From positions 1-64,000 of the forward strand of contig NZ_MPDK01000007.1 of assembly GCF_003144315.1 (NCBI RefSeq): a stretch of DNA of 64,000 bases, written 5' to 3'. The stretch comes from Sulfoacidibacillus thermotolerans (GTDB lineage: Bacteria; Bacillota; Bacilli; Alicyclobacillales; SLC66). Positions 1 through 64,000 of the stretch are shown here, piece by piece (the first letter of the stretch is position 1; each line of letters starts with the position of its first letter). The position numbers and the translations under genes are program-made. Below the pieces are notes generated by a model that ran no database searches, had not been told where the DNA came from, and saw only the letters and a program-made list of their open reading frames with translations.

Positions 1-69
1 CCGCCGTATGCGGACCCGCATGTACGGTGGTGTGAGAGGTCGGGGGCTAGCCGCCCCCTCCTACTCGAT
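1..69 (+). mobile_element. Group II intron 3' end (domains V and VI), cut by the window edge
   Basis: The first bases fold as a domain V-like hairpin: CCGTA at about 4-8 pairs with TACGG at about 22-26 around an inner GCG/CGC stem. A domain VI-like hairpin follows, with GGGGGC (42-47) pairing to GCCCCC (53-58), and then the tail CTACTCGAT. The phrase GTGTGAGAGG followed by a C/G-rich hairpin and CTACTCGAT is the usual 3' end of bacterial group II introns (known family pattern). The reverse-transcriptase ORF would lie left of the window. The domain V apical loop reads GACC by eye instead of a GNRA loop, so the copy may be divergent. The exact 3' splice site (69 or 70) is inferred. Confidence 0.75.
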
Positions 70-289
70 CATTTTTTAAAAGAACAGCCTTGCTTAGTAG
101 GAAGATTTATTTTCTACATAAAATCGTAATTCTTTGTCCATTTAATTTGCGATTTTGTTATAAATGTTATAAAAATGTTTGAGACACTCTGATGAAAACC
201 CTTAACTTCCTGTCAGGCGCATAGTAAAGTTGATACTATCAGGCCTTGTTCTATAGAGAAGGAGCGACAGGAAGAAGAGGTGAATCAAA
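70..289. other. Intergenic region, AT-rich, probable promoter area
   Basis: This 220-base gap between the intron tail and the first gene holds no convincing ORF. It is AT-rich. A weak -35/-10 pair (TTGCGA near 148, TAAAAA about 17 bases further) is possible but not persuasive. The ribosome site GAAGAGG (274-280) serves the next gene. Confidence 0.3.
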
Positions 290-1408
290 ATGGGAAGTAT
301 GGGGGCGAGTTCGCAACCTATTTCTGGAGTAGCAAAGTTTTATTTACTAATGGAGCAACAGTTTTTTATTCTTCTAGCAGTCATTTCAATCATTCTTACA
401 ATTTATGTATTATGGCGAATGGTCGGTGTATCAAATTCATCAGATAAAACCCAAAGGCAAGGGGGAGTATGGTTACAAGAGGCTCAAAGTCATCGGGTAC
501 TTCGATTAGGACTCGGGTTTTTGTGGTTGGTTGATGGATTGCTACAGGCTCAACCTGCAATGAGCAATCAATTTATTTCAGGGGTCATTCAGCCGATAAG
601 CTCATCGCAACCAGCGTTTTTAGCCGCTTGGATGGAGTGGGGGAGTCGGATTTGGTCGCAACATCCTTACGCTTATGATTTATTTGCGATGTGGATTCAG
701 GTGGCTATCGGGTTGCTATTGCTATTTGGCGGAATGCGTATGTGGTCTAAGGTGGGACTTGTTTTGTCGCTTGGGTGGGGTCTTATTGTCTGGATTTTTG
801 GCGAGGGATTTGGAGGATTGCTCAGTGGCAGTGCTACCTGGTTGTCTGGAGCTCCTGGATCTGTAGTATTTTATTTGATTGCAGCTGGGTTGTTGCTCCT
901 GCCAAACGAGTGGTGGGAGAGTGCGCGTTTGCGTAGGCCGATGCAACGGCTAATGGGGATTTTTTGGATTCTTTTAGCCCTCCTACAAGCTTGGCCAAGT
1001 CAACTTTTTTGGACTGCGAAAGGACTCAGCGGACCAGTGCAAGCGATGGCGAGTATGCCGCAACCGCACATTTTGTCAGAGATTTTGTTTGCATTTGCGA
1101 ACGCATTGGCAGCTCATCCTGTGATTTGGAATGGACTTTTTGTTCTTATTATGACGACCCTAGGTTTTCTATTTCTCATTCGTTCCGAGTCGCATTATAC
1201 TTGGTGGCTCGCGTTTGGTTGGTTGTTTGGCACTTGGTTTTTAGGTCAGGATTTCGGTGTGTTAGGGGGACTAGGAACTGATCCGAATTCAGCGCCCCCT
1301 TTCGCGCTATTGCTGGTAGCGACTATTATTTTGCAGAAAAAGGGACCTCAAGATACAGATTTGAAAGGTTCATCGCACGTTTTTCAGCAGGGATTTTTTG
1401 CACATTGA
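290..1408 (+). CDS. Polytopic membrane protein with internal duplication (unknown function)
   Basis: A 372-aa, strongly hydrophobic protein with about eight likely membrane segments. The ATG at 290 follows GAAGAGG with a spacing of 9. The region from about residue 65 carries the block LGFLWLVDGLLQAQP, then WSQHPYAYD, then GEGFGGLLSGSATWLSGAPG. The second half repeats this plan in weaker form (LLALLQAWPSQ, AAHPVIWN, GQDFGVLGGLG), which points to a tandem duplication of a roughly 150-aa unit. I recall similar single-unit membrane proteins in Actinobacteria, but I cannot name a family or substrate; a distant DoxX-like relation is possible. The next gene, a secreted BNR lipoprotein, starts 39 bases downstream and is probably co-transcribed. 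Confidence 0.6.
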   Translation: MGSMGASSQPISGVAKFYLLMEQQFFILLAVISIILTIYVLWRMVGVSNSSDKTQRQGGVWLQEAQSHRVLRLGLGFLWLVDGLLQAQPAMSNQFISGVIQPISSSQPAFLAAWMEWGSRIWSQHPYAYDLFAMWIQVAIGLLLLFGGMRMWSKVGLVLSLGWGLIVWIFGEGFGGLLSGSATWLSGAPGSVVFYLIAAGLLLLPNEWWESARLRRPMQRLMGIFWILLALLQAWPSQLFWTAKGLSGPVQAMASMPQPHILSEILFAFANALAAHPVIWNGLFVLIMTTLGFLFLIRSESHYTWWLAFGWLFGTWFLGQDFGVLGGLGTDPNSAPPFALLLVATIILQKKGPQDTDLKGSSHVFQQGFFAH

Positions 1409-1447
1409 AAAAGTTTTAAAATGATCAATTTAAAGGAGAATCGCGAA

Positions 1448-2680
1448 GTGCAAAAACTAGGCAAGAAAAGTCTGAGTAGGTGCGGGTTATATTTGCTTCC
1501 CTTACTTAGCGTGCTGTTAACAGGCTGTGCTGCGAATGCTGTGGGTCAAAATCAGAATGGAGCACAAACGACATCGGTGACAGCGCCGATTGCGAAAGCG
1601 GTAGTGGCACCTGTATTGACCCCTGGGTTTGCAGTCGTTCACATGGTGACGGCACAGCGTGGTTTTGCACTGTATAATCAACTGCCGTATCAATTGGTGC
1701 TCGCCACAGCAAATGGCGGGACAACATGGAGAAATATTACTCCTCAAGGTATGTCTACACGCGGGGGGCTTGCGAGCTCTTTTGTTGATGCGAAGACCGT
1801 ATGGGTTGCTTTCTATCCCTTTGAGTATCAAAAAAACGCGGCTGTATTAGGAACGAGTGATGGAGGGAAGCAGTGGACGCCGACTGTCTTATCCGGGATG
1901 ATGACTCGCGATGACACAAGTCCGCTTTCAGCTCTTTCAGCGCAAACAGCATTTTTATTATCTCATTCGCGACTTTTCACAACGCAAGATGGGGGAGTGA
2001 ACTGGTCTCAAGTTTGTCAGTTTGGATCTTCCAAAGAGGATCCAAAGTTATTTGGAAACAATGGGATTCGTTTTTTCACTCCTTCACTCGGACTTCTTAC
2101 AGGAGATGGAGAACCTGGAAAAAAAGCGCCGTGGGTCTATTTGACGAGGACTGGGGGGCGCACATGGCAACCCGTTTCAGTGCCTGTTCCGTCAGCATTT
2201 ACAGGCGCACAGGCACAAACGTTACCACCTTTTTATTTCCATGGTGGAGAAATTGTACTTCCTATTCTTTTTACACAGCACACTATGCGTAATATTGTAT
2301 TCTTTCGCAGTCAGCTTCCGGTGTCAACACACTCCATTTGGAAAGTTTCTACACCCGTCGTCGTTGATGTTGCTGCTGGAAATACGACCCATGGGGTACC
2401 ACCGATGAGTTTCCTTTCTTCTCAAACAGGGTTTCTTATCGGGCAACAACATGGAAGAAACCATTTGGAACAACTCCTATATACCGAAAATGGTGGGGAG
2501 TCATGGACGCAGCTTTCAGCAAATGGGCTTTTTACAAGTGGTCAGATTACCGAGTTGGATTTTGTTTCTGCGCAAATCGGATATGCGCTTAGGCGGACTT
2601 CTAAGCAAACTGAATTGCTGTGGACACAAGATGGAGGGGCAAACTGGGAGATTAAACGTTCATCAGTGGGAAGTCCGTAG
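1448..2680 (+). CDS. Lipoprotein with BNR/Asp-box repeats (YCF48-like propeller)
   Basis: Predicted 410-aa exported lipoprotein. The start is placed at GTG 1448 because AAAGGAG (1432-1438) lies 9 bases upstream; the in-frame ATG at 1421 has no ribosome site. The N terminus has Lys/Arg, a hydrophobic stretch and a lipobox LLTGC, so the Cys should be lipidated and the protein anchored outside the membrane. At least six Asp-box motifs are visible (NGGTTW, DGGKQW, DGGVNW, TGGRTW, NGGESW, DGGANW). These typify sialidase/VPS10/YCF48-type beta-propellers. The fold call is good; the ligand is unknown. It probably forms a unit with the membrane protein before it. Confidence 0.75.
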   Translation: MQKLGKKSLSRCGLYLLPLLSVLLTGCAANAVGQNQNGAQTTSVTAPIAKAVVAPVLTPGFAVVHMVTAQRGFALYNQLPYQLVLATANGGTTWRNITPQGMSTRGGLASSFVDAKTVWVAFYPFEYQKNAAVLGTSDGGKQWTPTVLSGMMTRDDTSPLSALSAQTAFLLSHSRLFTTQDGGVNWSQVCQFGSSKEDPKLFGNNGIRFFTPSLGLLTGDGEPGKKAPWVYLTRTGGRTWQPVSVPVPSAFTGAQAQTLPPFYFHGGEIVLPILFTQHTMRNIVFFRSQLPVSTHSIWKVSTPVVVDVAAGNTTHGVPPMSFLSSQTGFLIGQQHGRNHLEQLLYTENGGESWTQLSANGLFTSGQITELDFVSAQIGYALRRTSKQTELLWTQDGGANWEIKRSSVGSP

Positions 2681-2732
2681 CGTCCATCAGGAAGACGGGA
2701 AAGCGCTATAATATCTATGGGAGGGATATGAT

Positions 2733-3185
2733 ATGGATAAGGAAATGTCAGATTTACTCGTTTTGTATAAAGCTGTACATGCTTCTGTCGATCAAATGGT
2801 AGAGGGGTTATCGGAGCAGGAGTGGCTACAAAAACCTCTGCCTAATATGAATAACGTTGCCTCAATCATCGAACACATTACGCTTGTTGAGCAAAGATTT
2901 CTCGGTTTTCTAACAGGGAAACCTGAGAATATAGATACAGGAGCACCTTTTAAAACTGACTCTTGGAATGTCGAGAAAATTAAGATGGGGTATTCTGCTG
3001 TCGCACAGCAGGTTGAACGTGCATTGAATTCTCTTACATCCGAAGAGTTAGATCAACATGCAGCGAAGCTTGGAATTGGTGACGTTAATAAACGTCAGCT
3101 AGTTGCGTATTTAATTGCGCATACGACGCATCATCGCGGACAGATTCCAATTGTAAAAAAGTTGAATGCAACTCTGTCTGCTTAA
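2733..3185 (+). CDS. DinB/YfiT-like four-helix-bundle protein
   Basis: A 150-aa soluble protein of typical DinB-superfamily length. Three conserved histidines are present in the expected places: IEHITL in helix 2 and HTTHHRG near the C terminus; they normally bind a divalent metal. Members include bacillithiol or thiol transferases and proteins of unknown activity, so no substrate is assigned. The ATG at 2733 follows GGGAGGG (2719-2725). TATAAT at about 2708 could be a -10 element. The gene ends at the shared terminator with acs. Confidence 0.75.
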   Translation: MDKEMSDLLVLYKAVHASVDQMVEGLSEQEWLQKPLPNMNNVASIIEHITLVEQRFLGFLTGKPENIDTGAPFKTDSWNVEKIKMGYSAVAQQVERALNSLTSEELDQHAAKLGIGDVNKRQLVAYLIAHTTHHRGQIPIVKKLNATLSA

Positions 3186-3208
3186 ACATTTCATGCATGT
3201 AAAGTAAA

Positions 3209-3265
3209 CACGAAAGAGACCGATTGGCATCTTGTTTCACACAAATCCAATCGGTCTCTTTCGTG
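3209..3265. terminator. Bidirectional rho-independent terminator (DinB / acs)
   Basis: A perfect 19-bp inverted repeat (arms 3209-3227 and 3247-3265) begins CACGAAAGAGACC. It has a 19-base loop and AT-rich flanks, and sits between two convergent genes. Confidence 0.85.
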
Positions 3266-3304
3266 GTTAGAAAGATTGCTAGCAAAATGTACTCGAAGAA
3301 AAAG

Positions 3305-5257
3305 CTACTCTTTATCTTGATATTGGGATTTTAATGCTTCAACGACACTTGGATCGGCAAGGGTAGTCGTATCACCAAGTGCTCGTCCTTCCGCAATATC
3401 GCGCAAAAGGCGGCGCATGATCTTCGCACTACGTGTTTTTGGCAGTTCCGCGGCAAACAGAATTTCTTCTGGACGAGCCATGGCGCCAATTTTTTCGACT
3501 ACATGCTGCTTTAATTCGGCGATGAGCGCGTCGGATGTGGATACCCCTTCTTTGACTGTAACAAAGGCGGTGATCGCTTGACCCTTGACTTCATGTGCGC
3601 GACCAATCACTGCCGCTTCTGCGACTGCAGGATGATCTACAAGCGCACTTTCAACTTCCATTGTACCGATGCGATGTCCAGAGACGTTAATGACATCATC
3701 AATACGACCGAGTATCCAAATATACTGGTCTTCATCTAAATGTGCTCCGTCACCAGGTAAATAGATGCCAGGAAGTTGTCCGAAGTACGTCTTTTGAAAC
3801 CGCTCATCGTCGCGCCAGACAGTGCGCAACATCGATGGCCATGGTTTTGTGATGACGAGATAGCCTCCGTGGCCTGGAGCAACGGATTGACCATTTTCAT
3901 CGACAACATCAACACTGATGCCAGGTACAGCTTTTGTTGCAGAACCTGGTTTGGTTGCAAGTAAACCAGGTAATGGAGCGATCATCGCGCATCCTGTCTC
4001 CGTTTGCCACCAAGTGTCAACAATAGGGCAACGTCCCCGCCCGACGTATTCGTGATACCACATCCAGGCCTCGGGATTGATAGGTTCACCCACGGTTCCC
4101 ATCAGGCGCAAGCTAGAAAGATCATGTCCCATGGGAATGTCGTGACCCCATTTCATAAAAGTGCGAATAGAAGTTGGTGCGGTATAGAAAATCGTCACGC
4201 CATACTTTTCGATAATTTCCCAAAAGCGATGCCGATTCGGCCAATCAGGTGCACCTTCATACATAACAAGGGTTGTGCCGGCAGAGAGCGGACCATAGAC
4301 GATATACGTATGTCCGGTAATCCAGCCAATGTCAGCCGTGCACCAGAAAACATCTTCATCTTTAATGTCAAATACGGAACGCATAGAAGTATTAGCTCCG
4401 ACAAGATAGCCCGCAGTACTATGTACAATACCTTTCGGTTTGCCTGTCGTACCAGAAGTATAGAGAATAAACAGCGTGTCTTCTGCATTCATAGGTTCTG
4501 GCGCAAATGGTGTATGCGGCATCGTGGCGATCAACTCATGCCAATAAACGTCTCGGCCTTCTACCATAGATGACTGTGCATTTTCTCCGACGCGTTGCAC
4601 GACGACAACTTTCTCTACGGAGGTGTCAACGACGGCTTGGTCCGCATTTTGCTTAAGTGGCACTAGTCCTCCTCTACGCCATCCAGCATCTGCTGTAATG
4701 AGAATCTTCGCATCCGCATCGACGATTCGATCTTTTAGCGAGGCAGCAGAAAAACCGCCAAATACAACGGTGTGAATCGCCCCCACCTTCGCGCAGGCGA
4801 GCATTGCAATGGGCAATTCGGGAATCATAGGTAGATAGATAGCGACGCGATCCCCTTTTTTGACTCCGAGTTGCCGTAACATATGAGCAGCTTTGTCTAC
4901 TTCGCGCCCGAGCATATCGTAAGTGAACACCTTACTGTCGCCAGGCTCACCTTCCCAAATAATTGCAGCTTTGTTTTTTCGGTTTGTTTCTCGGTGGCGA
5001 TCGACAGCATTATAGGCGGCATTTAGCGTCCCGTCAGAAAACCACTTTGCGTGTGGAGCTTCCCATTCTAAAATTTTGGAAAATGGCTGTTGCCAAGATA
5101 AGTATTGCGCCTGTTGCGCCCAGTAGTGCTCAGGATCCTCAGCAGCACTTTGGTAAATACTTTCATCTTTAAAATTAGCCTGTGCTCGAAATGTTTCGTC
5201 AGGAGGGAAAATTCGGTGTTCTCGGAGTAGTGTATCTAGGCGATCTGCTTCAGTCAT
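3305..5257 (-). CDS. acsA: Acetyl-CoA synthetase (AMP-forming)
   Basis: A 650-aa enzyme converting acetate, ATP and CoA into acetyl-CoA, AMP and PPi in the cytoplasm. It has the adenylate-forming signature [11 protein letters not shown], the motif DTWWQTETG, the hinge region [16 protein letters not shown] and the C-terminal [11 protein letters not shown]; that Lys is the one reversibly acetylated in the family. Length is normal for Acs. The ATG at 5257 is preceded by AAGGAGGTCACCCG, a textbook ribosome site. Together with isocitrate lyase and citrate synthase in this window it supports growth on acetate. A cre-like site and a promoter lie upstream (separate entries), so CcpA control is likely. 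Confidence 0.95.
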
Positions 5258-5297
5258 CGGGTGACCTCCTTCTAATGAATGAAAGAATAACAGGAAA

Positions 5298-5311
5298 CGA
5301 AATCGCTTACA
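5298..5311 (-). promoter_or_regulatory. cre-like CcpA site downstream of the acs promoter
   Basis: On the minus strand the 14 bases read TGTAAGCGATTTCG. This fits the cre consensus TGWNANCGNTNWCA except for the last base. It lies about +19 to +32 from the inferred start, a typical road-block position. B. subtilis acsA is known to be under CcpA control. Confidence 0.55.
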
Positions 5312-5336
5312 GAGATCTTTTCCTTTACTTGAACAC

Positions 5337-5364
5337 AGTATAACACATGTGGTTTTCTTGTACA
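5337..5364 (-). promoter_or_regulatory. acs promoter (sigma-A type, extended -10)
   Basis: The minus strand carries TGTACA (5359-5364), a 16-base spacer and TATACT (5337-5342) preceded by TGT, giving an extended -10. Transcription would start near 5330. Confidence 0.55.
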
Positions 5365-5432
5365 GCGTTATCCCCTATACTCTACAGTAACAGGACAGGA
5401 ATTACGAGAGACATCACAAGGGGGAATATGAT

Positions 5433-6911
5433 TTGTTCGCATTTCCAGATCTTTCGATACCCTTGCGCGAATTTTTGCAGCGAGGACTCGTGATTAGTCC
5501 ATGGTTAGTGGGACTTGATATTCCGAATCGTTTTGATGTAGAGATCTTTGAGTTTTTAGATAGTGAATCGAGATCCTTTGCTGCCGTTTATTGGACAGAT
5601 GAAGAGCGGATTCGTGCTTTTCAAGACCTTCCTGTCGCCGATCGCCTTGCGCGGACGGCAATCTATGAAATTACCGCGTCTACAGCAGTTTCGCTTGCGC
5701 ACCAGTGGTTGGGGCAGGTTGCAGTTACTCTTGATCTGGCACGCAAGGCTTTTGAACTGATGGAGCAGTTTGTCAGTGACTATGGCTTTGCAACCCTCAT
5801 TCAAATCTACTCTATGGTGACAAGTTATGAAAATCAACATGCACTCGAATATTATGGCTGTATTCCAGAGCGTGATTTTGTAACAGGTGCCTGGCACAGG
5901 CCGTGGGTAGATTATTCCTTAAGCGATGAGCTATTATTTGGCGTGTTTGTCGGCAACTATCAGATTGTCATGAAAGAGGGCAAACGCTGTGTGCTGATCA
6001 CTAATCAGGGGCGTAGTATGTTGCGTATGACAGAGAAAATTCTTGAAGAGACGGGTTATTTGGCTACACGGATTCGACAGATTCACATCTCAAGATTCAA
6101 CTTATACTTTGATTACGATAAAGTGGCGCAAGAAATATGGCCCGATTTTGCAAATTTACGTCAGCGATTTCTGGATTTTGCACATGTTTTGCCAAGGACG
6201 ACTGTTCTTGAATTGGGATGTGCAGATGGGATTTTTACATTTGAGGGTGGCCTTGCCAAACAAATCGGGCCGGAAGGACAGTTATTTGCAATTGACCCTT
6301 CTTCTGGGATGATTGCGCGAGCAGAAACAAAACGGCAAAGACTTTCCGCTAACTGGGTAAGCTTTGTGAAGGCTTCCGCAGAGCAGTTGCCGTTCGCTGA
6401 CCACACGTTCGATGCTGCCATAGGTATTGGATTCTTACATTTTACAGACATGCCAGTAGCGCTTAAGGAAATCTATCGCGTGACACGAGCTGGAGGCGTT
6501 GTAGCGAGTGTCCATCCAACCTATTTTAACCCGTGGGATGTTCCGTTTTTTCGCGAGTGGTTTGAACCTGTGTTGTGCTCGGCTGAAAAGCGCAGTGAAA
6601 AATTCCCACGCAGTTATCTAGAACAGCCAGATATCATTATAGAGCGTTTTTTGAATGCAGGATTCGTACATGTAGAGTGGGTTAACTATGGATTTCCTAC
6701 AAGGTTTTTTGACCCCGTAAAAGTCATTGAGAACTTTATTTTTGGAGTGGGTTGGTTTCAAGAAGAATTGGCGACACTTCCCTGGAAAGCAAGGCAGGAT
6801 TTGATTTTGGAATTAAAAGAACGAGGACGCCGTGTGTGTGAACAGTTTCCAGAGGAAGTTCGGCTGCTCTTCTTCCCGAATCAAATGGTGAGGGCCAAAA
6901 AACCGTTATAA
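5433..6911 (+). CDS. Class I SAM-dependent methyltransferase with an unrecognised N-terminal domain
   Basis: A 492-aa protein started by TTG at 5433, with AAGGGGGAA (about 5418-5426) just upstream; an ATG at 5428 is out of frame. The region from about residue 265 to 375 is a methyltransferase-11 type Rossmann domain. It has motif I VLELGCADG, the acidic loop AIDPSS, ASAEQLPFADHTFDAAIG and the post-motif VTRAGG. About 260 residues before it match no family I recognise; they are mostly helical by eye and contain FELMEQF and YYGCIPERDF. The last 120 residues are alpha/beta. Substrate unknown. It stands alone between acs (divergent) and the fix operon. Confidence 0.7.
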   Translation: MFAFPDLSIPLREFLQRGLVISPWLVGLDIPNRFDVEIFEFLDSESRSFAAVYWTDEERIRAFQDLPVADRLARTAIYEITASTAVSLAHQWLGQVAVTLDLARKAFELMEQFVSDYGFATLIQIYSMVTSYENQHALEYYGCIPERDFVTGAWHRPWVDYSLSDELLFGVFVGNYQIVMKEGKRCVLITNQGRSMLRMTEKILEETGYLATRIRQIHISRFNLYFDYDKVAQEIWPDFANLRQRFLDFAHVLPRTTVLELGCADGIFTFEGGLAKQIGPEGQLFAIDPSSGMIARAETKRQRLSANWVSFVKASAEQLPFADHTFDAAIGIGFLHFTDMPVALKEIYRVTRAGGVVASVHPTYFNPWDVPFFREWFEPVLCSAEKRSEKFPRSYLEQPDIIIERFLNAGFVHVEWVNYGFPTRFFDPVKVIENFIFGVGWFQEELATLPWKARQDLILELKERGRRVCEQFPEEVRLLFFPNQMVRAKKPL

Positions 6912-6925
6912 AAGTGATTGAAAGT

Positions 6926-6956
6926 GAGCAGCCAGCTGAATGTTGGCTGTCTTTTT
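6926..6956 (+). terminator. Rho-independent terminator after the methyltransferase gene
   Basis: CAGCCA (6929-6934) pairs with TGGCTG (6944-6949), followed by TCTTTTTATT. It is a short stem with a clear T-run. Confidence 0.6.
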
Positions 6957-7185
6957 ATTGCTCTATGTGCTTTCTCATTTTTTCAGTTAGTGTATCGAGA
7001 GTGTGGTTCATCAGAGTACTGACAATCGCACATTCATTTCTTTTTCATATAGATAGAATGCTATGAGTTGTAAATGTGTATTGCCAAAAAGCGAGAATCA
7101 GAGTACGCTAAAAAGAGGATTTTAAAAGTTCGCAATTTTTGTCCTGTTGCATGTGAAAAATGGTGCAAATTATGGGGGTGTGCGT

Positions 7186-8016
7186 ATGCACATAGTAGTC
7201 TGTATTAAGCAAGTCCCAGATAGCCGTGAAATCCGTATTGATCCGAACACAAATACACTCGTTCGGCAAGGGGTCCCGGCAATTGTAAATTACTATGACT
7301 TGCATGGATTAGAAGAAGCGTTGAGATTTAAGGACGAGGTAGGTGCGCGCGTAACGGTGATTTCCATGGGGCCACCCTCTGCGGAGAAAGCGCTGCGCCA
7401 GTGTATTGCGATGGGGGCAGATGAAGCGGTGCTCGTGAGTGATCGCGCGTTTGCAGGTGCCGACACGTTAGCTACGTCCTATGTTGTAGCGCTTACAGTG
7501 GAAAAAGTGGCGGAAGAATTTGGACCGGTTGACGTGGTTTTTTGTGGAAAACAGACACTCGATGGCGATACGGGTCAAGTAGGTCCTGGTGTTGCTTGTC
7601 GTCTAGACTACGATCAATTGACGTATGTAGAAAAAGTGGTTGATATTAATGAGCAAAGTCGCACCATCACGGTCCATCGTCATTTGGAAGATGGAGTAGA
7701 GGTTGTGCAGACGCAGTTGCCGGTTTTGCTTACAGTGTTAGCTGAGTTAAATAAACCGCGACGCGCTAGTTTGCCAGGTGTTTTACGGGCGGCGCGCTAC
7801 AAGCCGATCGTCTGGTCGACGAATGACTTTTCGAACATCGATCGCACAAAGATTGGGTTAAAAGGATCGCCCACGATTGTTTCAAAGACTTGGGTACCCG
7901 AACCGCGCAAAGTCAACACTGAGATGATCGAGGGGCCGACGCCACAAGCTATTGCGGCAGAGGTGACCAAGCGGTTATGGAGTAGTGAAGCTGCGAGTCG
8001 GCTTGGATGGTCCTAG
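7186..8016 (+). CDS. fixA: Electron transfer flavoprotein beta subunit, FixA type
   Basis: A 276-aa EtfB-family protein and first gene of fixABCX. The start is ATG 7186, where the family N terminus MHIVVCIKQVPDS begins and GGGGGTG lies close upstream; the in-frame TTG at 7147 is rejected. The AMP/FAD-binding features are present (DLHGLEEALRFKD, MGADEAVLVSD, DGDTGQVGPGVA). In the characterised FixABCX/EtfABCX complexes FixA and FixB hold the bifurcating FAD, which takes electrons from NADH (known family biochemistry). The operon follows without large gaps; a possible TTGCCA/TACGCT promoter lies near 7080-7110. Confidence 0.9.
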   Translation: MHIVVCIKQVPDSREIRIDPNTNTLVRQGVPAIVNYYDLHGLEEALRFKDEVGARVTVISMGPPSAEKALRQCIAMGADEAVLVSDRAFAGADTLATSYVVALTVEKVAEEFGPVDVVFCGKQTLDGDTGQVGPGVACRLDYDQLTYVEKVVDINEQSRTITVHRHLEDGVEVVQTQLPVLLTVLAELNKPRRASLPGVLRAARYKPIVWSTNDFSNIDRTKIGLKGSPTIVSKTWVPEPRKVNTEMIEGPTPQAIAAEVTKRLWSSEAASRLGWS

Positions 8017-8031
8017 TTTGGAGGGATAACG

Positions 8032-9147
8032 ATGAGCGAAACAAAAGAGACAACAGAAGCGTTGACAGAAGGTGCAACTCCAGGGAAAAAACAAGCAGTG
8101 TCAAAAGACGTGCTGCCAGGACGAGAATGGTCTGACTATGAGGGGATTCTCATTGTGGTTGAACAAAGGGGAGGGGTCGCAAAGAAAGTTTCTTGGCAGC
8201 TACTTGGTGAAGGGCGCAGACTTGCAGATAAATTACACACACATTTGTCTGCACTTGTGATCGGTTCAAATGTCAGTGCACTTGCAAAAGAAGCCATTTA
8301 TCGCGGGGCGGACAAAGTGTATTTGTGCGATTCCAAAGAATTGGAGAACTATCGCACCAGACCCTATAGCAAAGTATGTTTATCTGTTATTCGCGAATAT
8401 AAGCCAGAAATCGTTTTGATGGGGGCCACTTATACGGGACGGGATTTGGCTGGCGCCATTGCCACACATCTGCCGACCGGGCTTACCGCGGACTGTACAC
8501 AGCTCGATGTTGACGAGAATCGATTACTTTTAGCCAGTCGACCAGCATTTTCAGAAAAGATGCTCGCGACTATTCTTTGCAAACAGTATAAACCGCAGAT
8601 GGCGACTGCTCGGTCGGGGGTATTTCTTGCACTACCACTTGATCCGACACGTACCGGTGAGATTATCTCCGTTTCGCCGCAGATGCCAGAAGAGGAAATT
8701 GTGACGCAGGTTCTCGATTTTCTTGAGCAGACGGAACGAGTTAGTTTAGAGGATCAAGAGATCATTGTTGCTGGCGGGCGCGGACTTGGTGGCCCCGAAG
8801 GATTTGCGCTACTTCAGGAACTTGCTGATGCGCTTGGGGGTGTCGTAGGCGCTTCGCGCGCAGCAGTGGACGCAGGGTGGATTAGTCATGATCATCAAGT
8901 AGGTCAGACAGGTTCCACAGTTCGACCTAAGTTGTATTTTGCGATTGGTATTTCAGGTGCTGTGCAGCACGTCGTGGGCATGCAGAATGCGGATATGATC
9001 GTCGCGATTAACAGAGATGCAAACGCGCCCATATTTAAAGTAGCCCACCTTGGGATTGTCGGGGATTTATTCACATTAGTGCCTGCGTTAACGGAGGCGA
9101 TTAAAGCGCAAAAAGGAAATTCTACTAGTGTACCCATTGCGCTGTAG
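8032..9147 (+). CDS. fixB: Electron transfer flavoprotein alpha subunit, FixB type
   Basis: A 371-aa EtfA-family protein 15 bases after fixA. The C-terminal FAD domain is clear: GGRGLGGPEGF, GASRAAVDAGW, QVGQTGSTVRP, GISGAVQHVVG and NRDANAPIF. An N-terminal extension of about 35 residues, rich in Glu, Thr and Lys, precedes the Rossmann-like start WSDYEGILIVVE. FixB pairs with FixA to bind FAD and pass electrons to FixC/FixX. GGAGGGATAACG directly before ATG 8032 sets the start. Confidence 0.9.
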   Translation: MSETKETTEALTEGATPGKKQAVSKDVLPGREWSDYEGILIVVEQRGGVAKKVSWQLLGEGRRLADKLHTHLSALVIGSNVSALAKEAIYRGADKVYLCDSKELENYRTRPYSKVCLSVIREYKPEIVLMGATYTGRDLAGAIATHLPTGLTADCTQLDVDENRLLLASRPAFSEKMLATILCKQYKPQMATARSGVFLALPLDPTRTGEIISVSPQMPEEEIVTQVLDFLEQTERVSLEDQEIIVAGGRGLGGPEGFALLQELADALGGVVGASRAAVDAGWISHDHQVGQTGSTVRPKLYFAIGISGAVQHVVGMQNADMIVAINRDANAPIFKVAHLGIVGDLFTLVPALTEAIKAQKGNSTSVPIAL

Positions 9148-9225
9148 AAGCACTTGAATGTATATGTGGAAAAGTTGCGAAATGGTTATTTCGGTTGCGC
9201 TGGATCTAATGAGGAGAGGATTTTA

Positions 9226-10530
9226 ATGGCGACAGAGCATTTTGATGCGATTGTTGTAGGAGCAGGGCCTGCCGGAAGTGCGGCTGCATACACGATGGCA
9301 AAGGCCGGGCTAAGTGTGGTACTCATTGAACGGGGAGAATTCCCTGGCGCAAAAAATATCTTTGGCGGTGTAATCTATCGGAAACAGTTGGAAGATATCA
9401 TTCCTGAGTTTTGGAAAGAAGCACCATTGGAACGTGAAGTTGTGGAACAACGGCTGTGGTTATTAGGTGATCAATCCGTCGTGACGCTTGGTCATCGCAA
9501 CGAGGCGTTTAAAGACCCGAATAATTGTTGGACTGGATTGCGTGTTAAATTTGATCAGTGGTTTGCGAGCAAAGCGGAACAAGCAGGTGCTTTAAATATC
9601 TACGAGACCGTTGTGACGGAATTGATTCGCGAAGGCAACAAAGTGGTCGGGGTGCGCACGGATCGCGAGGAAGGTGATCTGTACGCGAATGTCGTGGTTG
9701 TAGCAGACGGAGTGAACTCTCTGTTGGGCAAGTCTTTAGGCGTCCATCGCGAATGGCAGCCGGATGAAGTATCGCTGGCCGTCAAAGAGGTTATTGCGAT
9801 GCCAAAAGAAAAAATTATGGATCGTTTTAACCTTGAGGGAAATGAAGGCGTCACCATTGAGTTTGTCGGGAATACATTAGGGATGGCAGGGCTTGGATTT
9901 TTATATACGAATCAAGACACACTGTCTTTTGGTGTTGGTGTCATGGTGAGCGACTTAAAGAAAAAACGCGTAAAACCTTACGAATTACTAGAAAGTGTGA
10001 AACAACATCCGATGTTGCGGCGTCTTTTGCAAGGCGGTGAAACCAAAGAGTACGCTGGACACTTAATTCCTGAAGGCGGATATCATTCAATTCCACCCCT
10101 ATCTGGAGATGGTTGGGTAATTTGCGGGGACGCTGCTCAACTCGTAAATTTTGTTCATCGCGAAGGGACGAATCTAGCGATGACTTCGGGTCGCTTTGCG
10201 GCCGAGGCGATTATCCAAGCGCATACAAAAGGCGATTTCTCAAGAGTCGGTTTGTCTCTGTATGATCGCCTGGTGCGCGAATCATTCGTGCATAAAGATC
10301 TTAAAAAATACAAAGGATTGCATAACTTCTTGCGTGATTCTGATCCCACCCTTATGTTTGATAAGCTTCCGCGAGCACTAAATGATGCGGCATACCAAAT
10401 GCTTTTAGTCGATGGGGTGCCTAAAGCAGAAAAACAGCGTATGGCCATGAGGGGAATCACGGATGCGGCTGGTGGTTTGATGAATCTTGTCAAACTTGGG
10501 GCGCAAGGTTGGAGGGCGATGAACGGATGA
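9226..10530 (+). CDS. fixC: FixC, ETF-quinone oxidoreductase-like flavoprotein
   Basis: A 434-aa FAD protein. The start is ATG 9226 behind GAGGAGAGG (9211-9219); the upstream in-frame ATG at 9154 would add 24 residues with no family resemblance. The N terminus holds the dinucleotide motif VVGAGPAGSAAAYTMAKAG. The C-terminal half has the FixC signature CGDAAQLVNFVHREGTNLA. FixC accepts one electron branch from FixAB and reduces quinone at the membrane, in the typical model. Menaquinone would be the acceptor here, as the men genes lie 7 kb away (inference). It overlaps fixX by 4 bases. Confidence 0.9.
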   Translation: MATEHFDAIVVGAGPAGSAAAYTMAKAGLSVVLIERGEFPGAKNIFGGVIYRKQLEDIIPEFWKEAPLEREVVEQRLWLLGDQSVVTLGHRNEAFKDPNNCWTGLRVKFDQWFASKAEQAGALNIYETVVTELIREGNKVVGVRTDREEGDLYANVVVVADGVNSLLGKSLGVHREWQPDEVSLAVKEVIAMPKEKIMDRFNLEGNEGVTIEFVGNTLGMAGLGFLYTNQDTLSFGVGVMVSDLKKKRVKPYELLESVKQHPMLRRLLQGGETKEYAGHLIPEGGYHSIPPLSGDGWVICGDAAQLVNFVHREGTNLAMTSGRFAAEAIIQAHTKGDFSRVGLSLYDRLVRESFVHKDLKKYKGLHNFLRDSDPTLMFDKLPRALNDAAYQMLLVDGVPKAEKQRMAMRGITDAAGGLMNLVKLGAQGWRAMNG

Positions 10531-10808
10531 GTTCGATTGCGGAAAAATTATACACGATAAGATATAAAGTGGATGAGAACTCGCATTTAGTGATTAAGGA
10601 TCAAGAGGTTTGTTTGCATTGTGTAACGAAAGAGTGTCAAGATTTTTGTCCGGCTGATGTATATCACTGGGTGGAAAAAGAGCAAATGACGAGCGTTGCC
10701 TTTGAAAATTGTATTGAATGTGGAACGTGTCGCATTGGTTGTCCGACATACAATATCCAGTGGGTATATCCCAAAGGCGGACATGGGATTACGTATAAAT
10801 TTGGCTAA
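10527..10808 (+). CDS. fixX: FixX, ferredoxin-like partner of FixC
   Basis: A 93-aa iron-sulfur protein. ATG 10527 overlaps the fixC stop as ATGA and is served by GGAGGG at 10511-10516; the in-frame TTG at 10509 is too close to any ribosome site. Eight cysteines occur at 29, 32, 37, 41, 62, 65, 68 and 72, in CxxC...C...CP and CIECGTCRIGCP patterns, enough for two [4Fe-4S] clusters. It closes the fixABCX operon; a strong hairpin follows at once. Confidence 0.9.
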   Translation: MSSIAEKLYTIRYKVDENSHLVIKDQEVCLHCVTKECQDFCPADVYHWVEKEQMTSVAFENCIECGTCRIGCPTYNIQWVYPKGGHGITYKFG

Positions 10809-10822
10809 GTACAACTGTTTAT

Positions 10823-10862
10823 GCAAACTGGGCTATGAAGGTTCCTTTATAGCCCAGTTTGC
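10823..10862. terminator. Terminator between fixX and the zinc-ribbon gene
   Basis: Perfect 14-bp arms (10823-10836 and 10849-10862, core AAACTGGGCTAT) enclose a 12-base loop. It sits 14 bases after the fixX stop and 10 bases from the converging small gene, so it probably serves both strands. Confidence 0.8.
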
Positions 10863-10872
10863 AATTTATAGA

Positions 10873-11004
10873 TTATTCTTCCATCACATCGTTGATGCAG
10901 TGATCGCACAATTGATAATACCCTGCATGCATAGCGGTAATCTCTGTGCCACAAACACTGCAAATCTCTGTGGTTTCCGTGTCTTGTTGTTCTTCGAGTG
11001 TCAT
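10873..11004 (-). CDS. 43-aa zinc-ribbon-like small protein
   Basis: A short gene with good signals: ATG at 11004 preceded by AAAGGAGG (11014-11021 on the plus strand) at a spacing of 9. The product has an acidic N terminus (MTLEEQQDTETTE), then CSVCGT, a middle AMHAGYYQLC, then CDHC and a short acidic tail. Two CxxC knuckles about 17 residues apart suggest one bound zinc. I do not recognise the family. It lies about 90 bases downstream of aceA on the same strand and could be co-transcribed with it. Confidence 0.65.
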   Translation of the reverse strand: MTLEEQQDTETTEICSVCGTEITAMHAGYYQLCDHCINDVMEE

Positions 11005-11097
11005 CGTTGAAATCCTCCTTTATGGAATGTATGCCTGATTTCGGTGATGCAATCGATCGTCTAACGCGTGGCGCAGAGGGGATGCTGTTGCATTCAT

Positions 11098-12378
11098 TTA
11101 GTTAGCGATGAACTGCTCTTCTTCGGTTGAACCATGCAATGCAGTTGTTGAGGACAAACCGCCAGAGATCGTCTGGGATACTTCGTCAAAATAGCCAGTT
11201 CCCACTTCACGTTGATGGCGCGTGGCCGTGTAGCCATATGGCTCGGATGCAAACTCAGCTTGCTGCAATTCTGAATAAGCGGCCATCCCGCGTTCTTTGT
11301 AATTGCGGGCTAATTCAAACATGCTGTGGTTAAGTGCATGGAATCCAGCCAAAGTAACGAATTGGAATTTGTATCCCATGCGTCCAATCTGTTCTTGGAA
11401 GGTTGCAATTGTTTTTTCATCGAGTTTCTTTCTCCAATTAAATGAAGGAGAGCAATTGTAAGCGAGCAATTTTCCTGGGAATTCTTTATGGATTGCATCT
11501 GCAAACTTTTTGGCCTCTTCGAGATTTGGCTCGGAGGTCTCGCACCAGATCAGATCTGCATAAGGGGCGTATGCCAACCCACGTGCGATTGCTGCATCAA
11601 TCCCACCACGTAGCCGGAAAAACCCTTCGACTGTCCGTTCTCCAGTGAGGAATTCTTGATCTCTTGGATCGATGTCACTCGTGATGAGAAATGCACCATT
11701 TGCATCGGTGCGTGCCACGATCAGTGTGGGGACGTTCATTACATCTGCCGCAAGGCGAGCTGCGATCAAGTTGCGAATAGCTTGAGAGGTTGGGATCAAC
11801 ACTTTTCCTCCCATGTGTCCACATTTTTTCTCAGATGCCAGTTGATCCTCAAAGTGTACGGCTGCAGCACCTGCTTCGATCATGGCTTTTGTTAATTCAA
11901 AGACATTGAGCGGGCCACCAAATCCAGCTTCTCCATCAGCGACGATAGGGACAAACCAGTCTGTCCCGGAGCGACCTTCTTGCCAGTCGATTTGATCGGC
12001 GCGTTGTAACGCTTGATTGATGCGCTTGACGACATGCGGGACACTATTGGCTGGATACAAACTCTGATCAGGGTACATTTGGCCAGATAAGTTGGCATCG
12101 GCTGCAACTTGCCAACCACTTAAATAAATGGCCTTTAATCCAGCGCGAACTTGCTGAACAGCTTGGTTGCCTGTGAGTGCTCCTAAAGCTGGAACATAAT
12201 CTTCTGTGTGCAACAGATGCCAGAGTTTTTCTGCGCCGTTGCGTGCGAGGGTATGCTCAATTGTGAGTGATCCGCGTAAGCGCAAAACATCTTCCGCCGA
12301 GTAAGTCCGCGTAATTCCTTTCCAGCGCGGTTGTTCCTCCCAGTTTTTTTCTAAGTTTTCCACTAATTTTTGCAACAT
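11098..12378 (-). CDS. aceA: Isocitrate lyase
   Basis: A 426-aa enzyme of the glyoxylate shunt, splitting isocitrate to glyoxylate and succinate. The catalytic signature [13 protein letters not shown] is intact. Substrate and Mg residues appear in [23 protein letters not shown] and the loop [12 protein letters not shown] 12378 is chosen because it gives the family length; GGGAGAGGAG lies 12 bases upstream. A TTG at 12414 would add 12 residues but has no ribosome site. No malate synthase gene is in this window. It complements acs for growth on C2 compounds. Confidence 0.93.
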
Positions 12379-12458
12379 AAAATTGTACAGCTCCTCTCCC
12401 AAATCCCTATTCAATCCAGGGTCTCTGTATGCTATATATGCTCCGTTTTTGTATCTGT

Positions 12459-12464
12459 ATTATA
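12459..12464 (-). promoter_or_regulatory. -10 element of the aceA promoter
   Basis: The minus strand reads TGT followed by TATAAT, an extended -10. TTGCCA lies 19 bases further upstream as a possible weak -35. Transcription would begin about 70 bases before the aceA ATG. Confidence 0.5.
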
Positions 12465-12580
12465 ACACATAAACAAGTTTCTGTGGCAACACTCAAATTT
12501 GTCTGAAATGTGACAAAGCTTGGGTTGTGTTGTATGCGTTTACATGAAAAGGGAATGAGCGATGGGGTTCGAATTTCTGG

Positions 12581-12586
12581 TATGAT
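12581..12586 (+). promoter_or_regulatory. -10 element of the mtnA promoter
   Basis: TATGAT preceded by TGG gives an extended -10, about 45 bases before the mtnA start. No clear -35 and no SAM-I riboswitch were found upstream. Confidence 0.4.
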
Positions 12587-12635
12587 ACATTCAGTATGTT
12601 TATGGTCAGAACCTAGAAGGCGGGAAGTGTTTTCG

Positions 12636-13661
12636 ATGGGTGAGGGATTAAGAACGTTGTTGTTTGAAGGGGATCGGCTGAGACTAATTGATCAGACGAA
12701 ACTTCCAACAGAGTTGCGTTATGTGATGGTCGATGATGAGCAGACGGCCTTTTCTGCAATTCGTTCCATGCAGGTGCGTGGTGCACCAGCGATAGGGATG
12801 ACAGCTGCTTACGGATTATATCTGGGATTGAAAAAACACGTCGACCTTGATAAGGAAGCCTTTTTTGGTGAACTCAAACGGCAAGCTGAGTTTCTAAAAG
12901 GTGCGCGTCCGACGGCTGTGAACTTGGCTTGGGCGATAGAACGGCTCGTTCGGGTAGCGCATGAACAGCGTGCGCAAGGAGTTCGTGCAGTGCTTAACGC
13001 ATTACGTGAAGAGGCAAAAGCGATACAGCATGAGGATGAGCGAGCATGTCGCACGATGGGAGAGAACTTGCAGGCGTTTATTAAAGATGGAATGGGAATT
13101 CTCACCCACTGCAATACAGGAGCGCTCGCCGCAAGTCAGTATGGAACGGCACTTGCAGGATTTTACGTCGCCCATGAGCGCGGTTTAAAGATTCATGTCT
13201 ATGCGGACGAAACACGACCTTTTTTACAGGGGGCACGCCTAACGGCGTGGGAGTTGCAACAAGCTGGAATTGATGTCACGCTGATTTGTGACAATATGGC
13301 AGCGAGTGTGATGGCCTCTCGGAAAATACAGGCTGTGATGGTTGGAGCTGACCGGATTGCGGCCAATGGGGATACTGCCAATAAAATCGGTACTTATCAG
13401 GTGGCTATATTAGCAAAATATTTTCAGATTCCCTTTTATATCGTCGCACCTTGGTCGACAATTGACCCGAAGACTACATCTGGAAGAGAAATTCCGATTG
13501 AGGAGCGTCCTGCTAAAGAAGTGACTGAATGGGGCGGTGTTCAAATTGCACCTCGTGATGTTCCTGTGTATAACCCTGCGTTTGATGTGACACCGCATGA
13601 GTTGATTACAGCGATTGTCACTGAAAAAGGTATTTATTTACCACCCTATCACTTCGCGTGA
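12636..13661 (+). CDS. mtnA: Methylthioribose-1-phosphate isomerase
   Basis: A 341-aa eIF2B-alpha/beta/delta-like protein converting 5-methylthioribose-1-P to the ribulose form in methionine salvage. Family motifs are intact: RGAPAIGMTAAYG, RPTAVNLAWA, ILTHCNTGALA (catalytic Cys), ADETRPFLQGARLTAWEL, GADRIAANGDTANKIGTY and PFYIVAPWSTID. The start is ATG 12636, where similarity begins; the open frame continues 42 codons upstream without family features. Salvage substrate comes from methylthioadenosine released by spermidine synthesis (speD and speE in this window). No other mtn gene is adjacent. Confidence 0.93.
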   Translation: MGEGLRTLLFEGDRLRLIDQTKLPTELRYVMVDDEQTAFSAIRSMQVRGAPAIGMTAAYGLYLGLKKHVDLDKEAFFGELKRQAEFLKGARPTAVNLAWAIERLVRVAHEQRAQGVRAVLNALREEAKAIQHEDERACRTMGENLQAFIKDGMGILTHCNTGALAASQYGTALAGFYVAHERGLKIHVYADETRPFLQGARLTAWELQQAGIDVTLICDNMAASVMASRKIQAVMVGADRIAANGDTANKIGTYQVAILAKYFQIPFYIVAPWSTIDPKTTSGREIPIEERPAKEVTEWGGVQIAPRDVPVYNPAFDVTPHELITAIVTEKGIYLPPYHFA

Positions 13662-13706
13662 CGAGTGGTTGAAACCGCATAGGTGAAAAAAGGGGGGCTC
13701 TTGCGA

Positions 13707-14816
13707 TTGGCTAGACAGATTTCCACCGCTTTGTTACACGAGGGGATGGTGCTTGGGCGCTCCTTGTATGATGGCACGGGGCGGGTATTGCTGCAACAGG
13801 GGCAAATGATTCGAGGGAGTTACATCGAAAAAATCAAGCAACAATTTGCAGTTGTTTATATCGAAGATGAATTATCTGAGGGCATTACGTATGAAGAACT
13901 TGTACCGCAAGAGGCTCGTGCACAAGTGATTCAGGTACTTCAAGAAAAGTGGAGCGAATGGAAAAGAGAAGGTTCCTCTTTTGATCGCATTGCCATGGGT
14001 CAGAGTTTTACAAAAGAATTGCGTAAGCACGTCACTACGCTCCTTGAGGTGCTTGAGCACACGACCATTATTCGTGAGAATTTGGCGGCAGTTGCGAGTT
14101 ATGATCATGGCACTTATGTTCACTCAATGAATGTTGCAATTTATAGTTTAGTATTGGGGCAAGCGATCGGATTGCCGCATTCGATGTTAATGGACTTGGG
14201 AACTGGCGCTATGTTGCACGATATCGGAAAGTTATGGGTTCCTGAAGAAGTATTAAATAAGGCTGGCGCACTGACGCAAAATGAGCGTGAGCTAATTCAA
14301 AATCACGCAAAATGGGGGCATGAGGCGCTGTCTCGCCAACATGAATTATCATATCTTGTTGCTCATTGTGCCTATCAACATCACGAGCGAATGGATGGCA
14401 GTGGGTATCCGCGGGGATTAAAAGGTGATCAGATTCACATTTTTGGGAAAATCCTTGCTGTAGCCGATGTTTATGATGCAATGGTGATGCATCGTCCTTA
14501 TCGTGCGGGTATGGTTCCTGCAGAAGTGATGGAATACCTATTTAGTCAGGCAGGGATTGGCTACGATTTGGAACTGGTTTCGATTTTCAGCAAAAAAATT
14601 GCACTTTATCCACTGGGGTCGACAGTGACACTAAGTGATGGCACGGCAGGAATTGTCGTTCATATTCACGATCAATTGCCTTTGCGACCCGTTGTGCGCA
14701 TTTTTCAAGATGCAACTGGTGCTTCTGTCGACCCCTTTGAAATTGATCTGACAAGGCAACTTAACTTAACCATTGCGCAGTCGCAAAATGCGGCAGTCAT
14801 TGACCTCATTGATTAA
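13707..14816 (+). CDS. HD-GYP domain protein (probable c-di-GMP phosphodiesterase)
   Basis: A 369-aa cytoplasmic protein. TTG 13707 is preferred because AGGGGGG (13691-13697) lies 9 bases upstream; GTG 13683 has no ribosome site. Residues from about 130 to 270 form an HD-GYP domain with HDIGK, the following QNHAKWGHEAL, HHERMDGSGYPRGL and ADVYDAM, all metal ligands kept. The N-terminal 120 residues resemble the small domain often found before HD-GYP in Bacilli (LLQQGQMIRGSYIEKIKQQ). No membrane segment is seen. The expected activity is hydrolysis of cyclic di-GMP; this is family inference. Confidence 0.85.
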   Translation: MARQISTALLHEGMVLGRSLYDGTGRVLLQQGQMIRGSYIEKIKQQFAVVYIEDELSEGITYEELVPQEARAQVIQVLQEKWSEWKREGSSFDRIAMGQSFTKELRKHVTTLLEVLEHTTIIRENLAAVASYDHGTYVHSMNVAIYSLVLGQAIGLPHSMLMDLGTGAMLHDIGKLWVPEEVLNKAGALTQNERELIQNHAKWGHEALSRQHELSYLVAHCAYQHHERMDGSGYPRGLKGDQIHIFGKILAVADVYDAMVMHRPYRAGMVPAEVMEYLFSQAGIGYDLELVSIFSKKIALYPLGSTVTLSDGTAGIVVHIHDQLPLRPVVRIFQDATGASVDPFEIDLTRQLNLTIAQSQNAAVIDLID

Positions 14817-14947
14817 TGTAAGATGAGCGTGGTCAAAGTCAAGTTGCGTTCATTGGCTGATGAGGTATACTTAATTGGAATTGTTTCGCTTAAAGACAAA
14901 GCGTGCACGTTTGTGATTATACATTTAGGAGTAGAGGTGATCTGTCT

Positions 14948-15907
14948 ATGGAAAAGCATCGTGTGATGATACTTGGAACAGGGCCGGCAGGGCTTACGGC
15001 TGCAATCTATGCTGCAAGGGCAAATCTAGAGCCGCTTGTCGTAGAAGGGAACGAACCAGGCGGGCAATTGACGCTGACTACAGAGATTGAAAACTTTCCC
15101 GGTTTTGAAGAGGGAATCATGGGGCCGCAGCTAATGGATCAGATGCGGCGACAAGCTGAGCGCTTTGGCGCAAAGTTTTACACAGGATATGTAACAGGGG
15201 TAGATCTAAGCAAACGCCCGTTTACAGTTACAGTGAATGACGAGGAACAATTTGAGGCAGAAGCATTGATTATTTCAACGGGTGCATCAGCAAAATTGCT
15301 TGGCATCAAAGGTGAATCAGAGATGATCGGTCACGGGGTGTCGACATGTGCTACCTGTGATGGGTTCTTCTTTCGTGGAAAACGGATTATTGTTGTAGGC
15401 GGCGGAGATTCGGCGATGGAAGAAGCGACATTTTTGGCGAAATTTGCATCAGAAGTAACGATTGTGCATAGGCGCGATACGCTTCGCGCTTCAAAAGTCA
15501 TGCAAGAACGCGCGCGCAGCAATCCCAAGATTAAATGGGAGCTAAACGCCACACCAACTGCAGTCATCTCAGACGGTAGAAAGGTCAATGGGCTCGAAGT
15601 AAAGGATTCCAAAACTGGTGAAGTGCGCGTGATTGAGACAGAAGGAATTTTTGTGGCGATTGGTCATTCCCCGAATACGTCCTTTTTAAACGGCCAATTA
15701 GATGTAGACGCAGTCGGCTATATCAAAACCAAGGGCGTTTCTACAGCGACCAATGTGCCGGGCGTGTTTGCTTGCGGAGATGTGGCGGATGCACATTATA
15801 GACAAGCGATTACTGCGGCTGGGTCAGGTTGTAAGGCAGCAATGGACGTAGAGAAGTTTCTTGAGGGAGCTAGTGTTTTAGATTGGACTGCGATTGCTGA
15901 ACACTAA
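14948..15907 (+). CDS. trxB: Thioredoxin-disulfide reductase
   Basis: A 319-aa FAD/NADPH enzyme that reduces thioredoxin. The N-terminal FAD motif GTGPAGLTAAIYAARA, the redox pair CATC at residues 134-137, the NADPH motif VVGGGDSAMEEATFL and the C-terminal FACGDVAD are all present. ATG 14948 has AGAGGTGA upstream; the earlier in-frame GTG at 14903 is outside family similarity. It is monocistronic, ending at a strong terminator shared with menA. Confidence 0.93.
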   Translation: MEKHRVMILGTGPAGLTAAIYAARANLEPLVVEGNEPGGQLTLTTEIENFPGFEEGIMGPQLMDQMRRQAERFGAKFYTGYVTGVDLSKRPFTVTVNDEEQFEAEALIISTGASAKLLGIKGESEMIGHGVSTCATCDGFFFRGKRIIVVGGGDSAMEEATFLAKFASEVTIVHRRDTLRASKVMQERARSNPKIKWELNATPTAVISDGRKVNGLEVKDSKTGEVRVIETEGIFVAIGHSPNTSFLNGQLDVDAVGYIKTKGVSTATNVPGVFACGDVADAHYRQAITAAGSGCKAAMDVEKFLEGASVLDWTAIAEH

Positions 15908-15940
15908 GAAAGGCAGTATAGAGTAAGCAAGCTCTCGCTC

Positions 15941-15986
15941 AAAAAGACGGAGATTCTAAGAAGGATCAGAGAATCTCCGTCTTTTT
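15941..15986. terminator. Bidirectional terminator (trxB / menA)
   Basis: Perfect 17-bp arms (15941-15957 and 15970-15986) start AAAAAGACGGAG and end TTTTT, so each strand has its own T-run. The loop is 12 bases. Confidence 0.9.
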
Positions 15987-16031
15987 GCGTGCGAAGTAAA
16001 AACGCATTTATAGAAGGCGGCACAAGGATTT

Positions 16032-16934
16032 CTAGAGCGGCAAAAACGCGCCGGCAAGAAGTCCTAGGAAGAGTAAAATACCAAAGCGAATCAGGGTGAA
16101 CGAGGTCGATGTAAACGCGCGTTGAAGTTCCGATGGATTGGTTGCGCGGCGAAACATCGCGCCAATGCGCGCGCTAAAAGGATAAGCGAGCAGGGTGAGC
16201 AAACTAAAAGGTGTGAGCAACTGAACTACGACAAGAATTGCGATGATCAAATAGGAAAGCACAAAAACTCCTTGTAATAACATGATCGCTCGCTCTTTAC
16301 CAAGAATCACTGGCAGTGTTTTGCGCCCACCTGGAAGGTCGTGCTCGACATCGCGAATATTGTTTGCGAGTAGAATCGCACCAATTAAGAGCCCGATCGG
16401 GAGAGAGGCAACAACCGCTGTGAGTGATAAGTGGGACGTTTGGATATAGTAGCTAATGAGAATGATGACAGGGCCCATGAGGATGCCGGCCGTAACCTCG
16501 CCAAATGGTGTGTAAGAAATTGGATGTGGTCCACTTGAATATAAGTACATAAAAATCATACTAAGAGTTCCGGCGACTGCAACCCACCAAGACGTGTTCG
16601 CCGCAATATATGCGCCTAATCCTAAAGAGATGAATAGTGTGGCAAAAAAAATGATGAGCACAGTATGTGGTGATACACCATCGCGGACAATGGTTCCCGC
16701 GATGCCAACCATGTCTTTGTTATCAAGCCCGCGCGCGTAGTCGGCATACTCATTAATCATATTTGCCGCAGCTTGAATCAATACCGCAGCGAGCAACATT
16801 GCGAGGAAGAGATCAAAGTGCAACGCAGCGTGCTGCAAAGCGAGGCCCGTTCCAACAAGGACTGGTGTCACAGAAGCAGTCAGCGTCGGTGGACGCATAA
16901 GTCGCCATAAAATAGCTAACCAATTAGAAGGCAC
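16032..16934 (-). CDS. menA: 1,4-dihydroxy-2-naphthoate polyprenyltransferase
   Basis: A 300-aa UbiA-family membrane enzyme with eight or nine hydrophobic segments that prenylates DHNA to demethylmenaquinone. The first Asp-rich motif is NEYADYARGLDNKD and the second is NNIRDVEHD. GTG 16934 is chosen as start because the inferred promoter (16967-16995) would start transcription near 16960, leaving the more distal GTG 16976 untranscribed; an AGG-containing ribosome site precedes it. It diverges from menB, so the pathway is controlled from one 165-base region. Confidence 0.88.
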   Translation of the reverse strand: MPSNWLAILWRLMRPPTLTASVTPVLVGTGLALQHAALHFDLFLAMLLAAVLIQAAANMINEYADYARGLDNKDMVGIAGTIVRDGVSPHTVLIIFFATLFISLGLGAYIAANTSWWVAVAGTLSMIFMYLYSSGPHPISYTPFGEVTAGILMGPVIILISYYIQTSHLSLTAVVASLPIGLLIGAILLANNIRDVEHDLPGGRKTLPVILGKERAIMLLQGVFVLSYLIIAILVVVQLLTPFSLLTLLAYPFSARIGAMFRRATNPSELQRAFTSTSFTLIRFGILLFLGLLAGAFLPL

Positions 16935-16966
16935 AAGACAACCTACTTTCCTGTGAAATCGAAGAT

Positions 16967-16995
16967 ACGATAACACGTCTTGCGTAACGGTTCAA
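16967..16995 (-). promoter_or_regulatory. menA promoter
   Basis: On the minus strand TTGAAC (16990-16995) is separated by 17 bases from TATCGT (16967-16972). Confidence 0.5.
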
Positions 16996-17016
16996 GTGAT
17001 GGCGCAATTCGTTAAC

Positions 17017-17045
17017 TTGGCACAGACTCACCAGTCTGTTATACT
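17017..17045 (+). promoter_or_regulatory. menB operon promoter
   Basis: TTGGCA (17017-17022), a 17-base spacer and TATACT (17040-17045) form a good sigma-A promoter. The spacer is filled by a perfect palindrome (next entry). Confidence 0.75.
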
Positions 17046-17070
17046 TGCGACTTAGAGACTGATGGGTCTG
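17023..17070 (+). promoter_or_regulatory. Twin palindromic operator at the menB promoter
   Basis: Site 1 (17023-17038) is a perfect palindrome CAGACT-CACC-AGTCTG lying between -35 and -10. Site 2 (17055-17070) reads GAGACT-GATG-GGTCTG, downstream of the start point. Both are followed by TTAT. Their centres are 32 bp apart, close to three helical turns. The layout suits a dimeric repressor that binds cooperatively; the regulator is unknown. Confidence 0.6.
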
Positions 17071-17099
17071 TTATTTTGAAGCGACAGGAGTTGTTTTTA

Positions 17100-17918
17100 A
17101 TGTCTATTTTTTGGGAAAAAGTTTGTGACTATGAAGACATCATCTATGAAAAAGCACAGGGAATCGCGAAAATTACGATCAATCGACCGGAAGTGAGAAA
17201 TGCCTTTCGGCCTAAGACGGTTACTGAATTAATTGATGCCTTCGCACGTGTTCGTGACGATGCGGAAGTGGGAGTAGTTATTTTTACAGGCCAGGGAGAG
17301 CAAGCGTTTTGTTCAGGTGGTGACCAGCGTGTGCGCGGGCAAGGAGGTTATGTGGGGGATGATAAGATTCCGCGCTTAAATGTGTTAGATTTACAGCGGC
17401 AAATTCGACTTCTCCCCAAAGTCGTCATTGCAGCAGTGGCAGGGTATGCGATAGGCGGGGGACATGTGTTGCATCTCGTTTGTGATTTGACAATTGCCGC
17501 TGACAATGCCGTATTTGGACAAACTGGGCCGCGCGTTGGCAGTTTTGATGCAGGGTATGGGACGGGACTTATGGCACGCACGATCGGTATGAAACGGGCA
17601 AAAGAAATTTGGTTTTTATGCCGCCAATATTCCGCGCAGGAAGCGTATGACATGGGACTTGTCAATAAGGTTGTACCGCTTGCTCAGTTACAGCAAGAAG
17701 CCATTGACTGGGCGCAAGAAATTTTAGCGAAAAGCCCAATGGCCATTCGCTTTTTAAAGGCTTCTTTCAATGTTGACACGGATGGATTGGCTGGACTTCA
17801 ACAGATGGCGGGAGATGCCACGATGATGTACTACATGACAGAAGAAGCGCACGAGGGGAAGAATGCATTCTTAGAGAAGCGCAACCCAGACTTCTCAAAG
17901 TTTCCTCGATTGCCATAA
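17100..17918 (+). CDS. menB: 1,4-dihydroxy-2-naphthoyl-CoA synthase
   Basis: A 272-aa crotonase-family enzyme closing the naphthoate ring from o-succinylbenzoyl-CoA. It has [14 protein letters not shown], the oxyanion segment [38 protein letters not shown] and the MenB C-terminal [14 protein letters not shown] 17100 is 9 bases after AGGAG (17086-17090). It is first in the menB-E-F-D-H operon. Confidence 0.95.
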
Positions 17919-17954
17919 AAGGGTAAACCTGAGGGTGGCAAGGAGTTGTGGGAA

Positions 17955-19460
17955 ATGAGCGGAGCATATGGAGCGAATTTGTTGAGTTCGCGAGTGCCAG
18001 ATTGGTTGTCACGTCAGCGTCATTCTGAACAGTTAGCGATCGCCTTTGAAAATGAAACGTGGAGTTATAAAAAACTCTATGAGCGAGTTGGTCGATTAGC
18101 TGGATTTTTTGCTGCGCACGGTGTACAAAAAGGCGATCGAGTAGCCTTGCTCGCTCGCCATGGGCTTGTATTTGCAGCATCAGTTCATAGCTTTATCCAA
18201 CTGGAGGCCGTTTTGGTTCCACTTAATACGCGGCTCGCAGCAGAAGAATTGGCTTGGCAAATTCAAGATGCTGGAATTCGGCTGCTTGTCTATGATGATG
18301 AGCATCGTTCATTGGCTATGCGTGCACTAGCAATTTGCCGGACAAATGGCGTTGCATTACTCAGTCCGATTGAGTTAGACGGTGTGCACTGGGACGAGCA
18401 AGTTGAGCCCATTTATCATGATGCGATTGAACTTTCAGCGATTCAATGCATGATTTATACGTCAGGGACGACCGGTCGCCCAAAGGCAGCACGCATTTCT
18501 TATGGCAATCACCTCTTTGGTGCACTTGGTTCTGCTTTGCGTTTGGGAGTTCAAGCGAACGATCGCTGGCTTACACCACTTCCCCTGTTTCATGTGGGGG
18601 GGCAATCGGTCTTGTTGCGTAGTGTCATTTATGGAACGGCGGCTCTTATACAAGCTAAATTTGATCCGTTGCAAGTGAACAGCGCCATCTACAACAAAGG
18701 GGCGACACTTGTTTCTGTCGTCCCGGCAATGCTTTTTCGCATGCTTGCAGAACAAGAAATGCCGTATCCATCGACTTTACGCAATGTATTACTTGGGGGT
18801 GGACCTGCCCCTCGCACATTACTTGAAACCTGTTTAGCAAAAGGTGTACCAGTATCACAAAGCTATGGTTTGACAGAAGCGAATTCACAAGTGGCAACTC
18901 TCAGCCTGAATGAGAGTTTGCGAAAATTAGGTTCTTCTGGGCAAGCGCTTGCGTTTACGGAAATTTGTATTATGGGGAAAGACGGGCCCCTCCCGCCTTA
19001 TCAGGAAGGGGAGATAGCTTTGCGCGGGCCGACTATTTTTGCTGGGTATGACCATAATCCTGTCGCCAATGAACAAGCATTTCGCGATGGCTGGTTCTAT
19101 ACTGGGGATATTGGCTATGTCGATGACGAGGAGTATCTTTATGTCCTCGATCGCCGAGCAGATTTGATTCTGTCAGGCGGTGAGAATGTCTATCCAGCAG
19201 AAGTGGAGGCTGTTTTGTTGGCGCATCAGGACATTCTTGAAGCGGGGGTTTCGGGAATGTCAGATGAGCATTTCGGACAGGTTCCGTTTGCAGCAATTAA
19301 AGTTAAACCGGGGAGTGTGGTAGATCCTGCAGAAGTACAAGCTTTTTGTCGAGAACGTCTAGCAGGATATAAAGTACCACGCAAAATTGTGATTGTAGAT
19401 GAATTGCCACGCAATGCTTCAGGTAAATTGTTGCGAAGGGAGCTTTCTAAGTGGTTGTGA
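17955..19460 (+). CDS. menE: o-Succinylbenzoate-CoA ligase
   Basis: A 501-aa adenylate-forming enzyme that activates o-succinylbenzoate with CoA. Motifs: MIYTSGTTGRPKAA, GEIALRGPTIFAGY, DGWFYTGDIGYVDD, DLILSGGENVYPAEVE and the C-terminal PRNASGKLLRREL with catalytic Lys. ATG 17955 follows AGGAG (17941-17945) by 9 bases; the in-frame TTG at 17946 touches the ribosome site. The 3' end overlaps menF by 10 bases. Confidence 0.92.
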   Translation: MSGAYGANLLSSRVPDWLSRQRHSEQLAIAFENETWSYKKLYERVGRLAGFFAAHGVQKGDRVALLARHGLVFAASVHSFIQLEAVLVPLNTRLAAEELAWQIQDAGIRLLVYDDEHRSLAMRALAICRTNGVALLSPIELDGVHWDEQVEPIYHDAIELSAIQCMIYTSGTTGRPKAARISYGNHLFGALGSALRLGVQANDRWLTPLPLFHVGGQSVLLRSVIYGTAALIQAKFDPLQVNSAIYNKGATLVSVVPAMLFRMLAEQEMPYPSTLRNVLLGGGPAPRTLLETCLAKGVPVSQSYGLTEANSQVATLSLNESLRKLGSSGQALAFTEICIMGKDGPLPPYQEGEIALRGPTIFAGYDHNPVANEQAFRDGWFYTGDIGYVDDEEYLYVLDRRADLILSGGENVYPAEVEAVLLAHQDILEAGVSGMSDEHFGQVPFAAIKVKPGSVVDPAEVQAFCRERLAGYKVPRKIVIVDELPRNASGKLLRRELSKWL

Positions 19461-20899
19461 GTCAGCAACGCACAGATCTCGTTGAGAAAGTACTAGAAGA
19501 TGGGCAATTTCAAGCGCAATTGGCAAACGCGATCGAGCAGGCTAAAGAGGAAAATACAACACGCATTGCCTGTATTGCTCTCAAATGGCAGGGATCATTA
19601 GACTTTGTAGATCTGTTTGAACGCAACCCGCTCATGGTAAAGATGCAAGTTTTTTGGCGTGACGGAGATTTACCGTCTGGTAAATCTTTGGCGATCGGAG
19701 AGGCCGTGTCCTTTCAGGCGCAAGCGGCAAATGTATTTGATGAGGCGCGCTCATTATGGCGAAATACAGTTGCTCAGTTTGTGGGAAATGGGAGTAAATG
19801 GGTTCGTTTTTTTTGTGGACAGGCGTTTGATCCAGAGACAGAGCGCGATGTTGTTTGGAAAGAATGGCCTGCTGGGCTGATGTTTTTGCCGAGATACTTA
19901 TTTATAGAAGAGGAACTTGGAATTCGTCTTGTGATCTCACTCGAAGTCACAAAGGAGTTAGATCTAGCGTCTGCTGTTCATGCAATTCGCGCGGAATTGC
20001 AGCGTCTTAGTGATCCGCTCGAGCGAGTAGAGCGCGATTTCCAAGAGCCTTTAACTTTTGCGCAGAGCAGTGCGGCTGATTTAGAGACTGTGGAAAGTGA
20101 TTCTTTACAATGGAAAAAAGCAGTTGCTCACGTTGTGCAAAAGATTGCACGCAAAGAATTTGCTAAAGTCGTACTCGCTCGTCGCAGGGTATGGCGTGCA
20201 AAAGAGCAGATTTCCTCGGCGACAGTGCTGAGAAACTTACTCACACGTTATGAAACCGGTGTGGTCTTTGCTCTTCAATATGTGGATCAAGTATTTGTAG
20301 GAGCCTCGCCAGAGCGCCTAGTCCAAAGTTTTAAGCAGCATGTGCACATTGATTGTCTTGCTGGGACGACAGCGCGTGATCAAGATTTAGAAAGTGATGC
20401 GCAAGCGGCAACACAACTGCTTGCGAGTCAGAAAGACCGCTCTGAGCACGCACATGTTTTGCGTGGAATTCTCCAAGATGTACAAGACGTTGTCGGTGAT
20501 CTCTCCTATCCGGATGCTCCAAAACTTCGCTCATTAACGAATGTGCATCATCTGTATACGCCGATTGAGGGATACAGGCTCGATGGGACCACTATTCTTG
20601 ACCTTGTTGCACGCTTGCACCCGACTCCCGCAGTTGCTGGGTTGCCTAAGCATGCGGCAATGATGGAGATTAGGGTACAAGAGCAGATGGATCGCGGATT
20701 TTATGCAGGGCCCATCGGTTGGCTTGATGCACAGGGAGATGGAGCTTTTAATGTGGCTCTTCGCTGTGGGTTGCTCTGTGGGCGTGATGCTGTGCTTTAT
20801 GCTGGGGCCGGAATAGTTGAAGACTCTAATCCTTGGGCAGAGTGGGCAGAAACGGAGTGGAAATTACAGCCTATGCAAACCGCACTCAGCGAGGAGTGA
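19451..20899 (+). CDS. menF: Isochorismate synthase
   Basis: A 482-aa chorismate-binding enzyme making isochorismate, the entry step of menaquinone synthesis. The C-terminal half has FAKVVLARR, GASPERLV, LAGTTARDQD, SEHAHVLRGI, HLYTPIEG, LHPTPAVAGLPK and DRGFYAGPIGW, the family active site. GTG 19451 overlaps menE and has AAGGGAG about 8 bases upstream. An entC/dhbC role is less likely because of the men context. Confidence 0.93.
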   Translation: MVVSQQRTDLVEKVLEDGQFQAQLANAIEQAKEENTTRIACIALKWQGSLDFVDLFERNPLMVKMQVFWRDGDLPSGKSLAIGEAVSFQAQAANVFDEARSLWRNTVAQFVGNGSKWVRFFCGQAFDPETERDVVWKEWPAGLMFLPRYLFIEEELGIRLVISLEVTKELDLASAVHAIRAELQRLSDPLERVERDFQEPLTFAQSSAADLETVESDSLQWKKAVAHVVQKIARKEFAKVVLARRRVWRAKEQISSATVLRNLLTRYETGVVFALQYVDQVFVGASPERLVQSFKQHVHIDCLAGTTARDQDLESDAQAATQLLASQKDRSEHAHVLRGILQDVQDVVGDLSYPDAPKLRSLTNVHHLYTPIEGYRLDGTTILDLVARLHPTPAVAGLPKHAAMMEIRVQEQMDRGFYAGPIGWLDAQGDGAFNVALRCGLLCGRDAVLYAGAGIVEDSNPWAEWAETEWKLQPMQTALSEE

Positions 20900-20907
20900 A
20901 AATAGTT

Positions 20908-22713
20908 ATGACAGTAAATCCTCATTTAGAAGTGGTGCACGTTTTTGTTGCCGCACTAGAACAACTTGGCGTGCGTCATGTTTGTATTTCTCCTGGTTCG
21001 AGGTCAACTCCGTTGACGATTGCTTTTGCGCGTCATCCGGGATTTAAGGTTTGGACATTACTGGATGAGCGTTCAGCCGCTTATTTTGCACTTGGATTAG
21101 CACAACAAACAAGACAACCGGTTGTTCTTTTGTGTACTTCTGGAACGGCAGCAGCAAATTATCTTCCAGCTGTCGTTGAGGCGCGTTTCAGTCGGGTTCC
21201 ACTGCTTGTTTTCACGGCGGATCGCCCCAAAGAGTTGCGTGCAGTAGGTGCAAATCAAACGATTGATCAAGTCAACTTGTACGGATCGCACGTAAAATGG
21301 AGTCTTGAAATGCCAACGCCAGATGGCACAGCCGAACTATTGCCCCATGCACGCCAAATGGCAGTGCGTTTAGTCACAAATGCACTTAGTGCACCGCAAG
21401 GTCCCGTACATTTGAATTGGCCCTTTCGCGAACCGTTGTTGCCTCCACAGAAACGAGACGTTGAGTCAGAGTTTATTGAACACGTGCTGCCTATGTCTGT
21501 CGCTATTGCACGTAAACAATTCACGGAATTGGAATTACAAAATTTAGCTGACATAATCAATCGTATAGAACGAGTTCTATTCATTGTCGGCCCGCAGTTT
21601 GATCAGAACCTTGCAGAGCCTTTATTACAGATAGCGCTCAAATTAAAAATTCCCATTCTTGCAGATCCGCTCTCGCAATTGCGGGCAGTAGCACAAACAT
21701 CCGATTTACAGTATATCATTGATCACTACGATTCACTCTTGCGTCATCAAGAACTTGTGGAGGCCAAATTTTTGACACAGTGGAAACCAGAACTTGTGAT
21801 TCGACTCGGTCAAATGCCTGTCTCGAAAGTACTTGGCGCATATTTAGCAAAGTTGCGCGGTGTGCGGCAACTTGCCATTGACGATGCGTCCGAGTGGCGC
21901 GATCCTATATTTGGAGCAACAGATGTATGGCAGACCGACCCTGTCTTATTGTTGCAAGCGCTCAATCGCATAGTGCCAGAGCGGGAAGAATCTTTATTTG
22001 CGGCAAATTGGCGGGCGCTAAATGAGCAGATTGCAGATTGTCAACGTAAGGCAATTGATGCGATTGAGGGACAAATGAGAGATCAGTTTTCGCGAGAGCA
22101 AACTTTTGCAATGCCGTCTCTTCTTTTTGAAGGTCGTATTTTTCTTGAATTGGCGCATCTTCTGCCACCTCATACAACGCTATATGTCGGCAATAGTATG
22201 CCCGTGCGCGATTTGGATTCGTTTTTTGGCAAGATCAATAAACCTATGTTTATTCTTGGCAATCGTGGGGCGAGTGGAATTGATGGAGTCGTTTCGAGTG
22301 CATTAGGTGCAAGTGCAGGTCATACGAACGGTCCTACTGTACTCGTGATCGGGGACATTTCTTTTTTTCATGATCTAAACGGTTTGTTGGCAGCCAAACA
22401 ATATCGAATCGACCTGACGGTTATTTTGGTTCACAATGACGGGGGTGGAATTTTTTCCTTTTTGCCACAGGCGACACAAGATGATGTCTTTCCCTACTTT
22501 GAAACGCCTCATGGGTTAGAATTTCAATCCGTTATCACGATGTATCAAGGCGTATACAAACAGATTTCAGATTGGGAGACATTTCGTCGGGAAATGACAA
22601 GGTCGATAGCGGAAGGTGGTTTACGCGTTTTAGAATTACGCACGAATCGAGAACTGAATGTTCTGATGCATCGCAAAGTATTTCAGACGTGCCGGGAGGA
22701 ACTTCTCCCATGA
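20908..22713 (+). CDS. menD: SEPHCHC synthase (MenD)
   Basis: A 601-aa thiamine-diphosphate enzyme adding a 2-oxoglutarate-derived succinyl group to isochorismate. The N terminus has CISPGSRSTPLTIAF and ALGLAQQTRQPVVLLCTSGTAAANY with FTADRPKELRAVGANQTIDQ. The C-terminal ThDP motif runs from GNRGASGIDG to GDISFFHDLNGL. The start is ATG 20908; GAGGAG lies at 20891-20896. It overlaps menH by 4 bases (ATGA). Confidence 0.95.
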   Translation: MTVNPHLEVVHVFVAALEQLGVRHVCISPGSRSTPLTIAFARHPGFKVWTLLDERSAAYFALGLAQQTRQPVVLLCTSGTAAANYLPAVVEARFSRVPLLVFTADRPKELRAVGANQTIDQVNLYGSHVKWSLEMPTPDGTAELLPHARQMAVRLVTNALSAPQGPVHLNWPFREPLLPPQKRDVESEFIEHVLPMSVAIARKQFTELELQNLADIINRIERVLFIVGPQFDQNLAEPLLQIALKLKIPILADPLSQLRAVAQTSDLQYIIDHYDSLLRHQELVEAKFLTQWKPELVIRLGQMPVSKVLGAYLAKLRGVRQLAIDDASEWRDPIFGATDVWQTDPVLLLQALNRIVPEREESLFAANWRALNEQIADCQRKAIDAIEGQMRDQFSREQTFAMPSLLFEGRIFLELAHLLPPHTTLYVGNSMPVRDLDSFFGKINKPMFILGNRGASGIDGVVSSALGASAGHTNGPTVLVIGDISFFHDLNGLLAAKQYRIDLTVILVHNDGGGIFSFLPQATQDDVFPYFETPHGLEFQSVITMYQGVYKQISDWETFRREMTRSIAEGGLRVLELRTNRELNVLMHRKVFQTCREELLP

Positions 22714-23549
22714 TCGAATCGAAAAGAATCACAGTGCGTGGGGTGAGTTATCATTTATGGAATTGGGCATGCAGTAACTCTGCTCCAAAACGCACACCGA
22801 TTGTTTTTTTGCACGGATTTGCGGGTACAGGGGAAGATTTCTTGTTTTTGCATAGCGCAGAGAGGCTTATGCAGCGTTGCTGTATAGCAATTGATGCGTT
22901 AGGGCATGGCGGGACTGATGTGCCTAAGGATCCACGCCGTTATGGAATTGAACAGGTTATCCTTGATCTTGATGCACTCTTTACAGCATTGCAAATTCCA
23001 CAAATTCATCTCGTCGGCTACTCCATGGGAGGGCGTATGGCGCTAGCTTATGCACTTAATTTTCCTCAAAGGATAAAGAAGCTAGTGTTGGAGAGTGCAT
23101 CACCAGGACTTAAGACGGCAGTGGAGCGAGCACAACGAAAACGTCAGGATGAAGAGCTCGCAAAGCGTATTGTAGAAAAAGGGATCCATGCATTTGTGGA
23201 TAATTGGGAAACTAATCCTCTTTTTGCATCGCAACGTCAGGTTTCAATTGAACGCTTAGATCATCAGAGAAAAATGCGACTCTCCCAAATCCCTGAAGGG
23301 TTGTCGCGTAGTTTATTAGGAGTCGGAACGGGTGTACAGCCAAGTTATTGGGATAAAATTGAGAATCTAAGCACTTCAGCGCTTCTATTGTCTGGAGAAA
23401 TTGATATGAAATTTACAAATATTGCGCGGGAAATGAAAGAAAGAATGCAAACAGCTGAACATCGTGTAATCGCAAATGCTGGGCATAATATACACTTGGA
23501 AAACCCGGATGGATATATTAAGAATATAAGTGAGTTTTTGCTTGATTAG
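22710..23549 (+). CDS. menH: SHCHC synthase, alpha/beta hydrolase (MenH)
   Basis: A 279-aa alpha/beta hydrolase that eliminates pyruvate from SEPHCHC. The nucleophile elbow is VGYSMGGRMALAYAL and the catalytic His lies in NAGHNIHLENP. The oxyanion segment is FLHGFAGTGEDF. ATG 22710 overlaps the menD stop; GGGAGGA sits 9 bases before. It is the last gene of the operon and converges with cbiB, sharing four bases, so no terminator fits between them. menC is absent from this cluster. Confidence 0.9.
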   Translation: MIESKRITVRGVSYHLWNWACSNSAPKRTPIVFLHGFAGTGEDFLFLHSAERLMQRCCIAIDALGHGGTDVPKDPRRYGIEQVILDLDALFTALQIPQIHLVGYSMGGRMALAYALNFPQRIKKLVLESASPGLKTAVERAQRKRQDEELAKRIVEKGIHAFVDNWETNPLFASQRQVSIERLDHQRKMRLSQIPEGLSRSLLGVGTGVQPSYWDKIENLSTSALLLSGEIDMKFTNIAREMKERMQTAEHRVIANAGHNIHLENPDGYIKNISEFLLD

Positions 23550-24538
23550 AATATGATCCCGATCAAGCAAATAAAAGTTAAAACAATCACAATTCCCCAT
23601 AAAATGCGTATTGCACGAAGGATGGTAAATTGTGATAGTGGCAAGATGGAATCTCCTAAATAGGCTCGAAAGTGTATAGTTCCATGATAACGATTTTCGC
23701 CACCGAGTCGAACACCTAACAGAGTTGCACATGCACTTTCTGGAATGCCGCTGTTTGGGCTAGGGTGTTTTTTTGCATCACGTCTTACCACATGTATGAT
23801 CCGCGCAGGATTCGTGTGAAAGAATGGTCCGAGTATAGCGAAAAGAAACAATGACAAGCGTGCGGGTATGTAATTTAATACATCATCTGTCCGCGCTGGA
23901 ATCAATCCAAAATCGATGTAACGATCATTTTTATATCCAAACAGCGAGTCTAGCGTATTGGCAGCGCGATAAGTGAGTGCGAGTGGGGCTCCGCCAATTA
24001 TTGCAAAAAATAGTGGGGCTATGACTGCATCTACAAGATTCTCAGCAATCGTTTCGACGGTGGCGCGTACTAAATCCGGTTCATCTAAGTGTTCAGTTTC
24101 TCGACTTACGATATATCCAGTATATTTTCTAGCTTCGATGAGGTTCCCCTGCTGCAATGGACGTAACACGCGTTTTCCCGCTTGATCTAATCCTTTGGCT
24201 GCGATGGTCGTTGAAATGAGCCAGATGTTAAGGATGTCGCCTAGCCATGGGCTGAAATGATTAACTGCTAAAATAAGGATTGCGGTAAGACTGTATGTAC
24301 TAAATAACACAATGCCTGTCAAAAGACCGCCGCGCCATACTTTTATATTTTTATATGGACTGTCTATATACAGCCATTGTTCTAAAATGTAAGCAAAGCG
24401 TGCAATAAGGACGACGGGATGAGTCAAAAATTGCGGATCGCCTATAATGACATCGAAAAGGAGTCCGCAAAGCGCCATTAAAAAATGCGACGAAATCAGG
24501 GTATGCATCGTATATGTCCCATAAAAAGGCGCAGACAT
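23546..24538 (-). CDS. cbiB: Adenosylcobinamide-phosphate synthase
   Basis: A 330-aa membrane protein of the CbiB/CobD family that attaches aminopropanol (phosphate) to adenosylcobyric acid in B12 synthesis. The family opening GLLFDVIIGDPQFLTHPV is clear, with RPLQQGNLIEARKY, ETVAENLVDAVIAPLFF, and the C-terminal AKKHPSPNSGIPESACA and LGVRLGGENRYHG. ATG 24538 follows GGAGG at a spacing of about 9. No other cobalamin gene is nearby, and no B12 riboswitch was recognised upstream. A 28-aa ORF lies between it and the inferred promoter. Confidence 0.92.
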   Translation of the reverse strand: MSAPFYGTYTMHTLISSHFLMALCGLLFDVIIGDPQFLTHPVVLIARFAYILEQWLYIDSPYKNIKVWRGGLLTGIVLFSTYSLTAILILAVNHFSPWLGDILNIWLISTTIAAKGLDQAGKRVLRPLQQGNLIEARKYTGYIVSRETEHLDEPDLVRATVETIAENLVDAVIAPLFFAIIGGAPLALTYRAANTLDSLFGYKNDRYIDFGLIPARTDDVLNYIPARLSLFLFAILGPFFHTNPARIIHVVRRDAKKHPSPNSGIPESACATLLGVRLGGENRYHGTIHFRAYLGDSILPLSQFTILRAIRILWGIVIVLTFICLIGIIF

Positions 24539-24589
24539 ATGTTTGCGCCTCCTTTTTGTAAAATTTGATTCTATTTATATAAAACACAT

Positions 24590-24676
24590 TCATTTTTTGC
24601 GACGAGCAGCAAAATAAATGCCTAGTGCAACAATGACAATTGCAAGGAGTACCCAACGAATGACGTGGTGACCCAA
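24590..24676 (-). CDS. 28-aa single-pass membrane peptide
   Basis: TTG at 24676 lies 7 bases after GGAGG on the minus strand. The peptide starts with two His and an Arg (LGHHVIRW), has one hydrophobic helix (WVLLAIVIVALGIYFAA) and ends RRKK, giving an N-out/C-in arrangement by the positive-inside rule. It lies 51 bases before cbiB on the same strand and downstream of a good promoter. Function unknown; it may be a partner or stabiliser of a membrane protein. Confidence 0.5.
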   Translation of the reverse strand: MGHHVIRWVLLAIVIVALGIYFAARRKK

Positions 24677-24708
24677 TCTATGACCTCCTCTCGTTCGATT
24701 TCTCGTCT

Positions 24709-24737
24709 ACTATACTATGGATTTATAGGCTTGTCAG
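24709..24737 (-). promoter_or_regulatory. Promoter for the 28-aa peptide and cbiB
   Basis: On the minus strand CTGACA (24732-24737), a 17-base spacer and TATAGT (24709-24714). The start would fall about 25 bases before the TTG. Confidence 0.6.
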
Positions 24738-24781
24738 TAAATGATTGCATATCGTTTTACGAATGCGTGCCAAATGATAGC

Positions 24782-24800
24782 GAGCGGCCATTGGCCGCTC
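24782..24800. terminator. GC-rich hairpin between panD and the 28-aa peptide promoter
   Basis: Perfect 8-bp arms GAGCGGCC / GGCCGCTC around ATT. It lies 17 bases past the panD stop on the minus strand. No clean T-run follows, so its terminator activity is uncertain. Confidence 0.45.
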
Positions 24801-24816
24801 CGAAAGCTTAACATGA

Positions 24817-25233
24817 TCACGAATGACTTTCATTTGGAGTCTGTAGCATTGCTTCGAGCAGCGAGGGGAGAGAGTGACTTTCAATTTTGGTAATGCGGTT
24901 GTTTATGTCGACATACACGATATTTGCAATTGTGTTCAAGTATTCGATGTCGTCCATGATGCCTAAAGATAGGATGATGATCACATCAGATGGCTGAAAC
25001 AAACGAGCTGGAGGGCCATTTAGGCATATTGTACCTGATTGTGCGGGGGCGGGCAGAGCGTAGGTACGCCATAAAGTTGCGTTGGCAACACTCGTAACCT
25101 GAACCATTTCATAAGGTCGAATATTTGCTGCGAGCATCAGCGCTTGGTCTATTGTAATGCTGCCGACGTAGTCAAGGCGCGCTTCTGTTACCGTCGCGCG
25201 GTGAATTTTGCCTTTGCAGATTGTGCGCATCAT
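24817..25233 (-). CDS. panD: Aspartate 1-decarboxylase
   Basis: A 138-aa pyruvoyl enzyme making beta-alanine for pantothenate and CoA. The self-cleavage site is YVGSITID, with Gly24-Ser25. Conserved KIHRATVTEARLDY precedes it, and the tail with VIIILSLG, where the family usually has ISY, follows. ATG 25233 (or the adjacent ATG 25230) follows AAAGGAGG at about 10 bases. It stands alone; panB and panC are not in the window. Confidence 0.9.
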   Translation of the reverse strand: MMRTICKGKIHRATVTEARLDYVGSITIDQALMLAANIRPYEMVQVTSVANATLWRTYALPAPAQSGTICLNGPPARLFQPSDVIIILSLGIMDDIEYLNTIANIVYVDINNRITKIESHSLPSLLEAMLQTPNESHS

Positions 25234-25420
25234 GACTTTTCTTCCTCCTTTAACAAAGCGCCTACGCCTGATTCATATGTTCATTTACGATCAAACGTGT
25301 CAAACGCGTTTTCAGTGCGGATCCTTGCTACCTAGTCACATGTCTTGCAGTTCATTCATATCGTAAGGAGAGATTGGGCATTGCGACAGTGCAAGTGAGC
25401 CGTCGATGGAGGCGTTGTAG

Positions 25421-26644
25421 ATGTTTAGTGGCCTGTCTCATTTGGCCTGTTCGAAATGTGCAAAGACTTATGAAGCGCGTACACGTAGACAAATGTGTGA
25501 TTGTGGAGCTCCTTTGTTTGCACGGTATCATCTTGATGAACTGAGAGGAAAGTTTAAGAAAACAACCATCTCGCAACGACCGCAAAATTTATGGCGATAC
25601 CATGAATTGCTACCGGTAACAAATGAACGTGCGATCATTTCGATGTCAGAAGTCATGACGCCGCTGATCGCCTTGCCAAAAACTGCGCAAGCATTAGATT
25701 TGCCGAATCTGTGGGTAAAAGATGAGAGTGTTTTACCGACAGGTACATTTAAGGCGCGCGGAGCGTCAGTTGGCATCTCGCGTGCGCATGAACTTGGAAT
25801 TACAGAAATCGCACTTCCTACAAACGGAAATGCTGGAGCTGCATGGGCTGCTTATGCAGCGCGGTCCGGTCTAAAAAGTGTGATTGCACTTCCTAAAACG
25901 GCACCACGCATCCCTTATCTTGAATGTTGCTATGCAGGGGCAAAAGTTGAAGTCGTAGAGGGTACGATTGCACAGGCTGGCATATTGATTGCCGAGTATG
26001 TAAAGCGCACAAATGCATATGAAGTTTCAACCTTTAAAGAACCTTATCGTCTAGAGGGGAAAAAAACGATCGGTTTTGAAATTGCTGAGCAATTTAATTG
26101 GTCTGTCCCTGATGTAATTGTCTATCCAACGGGTGGAGGTGCAGGGGTTGTTGGAATCTATAAGGCATTCATTGAATTACAAGCGCTTGGTTTCATTGAA
26201 CAGCGATTACCTCGCATGGCAATCATTCAGGCGACAGGGTGTGCACCACTTGTCAGAGCGTTTGAACAGGGACAGCGCGAATCGCGGTATTTTGAGGATG
26301 CACAAACCATTGCATATGGCATGCGCGTGCCAAAGGCACTTGCCGACGAGATCATATTGGAGATTATCAGAGAGACGCGAGGGATTGCCTGTGCGGTGAC
26401 AGATGAGGAAATTCGCGATGAGCGTGCACGCATTTTGCAGGTCGATGGGTTCCACGCCTGCCCGGAAGGGGCAGCCGCATTGGCAGGGGTACGCAAACTG
26501 CGTGAACTTAATTTTATAAAAGACAGCGACCGCGTTGTGTCAATAAATACGGGCAGTGGTCTAAAGTATATGGAGCAAGTAGAATGGGCACAGAGGATAG
26601 GAGAGAAGGAGAGCTTAACAGACTGCCAAGCTGTGCGACCTTAA
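25421..26644 (+). CDS. thrC: Threonine synthase
   Basis: A 407-aa fold-II PLP enzyme converting O-phosphohomoserine to threonine. The N terminus carries a rubredoxin-like zinc knuckle CSKC...CDCG typical of the long bacterial/archaeal ThrC subgroup. The PLP Lys lies in LPTGTFKARGASVG; the phosphate loop is PTGGGAGVVG; NTGSGLKY is near the end. ATG 25421 is 7 bases after GGAGG (25409-25413). No hom or thrB adjoins. It overlaps the converging RNase Z gene by 4 bases. Confidence 0.88.
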   Translation: MFSGLSHLACSKCAKTYEARTRRQMCDCGAPLFARYHLDELRGKFKKTTISQRPQNLWRYHELLPVTNERAIISMSEVMTPLIALPKTAQALDLPNLWVKDESVLPTGTFKARGASVGISRAHELGITEIALPTNGNAGAAWAAYAARSGLKSVIALPKTAPRIPYLECCYAGAKVEVVEGTIAQAGILIAEYVKRTNAYEVSTFKEPYRLEGKKTIGFEIAEQFNWSVPDVIVYPTGGGAGVVGIYKAFIELQALGFIEQRLPRMAIIQATGCAPLVRAFEQGQRESRYFEDAQTIAYGMRVPKALADEIILEIIRETRGIACAVTDEEIRDERARILQVDGFHACPEGAAALAGVRKLRELNFIKDSDRVVSINTGSGLKYMEQVEWAQRIGEKESLTDCQAVRP

Positions 26645-27576
26645 GCGCGGGGAACCGTGAAAACAAAGAAATCTTCCGCCAAATAGGTGGGACTAAAAAT
26701 TGCCCGCGCTTCTTCTAAGAGAGGATGTACTTCTCCTTGATTTCCATTTTCATAGCGCGCGCTCACATGAGTGAGAATAAGGGTGCGCGCGTGGGCTTCC
26801 TTTGCAAGTTGGGCTGCTTGGGCCGCGGTAGAGTGCATGCTTTTTCGGGCAAGATCGTGTTGATCCTGTGCGAATGTCGCCTCATGCACGAGAACATCCG
26901 CCTCATTGGCTAACAAGAATGCTCCGGCACACGGTATGGTATCCCCAAGAATTGCAATTTTTCGTCCGCGCACAGGAGGATCGACAAAATTGCGGCTCAA
27001 AAAAATTCTTCCATCGGGTAGGTGAATATCTTCACCGCGTTTTAATTGGCCATATAGAGGACCTTCAGGAATTCCAGCAAGCTGTGCGAATGACTTACGA
27101 AATTTTCCTGGTTTAGGTCTCTCGAGAATTTCATAACCAAAACTTTTTACTCCATGCTCGAGTTCCCGTACAGTGACAGTTGCAAGAGGGGTCTCTAGAA
27201 TTGATCCGCTCTCAGAGACTTCTTTGATGACTACTGAATAACCAAGCGCTGTCTGGGTTGTGTTCAATACACACTGGACAAATTCTTTTAGACCTTGCGG
27301 TCCGATGAGGGTAAGCGGTGTCAAGGCGCGAGCCTGAAGCGACCTACTGCCAAGAAGACCAGGTAAACCCAAGAGATGATCGCCATGAAGATGTGTAATA
27401 AAGATATGTGTGATCGCAGCTAGGCTAACTTTTGAGCGTGCAATTTGTTGTTGTGTTCCTTCTCCACAGTCAAACAACCACACCTCTGATCCCTGATCAA
27501 AAGTCAGTGCCGTGCTTGAAACATTGCGCTTCGTTGTCGGCGCACCAGCCCCTGTTCCTAAAAATATAAGTTGCAG
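26641..27576 (-). CDS. rnz: Ribonuclease Z, apparent CTG start
   Basis: A 311-aa metallo-beta-lactamase-fold endonuclease that matures tRNA 3' ends. Motif II is THLHGDH (His62, His64, Asp66, His67); HEATF and LTHVSARY supply later ligands. The N-terminal LGTGAGAPTTKRNVSS, essential in the family, lies upstream of the first ATG/GTG/TTG in frame (GTG 27483). The only plausible initiator before it is CTG 27576, giving MQLIFLGTGAGAP, the usual RNase Z start. AAAGGAG (27589-27595) is 12 bases upstream and an in-frame TAG lies at 27600. Either a rare CTG start or a base error or mutation. Confidence 0.85.
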   Translation of the reverse strand: MQLIFLGTGAGAPTTKRNVSSTALTFDQGSEVWLFDCGEGTQQQIARSKVSLAAITHIFITHLHGDHLLGLPGLLGSRSLQARALTPLTLIGPQGLKEFVQCVLNTTQTALGYSVVIKEVSESGSILETPLATVTVRELEHGVKSFGYEILERPKPGKFRKSFAQLAGIPEGPLYGQLKRGEDIHLPDGRIFLSRNFVDPPVRGRKIAILGDTIPCAGAFLLANEADVLVHEATFAQDQHDLARKSMHSTAAQAAQLAKEAHARTLILTHVSARYENGNQGEVHPLLEEARAIFSPTYLAEDFFVFTVPRA

Positions 27577-27671
27577 TGGAGATTCACACTCCTTTATCTA
27601 GTCCTTTGTTTGATGGTACGAAAAAAAGTTGAGCATTGCAATGATTGACTGAAAAGATCTCTTTCCTATGG

Positions 27672-28724
27672 TTAAAACATCCGTTTTACAGCGGTTAAAT
27701 GTTTATACCAATAGGAACCTGGACTTACGCGTAAATATCCTACTTTTCCGAGACCTCCTCCCGCTTGGATCATTTGTCCTTCACCAACGTAGATCCCTAC
27801 ATGTTGTCCGACTGCAAAGATGAGTAAATCTCCAGGGAGCATTTCATCCAATGAAACAGGGATCCCTACATATTTTGCCTGGATCTTACTCACTGTAGAG
27901 AAATGATACCCGAGTGCATGATGGTATACATACTCGATAAAACTGGAACAGTCAAATCCATATTGTTTAGCATCTTCATGATGACCCCAAATATAAGGGA
28001 TGCCAAGTTTGCTCTCCGCGACTTTTTTTACGGCGTAGACTTTTTCCTTACGTGAAGCGGACAAAGGTGCGAGTGGATGGATCATCGGGTCTAATGTGAT
28101 GCCTGGCGGTAAGGAGTCAACACTGTTTACAACGCTTGGGATTGATGAATATTGAATAGGTGGAATTGCCATCTCGTAAGAAGGAATAGCAACGATAGGT
28201 TCGACGTTGGACAGAGGGAGAGTCGATGTGGTCGCCTGAATAAAATAGGGATGCGAAACGACATATCCTATGGTACCGTCTGGTAAGCTGACTTTGTACC
28301 ATGCGGGGCGAATTCGTTCAATGAGAGATAAAGTTGTACCGGCCTGTAAACGTCGGATACGCAAATCATCTGTGAGACGAGGCTGACTGCGTAGATAGAC
28401 AGAATGACGGACTTGTAAAAGTGTTCCTTGTTGAATATTGGCATACGGAGTTGATGTTTGAGCTAGTGAATTTTGTAACAGTGGAATCGACAACAACAAA
28501 GCAGAACCACTAACCACGTGAATCCACTTCATTTTTTGTTTGGGGTGTTTGGCTATTACATAATTGACGATACCAAGAGGAGCGTCGGTATTGGCGATAT
28601 CCTCACTGTTTTCGCCTAGTTCTGCACCGAATTCTGCAAAGTTGTTGACTTCAATGGGTTGTACGCGGATAGTAAAAATCCCGGTCTGCTCATCGTAGTC
28701 TTCGCGCAGTAAGCGAATAAACAA
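27672..28724 (-). CDS. Membrane-anchored SH3 and NlpC/P60 cell-wall hydrolase
   Basis: A 350-aa protein started by TTG 28724, with GGGGAG about 8 bases before. Order of parts: a 65-residue hydrophilic, acidic N-terminal segment I do not recognise; one membrane helix at about 68-90; an SH3-type domain (YLRSQPRLTDDLRIRRLQAGTT, then WYKVSLPDGTIGYV); a Pro/Ser linker; and a C-terminal NlpC/P60 domain. The catalytic Cys is in FDCSSF and the His in QHVGIYVG. Expected to cut peptide bonds in peptidoglycan outside the membrane. The cytoplasmic head is unusual for this family. Confidence 0.82.
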   Translation of the reverse strand: MFIRLLREDYDEQTGIFTIRVQPIEVNNFAEFGAELGENSEDIANTDAPLGIVNYVIAKHPKQKMKWIHVVSGSALLLSIPLLQNSLAQTSTPYANIQQGTLLQVRHSVYLRSQPRLTDDLRIRRLQAGTTLSLIERIRPAWYKVSLPDGTIGYVVSHPYFIQATTSTLPLSNVEPIVAIPSYEMAIPPIQYSSIPSVVNSVDSLPPGITLDPMIHPLAPLSASRKEKVYAVKKVAESKLGIPYIWGHHEDAKQYGFDCSSFIEYVYHHALGYHFSTVSKIQAKYVGIPVSLDEMLPGDLLIFAVGQHVGIYVGEGQMIQAGGGLGKVGYLRVSPGSYWYKHLTAVKRMF

Positions 28725-28825
28725 CGGCTTTCTCCCCTTGATTTTTGTCTATATATCCGTAGTTTGACCAAACGATTGAGTAAATATGAAGCAAAACTTC
28801 TGTGACAGCACTGGGTAAAAAAAGA

Positions 28826-28854
28826 TTGACATCTGGGATGAACTACGATAAACT
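28826..28854 (+). promoter_or_regulatory. metY promoter
   Basis: TTGACA (28826-28831), a 17-base spacer and TAAACT (28849-28854), about 25 bases before the riboswitch. Confidence 0.7.
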
Positions 28855-28878
28855 AAATCAACAAGTTTATAGGAAAAA

Positions 28879-28986
28879 CTCTTATCGAGAGTGGCGGAGG
28901 GACTGGCCCGATGAAGCCCGGCAACCGACAGCTTTTGCTGTAGTGGTGCCAATTCCAGCAGGCGATTGTGACCTGAAAGATGAGAG
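28879..28986 (+). promoter_or_regulatory. SAM-I riboswitch (S-box) upstream of metY
   Basis: The conserved core is unmistakable: TATCGAGAG, GGCGGAGGGACTGGCCC, GATGAAGCCCGGCAACC and CTGAAAGATGAGAG. P1 is CTCTTATC (28879-28886) with GATGAGAG (28979-28986). A GC-rich segment with GAAGGGG and a TTTTTTG run follows at 29020-29040 as the terminator, so high SAM should stop transcription before metY. Confidence 0.95.
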
Positions 28987-29041
28987 AGGACGTCTGGTTC
29001 GTTCAGCCGCTTCTTCTCGAAGGGGTTTTTTGTTTTTTTAA

Positions 29042-30370
<1,329 letters not shown>

Positions 30371-30421
30371 AGGGATGAGCAAGCCTTCATGGATGTATAG
30401 CGAGTCTCTTGTAACGTACTT

Positions 30422-30465
30422 GTGCCATTCATTCCCCACCATTTGGGTTAGGGAATGAATGGCAC
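30422..30465. terminator. Bidirectional terminator (metY / lgt)
   Basis: Perfect 15-bp arms (30422-30436 and 30451-30465), GTGCCATTCATTCCC type, then CTTTTCCTTTTTT. Sits between convergent genes. Confidence 0.85.
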
Positions 30466-30479
30466 CTTTTCCTTTTTTA

Positions 30480-31277
30480 TTAAGGAGTTTGTAAGTGCCG
30501 TAGACGCCTTTGATCTAACCGAGCGAGTAGCGGAAAAAGTACTGCACAGAGCGCAATGATCAGTGCACTTGTCCACTGCGCAGCATCCCAGTGAAACAAA
30601 AAGCGCGGACTATCACCTCGAAGCATTTCAAGTAGAAATCGTTCAATATTATACAATGTCGTTTGCAAGAGAAAGATAAAGCCGCGCGGCCAACGCCGCA
30701 ACTTAAACAGCAGGAGCAAAGCAAAAATGATCATGTCACCTTGGCCTTCCCATACTTCTGCTGGCCATAAGGGTTGGTCGCCGTAGGTCATTCGTGCGAG
30801 CGTGCCCTGTGGAAAGAGCAAACCAAAGTCGCCTCCTGTAGGTGATCCAAATGCATCACCGTTTAACAGATTGGCATCGCGTCCAATGCTCTGACCTAAG
30901 ATGATCCCTGGGGCAAAAAGATCAGCTAGTTCCCAAAAGTTTAACCGATGTTTATAAACATAGATCCATCCAGCGAGCAGGCTGCCGACAATCCCTCCCT
31001 GAATTGACAAGCCACCATGCCAAATTGCGAGAATTTGATCGGGGTGTGAACGATAATAACTCCAATCAAAGAAAAACACTTGCCAAATACGCGAACCAAT
31101 CAGTCCGCCGATGAATAAAATAGGCCCCAAATTTAAAATGTGATCAATGAGCTCTGATTTGCGTTCGACTTTTGCAAAATATAGGGTGACCCCAAGACCC
31201 AGTAAAAATGCAAGTAGAAAGAGTGTGCTGTAGGTTCGCACGGGGAAGCTCCCTATAAAAAACCAATATTGGTGCAT
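30480..31277 (-). CDS. lgt: Prolipoprotein diacylglyceryl transferase
   Basis: A 265-aa polytopic membrane enzyme that lipidates the lipobox Cys of prolipoproteins, such as the BNR lipoprotein in this window. Motifs: FPVRTYS, WHGGLSIQGGIVG, the signature GQSIGRDANLLNGDAFG, and the C-terminal GFIFLLQTTLYNIERFLLEMLRGD. ATG 31277 follows AGGGAGGG at 4-5 bases; the in-frame GTG 31310 has no site. No hprK or ppaX adjoins, unlike the common Bacillus order. Confidence 0.93.
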   Translation of the reverse strand: MHQYWFFIGSFPVRTYSTLFLLAFLLGLGVTLYFAKVERKSELIDHILNLGPILFIGGLIGSRIWQVFFFDWSYYRSHPDQILAIWHGGLSIQGGIVGSLLAGWIYVYKHRLNFWELADLFAPGIILGQSIGRDANLLNGDAFGSPTGGDFGLLFPQGTLARMTYGDQPLWPAEVWEGQGDMIIFALLLLFKLRRWPRGFIFLLQTTLYNIERFLLEMLRGDSPRFLFHWDAAQWTSALIIALCAVLFPLLARLDQRRLRHLQTP

Positions 31278-31411
31278 ATGTACCCTCCCTGATGAATGCC
31301 AGTATACCACAAAAGAACTTCGCTAAACGTGGAATTGAAGCGTATATCCAAGAGAACTTCATAATATGTTTTGTTTCCGGTAACGAAAATTTCTTAGCTA
31401 GGCCTCGAAAG

Positions 31412-31439
31412 TTGTGGAATCTGTCCAAAAGAGTATAAT
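31412..31439 (+). promoter_or_regulatory. Citrate synthase promoter
   Basis: TTGTGG (31412-31417), a 16-base spacer and TATAAT (31434-31439). Confidence 0.6.
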
Positions 31440-31487
31440 GAGTTGGGTATAATCGGTGTAAAATTCTTCGGCTTTGGAGGGATTTAT

Positions 31488-32618
31488 ATGACGGATGGGC
31501 ATTTTGTTGAAGGTCTAGAAGATGTTGTCGCTTTATCTTCTGAGATCTGTTTCATCGATGGGGATGAAGGTCGTCTGGTTTATCGGGGCTACGATATTCA
31601 CGACCTCGTCAAGGGATCGGCAAGTTTTGAGGAAGTTGTGTATCTTTTGTGGCACGGAGAATTACCGACAAAAGATCAACTGACTGCATTCGATCAGGAA
31701 CTGCGCGCACAGCGAGCCCTGAGTCCGGAAGTTTTGACAGCGCTTAAAACGCTACCGAAAAACGGGAACACGATGGAAATGTTGCGTACGTTAGTCTCGT
31801 TGGCAGGTTTATATGATCCAGACGATCAGGATAATTCTTACGATGGAAGTGTGAAAAAAGCCACAAGGTTGGTTGCTCAAATGAGCACGATGGTTGCAGC
31901 GATTGAACGCTATCGCAATGGGCAAGATCCTATCGTGCCAAATGAACAATTGAATCACGCGGCAAACTTTCTCTACATGTTGCTTGGCACAGAACCTGAT
32001 GAGTATACGGCGCGAGCTTTTGAAATCGCACTCATTCTTCATGCGGATCATGAACTGAATGCGTCTACATTTGCTGCTCGTGTAACAGCGGCGACATTGT
32101 CAGATATTTATTCTTCCATCGTCTCAGCGATCGGAGCGCTCAAAGGGCCGTTGCACGGTGGTGCGAATGAACAAGTGATGCTGATGTTAAAAGAAATTGG
32201 AGAACCCAGTAAGGCTCCTGAATGGATTAAGAATGCGCTTGCACAAAAACGTCGCATCATGGGATTTGGGCATCGCGTATATCATACAGAAGATCCACGC
32301 GCTACACATTTGCGTCAGATGTCTAAAGAAATTGGTGAGCGTAACGGCAATACGACCTATTATGAGATGTCTCGGATTGTTGAACAGGCTGTAAAAGAAC
32401 AAAAGGGACTTTATCCAAATGTAGATTTTTATTCTGCTTCGACGTATTATATGATGAACATTCCTGTTCATGTTTTCACCCCTGTTTTTGCGGTGAGTCG
32501 TATTTCTGGTTGGACAGCACATGTGCTAGAACAGTATCGCAACAATCGGTTAATTCGACCACGTGCAGAGTATGTGGGGATTAAGAAGCGCGCGTATATT
32601 CCAATTGCACAACGTTAA
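31488..32618 (+). CDS. citZ: Citrate synthase
   Basis: A 376-aa short-type citrate synthase, condensing acetyl-CoA and oxaloacetate. Catalytic regions: LILHADHELNASTFAAR, GPLHGGANEQVM, MGFGHRVYHTEDPRA and PNVDFYSASTYYMMNIP. ATG 31488 follows GGAGGG at 6 bases; 15 upstream in-frame codons are not used. A 2-methylcitrate synthase role cannot be excluded, but no prp genes are near. It fits with acs and aceA as the acetate set. Confidence 0.92.
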   Translation: MTDGHFVEGLEDVVALSSEICFIDGDEGRLVYRGYDIHDLVKGSASFEEVVYLLWHGELPTKDQLTAFDQELRAQRALSPEVLTALKTLPKNGNTMEMLRTLVSLAGLYDPDDQDNSYDGSVKKATRLVAQMSTMVAAIERYRNGQDPIVPNEQLNHAANFLYMLLGTEPDEYTARAFEIALILHADHELNASTFAARVTAATLSDIYSSIVSAIGALKGPLHGGANEQVMLMLKEIGEPSKAPEWIKNALAQKRRIMGFGHRVYHTEDPRATHLRQMSKEIGERNGNTTYYEMSRIVEQAVKEQKGLYPNVDFYSASTYYMMNIPVHVFTPVFAVSRISGWTAHVLEQYRNNRLIRPRAEYVGIKKRAYIPIAQR

Positions 32619-32686
32619 TCTCCAGAAAGTTACAGACTAGACTCCTTCGTTACGGGCAAAATACTATCACGAAGGAGGTGGTAAGC

Positions 32687-32902
32687 GTGGCACAAGGACA
32701 AAAATCCAACACGCTGCTTGTAAAAAGCGCCAGTCGTGCACTTGATCAATTGAAATACGAGGTGGCTGGGGAACTTGGTATTCAGCCGCCGCAAGATGGG
32801 TATTGGGGAACCATGACAACCCGTGATACGGGTTCCATCGGGGGTCATATCACTCGGAAACTCGTTGCATTAGCGGAGCAACAACTCGCTGGTCGCCAGT
32901 AA
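32687..32902 (+). CDS. Alpha/beta-type small acid-soluble spore protein
   Basis: A 71-aa DNA-binding protein of dormant spores. Conserved ASRALDQLKYEVAGELGI (with the germination-protease cleavage region) and GYWGTMTTRDTGSIGGHITRKLVALAE are both present. GTG 32687 is 7-8 bases after AAGGAGG (32672-32678). Expression in the forespore from a sigma-G promoter is expected; ATACTA near 32661 is a loose -10 candidate. It is direct evidence that the organism sporulates. Confidence 0.93.
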   Translation: MAQGQKSNTLLVKSASRALDQLKYEVAGELGIQPPQDGYWGTMTTRDTGSIGGHITRKLVALAEQQLAGRQ

Positions 32903-32939
32903 CATTGAAGTGACAATTGCACATGGACTGGTTGAAGAT

Positions 32940-32958
32940 GCCCCCGCATTGCGGGGGC
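32940..32958 (+). terminator. GC hairpin after the SASP gene
   Basis: GCCCCCGC (32940-32947) pairs perfectly with GCGGGGGC (32951-32958) around ATT. The tail GAATTTGT is only moderately T-rich. Confidence 0.6.
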
Positions 32959-32986
32959 GAATTTGTCGTTGCAATGTGCTGTTTAT

Positions 32987-33033
32987 CTGTTGCAAAAGAG
33001 GGACTGCAAAACGCAGTCCCTCTTTTGCAACAG
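32987..33033. terminator. Very long bidirectional terminator (SASP / CBS protein)
   Basis: Perfect 21-bp arms (32987-33007 and 33013-33033) with a 5-base loop. The stem itself includes TCTTTTGC. It lies 15 bases past the CBS gene stop. Confidence 0.8.
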
Positions 33034-33048
33034 ATGTATTATGAGTGT

Positions 33049-33474
33049 TTAATGCACCTGTGTTTGTTCAGAAATTCCGCTAAGCGCTTCTCCTGCCTCA
33101 TTTACATGAATATCAACAACAGCGAGATCGCCAAGTGCACAAATACCGACGAGTTTGCCATTTTCAACGACGGGTAAGCGACGAATTTGTTCTTTGGACA
33201 TGAGGCGCGCTGCTTCATGTGCATCTGTTTCTGGGGAAACAGTGACTGGATTTCTTGTCATACAACTAGAAGCGGTTGTGGAGTTGCAGTCCAAATTTTT
33301 TGCTATGCACTTTGTGACAATGTCGCGGTCAGTGACAATACCGACGAGTTTGCCGTTTTGCACAACTGGGATGGAACCAACATTTTGGCTTGCCATTTGT
33401 TTTGCAACTTCTGTCAGTGAGGTCGATTCACTGCATGTTTGTACGTTTGTCGTCATTAGATCGCGAATCAACAT
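33049..33474 (-). CDS. Two-CBS-domain protein
   Basis: A 141-aa cytoplasmic protein made only of two CBS motifs: LMTTNVQTCSESTSLTEVAKQM to VGIVTDRDIV, and CMTRNPVTVSPETDAHEAARLM to LVGICALGDLAV. Such stand-alone pairs (YhcV/Hrp1-like) bind adenine nucleotides; the target is unknown. ATG 33474 has AAAGGGG 8 bases upstream. Confidence 0.9.
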   Translation of the reverse strand: MLIRDLMTTNVQTCSESTSLTEVAKQMASQNVGSIPVVQNGKLVGIVTDRDIVTKCIAKNLDCNSTTASSCMTRNPVTVSPETDAHEAARLMSKEQIRRLPVVENGKLVGICALGDLAVVDIHVNEAGEALSGISEQTQVH

Positions 33475-33523
33475 GAAGATAACCCCTTTCTCTGTCGTAA
33501 GATCAGAGATAGTGTGTGCTAGT

Positions 33524-33979
33524 TCAGGCAGATTTACGCGAGAAGCGAGACCAAAATACAGTGCCTATACCATAAAACCCCCAGATACCGGTTAGAACAT
33601 GCAATCCATTGTCAAGGGGTAAAGGAGGAGTTGTAAACCATTGCGGATAAAAAGTTCCCAAAATCCCCCAAGATATAAGCGTTACACCAGCAAAAAGATT
33701 ATAGAAACGATGAGCTTTGTAGTGATTTGAACGAGCGATGACAAGTCCACTTAATCCAACTGTAAGATTTGCCCATGTAATGGCTGTAGTGAAATGCAAC
33801 ATATGCCATAAGTTATCGGTAAAAAGGCTACTAACAGCAAGTGTGAGATAAATCCAACCCGTCGCTCGTGCATACGTCTTCTCAGCTGGAAGTGGAGGAG
33901 TGGGCGAAGGGGGAGAAGGTGTTTCAGCCATTTCTGCACCATCCGTTCTCGGGGTATTGGACAAGAGTGATTTCCACAT
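33524..33979 (-). CDS. DUF4383-like membrane protein
   Basis: A 151-aa protein with a Pro/Glu-rich N-terminal 35 residues followed by four hydrophobic segments. The motif DNLWHMLHFTTA and the later DNGLHVLTGIWGFYG match the DUF4383 pattern (paired N..H motifs). Function is unknown. ATG 33979 has no clear ribosome site; ATG 33931 (MAETPSPP) is an alternative. It lies about 50 bases upstream of the CBS gene on the same strand. Confidence 0.65.
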   Translation of the reverse strand: MWKSLLSNTPRTDGAEMAETPSPPSPTPPLPAEKTYARATGWIYLTLAVSSLFTDNLWHMLHFTTAITWANLTVGLSGLVIARSNHYKAHRFYNLFAGVTLISWGILGTFYPQWFTTPPLPLDNGLHVLTGIWGFYGIGTVFWSRFSRKSA

Positions 33980-34045
33980 CTTTATGCATTGTCACGATGA
34001 CATATGACTTGTATAAGAGGACATTCTATAAAGGGGGGTGGATGT

Positions 34046-34258
34046 ATGGCAGAAAAAAAAGCACCTTGGCGAGAAACACCGCTTGATCATTGGTCGGCGG
34101 AAATTGATCCAAGTATCATGGCGAGTGACATTTGGGTTGACAAAGGCGATCCTGGCGCAGAAAAGGCAGTTACAGAGCAATCTCTCGCTGGAGCGCAAAC
34201 CAATATGACAGTCGATCGCTTCATGCATCCCCAATATGACGTCGAAGGCAAAGACTGA
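34046..34258 (+). CDS. 70-aa soluble protein, unrecognised
   Basis: ATG 34046 follows AAGGGGGG (34031-34038) by 7 bases, so translation is likely. The product is hydrophilic and acidic, begins MAEKKAPWRETPLDHW, contains DPSIMASDIWVDKGDPGAEKA and ends in MHPQYDVEGKD. No domain or Cys is seen. A hairpin follows at 34265-34295. It may be a spore or stress small protein, but nothing in the sequence proves it. Confidence 0.6.
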   Translation: MAEKKAPWRETPLDHWSAEIDPSIMASDIWVDKGDPGAEKAVTEQSLAGAQTNMTVDRFMHPQYDVEGKD

Positions 34259-34264
34259 TTGAAA

Positions 34265-34295
34265 TTCGGGATGGGATGAAATAACCCGTCCCGAA
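34265..34295 (+). terminator. Hairpin between the 70-aa gene and pstC
   Basis: TTCGGGATGGG (34265-34275) pairs with CCCGTCCCGAA (34285-34295) with one G-T wobble. No strong T-run follows. Confidence 0.5.
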
Positions 34296-34392
34296 CTATA
34301 TATTGCTCTCCTTGACTTCCTCTACTAAAATAGAGTGGATCAGTGGATAAGTTCGCTTGATCTGCAGTGGAATCTAGAGAGGACAATCTAGT

Positions 34393-35307
34393 GTGGGAAA
34401 GCAGCGCATACATTTAGGAGAACTTTTATTTTTAACCTGTATTATCGGGTCTGGGGCAGTCATTATTTTGATGATGGGGCTTGTTGTGATGCAGTTACTC
34501 GTGCACGCTTGGCCAGCAATTTGGCGGTTTGGACCTGCTGTGCTATGGACTGCAAAGTGGCAACCAGAGCATCAAATTTTTGGGTTATGGCCCTTTATTT
34601 TTGCGACTGTCAGCAGTTCTGCAATTGGGGTTTTCCTTGCTTCTGTCATTGGAACGGCAACGGCTATTATCATTTCGCGCATTAGAATCAGATGGTTGCG
34701 AATTTTTTCTTCGGGTTTGGTGCAGTGGCTTGCGTTGATTCCAAGTGTTGTATTTGGGTTATGGGGCATAAAGTTTGTTGCACCTATGCTCTCTTTATTG
34801 ATCGGAATGCAAAACATAACGAAACGTTCTATGCTTGTAGATGTAGAAGGTCTTTTTTTAACAGGTCTTACGCTAGCTGCCATGTTGCTGCCAACGATTG
34901 TAGCGGTGACAAGGGAGACTCTTATTGCTGTACCGCAAAGTCTCATAGAAGGTGCGTTAGCACTTGGGGCAACGGTCAATGAAGCAACGATCAAGGTTGT
35001 TCTTCCCTATGCGCGCAGAGGAATTTTTGGAGCCGTATTTCTAGCGCTGGGGCGAGCCTTAGGGGAGACAGTTGCTGTTGTGATGGTGATTGGCAGTCAA
35101 CCGAAACTTGCGGTAACCTTATTTACAAAAACCGATACCTTAACGAGTCTTCTTGCGACAAAGTGGAATCATATGAGTGGATTTTATAGTCAATCTATTT
35201 TATTTGAAGCGGGATTCTTGCTTTTTATCTTAACTTTTATTTTCTATGCGGTAGCACGGATTTATGTTCCTCGATCAATCACTGCCGCGAGGCTGCAATT
35301 ATGGTAA
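34393..35307 (+). CDS. pstC: Phosphate ABC transporter permease PstC
   Basis: A 304-aa inner-membrane permease with about six helices. The cytoplasmic permease loop TLIAVPQSLIEGALALGATVNEATIKVVLPYARRGI carries the EAA-type motif, and LIPSVVFGLWG is typical of PstC. GTG 34393 is used, with AGAGGA about 9-10 bases upstream. A possible promoter (TTGCTC, 17 bases, TAAAAT) lies near 34303-34331. First of pstC-A-B; no pstS precedes it. Confidence 0.88.
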   Translation: MGKQRIHLGELLFLTCIIGSGAVIILMMGLVVMQLLVHAWPAIWRFGPAVLWTAKWQPEHQIFGLWPFIFATVSSSAIGVFLASVIGTATAIIISRIRIRWLRIFSSGLVQWLALIPSVVFGLWGIKFVAPMLSLLIGMQNITKRSMLVDVEGLFLTGLTLAAMLLPTIVAVTRETLIAVPQSLIEGALALGATVNEATIKVVLPYARRGIFGAVFLALGRALGETVAVVMVIGSQPKLAVTLFTKTDTLTSLLATKWNHMSGFYSQSILFEAGFLLFILTFIFYAVARIYVPRSITAARLQLW

Positions 35308-36104
35308 AACGACAAGGGCTCAGATTGAGTCGAAAGCTGAAAAATGCACTCATTACAACAGCTTTTATTTTGTTTACGGGGCTTAGTTTTCTTGCTTTAC
35401 TCAGCATTGTTGGTAACGTCCTCTATCATGCAATGCAACCACTGATTACTCATGTTGAGACTTTTCAAATAGAAAGCAACGAGTTGATATTTGCACTGAA
35501 GGAGTTAGTGCTTTCACTTTGGCTTGTTTTACTCGCACTTGTAATTTCAACACCATTGGCTCTTTTAACGGCATTGCTTATCACAGAATATCGGGACTGT
35601 TGTTTTACTTCACTGATTCGATTGTTTGTAGATGTGCTTGCAGGAATGCCGGGAATCTTAGCAGGATTGGCTGTATATGGTTTGGCACTTTCTCTTTTCC
35701 AAATGCCAACCTCAAAAATAGTATTGATTTTGGTGCTCTTTCTTTTTTTAATGCCCAAACTCAGCAAAGGATTTGCCCAGGTATTTAACGAAATTCCTTT
35801 TCACTATCGCGAAGCAGCTTATGCAATTGGGGCAAATAAAAAGCAAGTGATTTTCCATATTTTATTGCCGATGACTGTGCGCGCTCTTAGTGCGAGTGTG
35901 TTGCTTGGCGCAGCGCGAACTTTAGGTGCAAGTGCTCCTCTATTGCTTTTTGGTGTAGGAGTACACTATTTAGCAGTAGATATCTACGCTTTGGCAGTGC
36001 GTGGGAGCGATGGACAAGCTGCCGATTATGCGCTTGTCTTACTCCTTTTGCTTGGCGTAGTTTTTAGTATTGCTGCATGGTTTGATCGAGATGTCATGGA
36101 ATAA
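35301..36104 (+). CDS. pstA: Phosphate ABC transporter permease PstA
   Basis: A 267-aa permease overlapping pstC by 7 bases. It shows six hydrophobic segments, the PstA pattern VLAGMPGILAGLAVYGL and the EAA loop EIPFHYREAAYAIGANKKQVIFHILLP. It pairs with PstC as the membrane channel. It ends 12 bases before pstB. Confidence 0.85.
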   Translation: MVKRQGLRLSRKLKNALITTAFILFTGLSFLALLSIVGNVLYHAMQPLITHVETFQIESNELIFALKELVLSLWLVLLALVISTPLALLTALLITEYRDCCFTSLIRLFVDVLAGMPGILAGLAVYGLALSLFQMPTSKIVLILVLFLFLMPKLSKGFAQVFNEIPFHYREAAYAIGANKKQVIFHILLPMTVRALSASVLLGAARTLGASAPLLLFGVGVHYLAVDIYALAVRGSDGQAADYALVLLLLLGVVFSIAAWFDRDVME

Positions 36105-36116
36105 AGGGGGCAGAAC

Positions 36117-36869
36117 ATGGGAGAAGCTTTAGCAGCGATTGATTTATCGGCTAGTTTTGGAACACATAAAGTATTACATCATGTCTCCCTGCAGATGCCT
36201 GCAAACTGTGTCACAGCGATTATTGGTCCCCCGGGAAGTGGAAAATCGACGTTTATCCGCTGCTTAAATCGCCTGCATGAAACTGTGCCACGCGCGACGA
36301 TGTCAGGGACAGTTTTGCTTGGCGATGAAGATGTATACCGCATGGATGCAATCACGGCACGTCAAAAAATTGGCATGGTATTTGCTCAGCCCAATCCATT
36401 TCCCACGATGTCGATTTTTGAAAATGTGGCGATGGGCATTCAATTGCGAGATGGCAAACGTCAAACTTATTTATCAGAGGAAGTTGAGCGAGCCCTTGTG
36501 ATTGCAAATTTGTGGTCAGAAGTCAAGGATCGATTAAAAGAATCAAGTTCAAAATTGTCGGCCGGGCAACAGCAGCGCCTTTGTATTGCTCGTGCATTGG
36601 CACTTCAACCGGCCGTTTTACTCATGGATGAACCTGCATCTGTATTGGACCCTTTTTCCACCTTGCGGATCGAAGAATTGATTGATGAACTGAAAGATCG
36701 TTATACAATCGTTATTGTCACACACAACCTACAGCAGGCAGCGCGTGTGGCGGATCGCACGGCATTTTTTCTCGCTGGAGAAATGATCGAGCAAGGTACG
36801 ACCACTGAATTGTTTACAACGCCAAACGACAAGCGAACGGAAGATTATGTTACAGGGCGTTTTGGTTGA
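36117..36869 (+). CDS. pstB: Phosphate ABC transporter ATPase PstB, variant signature motif
   Basis: A 250-aa ATPase with Walker A GPPGSGKST, Q-loop AQPNPFP (PstB-specific), Walker B VLLMDEP and H-loop VTHNLQQAARVADRTAFF. The ABC signature is LSAGQQQR, with Ala149 where LSGGQ has Gly. GGGGGC is the ribosome site before ATG 36117. The cluster has no pstS or phoU, so the binding protein must be elsewhere or the system is atypical. The last 25 bases overlap the converging M23 gene. Confidence 0.85.
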   Translation: MGEALAAIDLSASFGTHKVLHHVSLQMPANCVTAIIGPPGSGKSTFIRCLNRLHETVPRATMSGTVLLGDEDVYRMDAITARQKIGMVFAQPNPFPTMSIFENVAMGIQLRDGKRQTYLSEEVERALVIANLWSEVKDRLKESSSKLSAGQQQRLCIARALALQPAVLLMDEPASVLDPFSTLRIEELIDELKDRYTIVIVTHNLQQAARVADRTAFFLAGEMIEQGTTTELFTTPNDKRTEDYVTGRFG

Positions 36870-37927
36870 ATATTTGCCTCTTTTTTAGGTGGATTGATTA
36901 CGGTTTGGGGTTTTCGTTCCCATTGTTTTAAAAGAGGGTACGGATCGAAAGCCCATTCTCTTGTTCCTGTGTCTTTATAAATCCCAAAATGCAAATGTGG
37001 AGGAAATTTTCCGGAAGTTCCGGGTTTTCCATATCCGCTGCTTCCCACATAACCTAGAACTTGACCGGGTCGAACGATAACGCCTTGTCGAATTCCACGT
37101 GCATATGCGGAGAGATGAGCGTAATAAAAATACGTATTGTCTGCAGCGCGTAATCCGATTCTCCAGCCGCCCAAACGGTTCCAGCCAATCAGTTCAATAT
37201 ATCCATAACATGTGCTCAGCACAGGCGTTCCATAACTTGCAAAGATGTCCGTGCCTTCATGGATGCGACGACCTCCAAAATTACGCCCTTCTCCCCATGT
37301 GTCTCGATAGGAATAACTGTAGCGTTTATGAACTGGAAACATACGCTCGTTTAATTGCGTAGTGCCAAAATATTTAAATACGTGACTGAGTGCTAAGATG
37401 CGCTCAACGGAGGTTCCGTTTTCAAACTGCTTCCACAATTCGTTGCTTTGATCTTGTTCGGTAGGTCCCCCTTGACGCAACCAAGCTGCAATGGCGGATA
37501 CGCGATCATAAGGGTTATTCTGGTCCGCTTTGCCATCTTGGTCTCCATCTACTCCACGCCCGTCAAATAAACGAATACGTTTTGCGTTAAGATCATTTTC
37601 AACTGGGTTAAATAACCCTTGCCATTCATGTTGCGAAAAGCGATATCCAGAGATAAACATAGGTACACCTTGTGGGCGTGTTACCCCTGCAGGAGGTTTT
37701 GTCGTAGCGCCATATACATCGAGTCCGGCAAGAAGTGACCAATGCACCCCATATTTGGCTTCTGCTCGTGTATACCAAAGAGGGATTGCTGATTTGGCTT
37801 GTGAGGATACGACCTCTGCATGTACATCGCCAGGGGTCGAGATCAGGATAAGTAAGAGACCTGCGAGCACCCATAGCCATATTTTTGGATCGTTTCGTTG
37901 TGATGTCTGTCGCTTACTTTTGATCAA
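36845..37927 (-). CDS. Secreted M23 peptidase (LytM-type) with an N-terminal lysozyme-like region
   Basis: A 360-aa exported protein. Residues 15-38 form a signal sequence ending near DVHA. Residues 50-200 (PLWYTRAEAKYGVHWSLLAGLD, DGDQDGKADQNNPYDRVSAIAAWLR) look like the non-catalytic lytic-transglycosylase-like region found before M23 in some Bacilli. The C-terminal M23 domain keeps the zinc ligands in HEGTDIFA and HLHFGIY. The likely start is TTG 37927, with a weak ribosome site. Role: peptidoglycan cross-link hydrolysis, possibly in sporulation (inference). Confidence 0.82.
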   Translation of the reverse strand: MIKSKRQTSQRNDPKIWLWVLAGLLLILISTPGDVHAEVVSSQAKSAIPLWYTRAEAKYGVHWSLLAGLDVYGATTKPPAGVTRPQGVPMFISGYRFSQHEWQGLFNPVENDLNAKRIRLFDGRGVDGDQDGKADQNNPYDRVSAIAAWLRQGGPTEQDQSNELWKQFENGTSVERILALSHVFKYFGTTQLNERMFPVHKRYSYSYRDTWGEGRNFGGRRIHEGTDIFASYGTPVLSTCYGYIELIGWNRLGGWRIGLRAADNTYFYYAHLSAYARGIRQGVIVRPGQVLGYVGSSGYGKPGTSGKFPPHLHFGIYKDTGTREWAFDPYPLLKQWERKPQTVINPPKKEANIQPKRPVT

Positions 37928-38185
37928 GCGCTGTCACCCACTTTCAAGTCATTCGATCGATGTAAGTGAATATGATTCTGAACCAGTACGACCTTACAAG
38001 AAGATCGCGCATATCTAGTTTGCAAAGGGGACGTACATTTCAGCCATCCAAGTTTTACTGAATAAATGAATGAAATTGGTAAAATGATGTAGGCGATTGA
38101 GTGGGTGTTTTTGCATAGAGAGTGTTTTGCAGAGGGTACACTATTGCTTGGATTTACATTTAAAAGTTCGGAGGGGGATTTTTCC

Positions 38186-38725
38186 ATGCAACAGCAAATT
38201 CAGCAACAGTTGCAACGAGTGAATCAAATGTGCTCGCAAGCGGTTTCGTTGTCACAACAAATCGCAAATGAGGTTCAACAATTGCAACAAAATTTCTCAA
38301 GTTATGCATATGGGTATCAGCCTTCTTATAGCTCTGTCGGCTCATACCAACCTTCTTATGCACAAGGGACTTCAGGTGGGCAATATTCATCAATCAATCA
38401 AGTCATGAGTGCCGATCGTCAAGCGATGCAAGACGAATATTCGCCTAGTTATCGCAATTACAATGTGCAAAATCCGAGTTATGCGGCCTCGCAGAGTGTG
38501 AATTATTCTAGTCAAGTCAACCCGAGCGCACTACAATCTGTGATGAATGCAGATCGCCTCTCACCGAGCACGGGTCTTGGCAGTGCTCAACAAAGCAATG
38601 CCCAGCAAGGTAGCAATTATGCAAACGCAGCGAATTATGGATCCTCCTATAACAATCAAATGGATGGATCTTATCAAACAATCAGTTCTGTCATGCAGGC
38701 TGATCGGCAATCATCTATGATGTAA
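38186..38725 (+). CDS. Q/S/Y/N-rich protein with three VMxADR repeats
   Basis: A 179-aa low-complexity protein. ATG 38186 follows GGAGGGGG (38170-38177). Residues 1-37 form a Gln-rich amphipathic helix with QQQIQQQLQRVNQMCSQAV. Two YQPSY boxes follow near 44-58. A short motif then recurs three times at about 68-79, 115-126 and 165-176 (INQVMSADRQ, LQSVMNADRL, ISSVMQADRQ). The last copy is five residues from the C terminus. No signal peptide or membrane helix. Composition resembles spore-coat or exosporium proteins of Bacilli, but I recognise no family. Confidence 0.65.
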   Translation: MQQQIQQQLQRVNQMCSQAVSLSQQIANEVQQLQQNFSSYAYGYQPSYSSVGSYQPSYAQGTSGGQYSSINQVMSADRQAMQDEYSPSYRNYNVQNPSYAASQSVNYSSQVNPSALQSVMNADRLSPSTGLGSAQQSNAQQGSNYANAANYGSSYNNQMDGSYQTISSVMQADRQSSMM

Positions 38726-38743
38726 AAAGTAAATGAATTTTTG

Positions 38744-38777
38744 CGGCAGATAGAAAGGTTCATTCGTCTATCTGCCG
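38744..38777 (+). terminator. Terminator after the repeat-protein gene
   Basis: Perfect 11-bp arms CGGCAGATAGA (38744-38754) and TCTATCTGCCG (38767-38777), then TTTTTATG. Confidence 0.85.
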
Positions 38778-38912
38778 TTTTTATGTCTAAAATAAGTTCT
38801 TTCCCTTCCACTACAGATGCAGGATTTGAAATTCGTAGTATGATAAGTGACGTAACTTCATCTAATTGCATTGGAACTATAGGTTGATCTGGGGAAGGGA
38901 AGAGATGGATTG

Positions 38913-39632
38913 ATGAGTCAGTTTCAAGTGAAATTATTGCGCTATACAGATCCAGATCGTCGCTCACTTGCACATGCTGCGGCTGTCTACCTAGGGAAAG
39001 AAGACGTAGACAATGTGAAGCGACCTTTAAGTATTATACGTAAAGGCGATACTTTGGCCATTTTTCGAGGTGAATCCGCACGCTTTGAATTTTATACCTC
39101 TAAAGTTGTTTATGACCATCTTATTACGTATACGACGTTGAACATGCGTGCTTGTGGAGGTTTGCGAGCGAATGAAGCAACCGTGTTTATTCCACCAGGC
39201 GAGGATTCAGATCCCATCTATCAACAGTTGGGAGAAGCACATTTGAGCGCTTATCGACAACTTGTACATGGCCTTGATCCACAGACAGAAGACCCGATTG
39301 CAAAAAAACGACTACAGGCAGCTCGTTATATTGCCCCTGTGTCAGTACAACTTCATTATGTTCTTGATGTCAACTTTGCGACATTGATCGAAGCGATGTT
39401 TCCACAACGTATCTGGAGTCCTGGGGCACAATACGATACTCGCAAGGTAGTGCAAGAAATGTTTCGACTCGTTCATGAACAAGACCCAGAACTATGGGAT
39501 CTTGTGTATGAATATTATGGTCCAGAAGCGTATGCCTGGAAGAGGTTGCGCAGCAAATTAAAACGCGAACGCCCTGAATTATTCGACCAAATTATGAAGG
39601 AATTTGGTGGTGTTCGTTCGATGTGGGATTGA
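38913..39632 (+). CDS. ThyX-superfamily protein with a degenerate signature
   Basis: A 239-aa protein whose second half aligns by eye with flavin-dependent thymidylate synthases: RYIAPVSVQLHYVLDVNFATLIEA and then AQYDTRKVVQEMFRLV, at the spacing of the ThyX active-site helices. The segment that should read RHRxxSxNExSxRY instead reads NMRACGGLRANEAT (residues 77-90), losing the RHR triad. The N-terminal 50 residues (HAAAVYLGKEDVDNV) fit the ThyX start. ATG 38913 is chosen over TTG 38910. It may be a ThyX paralogue with another function, or a non-canonical enzyme. Confidence 0.65.
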   Translation: MSQFQVKLLRYTDPDRRSLAHAAAVYLGKEDVDNVKRPLSIIRKGDTLAIFRGESARFEFYTSKVVYDHLITYTTLNMRACGGLRANEATVFIPPGEDSDPIYQQLGEAHLSAYRQLVHGLDPQTEDPIAKKRLQAARYIAPVSVQLHYVLDVNFATLIEAMFPQRIWSPGAQYDTRKVVQEMFRLVHEQDPELWDLVYEYYGPEAYAWKRLRSKLKRERPELFDQIMKEFGGVRSMWD

Positions 39633-39764
39633 TTGTGGCCAGTGTACGAGTAACTCGTGAACAAGCCATTCAGATGCACGACAACAACAGTACACGGATA
39701 CAATAAATCATGTGAACGCTTGGTGTAAAAGCAATCGGCTTGCGCAAATTGAGAAATTTGGAGG

Positions 39765-39793
39765 TTGCAAATTACATCTTGTGGTCTTATACT
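39765..39793 (+). promoter_or_regulatory. speD promoter
   Basis: TTGCAA (39765-39770), a 17-base spacer and TATACT (39788-39793). The start near 39800 leaves a leader of about 160 bases before speD. Confidence 0.7.
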
Positions 39794-39799
39794 AACACT

Positions 39800-39959
39800 C
39801 GTACCTCTTACAGAGAGTGAAGTAGTCACATTATAGGAACCAGCATCCTCTTAAAGGGTTAGGACCTCACAGGACTAACTTTCCCCCGTGGTGGATGGCG
39901 GAGGTCCCGCCATGCTTGGGAGGGCATGGGATTTTCATGATAAAGGGGGATGTTTTGGT
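39800..39959 (+). promoter_or_regulatory. Structured speD leader, candidate cis-regulatory RNA
   Basis: Pairings seen by eye: stem A, GGACCTC (39862-39868) with GAGGTCC (39901-39907); stem B, ATGGCGG (39895-39901) with CCGCCAT (39907-39913); stem C, CCATGC (39910-39915) with GCATGG (39924-39929). A excludes B, and B excludes C, so A+C and B are alternative states. TCCCCC (39882-39887) can pair with GGGGGA (39945-39950) and hide the ribosome site. No known riboswitch class was recognised. Confidence 0.5.
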
Positions 39960-40346
39960 ATGGATACAGCTGGACGTCATGTAATTGCAGAACTATGGGG
40001 TTGCAAAGCCGATACATTGAATGATCTTCAAGGCATTGAACGAGGGATGGTTACTGCGGCGCTTGAGTCTGGCGCAGAAGTGCGTGAAGTCGCTTTTCAT
40101 AAATTTGCTCCACAAGGTGTAAGTGGCGTAGTCATTATATCCGAATCACATTTGACGATTCATAGTTTTCCCGAGCATGGATATGCAAGCATCGATGTTT
40201 ATACATGTGGGGATCGCATCGATCCAAATGTTGCGTGTGATTTCATTACCAAGGCATTAGGAGCAACACGTCGAGAATCTGTAGAATTGCCGCGCGGAGT
40301 AGGGCCGATTGCGGTGGGTCAGCAAAAAATTGAAGTGTTAAGCTAG
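39960..40346 (+). CDS. speD: S-adenosylmethionine decarboxylase proenzyme
   Basis: A 128-aa class 1B SpeD that cleaves itself to form a pyruvoyl group and gives decarboxylated SAM for spermidine synthesis. The cleavage site lies in [10 protein letters not shown] with the pyruvoyl Ser at residue 63; His68 and Cys83 (VYTCG) are the other active-site residues. ATG 39960 follows AAAGGGGGA (39942-39950) at about 9 bases; the open frame extends upstream through the structured leader but is not used. The partner speE lies 17 kb away. Confidence 0.95.
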
Positions 40347-40390
40347 TTGAAGCGCTTGTTCGCTTTGCTAGATAAAATTTGAGCGAGAAG

Positions 40391-40422
40391 AAAAGAGCGG
40401 TAGCAGAATGCTTCGCTCTTTT
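40391..40422 (+). terminator. speD terminator
   Basis: AAAAGAGCG (40391-40399) pairs with CGCTCTTTT (40414-40422), with a small inner GCA/TGC stem, then TTGTG. Confidence 0.75.
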
Positions 40423-40483
40423 TGTGTTGTCCGCCAAGCCGGGCGGATTTTGAGTATATAGTTAGAGACATCGAGTTTTGCGG

Positions 40484-40948
40484 TTAGATATGCCTCGCGC
40501 TTGTCATGTGTGAACGGACTGACACAGATCGTACAGCGAGGGGTTTCCCGTTGCCTGCGTCGACGATCACAAGATGACGGACTTCTGAGTTTTCGACAAG
40601 TACGAGATAGACGAGGTTGTGGCGAACCGCATGTAGGCTAACATCTTTGCATTCTGTGCCAGGGAAGCGTTCGAGTGCGGCCTTTTTCGCTACGTCTGCA
40701 GATATTTTGGCGTAGGGAGAAAGTACTTGGCTATATGCTTCGCGCCCAGCTTTTGCTGCTTTTATGACGGTTTCTTGGTTGACCTGCACACTGCTTTCGA
40801 TGCGGACGGGTTCGGGTCTGCCAGGTGGTGTTGACGGTCGCATTTCACTCGCGTGTGAGGGAGCGGCGAAGAGCACAAAGAGAGCGGTGCTAAGAAAGGT
40901 CATTTGAAAAATGTTTCGCGTGCGGGGAACGCTGAACTTCAGTGTCAT
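40484..40948 (-). CDS. Exported PepSY-domain protein
   Basis: A 154-aa protein with an N-terminal signal sequence (FQMTFLSTALFVLFAAPSHA) and a Pro-rich spacer. Residues from about 82 form a single PepSY domain: ISADVAKKAALERFPGTECKDV, then YLVLVEN and VIVDAGNGKPLAV. PepSY domains are often inhibitory or sensory parts of cell-wall or metal proteins. ATG 40948 has GGGAG about 9 bases upstream. It diverges from the NicO-like gene. Confidence 0.75.
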   Translation of the reverse strand: MTLKFSVPRTRNIFQMTFLSTALFVLFAAPSHASEMRPSTPPGRPEPVRIESSVQVNQETVIKAAKAGREAYSQVLSPYAKISADVAKKAALERFPGTECKDVSLHAVRHNLVYLVLVENSEVRHLVIVDAGNGKPLAVRSVSVRSHMTSARHI

Positions 40949-41093
40949 AACAATGGTCTCCCTTCTCTGACTTTGCGCTGGGTTGACACCTGTTTAGAAT
41001 GTCCATTCCTACGCAGACTATGTAGAACAGAGGGGAGTTCAGACTAAAAATAAATCGTACTAATTACTATTTACAAAAGGAGGTTGATTGAGT

Positions 41094-41123
41094 ATGATAG
41101 ATAGCGTAATCATTTTAATCTAG
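41094..41123 (+). CDS. Possible 9-codon leader peptide before the NicO-like gene
   Basis: ATG 41094 lies 10 bases after the strong site AAAAGGAGG (41075-41083) and encodes MIDSVIILI, ending in TAG at 41121-41123. The stop overlaps the ribosome site of the next gene (starts 41139). It could couple or regulate translation. It may also be chance. Confidence 0.35.
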   Translation: MIDSVIILI

Positions 41124-41138
41124 AGGGGAGTGATCACG

Positions 41139-42041
41139 ATGGATATTAATTTGTGGAATCCATCGGGACATTTGTCTGTTCTGGCTATTCTCATTACAGC
41201 ATTGCTTTTAGGAATGGTACATGGCATAACGCCTGATGAGCATACGTGGCCGATCACATTTAGCTACTCTGTAGGCAGTTATTCGAGTCGTGGAGGACGC
41301 AAGATGGGATTTTTATTTTCACTTGCGTTTACTTTTCAGCGGGCACTTGCATCAGAACTCGCTTTTCTTGCATTGTCGCAATTTGAATTCGCGAATCGCT
41401 GGGGTTATGAGGTTTATTTTGTGGTAGGAATTGTAATGTGGTTATCAGGTTTATATATACTGAATCGCGGGACTGCATGGCATTTGTTTGATTTTGGACA
41501 TCGTCATGCACACGCTCAGACTGCAGAACCTGCGCAAGAACCACGGCCTTTGCCGCGTTATATGCCTCTTGTACATGGCTTTATTGCCGGATGGGGAGTG
41601 GGTGCTTTTGCAGTCATCATTTATACAGTGTTAGCTCCACAAATGCCAACGGTATGGGTCGGCTGGGTTCCAGGTGCGCTTTTTGGACTGGGCACAATGC
41701 TTATGCAAGTCGTTCTTGGCGGATTATTTGGTGCCTGGATGAGCCGGAGGCACTTACCTGAATCAGTTCGTGTATATGTTGCAAGGAAGATGAGTGGTAG
41801 AACGTTAGCAGGTGGAGGCATTGGCTTTATCATCGTTGCCTTGTTAGGCATCTTATTTCCGACTGTCATCAGCAACCTTGCAGTTGTAACGCCATTACAC
41901 ATTCATAATTTGCACAACCTGGGTGTTGGCTTCTTTTTAGCGGTCATCTTACTTTTCTCTGTAGCAACATGGGCATTTTGGAAAAGTGTGCGCGAAGGTG
42001 CGCATTTGAGTGAGCGGCAAATTGCAAAAAGCCATGCATAA
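41139..42041 (+). CDS. NicO/HupE-like metal transporter family membrane protein
   Basis: A 300-aa membrane protein with about seven helices. The first helix carries HGITPDEHTWPITFSYSVGS, a variant of the H-x4-D-H metal motif of nickel/cobalt permeases. A His-rich loop (FGHRHAHAQT) follows near residue 125, and PLHIHNLHNLGVG near 265. ATG 41139 follows AGGGGAG (41124-41130). Nickel, cobalt or another divalent metal is likely; the direction of transport is not decided. The cobalamin gene cbiB is far off. Confidence 0.65.
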   Translation: MDINLWNPSGHLSVLAILITALLLGMVHGITPDEHTWPITFSYSVGSYSSRGGRKMGFLFSLAFTFQRALASELAFLALSQFEFANRWGYEVYFVVGIVMWLSGLYILNRGTAWHLFDFGHRHAHAQTAEPAQEPRPLPRYMPLVHGFIAGWGVGAFAVIIYTVLAPQMPTVWVGWVPGALFGLGTMLMQVVLGGLFGAWMSRRHLPESVRVYVARKMSGRTLAGGGIGFIIVALLGILFPTVISNLAVVTPLHIHNLHNLGVGFFLAVILLFSVATWAFWKSVREGAHLSERQIAKSHA

Positions 42042-42092
42042 ACTTTGTTGCTTACTTCGCGCACAAGCGGAGGAGGCATGGGTTGTAGGGAA

Positions 42093-42473
42093 TTACGTGT
42101 ATCCTCCAGCGCTCTTGATGATGTGAACGACGCGATCGACTAAATTTTCGGGGGCTACGACAGTGAGTCCCCAGTTGTAGCCTGTTACGATTCCAAAACC
42201 ATCTGCCATCCCACTTGAAACTGGATCTGCAGCTTTTGCTATTCTTTGATTAAGCGATGTACTTCTCGTATTGCCTGTAAGGATCGCAAGGCTTGGGATG
42301 TCACCTGAAAGAGGATTGCGGATTTCTTCTCCTTCAAATGGTCCTTCAGTGATTTCATTAATTGCAACATCGCGAATACCTAGTGAGTGGATTTTTTTGG
42401 CTGCGCCCTCAGCTTCTTCACGCGATCGAAAAGACGATAAGACTGCGCGTGTATTTTTGGGGAGTGTTGTCAT
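42093..42473 (-). CDS. General-stress-type small alpha/beta protein
   Basis: A 126-aa soluble protein. Its start VLSSFRSREEAEGAAKKIHSLGI resembles the fold of Gsp17M/YflT-like proteins, in which a ferredoxin-like unit is repeated. The C-terminal NWGLTVVAPENLVDRVVHIIKSAGG fits the same unit. ATG 42473 is preferred because AGAGAGG lies 9 bases upstream, whereas ATG 42482 touches that site. Function unknown. Confidence 0.6.
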   Translation of the reverse strand: MTTLPKNTRAVLSSFRSREEAEGAAKKIHSLGIRDVAINEITEGPFEGEEIRNPLSGDIPSLAILTGNTRSTSLNQRIAKAADPVSSGMADGFGIVTGYNWGLTVVAPENLVDRVVHIIKSAGGYT

Positions 42474-42604
42474 CTGGGACATCCTCTCTTATAGACTTGA
42501 GATGAAGTAAAGCTTCTCCTTCTTTGTGTACAAGCATGCATGGAAGACTTAGGGGTTGTAATTTAATTGTGAACCGTGTATACTACAACTTGTTTGAACA
42601 AGTC

Positions 42605-42679
42605 GGGACCGTAGCTCAATGGGAGAGCACTGCGCTGGCAGCGCAGGGGTTGTGGGTTCGAGTCCCATCGGTTCCACCA
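42605..42679 (+). tRNA. tRNA-Ala (GGC)
   Basis: Acceptor arms GGGACCG and CGGTTCC pair (one G-T), followed by ACCA encoded in the DNA. The D-arm is GCTCAATGGGAGAGC, the anticodon loop CTGGCAG gives GGC, and the T-arm is GTGGGTTCGAGTCCCAT. 75 bases. Confidence 0.96.
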
Positions 42680-42685
42680 TGAATT

Positions 42686-42762
42686 GGAACTGTGGTGTAG
42701 AGGCCTAACATGCCTGCCTGTCACGCAGGAGATCGCGGGTTCGAATCCCGTCAGTTCCGCCA
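42686..42762 (+). tRNA. tRNA-Asp (GTC)
   Basis: Acceptor GGAACTG pairs with CAGTTCC, followed by GCCA. The anticodon loop CTGTCAC gives GTC. The T-arm is CGGGTTCGAATCCCG. 77 bases, six bases after tRNA-Ala, so both share a transcript. Confidence 0.96.
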
Positions 42763-42767
42763 TAGAT

Positions 42768-42807
42768 GCGCGGTAGCTTCTTCTAGATTCGGTTGAAGCT
42801 GCCGCGC
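42768..42807 (+). terminator. tRNA operon terminator
   Basis: GCGCGGTAGCTTC (42768-42780) pairs with GAAGCTGCCGCGC (42795-42807) with one G-T wobble, then TGTTTTC. Confidence 0.8.
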
Positions 42808-42931
42808 TGTTTTCTATTCATGCTAAGGGTTCTCTCTATAGCACTTGTTATTTTAGGAGAGATTCGGATACGATATACGCAATCATACAAAAAGAGAAGT
42901 AAAAATTACAAAGATGGTGAGGTTGATTTTG

Positions 42932-43633
42932 ATGCACCATATTTTGGTAGTAGATGATGAAGAGCCGATTGCTGATATTTTACGTTTCCAATTAGAAAAG
43001 GCAGGATATCGCGTGTCTGTGGCACAAGATGGTGAAGAGGCAGTTCGATTTTTGGAAAACCCAGCGCATGGAGTGGAACTTGTTCTGCTGGATCTGATGC
43101 TCCCCAAAAAGGATGGATTTGAAGTTTGTAAAGAAGTCAGGCAATTTTCGAGCGTTCCGATCATTATGTTAACTGCTCGCGATGCAGAATTAGATAAAGT
43201 ACTCGGGTTAGAGCTTGGTGCAGATGACTATGTGACGAAGCCGTTTAGTGCACGTGAATTATTGGCCAGAGTTAAAGCGAATTTGCGGCGCCAAATCGTG
43301 TTACATGATGATGGGGATCTCGGTCGCAAAGAGCAACTCCAATATGGGGGGCTTATTATTGATCCAAAGACAATGCAAGTATTTCGAGATGGAATAGAAA
43401 TTGTACTGACCCATCGAGAATTTGAACTTTTATTATATATGGCGCGACATCCTGGTGTAGTATACTCTCGCGAGCAATTATTGCAGGACGTTTGGGGATA
43501 TGATTACCTTGGTGATGAACGCACAGTAGATGTTACCATTCGCCGGTTGAGAGAAAAACTAGAAGAAGATCCAAGTAATCCTGTTTATATATTGACGCGT
43601 CGCGGAGCGGGATACCTTTTTCGACGCAGTTAG
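42932..43633 (+). CDS. walR: Response regulator WalR (YycF)
   Basis: A 233-aa OmpR-family regulator, essential in many Bacilli for cell-wall homeostasis. The receiver domain has ILVVDDEEP, the phosphoacceptor Asp54 in [15 protein letters not shown] and [13 protein letters not shown]. The C-terminal winged helix has [17 protein letters not shown] and [17 protein letters not shown], typical of WalR. ATG 42932 is placed 9 bases after GAGG. Starts the walRKHIJ operon. Confidence 0.95.
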
Positions 43634-43645
43634 GTGCAAAAAATC

Positions 43646-45433
43646 ATGTGGCACAGTGTTCGGATCAAACTTACCATCGTCTATCTTTTGCTTATTTTAT
43701 TTGCGATGGAGCTCATTGGCGCATATTTTATTCAGTCTTTGAATCGCTATTTCGTGAATAATTACATTAAGACCATCACGCATGAGGCACAACTTTTGGC
43801 GAATGTGGTCGGTCTTCCGTCTGCCTCTACAACTGGACAAACTATGCGCAACTTACGAAGTGTCTTACAGCCAGTCTCAGAAATCTCAGGTGCAACAGTA
43901 TATGTATTAGATAAAGACGGGATTGTCATAGGTACTTCAGGAAATCCATATATCACCGGACAAAAACGGGTGGATCCAGAAGTAACGGGGGCTTTGCTAG
44001 GCTTAAAAACAGAAGAAATTGCCGTTAATCCACAAAATGGTCAACGCTATCTCTATTTGGCGGTCCCAATCCGAAATCATAGTGGAATTCGAGGAGCAGT
44101 CGAATTAGTCGCTCCGATGAATTCGATTTACCGCTCTATCTCCCGGGTAATTATTATTTTTGCGACAGGTACTCTTTTAGCTTTAGGCTTAACTGCATTA
44201 TTAGCTGGAATTATTGCACGTACGATTACTGGTCCCATTACAGCGATCACAAGAACAGCAAGAGCGTTAGCGGGAGGGGACTTTAATCAGGTCGTAACAA
44301 TTTATTCGAATGACGAAATCGGAGAATTAGGGACGACTTTTAATATGCTGACTCGTCGCTTAAAGCAATCAATGCGCAGCACAGAACAAGAGAAGCGCCG
44401 CTTACAGGCGGTTATGTCTACTATGAGTGATGGTGTGATTGCGATGAATGGGAGGGGTGATATCGTTCTTATTAATCCAGCTGCACAGAAATTTCTAAAT
44501 CTTGACTCCTCGGTGATTGGCACTCATTTAACAAAGTTATTACCAGGCGTTTTTACAGAGGAGTCGCAACAATTAGTGGAGGTGAATGGACGGTTTCTGG
44601 CAGTCTCTATCATGGCCCTCTATCCAAGCATTGGTGGATTGTCTAAAGTGACAGAGAATCTTGAGGGGGAGGGGGAAGAAACGAGTGGCCGAGTTTTGGT
44701 CATGCGCGATGTCACAGAAGAGACGATTCTCGAAGCATCGCGCAAGCGGTTTGTGGCCGATGTTTCTCATGAGTTGCGTACTCCCTTAACAACGATTAAA
44801 AGTTACGAAGAAGCTCTGCTTGAGGGTGCAGTAGAAGACGTGGTTTTGGCGAAAAATTTCCTCGGTGTGATGAGTCGAGAAACCGATCGCATGATTCGCC
44901 TGATTCGCGATTTGCTTCAGTTGTCACGCTTTGATTCAGGCTATGAGGTTTTACGTCGGGAGATTGTTTCAACAGATGAATTAGTCAATCGCTTGGCAGA
45001 ACGATTTGCTTTGATTGTCTATGAGGCGGAATTAAAATTTTTTACAGAAATTCTTGAAACTGCTTGGGTGCAGGTAGATCGTGATCGGATAGATCAAGTG
45101 CTAGACAATATTGTATCCAATTCTCTCAAGTATACACCGAAACACGGATCGATTTCGGTGCGGGCCGAACTCGATAACTCTGGTGAGAAAGTTGTTTTCA
45201 TTTTGAAAGATACTGGGGTAGGAATACCGGCAAAGGAATTGCCGCATATCTTTGATCGTTTTTATCGCGTAGATAAGGCGCGCTCTCGACAATTAGGTGG
45301 TACTGGACTCGGCTTATCTATTGCTCGGGAAATTATTCAGGCTCATGATGGAGAAATTGAAGTTAAGAGTGAAGTCGGAAAGGGGACCACAGTGATTATT
45401 ACACTTCCCAAATACGAGGGGGAAACTCCATGA
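43646..45433 (+). CDS. walK: Sensor histidine kinase WalK (YycG)
   Basis: A 595-aa membrane kinase. Order: first membrane helix (about 12-32), extracellular PAS/Cache-like domain, second helix (about 175-200), HAMP (TGPITAITRTARALAGGDF), PAS (MSDGVIAMNGRGDIVLINPAA), HisKA with His375 in FVADVSHELRTPL, and HATPase with DNIVSNSLKYTP, DTGVGI and GGTGLGLSI. ATG 43646 has AGGTG 9 bases upstream; GTG 43634 abuts the walR stop and is an alternative. Phosphorylates WalR. Confidence 0.95.
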   Translation: MWHSVRIKLTIVYLLLILFAMELIGAYFIQSLNRYFVNNYIKTITHEAQLLANVVGLPSASTTGQTMRNLRSVLQPVSEISGATVYVLDKDGIVIGTSGNPYITGQKRVDPEVTGALLGLKTEEIAVNPQNGQRYLYLAVPIRNHSGIRGAVELVAPMNSIYRSISRVIIIFATGTLLALGLTALLAGIIARTITGPITAITRTARALAGGDFNQVVTIYSNDEIGELGTTFNMLTRRLKQSMRSTEQEKRRLQAVMSTMSDGVIAMNGRGDIVLINPAAQKFLNLDSSVIGTHLTKLLPGVFTEESQQLVEVNGRFLAVSIMALYPSIGGLSKVTENLEGEGEETSGRVLVMRDVTEETILEASRKRFVADVSHELRTPLTTIKSYEEALLEGAVEDVVLAKNFLGVMSRETDRMIRLIRDLLQLSRFDSGYEVLRREIVSTDELVNRLAERFALIVYEAELKFFTEILETAWVQVDRDRIDQVLDNIVSNSLKYTPKHGSISVRAELDNSGEKVVFILKDTGVGIPAKELPHIFDRFYRVDKARSRQLGGTGLGLSIAREIIQAHDGEIEVKSEVGKGTTVIITLPKYEGETP

Positions 45434-46746
45434 GAATCCTTGCCAAGAATGTATTGGAAAGTGCAAAGACTATACTTCTGATCCTGTTAGTTCTATGTAG
45501 TATTGTGCTCTCAGGTATAGTCTGGACAGGTACACCAACAGAAATGACTGTAGGTCGGTCGCATTTTTTTTCAAGTCCATTGTATGGCCGCGAACGTTTG
45601 GTGAGCGATTTTGTTAAACCACAGGCAATTTGGGTTTGGACAAAAGACAACGAATTATTTCGGTTGAGTGGTGAAAGTGCAACGGCTCAAGGGATTTTTC
45701 AGTCATTACAAGGTGCTCACATGCGCTATGCACATCTCATAACAAACAAACGTTTCACAGTCCCTCCTATGGGTCCTTATATAGCGTTAGATTTTGGTCA
45801 TTTATTAGCAGACGGATCACTTTGGTCTTATGCTTTTCCCACACTTCATACGAATGAAAACTGGTCTGTACAAGGGTGGGTTTACTTAGTTCCCGAAGTT
45901 TCATCGGAAGATTGGTCAGTCTATTTTCAAACCTCTCAAGGGATAGATCATTTGCTCCTATCAGGGGTAGCAAACACGTTGCGGTCAGCCCTTATTCCCA
46001 ATGATCAATATGTACCTTATGCACAATTAGCGTACGACCATAAGTTATTCAATCTTCCCTATGATGCACTTTCTATGCGTTCACAAACATGGATTCTTGA
46101 AGATCCATCACCGATGCCGATTGTCAATTCATTCTTCCGAGATCCATCACTTATTCAAACTGTACAGGTGAATCGGGGGATGACTGTTTATACCGACGGT
46201 ATGCATGTAGTACAACTATCACGGGAATTACTCGGTTTTAAATTGAATTATTGTGCTCCACAAGTACCATTGGCCCATTATGGAGAAACAATGGAAAATG
46301 CACTTACTACAGCAGTCCCCTTTCTCGATAGTCATGGCGGTTTTGTTGGGAATGAGGTGCTTGAACGAGTAAGTTCAGGAAAAAAACTTGACCCTGTCGC
46401 TCTTTCCTTTCGTGATGAAGTGGAAGGCTGGCCTCTTTACAGTCAATTGAACCAGATTCAAGTTCAACTGATCAATGGCAGTGTAAGCCATGTGACTCGC
46501 CTCCTATCCTATTTACAATCAGAAGTAGCACAACAACGAGTGACGATTCTTTCAGGGTCACAATTATTGCAAATCTTACAGACCATGCATCTCCATCAAA
46601 TTCATTCCATCACTTTAGGATATGGCACGGAATTGCAAACCTTAAATGAAGTACAAGTGGTTCCTGTATATCAAATAAAGATGAGCCGACACACACTTTA
46701 TCTAAATGCACAGACAGGTCAACCGTTCCAGGGAATGGGGATGTGA
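45430..46746 (+). CDS. walH: WalK regulator WalH (YycH)
   Basis: A 438-aa protein with one N-terminal membrane helix (AKTILLILLVLCSIVLSGIVW) and a large extracytoplasmic part, as in YycH. ATG 45430 overlaps the walK stop (ATGA). Sequence conservation is low in this family; position and topology decide the call. Known role: with WalI it modulates WalK through the membrane helices. Confidence 0.85.
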   Translation: MRILAKNVLESAKTILLILLVLCSIVLSGIVWTGTPTEMTVGRSHFFSSPLYGRERLVSDFVKPQAIWVWTKDNELFRLSGESATAQGIFQSLQGAHMRYAHLITNKRFTVPPMGPYIALDFGHLLADGSLWSYAFPTLHTNENWSVQGWVYLVPEVSSEDWSVYFQTSQGIDHLLLSGVANTLRSALIPNDQYVPYAQLAYDHKLFNLPYDALSMRSQTWILEDPSPMPIVNSFFRDPSLIQTVQVNRGMTVYTDGMHVVQLSRELLGFKLNYCAPQVPLAHYGETMENALTTAVPFLDSHGGFVGNEVLERVSSGKKLDPVALSFRDEVEGWPLYSQLNQIQVQLINGSVSHVTRLLSYLQSEVAQQRVTILSGSQLLQILQTMHLHQIHSITLGYGTELQTLNEVQVVPVYQIKMSRHTLYLNAQTGQPFQGMGM

Positions 46747-46749
46747 CAT

Positions 46750-47607
46750 ATGGATTTTGGAAAGGTGAAGACACTTCTGATTGTTGTTTTTTTGATTTTA
46801 AACATGTTTCTCTTTGGACAGTGGTGGACACTTCAAACATCAGTTGGTATGTATCAAGAACCGTATGCCGATGAATTGGCAAATGTCACGAGGTCTTTAG
46901 CGGAACATCATGTAAGACTTCAAGCAATTGTTCCCAATATACAGCCGACACTTTCTATTCTCTCCGTTACACCACCTCGCGATCCGTTCGCAATCATTGC
47001 AGCGAAAGCACTTCAGGTGTCAGTAAATCAGGTGCGGGCGCGTGGAAAGAGTGGACAGAGGGTCCATCTTCCACAGGCAACATTTATGCAGACCTCACCA
47101 ACGACGATGCAACTTTATTTATCCCCTTATGCACAGCCAGTCCTTCAATCTCGGCTCCCCATCGTCGATCAAATTAAAAGGTGGGTGAGCTTGCGTGCAT
47201 ACCATTTTAATGAATATAAATTTATCGGCTGGCATTCGTTGAATCAAGGTACACAAGCGGTCTTTCAGGAACAATTTCAGGGGAATCCTCTTATTTTGGC
47301 CCAACTACTCGTCGATATTAAATACGGGCATATCATAGGGTATACACAAACTTATTTAAATATAAAGGGAGTCATAGATCCTCGTCCGGTAATTAGTGCT
47401 GCGAATGCGCTTCTGTCAGTTTCGCTTTTCATGGACAAGGCACATATAAACGAGGATAATACGATTCGAGATGTTTTACTTGGTTATAGTACACAAGTGC
47501 AAGTGCACGATATAGGATACTTAACACCAGTCTGGTGGATAGAGACGGATTTAGGGGACTTTGTAGTCAATGCATTTACGGGCGAAGTAGGAGTGGAGAA
47601 TGATTGA
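46750..47607 (+). CDS. walI: WalK regulator WalI (YycI)
   Basis: A 285-aa single-pass protein; the start MDFGKVKTLLIVVFLILNMFL is characteristic of YycI. The extracytoplasmic domain ends with VQVHDIGYLTPVWWIETDLGDFVVNAFTGEV, a YycI/PepSY-like tail. It starts 3 bases after walH and overlaps walJ by 4 bases. Confidence 0.88.
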   Translation: MDFGKVKTLLIVVFLILNMFLFGQWWTLQTSVGMYQEPYADELANVTRSLAEHHVRLQAIVPNIQPTLSILSVTPPRDPFAIIAAKALQVSVNQVRARGKSGQRVHLPQATFMQTSPTTMQLYLSPYAQPVLQSRLPIVDQIKRWVSLRAYHFNEYKFIGWHSLNQGTQAVFQEQFQGNPLILAQLLVDIKYGHIIGYTQTYLNIKGVIDPRPVISAANALLSVSLFMDKAHINEDNTIRDVLLGYSTQVQVHDIGYLTPVWWIETDLGDFVVNAFTGEVGVEND

Positions 47608-48449
47608 ATTCACGAGAATTACAATTTAGTGTGTTAGCAAGTGGAAGTACAGGGAATGCAGTTTATGTGCAAGCTGGAGATACAAAGATTTTGATCGATG
47701 CAGGCATTGGAATTCGCCAATTGCAGGCCTCCTGTAGTGAAATTGGGGTCGATCTGACAACACTTGATGCGGTTCTTGTAACTCATGAACATAGTGATCA
47801 TGTGAGAGGGCTTGCTTCCTTGCTACGTAAGGTATCTGTTCCAATTTATACCTCACAAGGGACATGGAGTAAGATCGCATCGTTTTGGCGAGAAGAAGAA
47901 CAAGTGATGGCGCGAATGGTTCGAGCGAATGTTGCATTTTCACTGGGGGAATTAGTACTCGAACCATTTTCTCTCTCGCATGATGCAGAAGAGCCGCTTG
48001 GGTTTTGTGTCTATGGAAATGGGAGAAAATTTGTGTTAGCAACAGATCTCGGATACGCCAGCGATCATGTGAAAGCGTTAGCTTATGGAGCGGATGTTTA
48101 TGTTTTGGAGGCGAATCACGATGTGGAGTTATTGCGTGCTGGACCGTATCCTTGGCATCTTAAACGCCGTATTTTAGGTGACAAAGGACATCTATCGAAC
48201 GATAGTGCAAGTGATTTTTTACGGGATGTATTGACAGATGATGCGAGGTCAGTTTTTTTGGCTCACTTAAGTCAGGAAAATAACCGCCCAGAACTTGCAC
48301 ATCGTACGGTTCAAAAGGCAATTGCTGATCTGCCTGTTGTAGCGAATGGAGGCCTTGAGCTAAATTTAACCTATCCAGATCGTCCAACTCCACTTCTTAA
48401 GGTATCTGAAGCAAATCGAATTTCTCAGTTTAAAATTAAATCTCAATGA
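47604..48449 (+). CDS. walJ: Metallo-beta-lactamase-fold protein WalJ (YycJ)
   Basis: A 281-aa cytoplasmic MBL-fold protein started by TTG 47604, with GGAG upstream. Zinc motif THEHSDHVRGL, strand FSVLASGSTGNAVYV and the C-terminal SRSVFLAHLSQENNRPELA-type region (here DDARSVFLAHLSQENN) fit YycJ. Probable nuclease involved in mismatch or replication functions (known for the family). Last gene before the htr promoter. Confidence 0.92.
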   Translation: MNSRELQFSVLASGSTGNAVYVQAGDTKILIDAGIGIRQLQASCSEIGVDLTTLDAVLVTHEHSDHVRGLASLLRKVSVPIYTSQGTWSKIASFWREEEQVMARMVRANVAFSLGELVLEPFSLSHDAEEPLGFCVYGNGRKFVLATDLGYASDHVKALAYGADVYVLEANHDVELLRAGPYPWHLKRRILGDKGHLSNDSASDFLRDVLTDDARSVFLAHLSQENNRPELAHRTVQKAIADLPVVANGGLELNLTYPDRPTPLLKVSEANRISQFKIKSQ

Positions 48450-48521
48450 GTATTACTTGTTTGTTTTGGATAATATGTGACAATGGGAAGTTAAGGTTAT
48501 GTGACATCCATGATAAATGGA

Positions 48522-48551
48522 TTGAGTTGAATTATAGTTAATGGTTATAAT
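48522..48551 (+). promoter_or_regulatory. Promoter of the HtrA-type protease gene
   Basis: TTGAGT (48522-48527), an 18-base spacer and TATAAT (48546-48551). Two TGTGAC words at 48476 and 48500 lie upstream and might be regulator half-sites. Confidence 0.5.
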
Positions 48552-48602
48552 TTGTCTCAGTCGGGGTAATGACACCATTTAGCAGAATGAGGAGGAGCCG
48601 AA

Positions 48603-49901
48603 ATGGGATTTTATGATGATGGCCAATTTCGCAGTGCGAAAAATCGCGGGCCAGGTTCAAGCTCACTACTAAGGTGGATCGCCGTGGTGGTTGTCTCTGC
48701 CGTGATCGGATCTGCGACAACACTTGCAGCGGTACCGATGATGATTCAGGCAAATGTCATTCAAGCACCTGCTGTTTCAAATCCAAATCTTGAAAATATG
48801 AGTTATCACAATTTGCAGCCAGTTTCTGTTCAGATTAATGATGCAATTGTACAAGCAGTAAAAAAGGTTCGTCCTTCCGTTGTAGGGGTTGTAAACTATC
48901 AAATGTTGCCAAATGGAGGGGTCGGTACCTACACCTTGCAAGAAGAGGGTGTAGGTTCAGGAGTTATTTTTAGTCCCAAAGGATATATTGTGACGAACTA
49001 TCATGTCGTCCAGGGCGCCTCGAAGGTTGAGGTAGTCATTCTAAAAAAATATCATGTGTATGCTAAAGTGGTTGGCTATGATCCATACACAGATCTTGCC
49101 GTGCTAAAAGTGCCTTCTACGTATATTCAGCCACAAGACGTTGCGCAATTTGGAAATTCAGCGACGCTTCAGGCGGGGGAACCTGCGATTGCAATCGGCA
49201 ATCCTGCTGGTCTTGATTTTGCCGATTCGGTGACGACCGGCGTGATTAGTGCCACTCAACGCACGATGCCAGTAATCGATGAGGCAACAGGTAACGTAAT
49301 TGGTGAACAGACAGAATTGCAAACAGATGCAGCCATTAATCCTGGGAATAGTGGGGGCCCTTTGTGTAATATCTTGGGACAAGTAATTGGGATTAACAAT
49401 TCTAAAATTGTAGCCCATGGGTTTGAAGGAATGGGTTTTGCGATTCCAATTAATGAGGTACGTACGATCATTGATCAAATTCTCACAACAGGTCATGCGA
49501 TTCATGCAGCGATTGGCGTGGAAGGAGAATCTTTATCTGCTGTTCCAGCAGAATACCAACCGAATGTTCCTGTAGATTATGGAGTTTGGATTGTGAAAGT
49601 AGTGAGTCCAGAAGCAAAAGCGGGTGGACTTCAGCATGGCGATGTGATCGTAGCCGTAGATAGTCATAAAGTTACAGGGATCACATCTTTGCGCTCAATC
49701 CTATGGAAATATTATCGACCTGGACAGAACGTGACGATTACAGTGTATCGCGATCAACAGAAACTAAATCTCACAGTGAAACTCGGAGAGTTACCACCTC
49801 CCACAAATCCATCTTCAAGTAGCTCTCAAAATCCAGGCATGCAAGGTTCACCTGGTGGTAGCAGTATCAATCCATTTGACCCATTTGGAGCTGGAAATTG
49901 A
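48603..49901 (+). CDS. HtrA-like serine protease (YycK/HtrC position)
   Basis: A 432-aa S1C protease. A short cytoplasmic N terminus, one membrane helix (about 24-46), then the trypsin-like domain with His in TNYHVVQGA, Asp in YTDLAVLKV and Ser250 in NPGNSGGP. A PDZ domain follows (GVWIVKVVSPEAKAGGLQHGDVIVAVD) and a Ser/Pro/Gly-rich tail. ATG 48603 has GAGGAGGAG upstream. Placed outside the membrane, degrading misfolded exported proteins. Confidence 0.93.
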   Translation: MGFYDDGQFRSAKNRGPGSSSLLRWIAVVVVSAVIGSATTLAAVPMMIQANVIQAPAVSNPNLENMSYHNLQPVSVQINDAIVQAVKKVRPSVVGVVNYQMLPNGGVGTYTLQEEGVGSGVIFSPKGYIVTNYHVVQGASKVEVVILKKYHVYAKVVGYDPYTDLAVLKVPSTYIQPQDVAQFGNSATLQAGEPAIAIGNPAGLDFADSVTTGVISATQRTMPVIDEATGNVIGEQTELQTDAAINPGNSGGPLCNILGQVIGINNSKIVAHGFEGMGFAIPINEVRTIIDQILTTGHAIHAAIGVEGESLSAVPAEYQPNVPVDYGVWIVKVVSPEAKAGGLQHGDVIVAVDSHKVTGITSLRSILWKYYRPGQNVTITVYRDQQKLNLTVKLGELPPPTNPSSSSSQNPGMQGSPGGSSINPFDPFGAGN

Positions 49902-49916
49902 TCGAGGAGATTCAAT

Positions 49917-50381
49917 GTGCAGATCACAGTTATTGCAGTAGGGAAATTAAAAGAAAAATACTGGAAAGAAGCGCAGGCGGAGTATCTCAAAAGGTTACTC
50001 CCCTACGCTTCTTTATCTGTGCTTGAAGTCGAGGATGAAGCGGACGAAGGGGATCCTGCTCGTATAAAAAAACAAGAAGGAGCACGGATAACAGCTAAAC
50101 TGAAAGAACGCGATTTTGTCATTGCACTTGAGATTCAAGGAGTATCCTGCACATCTTTGCAATTTGCTAAAAAGTTACAAGAAAGTTTTGCGCAAGGATT
50201 TAGTCGGTATGTGTTTGTGATCGGTGGTTCTCAGGGTTTGGATGATGCGATCGTCCAGCGTTCTCATTGGCGGTTTTCAATGTCTCCTCTTACTTTTCCT
50301 CACCAAATGGCAAGAATCATCTTGCTTGAACAATTGTATCGCGGATTTCGAATTGTGACAGGTGCGCCGTATCACAAGTAA
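49917..50381 (+). CDS. rlmH: 23S rRNA pseudouridine-1915 N3-methyltransferase
   Basis: A 154-aa SPOUT enzyme; family length 155-160. ITVIAVGKLKEKYW starts the protein, the SAM-binding knot is FVIGGSQGLDD, and the C-terminal LTFPHQMARIILLEQLYRGFRI.GAPYHK tail is complete. GTG 49917 follows GAGGAG (about 49904-49909). It sits after htr as in many Bacilli. Confidence 0.95.
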   Translation: MQITVIAVGKLKEKYWKEAQAEYLKRLLPYASLSVLEVEDEADEGDPARIKKQEGARITAKLKERDFVIALEIQGVSCTSLQFAKKLQESFAQGFSRYVFVIGGSQGLDDAIVQRSHWRFSMSPLTFPHQMARIILLEQLYRGFRIVTGAPYHK

Positions 50382-50426
50382 AGATGGTATGATAAGGGTG
50401 TATTCTACGAGGAAGGGTGAATGTGG

Positions 50427-51929
50427 ATGAATCAGGATGAGCTCATTCAACAATTTCGGTCTTATCTGAAGAAAATGACGGATTATCAAAGTGCAATTGC
50501 CCTTCTCGAATGGGATGCACGCACGCATATGCCTAAAAAAGGGATTCAAGGTCGCTCTCAAGCGATCGCAACACTATCTGGTGAAGTGTTTCGTATGAGT
50601 GTGTCAGATCAAATGGAAAGATTTATCGAGCCATTGAGTGTACATGTTGATTCATTAGATCAAGTTACTCGGCGTTTGGTAGAGGAAACAAAAAAGACGT
50701 ATGACCGGAGCAAAAAAATTCCACCTGAACGCTACGAAAAGTTTGTTGCACTCACTTCAGAAGCTGAATCGATTTGGGCTGATGCACGAGAGCAAAATGA
50801 CTTTTCGATGTTTGCTCCCTATCTTGAGAAGATTGTTGAGATGACCAGAGAATTTGTCGATTATTGGGGATATCAGGAACATCCATACAACACATTGCTT
50901 GATCAATACGAGGAAGGAATGACGGTGTCCGTTCTTGATGAACTTTTTGCAGGTCTGCGTAAAGATACCGTCGCATTATTAAATCAAATAGAAACGAAAC
51001 CGATCCCGAATACGGCAATTTTAGAGCGTTATTATGATCCAGAGAAGCAAAAAGCGTTTAGTGAATTTATATTGCGGGAGATGGGATATGATTTTGATGC
51101 GGGTGCTCTTGACGAAACAGCTCATCCTTTTGCGACTGGAATTGCAGCTGGTGATGTAAGAGTCACAACGCACTACTATCCACACTTTTTCAATGCTGCC
51201 ATTTTTGGATCGATTCATGAGGGTGGGCATGCTCTTTACGAGCAAGGAATCTCCGTTGAATTAATTGGAACGCCACTACATACAGGCACTTCGATGGGGA
51301 TTCATGAATCACAATCGCGATTTTGGGAGAACATTATTGGTAGAAGTTATGAATTTTGGCAGTGTTATTATGGAGATTTACAAAAGTACTTTCCCGAAGC
51401 GTTAAGCGATGTGACGCTTGATCAATTTTATGCTGCCATCAATACCGTACGCTCTTCACTGATTCGTATTGAAGCTGATGAAGTGACGTATAATCTGCAT
51501 ATTATGCTGCGTTATGAACTGGAAAAGCGGCTCATTGCAGGGGAATTAGCTGTGAAAGATCTACCGGAAATTTGGCGTGAATCTATGAAGACGAATCTTG
51601 GGATTGTCCCGTCAACAGACGCTGAAGGGGTATTGCAGGATGTACACTGGTCAGGTGGAATGTTTGGCTATTTCCCCTCGTATGCACTTGGCAATATTTA
51701 CGCTGCGCAATTTACTCGCGCATTAGAACGCGATTTACCGGATTTTAGGGATCGTATTCGCCATGGTCGACTCCATGAGATTCGTCAATGGCTAGGGCAA
51801 AACATACATCAATATGGAGCGCTATTAAAACCAGCTGAGATCCTTAGACAAGCAACTGGAGAAACGATTGATGCACAGCCGCTAGTTGCTTATTTTAAGC
51901 AGAAATTTTCACAACTGTATCATTTATAA
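50427..51929 (+). CDS. Metallocarboxypeptidase, M32 (Taq) family
   Basis: A 500-aa soluble zinc peptidase. The zinc helix is SIHEGGHALYEQGI (HEGGH), followed by GIHESQSRFWENIIGRS with the third ligand and later IRIEADEVTYNLHIMLRYELE. The N terminus AIALLEWDARTHMPKKG matches the family. ATG 50427 is 9 bases after GGAAGGG; ATG 50421 is too close. Releases C-terminal residues of peptides; alone in its transcript. Confidence 0.9.
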   Translation: MNQDELIQQFRSYLKKMTDYQSAIALLEWDARTHMPKKGIQGRSQAIATLSGEVFRMSVSDQMERFIEPLSVHVDSLDQVTRRLVEETKKTYDRSKKIPPERYEKFVALTSEAESIWADAREQNDFSMFAPYLEKIVEMTREFVDYWGYQEHPYNTLLDQYEEGMTVSVLDELFAGLRKDTVALLNQIETKPIPNTAILERYYDPEKQKAFSEFILREMGYDFDAGALDETAHPFATGIAAGDVRVTTHYYPHFFNAAIFGSIHEGGHALYEQGISVELIGTPLHTGTSMGIHESQSRFWENIIGRSYEFWQCYYGDLQKYFPEALSDVTLDQFYAAINTVRSSLIRIEADEVTYNLHIMLRYELEKRLIAGELAVKDLPEIWRESMKTNLGIVPSTDAEGVLQDVHWSGGMFGYFPSYALGNIYAAQFTRALERDLPDFRDRIRHGRLHEIRQWLGQNIHQYGALLKPAEILRQATGETIDAQPLVAYFKQKFSQLYHL

Positions 51930-51947
51930 TCTTTGGAAATTGGTGCG

Positions 51948-51971
51948 GAGGACCGATCAGTTCAGGTCCTC
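51948..51971. terminator. Terminator after the M32 gene
   Basis: GAGGACC (51948-51954) pairs with GGTCCTC (51965-51971), followed by TTTTTC. Confidence 0.8.
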
Positions 51972-52005
51972 TTTTTCGTACAATTTATGAGTAGACCGAT
52001 GGAGG

Positions 52006-52659
52006 TTAAGGAAGGACAGAAGCGAAAACTTCGGCGATTACTTGGTGCCCCCGTGCGTTCGGGTGGATTGGGAAGGTGACTCCCTGTCGTCCGGGTTTTC
52101 CAGCTATGCCACCTGAATAGCCTTCTATTAGTATGGGTTGTTTACCTGAAAAAGCAGAGTAGATGGGTGCGATGAGAGCACCTACTGCGTGTGCACTTGG
52201 AATGACAACAAGATCGTTATAGAGACGAACAACCGTTTCTGCAAGATCCGTTGCTGGATATGGGTTATAAATTGTTCCAACCGCTATGGGGGTTGTCGTG
52301 CGCTTCTTCATCTCAATAAGAGTTTTCATGTATTCAAATTTACTACTAGTAAGGGCTAGCTCAATTTCTTTTTCATTTTGAGATAATAGAATAGGTAAAT
52401 CATCGATGAGGTCATCCCCCCCAATTAGTAGACAAATCGAAGCAGCATCCACAAGGCTTTCTGCAAATGCTTCATTATAAATCAATGCACTTTGTAGGGC
52501 AAACGTAGTCATCCCGGATTGTCCTAGGTTAAAAAAAGGTAACGCGACAGATTTCCTTTTTTGCGCTAATAAAGTTGCTAATTGTGGAACAAAACCGTGC
52601 CCAAGAGGGGCTCCGTACCCTGCGACGATGGAATCTCCGTATGCTGTTAAATGCTTCAT
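52006..52659 (-). CDS. SGNH/GDSL hydrolase
   Basis: A 217-aa esterase-like protein. The GDS block is AYGDSIVAGYG, block III is GGDDLIDD (the family Asn replaced by Asp), and the C-terminal His motif is HPNARGH. ATG 52659 with AAAGGA upstream is preferred; 23 upstream codons are not needed. No signal peptide, so it is likely cytoplasmic. Substrate unknown. Confidence 0.82.
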   Translation of the reverse strand: MKHLTAYGDSIVAGYGAPLGHGFVPQLATLLAQKRKSVALPFFNLGQSGMTTFALQSALIYNEAFAESLVDAASICLLIGGDDLIDDLPILLSQNEKEIELALTSSKFEYMKTLIEMKKRTTTPIAVGTIYNPYPATDLAETVVRLYNDLVVIPSAHAVGALIAPIYSAFSGKQPILIEGYSGGIAGKPGRQGVTFPIHPNARGHQVIAEVFASVLP

Positions 52660-52866
52660 GAGAATCGATCCTTTACTATAGAAGTTATACATTACCTTAT
52701 TCTTGGAAATACAAAAATGGCAAGGCAATTGTCGAGTATCAGTTATAACAGATAAGGCTTTGCGAAAGTTACAAGAAAATCGTAATTCGCCCGCACGTGC
52801 TGAGTCCTCGTTTCATATGGTGTACGGTAGTCTTACTGGCGACTTTGTAGGAGCGGAGGATCAGAC

Positions 52867-53352
52867 ATGCCAAAAAATATGAAGCATGCGCAGGGACAAA
52901 AACGTCAACCTAAGTTGCGTAAAGCAGCACAGACAGCAGACAAAGCGAAAGCAGCGGCTAGCCCATCGGTTGCACAGGAGACAAGCGTCCAATCCCCGGC
53001 AATGACTTCACAAGCTGATGCATCGACAGGATCACTCGATACATTAAAAGAAAATATCAAGCGGATTGATAAGCATAATCTCTTTGATGCACTGAAGCGC
53101 GTAAAAGATATGAAACCTGAACAATGGCGGGACCCCAATGTGGTTCGAGAACTCACGCAAAATTTAGCGCAAGATATTGGAGTGAAAGTTGATCCAAAAC
53201 GCATTGACGCATTTATGAATGCTTATACAGATGTAACGAAAAATGCAGATGACAAGGGGCCCACTGTTTCGGTTGAAGAAATAGCGAAGAAATATGGGGG
53301 CAGTCACGTAGATGAAAAGACGATCAAGGAGATCAAAAAGTTTGTCAAATAG
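52867..53352 (+). CDS. Conserved-looking basic/helical protein, unrecognised
   Basis: A 161-aa hydrophilic protein: a Lys/Gln/Ala-rich basic N-terminal 50 residues, then a helical C-terminal part (LDTLKENIKRIDKHNLFDALKRVKDM, then QNLAQDIGVKVDPKRIDAFMNAY). ATG 52867 follows GGAGCGGAGGA. It converges with the YqfQ-like gene, which has a similar tail region (LAESKGKNLSTADLTSILMAL); both may be spore-related, but this is inference. Confidence 0.6.
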   Translation: MPKNMKHAQGQKRQPKLRKAAQTADKAKAAASPSVAQETSVQSPAMTSQADASTGSLDTLKENIKRIDKHNLFDALKRVKDMKPEQWRDPNVVRELTQNLAQDIGVKVDPKRIDAFMNAYTDVTKNADDKGPTVSVEEIAKKYGGSHVDEKTIKEIKKFVK

Positions 53353-53360
53353 AGTACGGA

Positions 53361-53390
53361 GCCACTCCTCATTTGCTGGAGTGGCTTCTT
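53361..53390 (+). terminator. Terminator after the 161-aa gene
   Basis: GCCACTCC (53361-53368) pairs with GGAGTGGC (53378-53385), followed by TTCTT. Confidence 0.7.
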
Positions 53391-53445
53391 CAATAGGTCA
53401 GATGTTGAAATCGGTAAAGAGGCAACAAAAAATCGGTAGGCCCAT

Positions 53446-54189
53446 TTATATGGGCCTACCGCCTGGCGGCATACCATAAGGAGGTCCCATTGCCGAATGT
53501 GGAGATACGGGCGTATTGTATGGTGTTGTTGCGGGTGGCAGAGCAGGTACTTCTGCCTCATGAGACGGGGGAGTGCTATGTTCTGCGGATTTGGTAGCGC
53601 TAGTAGATTCACTATTGCCGCCCAGTTTTTTAAATACAGAGTTGCCTAGTGGTGAATTCATCAGCGCCATCAAAATACTCGTGAGATCTGCTGTACTCAA
53701 ATTTTTCCCCTTTGATTCGGCGAGCTTTTTTAAAACTCCAGATTCTTGTAAAGAATTTGCAGTAATAAATAGTGTATCCAATAAGTTATCTGCTTGCTGT
53801 ACGTATTTTGCGACTTGTTTTGACCACCCGCGCAATGTGGAAATGGTATTCATCGATTCTTGGAAATTCTTTGGCGATAACATGTTTCCTAGTCCATTGC
53901 CAAGAGCGTCGGTTGGGGTATTTTTTGTGTCAGGTAACGATCCTGGTCTTTTTTTATTTTTATTTCCACTTTTTGCAGGAACGCCAGCTCGTTTTGGGCT
54001 CACTTTTTGTTGTCTACTCCCACGCGGCGGTTGTGGACTCTGCGTTTTCATAAGTTGTAACTCGCGTGTTAGTAAGGCTCGTTCCCGTGCATAAAATGGT
54101 GTAGTTGGATCTAGGCGTTGCAACTGATCTTGCAAGTGTCGCACACGCTGTTCGTTGGTTTCTCTTTTGCCGTCACTTGTTCGCGCCAT
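53446..54189 (-). CDS. YqfQ/VrrA-like protein
   Basis: A 247-aa protein: basic, Gln/Arg-rich N-terminal 80 residues with a predicted coiled coil (EQRVRHLQDQLQRLD), a middle helical domain (MLSPKNFQESMNTISTLRGW to LKKLAESKG) and a Pro/Gly/Tyr-rich tail ending GPPYGMPPGGRPI. This layout matches YqfQ-like proteins of Bacillus, often linked to sporulation. ATG 54189 follows GGGGGTGGG. A TGTGACA-TTC-TGTCACA palindrome lies 22 bases upstream. Confidence 0.6.
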   Translation of the reverse strand: MARTSDGKRETNEQRVRHLQDQLQRLDPTTPFYARERALLTRELQLMKTQSPQPPRGSRQQKVSPKRAGVPAKSGNKNKKRPGSLPDTKNTPTDALGNGLGNMLSPKNFQESMNTISTLRGWSKQVAKYVQQADNLLDTLFITANSLQESGVLKKLAESKGKNLSTADLTSILMALMNSPLGNSVFKKLGGNSESTSATKSAEHSTPPSHEAEVPALPPATTPYNTPVSPHSAMGPPYGMPPGGRPI

Positions 54190-54210
54190 GAGAAACCCAC
54201 CCCCATTATT

Positions 54211-54227
54211 TGTGACATTCTGTCACA
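54211..54227 (-). promoter_or_regulatory. Perfect palindrome upstream of the YqfQ-like gene
   Basis: TGTGACA-TTC-TGTCACA has 7-bp arms. It sits between aspB and the YqfQ-like gene (both minus) and could be an operator or a small RNA hairpin. The spacing is one base longer than a CRP/FNR site. Confidence 0.4.
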
Positions 54228-54258
54228 TCATATGAAGGTGGGAAAGGGTTTGTGAAGA

Positions 54259-55455
54259 CTATTCCAGATGGTCAAAGAAAGTCCTTAGTCTATCAGCTGC
54301 AATCTCAAGATTTGTAAGAGACGTAGCATACGAAATACGGAAATTATTGGGCGCTCCAAATCCAGTTCCTGGTACAACCGATAGATGCGCATCGGTGAGT
54401 AAGTATTCACATAATTGATCTACGGATTCAATGACATGTTTCTCACCGTTTGGACGAGTCAATTTGCGGCCAATCACGCCACTTGCTTTAGGGAAAACAT
54501 AAAATGCACCTTCAGGTTTCACACATTCAATTCCTTCTAAACGTGAGAGGGCTGAAACGATAAAATCGCGTCGTTTTCGATACTCTGTCACAGTGCTTCG
54601 ATCAAATGTACCGAGCGCACCCAGTGCTGCTTTTTGTGAAATCGAAGAGGGATTCGCTGTTGTATGTGATTGAAAGCTTGACATGGCCTGAATGAGGTGT
54701 TCAGGTGCAGCGACATACCCTACTCGCCATCCCGTCATGGCAAATGTCTTTGAAAATCCATTGACCACAAAGGTGCGATCCCGCATCACTGGAATGCTTG
54801 CGATACTATAATGAGAGACATCATAGGTGAGTTGTTCGTAGATTTCATCGCTGATTACGTAAATTTCATATCGGGCGAGGACGTCAGCTAGTGCTTGAAT
54901 TTCCTCTGGCGTATAGACTGTACCTGTTGGATTACTTGGTGAGTTTAAAAGAATGGCTTTTGTTTTATTTGTAATGGCTCGCTCTACTTGTTCGGGCGTA
55001 ATCTTGAACTGCGTCGATTCGTCGGTGAAAAGAGGAACTGGGATCCCTTCACATAGACGAATTTGCTCTGGGTAACTTACCCAATAAGGCGTAGGTAAAA
55101 GCACTTCATCCTGAGGATCAAGAATCGTCATGAAAATATTGTAAAGTGATTGCTTGGCTCCCGAGGATACGATGATTTCGTTTGCTGTATATTTCAGTTC
55201 ATTTTCTTCGAACAACTTTTTGGCGATCGCCTGGCGAAGTTCTAGAATTCCACTGACTGCTGTGTATTTTGTAAAATGTGCGGTAATTGCAGCGATGGCT
55301 GCAAGAGAAGCTTGGTCAGGCGTCGCGAAATCCGGCTCACCGACACTGAGATTGATGACATCCACTCCACTGGCTACAAGCGCCTTTGTTTTCGCATCAA
55401 TCGAAAGTGTTGGGGAAGGGGAGATCGCACGCGCGCGTTTTGACAGATCGAGCAT
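54259..55455 (-). CDS. aspB: Aspartate aminotransferase (class I, AspB type)
   Basis: A 398-aa fold-I PLP enzyme exchanging the amino group of aspartate with 2-oxoglutarate. Motifs: VINLSVGEPDF, KYTAVSGILELR, LLNSPSNPTGTVY, VISDEIYEQLTYD and the PLP Lys in NGFSKTFAMTGWRVGY. ATG 55455 follows AGAGAGGG; 14 upstream codons in the frame are outside the family. Substrate range among class Ib enzymes cannot be fixed from sequence alone. Confidence 0.9.
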   Translation of the reverse strand: MLDLSKRARAISPSPTLSIDAKTKALVASGVDVINLSVGEPDFATPDQASLAAIAAITAHFTKYTAVSGILELRQAIAKKLFEENELKYTANEIIVSSGAKQSLYNIFMTILDPQDEVLLPTPYWVSYPEQIRLCEGIPVPLFTDESTQFKITPEQVERAITNKTKAILLNSPSNPTGTVYTPEEIQALADVLARYEIYVISDEIYEQLTYDVSHYSIASIPVMRDRTFVVNGFSKTFAMTGWRVGYVAAPEHLIQAMSSFQSHTTANPSSISQKAALGALGTFDRSTVTEYRKRRDFIVSALSRLEGIECVKPEGAFYVFPKASGVIGRKLTRPNGEKHVIESVDQLCEYLLTDAHLSVVPGTGFGAPNNFRISYATSLTNLEIAADRLRTFFDHLE

Positions 55456-55535
55456 AATCCCTCTCTCACACCCCATGTCTAAATAGTTACACTTCATTTT
55501 AACATACTTTCTCTGTACAGATCGCCGAGTTCTCT

Positions 55536-57599
55536 TTATCCGTGAAGAAAACGCCAGATCGATTGAAGCAGTTGGTGAAAATTTTGTCCAAGCCCAGTAT
55601 GAGGATCTGGATGTTTAAAACATGTGCGGGTAGGTTCAGTTCCCATTGCGAATACATCTTGTTCAGTTATGGGGCAAGAAGAAGTAGCTTGTTGACCAGT
55701 TTCTGGATCAATTTTCACGCGAATTGCACCCGCAGGTAAGGAAAAGGTTCCTTGAGAAGATTCGGCGTAAGCCGCTCGCATGACCGATGCAAAGATAGGT
55801 GCAGCAGCGTGTGCTTCAATCGCGTTAAGAGGGTGCATATGATCATATCCAACCCACACGGCGCATACCGTTTTAGGCGTGTAGCCGACCATCCAAGCGT
55901 CCGTGTCTGTTGTGCCGGTTTTTGCAGCAATTGGCCCCGGAATCATGTGTTTGACGCGATAGCCAGTGCCGCCTGGTTGCATGACACTCTGCAACATATC
56001 GGTAATGATCGCACAAGTAACAGGTGATTCTACGAGTAATCGCTGTGAGGATTGGTGATAGATGACGCTCCCTGTCGCATCGCGAATCGACGTGAAATAA
56101 TGGGGTTGTATGAGGAAACCTCCATTTGCAAAAACGGCATAGGCGCGTGCCAAGTCATAGACAGACACGGGGAAAACGCCAAGGGCAAGCGATGGATAAG
56201 GATGCATATTCATAGGCAAACCTAAACGCTCTGCCGATTCAATGACATGATAGGGACCAACGCGCATGTTTGTACTGACGGCAAATACATTGTCAGAGTG
56301 AGCGATCGCTTGCTTCATATCAATTTGTCCATAAGTGTAGTCATCCGCGAAATTGTGAACGGTATAAGTGCGATCCCCGTCATAGTGAAAGGTCGTGGGG
56401 GCACTTTTCATGTGCAAAGCAGCTGTGTATCCCCGATCTAATGCGGTAATGTACACAAAAGGTTTAAATGTAGATCCCGGCTGTCGCATAGCGTGAACGC
56501 GATCATATGGACTTTCTAGATAGTTTGTGCCTCCACTGTATGCCTCGATTGCTCCTGTTGTGGGGTCCATGGCAATGGCTGCTACTTGCAGTCCTGTATG
56601 AGCTGGGATATAGTGCTTAATTGCATCATCGAGCGCTTTTTGTATGTTTTGATTCAGCGTAGATTGAATTGAGAGACCTCCACGGGATAACGCGCTTTTT
56701 TGTAGATGCAGTTGATGTTCCACAGCTGTAGTAGCTGCAGTCATAAAATATGGAGCGAATGTTTCTTTCATGCGATGTGTTGCATAGTGTAGCGGGGCTA
56801 TAAATGCTGCATGTGCGGCACTCTTAGTTAAAAAACCGGTGCGAACCATGGCTTCTAACACTTCGCGCTGGCGATGTTTTGCAGCTACTGGGTTTACAAA
56901 TGGAGAATAGAGACTGGGTCCTTTCGGTAATCCGGCGAGCAATGCGCTTTGTGCGAGGTCAAGTTGTGCTACAGGTCGACCAAAATAAACCTCTGAAGCT
57001 GCTTCTACTCCAGTGGCACCTTCACCATAATAAATGACGTTGAAATAGTCAGTAAGAATTTTTTGCTTTGAGTAGTGCCATTCCAAATCGAGTGCATAGA
57101 GCGCCTCTTGAAGTTTCCGCCATAAGGTGCGGTCGCTTGATAGGAAAAGATTTTTCGCGAGTTGCTGTGTGATGGTGGAACCTCCTTGGACCACATGGCC
57201 GGCGATCAAGTCAGCGACAAATGCGCGCGCAATGCCTTTAAAATTTAATCCGCGATGACGATAGAAAGAGGCATCTTCAATGGCAATGGTTGCTTCTTGT
57301 AGAGCTAGCGGGATATCTTTTAGCGACACTTGCATGCGTGCAGGTTGGTCGGAGAGTTGTCCAATCTTCTGTCCATCCTGTGAAAAAACTTGCGAAGGTT
57401 CATCGAGTAACTCAGGCAGTGGGATATGGTGCAGCACATATCCTACGGCAGTTCCGACACTTACCATTGTAAGAAACGCAAGTGAAAAATAGCGGGTATA
57501 TTTAGGAGCTCGTTGTCTCTGTTCCACCCACCATATTTTAAATAGTTGTGTGCGTAAGGCTAGCGCAGATTTAGGTAGAGTTTTTGGAGGTTTACTCAA
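55536..57599 (-). CDS. Bifunctional class A penicillin-binding protein
   Basis: A 687-aa peptidoglycan synthase. Cytoplasmic basic start, membrane helix (about 42-65), glycosyltransferase-51 domain (EDASFYRHRGLNFKGIARA, GGSTITQQLAKN) and transpeptidase with the nucleophile in QPGSTFKP, HSDN and AKTGTTDTDAW. TTG 57599 is chosen because GGGAGG lies 9 bases upstream; TTG 57656 has no ribosome site. It is PBP1A/PBP2C-like; the final 50 residues have two Cys (SSCPIT, RTCFKH). Confidence 0.93.
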   Translation of the reverse strand: MSKPPKTLPKSALALRTQLFKIWWVEQRQRAPKYTRYFSLAFLTMVSVGTAVGYVLHHIPLPELLDEPSQVFSQDGQKIGQLSDQPARMQVSLKDIPLALQEATIAIEDASFYRHRGLNFKGIARAFVADLIAGHVVQGGSTITQQLAKNLFLSSDRTLWRKLQEALYALDLEWHYSKQKILTDYFNVIYYGEGATGVEAASEVYFGRPVAQLDLAQSALLAGLPKGPSLYSPFVNPVAAKHRQREVLEAMVRTGFLTKSAAHAAFIAPLHYATHRMKETFAPYFMTAATTAVEHQLHLQKSALSRGGLSIQSTLNQNIQKALDDAIKHYIPAHTGLQVAAIAMDPTTGAIEAYSGGTNYLESPYDRVHAMRQPGSTFKPFVYITALDRGYTAALHMKSAPTTFHYDGDRTYTVHNFADDYTYGQIDMKQAIAHSDNVFAVSTNMRVGPYHVIESAERLGLPMNMHPYPSLALGVFPVSVYDLARAYAVFANGGFLIQPHYFTSIRDATGSVIYHQSSQRLLVESPVTCAIITDMLQSVMQPGGTGYRVKHMIPGPIAAKTGTTDTDAWMVGYTPKTVCAVWVGYDHMHPLNAIEAHAAAPIFASVMRAAYAESSQGTFSLPAGAIRVKIDPETGQQATSSCPITEQDVFAMGTEPTRTCFKHPDPHTGLGQNFHQLLQSIWRFLHG

Positions 57600-57713
57600 A
57601 GCTTGTTGCCTCCCTTCACTTTCGTATCCAGTATCACCCAGATGATTTTCCTTCAAACTGGGGGAAAGGTGAAAGGAGTGTGAAGTGCTCGTTTATTTTG
57701 GCCAACTAAATGA

Positions 57714-57719
57714 TATAAT
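57714..57719 (+). promoter_or_regulatory. -10 element of the speE operon
   Basis: TATAAT 33 bases before the speE ATG. A weak TTTATT lies 16 bases upstream as -35. Confidence 0.45.
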
Positions 57720-57751
57720 ACGGACGAATTGCTCAAAAGGAGTGGTATTTT

Positions 57752-58585
57752 ATGGATCTTTGGTTTACGGAAAAGCAAACAGAGGATTATGGAATTACGG
57801 CCAAGATAACAAAGACGTTACACACAGAACAAACTGAGTTTCAAGATCTTGCAGTCATTGAAACGAATGAATGGGGACGAATGCTGGTTTTAGATGGTTG
57901 TGTGATGACGACCATCCGTGATGAATTTGTCTATCACGAGATGATTGCACATGTTGCTTTGTCTGCACATCCAAATCCGCAAAAAGTGCTAGTAGTTGGT
58001 GGTGGAGATGGAGGCGTAATGCGTGAAATTATTAAGCACGCTACAGTTCAAAAAGCTGTCTTAGCAGAGATTGACGGACGCGTGATTGAAGTTGCAAAAC
58101 AGTTTCTTCCAGAAATTGCGGTTGCATTAACTGATCCACGCGTAGACGTACAGGTTATTGATGGAATTGCACACGTAAAAGAACATAAAGAAGAATATGA
58201 TGTCATTATTGTCGATTCCACAGACCCTATTGGTCCAGCTGTGGGACTTTTTGCAAAGGAGTTTTATCAAAGTATCTATGAAGCATTAAAACCAGACGGC
58301 ATCTTCGTTGCTCAAAGCGAATCGCCTTTTATGCACAGTGAATTGATTCAACGTGTACAAAATGACGTCTCAGATCTTTTTCCCATAACTAAACTATATG
58401 TGGCGTCGATACCAACTTATCCGAGTGGACTGTGGAGTTTTACAATTGGCTCAAAGCGCTACGATCCAGCGCAAATTGCAGATGAAAAGCGGGCAGACGG
58501 GTTATCTACACGCTACTATACGAAGGCGTTGCATCAAGCTGCCTTTGTTTTGCCGGCATTTGTTAAAGAGTTGGTGAAAGCATGA
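57752..58585 (+). CDS. speE: Spermidine synthase
   Basis: A 277-aa aminopropyltransferase moving the aminopropyl group of decarboxylated SAM to putrescine, releasing methylthioadenosine. Motifs: [64 protein letters not shown] and [16 protein letters not shown] 57752 follows AAAGGAG. It overlaps speB by 4 bases. Confidence 0.95.
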
Positions 58586-59466
58586 AGGAGCTATCACACA
58601 AAAAACCTTTTGATCCTGCTTATTCGGGAAATTCATTTATCGGTTCGACAGATACCTATGATTCTGCACGGGCAGTGATTTATGGGATGCCAATGGATTG
58701 GACGACGTCGTTTCGACCTGGGACAAGACTTGGACCGCAACGGATTCGTGAAGTGTCAATTGGACTTGAAGAATACAGTCCGTACTTGGACCGACATTTA
58801 GAGGATGTTTCCTATATAGATCTAGGAGATATTCCATTGCCCTTTGGCAACCCCGTGCGAAGTCTAGAGATGATTGAACAATATGTTGGGAAATGGCTTG
58901 ATGATGGGAAGTTGCCTTTTGGGCTCGGTGGGGAGCACTTAGTCACGCTGGGAGCTGTGCGTGCAGTATTTTCACGCGTACCTAATTTGCACATTTTGCA
59001 CTTTGACGCACATACTGACTTGCGCGATGAATATGAGGGAGAAGCGATGTCTCACTCGGCGGTGATGAAAAAGATCGCGGAGTTCATAGCGCCAGATCGC
59101 ATTTACCAATTTGGCATACGCTCAGGTACGCGCGAAGAGTTTTCCTATGCGCGGGAAAATACGAGATTTTTCCCATTTGAAGTCCTAAAGCCGCTTCAAC
59201 AAGTTCTGTCAGAGATCGGTCATAAACCTTGTTATATAACGGTTGATATTGATGTTTTAGACCCTGCCTTTGCTCCAGGGACAGGGACAGCAGAAGCTGG
59301 CGGAATTAGTTCTAAGGAACTGCTTTCCGCACTTCATGCCATGCGTGAATTGGAAGTGGTGGGATTTGATTTGGTCGAAGTAGCCCCCGTCTTAGATCCT
59401 ACAGAACAAACGCAAATTGTTGCCGCGAAACTTTTGCGCGAAGCTTTGCTAACGTTTATTCAATAA
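58582..59466 (+). CDS. speB: Agmatinase
   Basis: A 294-aa ureohydrolase converting agmatine to putrescine and urea. Binuclear manganese ligands are in [23 protein letters not shown] and [22 protein letters not shown]. Length and the start [20 protein letters not shown] fit agmatinase more than arginase. ATG 58582 overlaps speE. Arginine decarboxylase is not in the window. Confidence 0.94.
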
Positions 59467-59472
59467 ACAGAA

Positions 59473-59886
59473 ATGAATAAAACAGGGAAAATAAAAATTT
59501 TGTCGAATGCAGCGGGGGCCATTGAAACTCCACTATGCATGGAGCGAACTGGAGTGGGTGGATATTACCGCGCACATTATACCGAAGTGGCGCAAGGAAT
59601 GGAAGGAAGCCATACACTGATCGAAGTAGACCTCTCCGATCCTCATACTCCTAAGATGCTCATGACACGTCGTGGAGCGGTGGAATCAGAACAAAGTTTT
59701 ATTCTTGGCACGAGTACAAAAGGGTATTATCAAGTAGTTAGTGGCAATTTGGCATTTGATATTGAAACAAGAAGACTGCGGGCGAAGACGGATTCCCGCA
59801 GTCTTTGGATTGAATTAGAGGCCACTTTTACCTTTTCACAAGTCGAGAAGATTCCTTTTACAGCACAAATAGAACTCACTTGGTGA
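59473..59886 (+). CDS. DUF1934 protein (YwiB-like beta-barrel)
   Basis: A 137-aa protein of DUF1934 length, predicted calycin-like. GYYRAHYTE, LMTRRGAVESEQSFILG and GNLAFDIETRRL match the family. ATG 59473 lies 6 bases after speB without a strong ribosome site, so coupled translation is likely. In Bacillus ywiB sits beside argS and near speE/speB. Function unknown. Confidence 0.8.
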   Translation: MNKTGKIKILSNAAGAIETPLCMERTGVGGYYRAHYTEVAQGMEGSHTLIEVDLSDPHTPKMLMTRRGAVESEQSFILGTSTKGYYQVVSGNLAFDIETRRLRAKTDSRSLWIELEATFTFSQVEKIPFTAQIELTW

Positions 59887-59907
59887 CGCTGTGAGGGAAG
59901 ACAGGAA

Positions 59908-60891
59908 TCAATTCTCATTAGCGCTTGTCATTACAGAGTAAAATTGCTTTGCTTCCTCTTTTTTAGCGGAGTTTGTATAAACTTGTTCTTCTCGTCTTGT
60001 GATTTCCTCTTCCCCATAGCGTTCGATGAGGTGCTGGCGCTGAAAATACCGACTCGCCTGAAGATAACTTGCTTGTGCGAACGCAGCATGAATGGAACCT
60101 TGTACTGCTGCTCCCGCGATCGGCAGCAACAAGGTTCCTTGTTGTTCTAAAAGACCTATCGCGAGTCTTGTTGCGATCAGATCGACGAGTTGACCCACAG
60201 CTGGAAAAGACAGAGCGACGGTCCGAAGCGAAATGTGTTCTCCTACTGATTTGACAAATGTAAATCCAGCTTCTCGTAAAGCCAAGTGGGCACTCATCTT
60301 AGCTAAAATGAGATCGGTATCCGCAGTGATGGGAGCCATTGCGACCAGGAGGTGCGGGAGGTCTTCGGGCGTATGAAGGGTATATCCATAACTATAACCT
60401 GTCTCCACAGTGCACTGGGCCATCAGTCGCAAGGTTACATAGAGATCAGCTACAATCGCAGGAGCAATCAGGCCTTGCAGTCCAGGGACCAATCCTAAAG
60501 CAGAAGTGAGCAATCCTGCGGCTGCCCCTTGCGCAGTAAATGTTCTGCGAGTTGTCCGAAAGAGACGTTCTGCAGTTGCATCTTTTACATCTAAAGGGAG
60601 CATGCGAATGTCGGTAGGGGTTGAGGCATGACTTCCAAAGTCGCGTAAAATGACCTCAACCCGCTCAAATTGGCGTGCTGTGGAAGCCTGCTCTAATGCT
60701 GTATAGATCGCGCCACGCGCAAAATCAGTTATGCGTTCAGCAAGTTTTGGTTGCATGCGTTTCGTTACAGCTGAAACAAAATGAAGCAGGCGGCCTGTCT
60801 GTTGAGTCAAGCGTTGAGTAAATTGAACTGTAAAAGGGGGTTCAGCAGTCACTGACCAAGAAGCCAGTACTTGCTCTTCATATGGTGTCAT
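59908..60891 (-). CDS. EcsC-family protein
   Basis: A 327-aa protein. The core from about residue 120 (GAAAGLLTSALGLVPGLQGLIAPAIVADLYVTLRLM) and the later GAAVQGSIHAAFAQASYLQASRYFQRQHLIERYG match EcsC-type proteins, thought to be membrane-associated. ATG 60891 follows GAGGAGGGG. No ecsA or ecsB is adjacent. Role unknown. Confidence 0.75.
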   Translation of the reverse strand: MTPYEEQVLASWSVTAEPPFTVQFTQRLTQQTGRLLHFVSAVTKRMQPKLAERITDFARGAIYTALEQASTARQFERVEVILRDFGSHASTPTDIRMLPLDVKDATAERLFRTTRRTFTAQGAAAGLLTSALGLVPGLQGLIAPAIVADLYVTLRLMAQCTVETGYSYGYTLHTPEDLPHLLVAMAPITADTDLILAKMSAHLALREAGFTFVKSVGEHISLRTVALSFPAVGQLVDLIATRLAIGLLEQQGTLLLPIAGAAVQGSIHAAFAQASYLQASRYFQRQHLIERYGEEEITRREEQVYTNSAKKEEAKQFYSVMTSANEN

Positions 60892-61025
60892 TTGCAGGCC
60901 CCTCCTCGCATCAAAAGTTGTCTCCTAAAACCAATTCGCGACGAGCGTGTGATCTCCTGCTTTACGGGATTGTCGGTTATTGGTAGAGTGGGAAGGTAGA
61001 GATCTTTTGTGCGGGGAGAATTGGC

Positions 61026-62336
61026 GTGAAAAGTTTTCGCGATCCAGTGCATAATCTGATTGTATTTCAAAATGAAGATCAAATTGTGGTTGATCTTGTA
61101 AATACCAGAGAGGTTCAGAGATTGCGCCGAATTCGCCAACTAGGACTAGGGAACATTGCCTATCCAGGGGCGGAACACTCGCGATTTGTCCATTCACTAG
61201 GTGTAGCGCATTTGATGCGTCGTTTTTTGGATGATCTGCGTGAAGGGGCTGACGAGCAAACGAACCGCTTGCAGCGAGACTTGCAAAACTATCGGGTCTT
61301 GGCGTTAGCTTCTGCCCTTTTGCACGACATTGGGCATGGCCCTTTTTCTCATGCACTAGAAAGTGTGACAAAGATCCGACATGAGCGATTTACAAGTGCG
61401 ATTTTGCGTTCTCATATGACGGAAGTGCATCAAGTTCTGGAGTCTTTTGAAGAGGGGTTATCTGCACGGGTTGCGAGCGTGATTGAGCGAACTTTTGAAC
61501 CTTCGCGCGCCCTGGTTAAACTTTTATCTAGCCAGCTTGATCTTGATCGGGTGGATTACTTATTGCGTGATGCTCTGATGACGGGAGCGGGCTATGGAAC
61601 ATTTGATGTCGAGTGGTTATTACACGCGATGCGGATTGGCGAAGTTGATGGGGAACCTGAGGTGGGACTCGATCTGAAAAAGGGACAGAGTATAGCAGAA
61701 GACTATATTATGTGCAGATACTATATGTATCTCCATGTCTACTTTCATCGCACGACGCGTGCGGCTGAAGTCATGGTCGAGAAACTGTTGCAGAGGGCGG
61801 CAGAAGTTCGCGCTTTTTTGCCAGGTTTCGATGGATTAAATGCTTTGTTGCAAGGACAAATTGATCCTAACGACAGCACATCGCTTACTCTTTATTTACA
61901 ATTAGATGATGGGGTTCTCTGGACAGCGATGCATTTTTGGTCGCGCCATGAAGACGTGATTTTGCGGGACTTTTCGCAGCGCTTGCTACATCGTAAAATT
62001 TTCCGCGGCATCGAAGTGGAATCTGAAGAGGAGGCGCAAAACGTCAGATCCAAGCAATGCAAACAGGCGATCGCAAGGGGCATGGATCCCGAGTATTATG
62101 TAATCGATGATCAGGCGGCGAGTCATGCGTATTCTGATCCGTATCTAGCGCCTCCGATTTCTGAGCAGGTGAAAGAACCTGCCAAAGTACGTTCTGCAGA
62201 AGCGTCAGAATCGATCTACCTCTTTGATGAGGAAGGAAGACCGCATGAATTATCTGAAGCCTCCTTCCTTGTGTATGCGGTTCGCAACCGCAGCGTGTAT
62301 GCGCGACGTGTGTTATTTCCGGAGGAATGGGCATAG
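61026..62336 (+). CDS. YwfO-like HD phosphohydrolase
   Basis: A 436-aa dGTPase-like HD protein. Motifs: DPVHNLI, RLRRIRQLGLGNIAYPGAEHSRFVHSLG, HDIGHGPFSHALE (HD ligands) and LDLDRVDYLLRDALMTG. Family members act on nucleoside triphosphates. GTG 61026 follows GGGGAG (61015-61020). The region 300-400 is more variable. Its stop overlaps the start of the next gene by one base. Confidence 0.87.
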   Translation: MKSFRDPVHNLIVFQNEDQIVVDLVNTREVQRLRRIRQLGLGNIAYPGAEHSRFVHSLGVAHLMRRFLDDLREGADEQTNRLQRDLQNYRVLALASALLHDIGHGPFSHALESVTKIRHERFTSAILRSHMTEVHQVLESFEEGLSARVASVIERTFEPSRALVKLLSSQLDLDRVDYLLRDALMTGAGYGTFDVEWLLHAMRIGEVDGEPEVGLDLKKGQSIAEDYIMCRYYMYLHVYFHRTTRAAEVMVEKLLQRAAEVRAFLPGFDGLNALLQGQIDPNDSTSLTLYLQLDDGVLWTAMHFWSRHEDVILRDFSQRLLHRKIFRGIEVESEEEAQNVRSKQCKQAIARGMDPEYYVIDDQAASHAYSDPYLAPPISEQVKEPAKVRSAEASESIYLFDEEGRPHELSEASFLVYAVRNRSVYARRVLFPEEWA

Positions 62337-63772
62337 TGGCAGAACAACGCTCGCATTGCGATTTGTGGTTAGCGGAAATTTTAAACGTTGTTGATGTGGG
62401 GATTCACGCAGTCGATATTCAAGGGGTGACTATTTACTACAACCAAAGTGCAGCCAAATTGGATGGAGTAAATCCTCATGAAGTGATCGGACGACATGTA
62501 CTTGATGTTTTTCCTTCGCTCTCAGAAGAGACGAGTTCGCTCCTGCGCGTGTTGCGCTCTGGCGAAAAAATTTCCCATCGTCAACAGACATACACGAATT
62601 TCCGTGGGCAAGAAGTGCACACCTCCAATACGACCATTCCGGTCTATTCTGGAGCAAAGCTGATCGGTGCGCTTGAAGTTGCAACAGACATGACAGAAGT
62701 TAAGCATCTCGCAGAGAAAGTTGTGAACTTGCAGGCGGCAACCATGCCGCAGCAAAAGAAGCATCCCGCAGGGGGAACTGTTGACTATACACTTTCTCAC
62801 TTGATCACGAATTCAGCGTCTGTGAAAGCAGTGATTATGTTAGCACATAAGGTGGCCCACACTTCCTCTCCGGTGCTCGTGTATGGCGAAACGGGAACGG
62901 AAAAGGAACTTTTAGTGCAAGGGATACACAGTGCAAGTCCGCGAGCACAGCAGCCATTTATTGCGCAAAATTGTGCAGCTTTACCAGAGCCTTTGCTAGA
63001 AGGAATTTTATTTGGCACGGTGAAAGGGAGTTTCACTGGTGCTGAAAATCGCCCTGGCTTGTTTGAACTTGCGCATGGAGGAACGCTTTTTTTAGATGAG
63101 TTGAATTCAATGCCGCTTGATTTACAAGCGAAGTTGTTACGTGTCTTAGAGGACCATAAAGTGCGGCGTTTAGGAGATAATAAACTCATCCCAGTCGATG
63201 TACGCATTATGGTTGCGATGAATATAGATCCTGAAGAAGCTGTTCAAAAGGGGATTTTGCGGCCTGATCTATATTACCGCATTCGTGTTGCTGCATTGCA
63301 TTTACCGCCACTGAGGGAGCGTCGTGAGGATATCCCCTTACTCGTCAATCACTTTGTTCAGGTATTTAATCATCGCTTTGCAAAACATGTTCGTGAGATT
63401 GCTCCAGATGCATTGAATTTCTTACTTCACGCAGAATGGCCGGGGAATGTTCGAGAGCTAAAACATGCGCTTGAGGCAGCCATGATCGTTGTTGAAGGAG
63501 ATCGTATTGAATGTGACCATTTGCCAATCTACCTGCAAAATGGGAGAGGAAAGACCTCTGATTCGCCTTCTTGGACTGTTTCAACGCTAGCAGAAGCAAA
63601 CTCGGAAGAAGTGTTTATGCCGATCAACCTGAAGCAAAAGTTGGCTGAAGTTGAGCGGGAATGGTTACATCAGGCCTTGCAAAAAGCAGATGGCAACATT
63701 GCATTGGCAGCAGAATATCTAGGGTTGCCTCGGCAAACGTTACAATCCAAACTAAAAAAGTATGGGGTTTGA
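62336..63772 (+). CDS. Sigma-54-dependent activator, PAS-AAA-Fis (RocR-like), altered Walker A
   Basis: A 478-aa regulator. GTG 62336 follows GGAGG (62321-62325) at 10 bases; ATG 62327 overlaps the site. Order: PAS domain (about 15-125, VGIHAVDIQGVTIYYN), AAA+ domain with GETGTEKE, GSFTGAENRPGLFE, LFLDELNSM and NVRELKHALE, and a C-terminal Fis-type helix-turn-helix (NIALAAEYLGLPRQTLQSKLKKYG). In the Walker A motif Glu189 (GAA) replaces the expected Gly. Targets would need a -24/-12 promoter; none is seen here. RocR-like proteins control arginine or amino-acid use. Confidence 0.85.
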   Translation: MAEQRSHCDLWLAEILNVVDVGIHAVDIQGVTIYYNQSAAKLDGVNPHEVIGRHVLDVFPSLSEETSSLLRVLRSGEKISHRQQTYTNFRGQEVHTSNTTIPVYSGAKLIGALEVATDMTEVKHLAEKVVNLQAATMPQQKKHPAGGTVDYTLSHLITNSASVKAVIMLAHKVAHTSSPVLVYGETGTEKELLVQGIHSASPRAQQPFIAQNCAALPEPLLEGILFGTVKGSFTGAENRPGLFELAHGGTLFLDELNSMPLDLQAKLLRVLEDHKVRRLGDNKLIPVDVRIMVAMNIDPEEAVQKGILRPDLYYRIRVAALHLPPLRERREDIPLLVNHFVQVFNHRFAKHVREIAPDALNFLLHAEWPGNVRELKHALEAAMIVVEGDRIECDHLPIYLQNGRGKTSDSPSWTVSTLAEANSEEVFMPINLKQKLAEVEREWLHQALQKADGNIALAAEYLGLPRQTLQSKLKKYGV

Positions 63773-64000
63773 ACAGTTTTTATTGAATCATGTATAGTTT
63801 TCCTGCAGATGAGCCAAAATAAAAGTGCGATGGATGAGAGGGTGTGGTTGCGTTGGAAAACGAAACTCAGCACTCAGCGGAAGATGATACGTCCACTTCG
63901 TGAGAAGCTGGAGGGATGTGCTAAAGACAACTCCACAGTTGTTTCCGCGTCTATTTTAGCTTTCGGGAAGGGAATTTCTATCTGACGATTCTTCCATCGC
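63773..64000 (+). other. Right-edge region, no assigned gene
   Basis: A 58-codon frame (63809-63985) has no ribosome site. A 16-codon frame (TTG 63853 to TGA 63903, MENETQHSAEDDTSTS) has GAGAGGGTG 8 bases upstream. They may be the damaged start of a downstream gene or chance frames. A small ACAACT-CCAC-AGTTGT hairpin lies near 63930. Confidence 0.3.

Follow-up and report, generated by a model that had tools for sequence, protein, structure and literature searches.

S-adenosylmethionine decarboxylase, the product of speD, catalyses the committed step in the synthesis of spermidine. The literature that we searched does not explain how Bacillus-like bacteria control this step. The question is raised by the speD gene of Sulfoacidibacillus thermotolerans, which lies within the 64,000-nucleotide stretch of DNA analysed here (contig NZ_MPDK01000007.1, positions 1 to 64,000; referred to as the window) and is separated from its promoter by a leader of about 160 nt. 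An earlier note on this DNA had proposed a cis-regulatory RNA in the leader that is positioned to act on the ribosome site, and this is borne out by covariation and by a conserved complementarity to the Shine-Dalgarno (SD) sequence. We consider it rather probable that the leader exerts a cis-acting translational control like that of pseudoknot riboswitches, with a ligand-dependent hiding of the SD sequence and with spermidine (or another polyamine, or decarboxylated SAM) as the signal.

The predicted conserved fold consists of the helices P0, P1 and P2, the hairpin P3 and an internal CCCCC strand facing the GGGGG of the SD sequence (Table 1). P0, P1 and P2, and with them the main conserved core, had been missed in the earlier reading. 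For P2, a version with a GG bulge was discarded in favour of a contiguous AGGGUUAG/CUAACUUU helix, two pairs of which change from GU to GC. The promoter, the stems A, B and C and the TCCCCC/GGGGGA match are all present where they had been claimed. All 52 leaders from the window's order have TTGCA.-17-TATACT at a distance of 49-108 nt on the 5' side of the core, so that the element should be transcribed; a transcript beginning downstream of position 39870, which the note had named as speaking against its proposal, does not fit this arrangement, as the motif is preceded by the promoter. In single-sequence folding the energy of the window leader is nothing unusual compared to shuffles (z = -0.82), and thermodynamics by itself would therefore not flag it.

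Table 1. Features of the speD locus in the window and the basis on which each was placed.
Feature	Position	Strand	Basis and remarks
speD promoter TTGCAA-17-TATACT	39765..39793	+	sequence; kept in order-level relatives
P0 5' strand GGAACC	39836..39841	+	own versus swapped partners; one A.C mismatch in the window
P1 5' strand	39844..39850	+	covariation, 64 cores; one U.U mismatch in the window (39849/39892)
J1/2 internal loop UUAA	39851..39854	+	alignment A5; nearly invariant
P2 5' strand AGGGUUAG	39855..39862	+	pairs with 39875-39882; U-A to G-C and A-U to G-C in other lineages
P2 apical part GACCUC-ACA-GGA	39863..39874	+	kept in most lineages, replaced in a few
P2 3' strand CUAACUUU	39875..39882	+	alignment A5, covariation
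SD-complementary strand CCCCC (predicted pseudoknot)	39883..39887	+	complementarity in 40 full-length leaders
J2/1 internal loop GUG	39888..39890	+	nearly invariant; variants GUA/AUA
P1 3' strand	39891..39897	+	covariation
P0 3' strand GGUCCC	39903..39908	+	covariation and swap tests; overlapped by the 3' arm of stem A
P3 hairpin (stem C of the earlier note)	39910..39929	+	covariation
SD sequence AAAGGGGG	39942..39949	+	GGGGG 39945-39949 is the predicted pseudoknot partner
speD, S-adenosylmethionine decarboxylase	39960..40346	+	PF02675 match, E 8.1e-39

The relatives were collected by searching genomes of the window's family and order for SpeD, which was found in 51/59 of them; 52 upstream regions were extracted, a few of which share one genome, and all of them have in common the near-invariant core ACTTAAAGGGTTAGGACCTCnnnGGACTAACTTTCCCCCGTGGT and an AGGGGG-type SD sequence. 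In an alignment of 64 cores (A5, in one row of which, L155, the 3' half is misaligned) standard pairs occupy 92.7% of the cells of P1 and P2, against 26-48% in slid registers, and 98 cells with double changes are counted against 34 in shuffles; none of the 500 shuffles reaches 98, and these shuffles contain no phylogeny model, yet the double changes are recurrent across many families. The same positions of P1 are occupied by CG, UA, AU and GC in different leaders, whereas P2 changes from UA to GC in one family and from AU to GC in a second class. The hairpin P3 corresponds to stem C (CCATGC 39910-39915 / GCATGG 39924-39929) of the earlier note, for which the covariation across relatives is clear-cut: 98.8% of the cells are paired, with 33 double changes and 0/500 shuffles reaching this (A7, 40 full-length leaders). 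Moreover, in P0 (GGAACC/GGUCCC) the own partner beats swapped partners, with 0/1000 swaps reaching the observed pairing. Covarying stems, here P1/P2, P3 and P0, and a fixed place 5' of one gene within its transcript, which are expected for a structured cis-regulatory RNA, are thus both found.

The complementarity of TCCCCC (39882-39887) to GGGGGA (39945-39950) had already been pointed out for the window, and the CCCCC/GGGGG part of it is conserved in relatives: it is present in essentially all leaders tabulated, and in 99.5% of the cells of the 40 full-length leaders. In three sampled genomes only 14-19% of the genes with a recognisable SD sequence have GGGGG, a baseline that comes from sampled stretches with starts picked by best SD and is thereby overstated, so that GGGGG in every leader is not a background effect. 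Since the helix is nearly invariant, covariation support for it is thin. However, in divergent Paenibacillus-like leaders a core CUCC or UCUCCU is accompanied by an SD sequence GGAG or AGGAGA, and the divergent anti-SD strands pair better with the SD sequences of their own group (17.3) than with those of other groups (13.7 and 14.1), the overall swap test (254/5000) being suggestive only. The predicted pairing would provide an expression platform that is able to hide the SD sequence.

Beyond the order of the window, a covariance model was searched in 398 genomes of its class with E values up to 0.1, giving matches in 215 genomes, about 18 of which look like noise because of their score or the lack of speD. 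The element is therefore present in approximately 197/398 sampled genomes, and a speD-family gene in 292. Weak matches without speD (L140, L142-L147) were rejected as noise. A model of the core alone detected the element in 15/154 genomes of a second class and in two genomes of one further family, and a pattern scan returned Bacillus tequilensis, B. halotolerans, B. paralicheniformis, Halobacillus, Planococcus, Thermoactinomyces, Exiguobacterium and others. The gene directly 3' of the motif is speD in 40/40 diverse loci, in 17 credible divergent loci and in 117 of the 119 pattern matches of the collection scan, the other two loci being truncated, and speD is near the motif in all 15 loci of the second class. 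It is the sole gene linked to credible copies of the motif, and no exact match to the motif was found in viral contigs. Two records deserve mention on their own account. A Bacilli-type speD leader is found in a record titled Pseudomonas sp. ISL-84 (L214), which is probably misnamed, and Bacillus sp. FJAT-42315 (L236, 300-930) contains two identical leader copies about 565 bp apart with an N run between them; the first copy of speD is incomplete there, which may reflect an assembly fault.

The element can be divided into two modules, namely the AAAGGG/CCCCCGUG core and the P0/P1 internal loop GGAACC-AG / RACGNN-GGUCC. Most Bacillaceae members have kept P1, P2, the core and the SD sequence and have lost P0 and P3, whereas Paenibacillus-like leaders have a shorter AAAGGG/CCCCC core or none, and AGGAACCAGGATTCACT ... 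AGTGAATGACGTAGGTCCT, comprising P0, its internal loop and P1, is almost fixed in them. As both modules are present in the window's family, in several other families and in the second class, the ancestral RNA probably had both, either of which can be reduced. There is about an even chance that the leaders constitute a widespread undescribed riboswitch class for spermidine or another metabolite of the polyamine pathway, located at speD in Bacilli and at least one further class and built of two separable modules, maybe with two binding sites. In Paenibacillus-like leaders (L327-L338, L345-L370) a downstream hairpin UCCUAGC/GCUAGGA shares its UCC with P0 and ends beside the SD sequence, and the two may be mutually exclusive. 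One locus (L091, 801-976, minus strand) has an insertion of about 50 nt in the apical part of P2, which could itself be able to fold, and an otherwise intact core and SD sequence. In genome G196 the first speD-like gene (L329) has the divergent form of the leader, and there is no sign of a leader at the second and third (L343, L344).

For the mechanism we propose that P0, P1 and P2 form a hairpin whose internal loop, with UUAA on one side and CCCCCGUG on the other, presents the CCCCC strand, which would then pair with the GGGGG of the speD SD sequence, with the P3 hairpin lying between. Formation of this pseudoknot would hide the ribosome site and block initiation. It presumably depends on a small molecule in the near-invariant internal loop, the ligand-bound state would repress speD, and with spermidine as the signal (alternatively another polyamine or decarboxylated SAM) the committed step would come under end-product feedback. 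An argument for a bound ligand is the near-invariance of the unpaired strands. What speaks for a sensing of SAM, spermidine or another polyamine, as had been suggested for the window, is the exclusive association with speD, which points to a metabolite of the polyamine pathway and most simply to spermidine as the end product. Points against this explanation are the thin covariation support for the CCCCC/GGGGG helix, the Paenibacillus-like leaders, in which P0 and P1 are fixed and the core is shorter or missing, and the failure to identify an alternative ON-state structure. Three other types of control were rejected or disfavoured. P3 of the window is flagged as terminator-like; a transcription attenuator was rejected since no conserved U-run follows P3 and P3 is missing in many members, and an RNA thermometer, i.e. 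a plain SD-masking hairpin, since the bases of the internal loop are nearly invariant. No codon position is spared by the invariant runs, and loops differ in length by one base, which appears to disfavour control by a leader peptide (uORF).

The same RNA with the same SD pseudoknot might instead respond to SAM or an adenosyl compound (dcSAM, MTA) and tune speD to the SAM supply, and the exclusive link to speD, whose product consumes SAM and makes dcSAM, fits any of these ligands. This reading is unlikely: if SAM were sensed, copies should occur at met genes as well, yet every credible copy is found at speD, and the window's genome already has a SAM-I element elsewhere. Alternatively, the leader may bind a protein, so that SpeD itself, a ribosomal protein or an RNA chaperone controls translation. 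Autogenous leader RNAs are common in Bacilli, which counts for this possibility. So does the enrichment of the B. subtilis speD leader region by Hfq (PMC3574147). However, the same core serves SpeD proteins that are only about 40-50% identical, and near-invariant loop bases beside an SD pseudoknot would be more typical of a small-molecule pocket, and we thus regard protein binding as quite improbable. Very improbable is a passive, non-sensing element whose sole effect is a lower basal translation or a more stable mRNA: no alternative ON-state structure was identified in the leader and large parts of the RNA are lost in several lineages, which would fit such a role, but the unpaired core bases are near-invariant across dozens of families and recur in the second class, and plain SD masking would not need them. 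Finally, the switch of the earlier note, in which stems A (GGACCTC 39862-39868 / GAGGTCC 39901-39907) plus C alternate with stem B (ATGGCGG 39895-39901 / CCGCCAT 39907-39913), is almost certainly wrong, since stems A and B, perfectly complementary in the window and with B even part of its minimum-energy fold, are paired in only 73% and 53% of the cells, respectively, are missing in Bacillaceae members and lack the covariation seen for C, while the 3' arm of stem A (GGUCC) covaries with GGAACC of P0 instead of the 5' arm of A. The last pair of stem A is formed in 8/40 sequences and stem B is found only in some members of the window's family, so that both appear to be at most lineage-specific complementarities.

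Returning to the proposed ligand-dependent pseudoknot, we compared the element with known families. The view that the leader is neither SAM-I nor another known class agrees with our searches, as it has no match to any Rfam 15 family (cmscan up to E = 5), and neither have 30 further leader loci. This includes the SAM-I fold (RF00162) as well as SAM-II, SAM-III (SMK), SAM-V, preQ1 and the other Rfam riboswitch models. The SAM-I element that had been noticed elsewhere in the window is confirmed by an RF00162 match at 28879-28986 (+) with 93 bits, and at the edge of the window (1-69, +), cut by it, there is a borderline match to a group II intron end (RF00029). Its wide occurrence in Bacillus-like bacteria and the lack of a match to any catalogued family make the speD element a probable new translational switch of polyamine synthesis. 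In the main texts of open papers that we searched, its only earlier trace is a 79-nt Hfq co-precipitation peak in B. subtilis, the uncharacterised "speD leader region" (PMC3574147), reported without structure, family or function; it is very probably the same leader, because B. tequilensis, a member of the B. subtilis group, carries the motif. With a conserved RNA in B. subtilis relatives that is absent from Rfam, the question of control becomes testable in a standard laboratory strain. speD is absent from the main texts of the RNA-discovery papers PMC8632094, PMC6429828, PMC11109978 and PMC2864571, and the odc1 and potE motifs, candidate leader RNAs of other polyamine genes (PMC8632094), differ from the speD element in their genes and described structures. 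Evidence for polyamine riboswitches was long unconvincing, as noted in PMC10853860, and the spermidine riboswitch of that paper, reported as an OFF switch, controls polyamine-synthesis genes with speD among its targets, as the element described here would. Its aptamer is a variant of SAM-I, whereas the speD element has a different fold and does not match RF00162. In the preQ1, SAM-II and SAM-III/SMK translational riboswitches the aptamer itself contributes the strand that captures the SD sequence, so that the ribosome site is hidden on folding. The speD element resembles these in its proposed SD-capturing pseudoknot and has no sequence or covariance match to them, and unlike them it would take its anti-SD strand from the asymmetric internal loop of a long hairpin.
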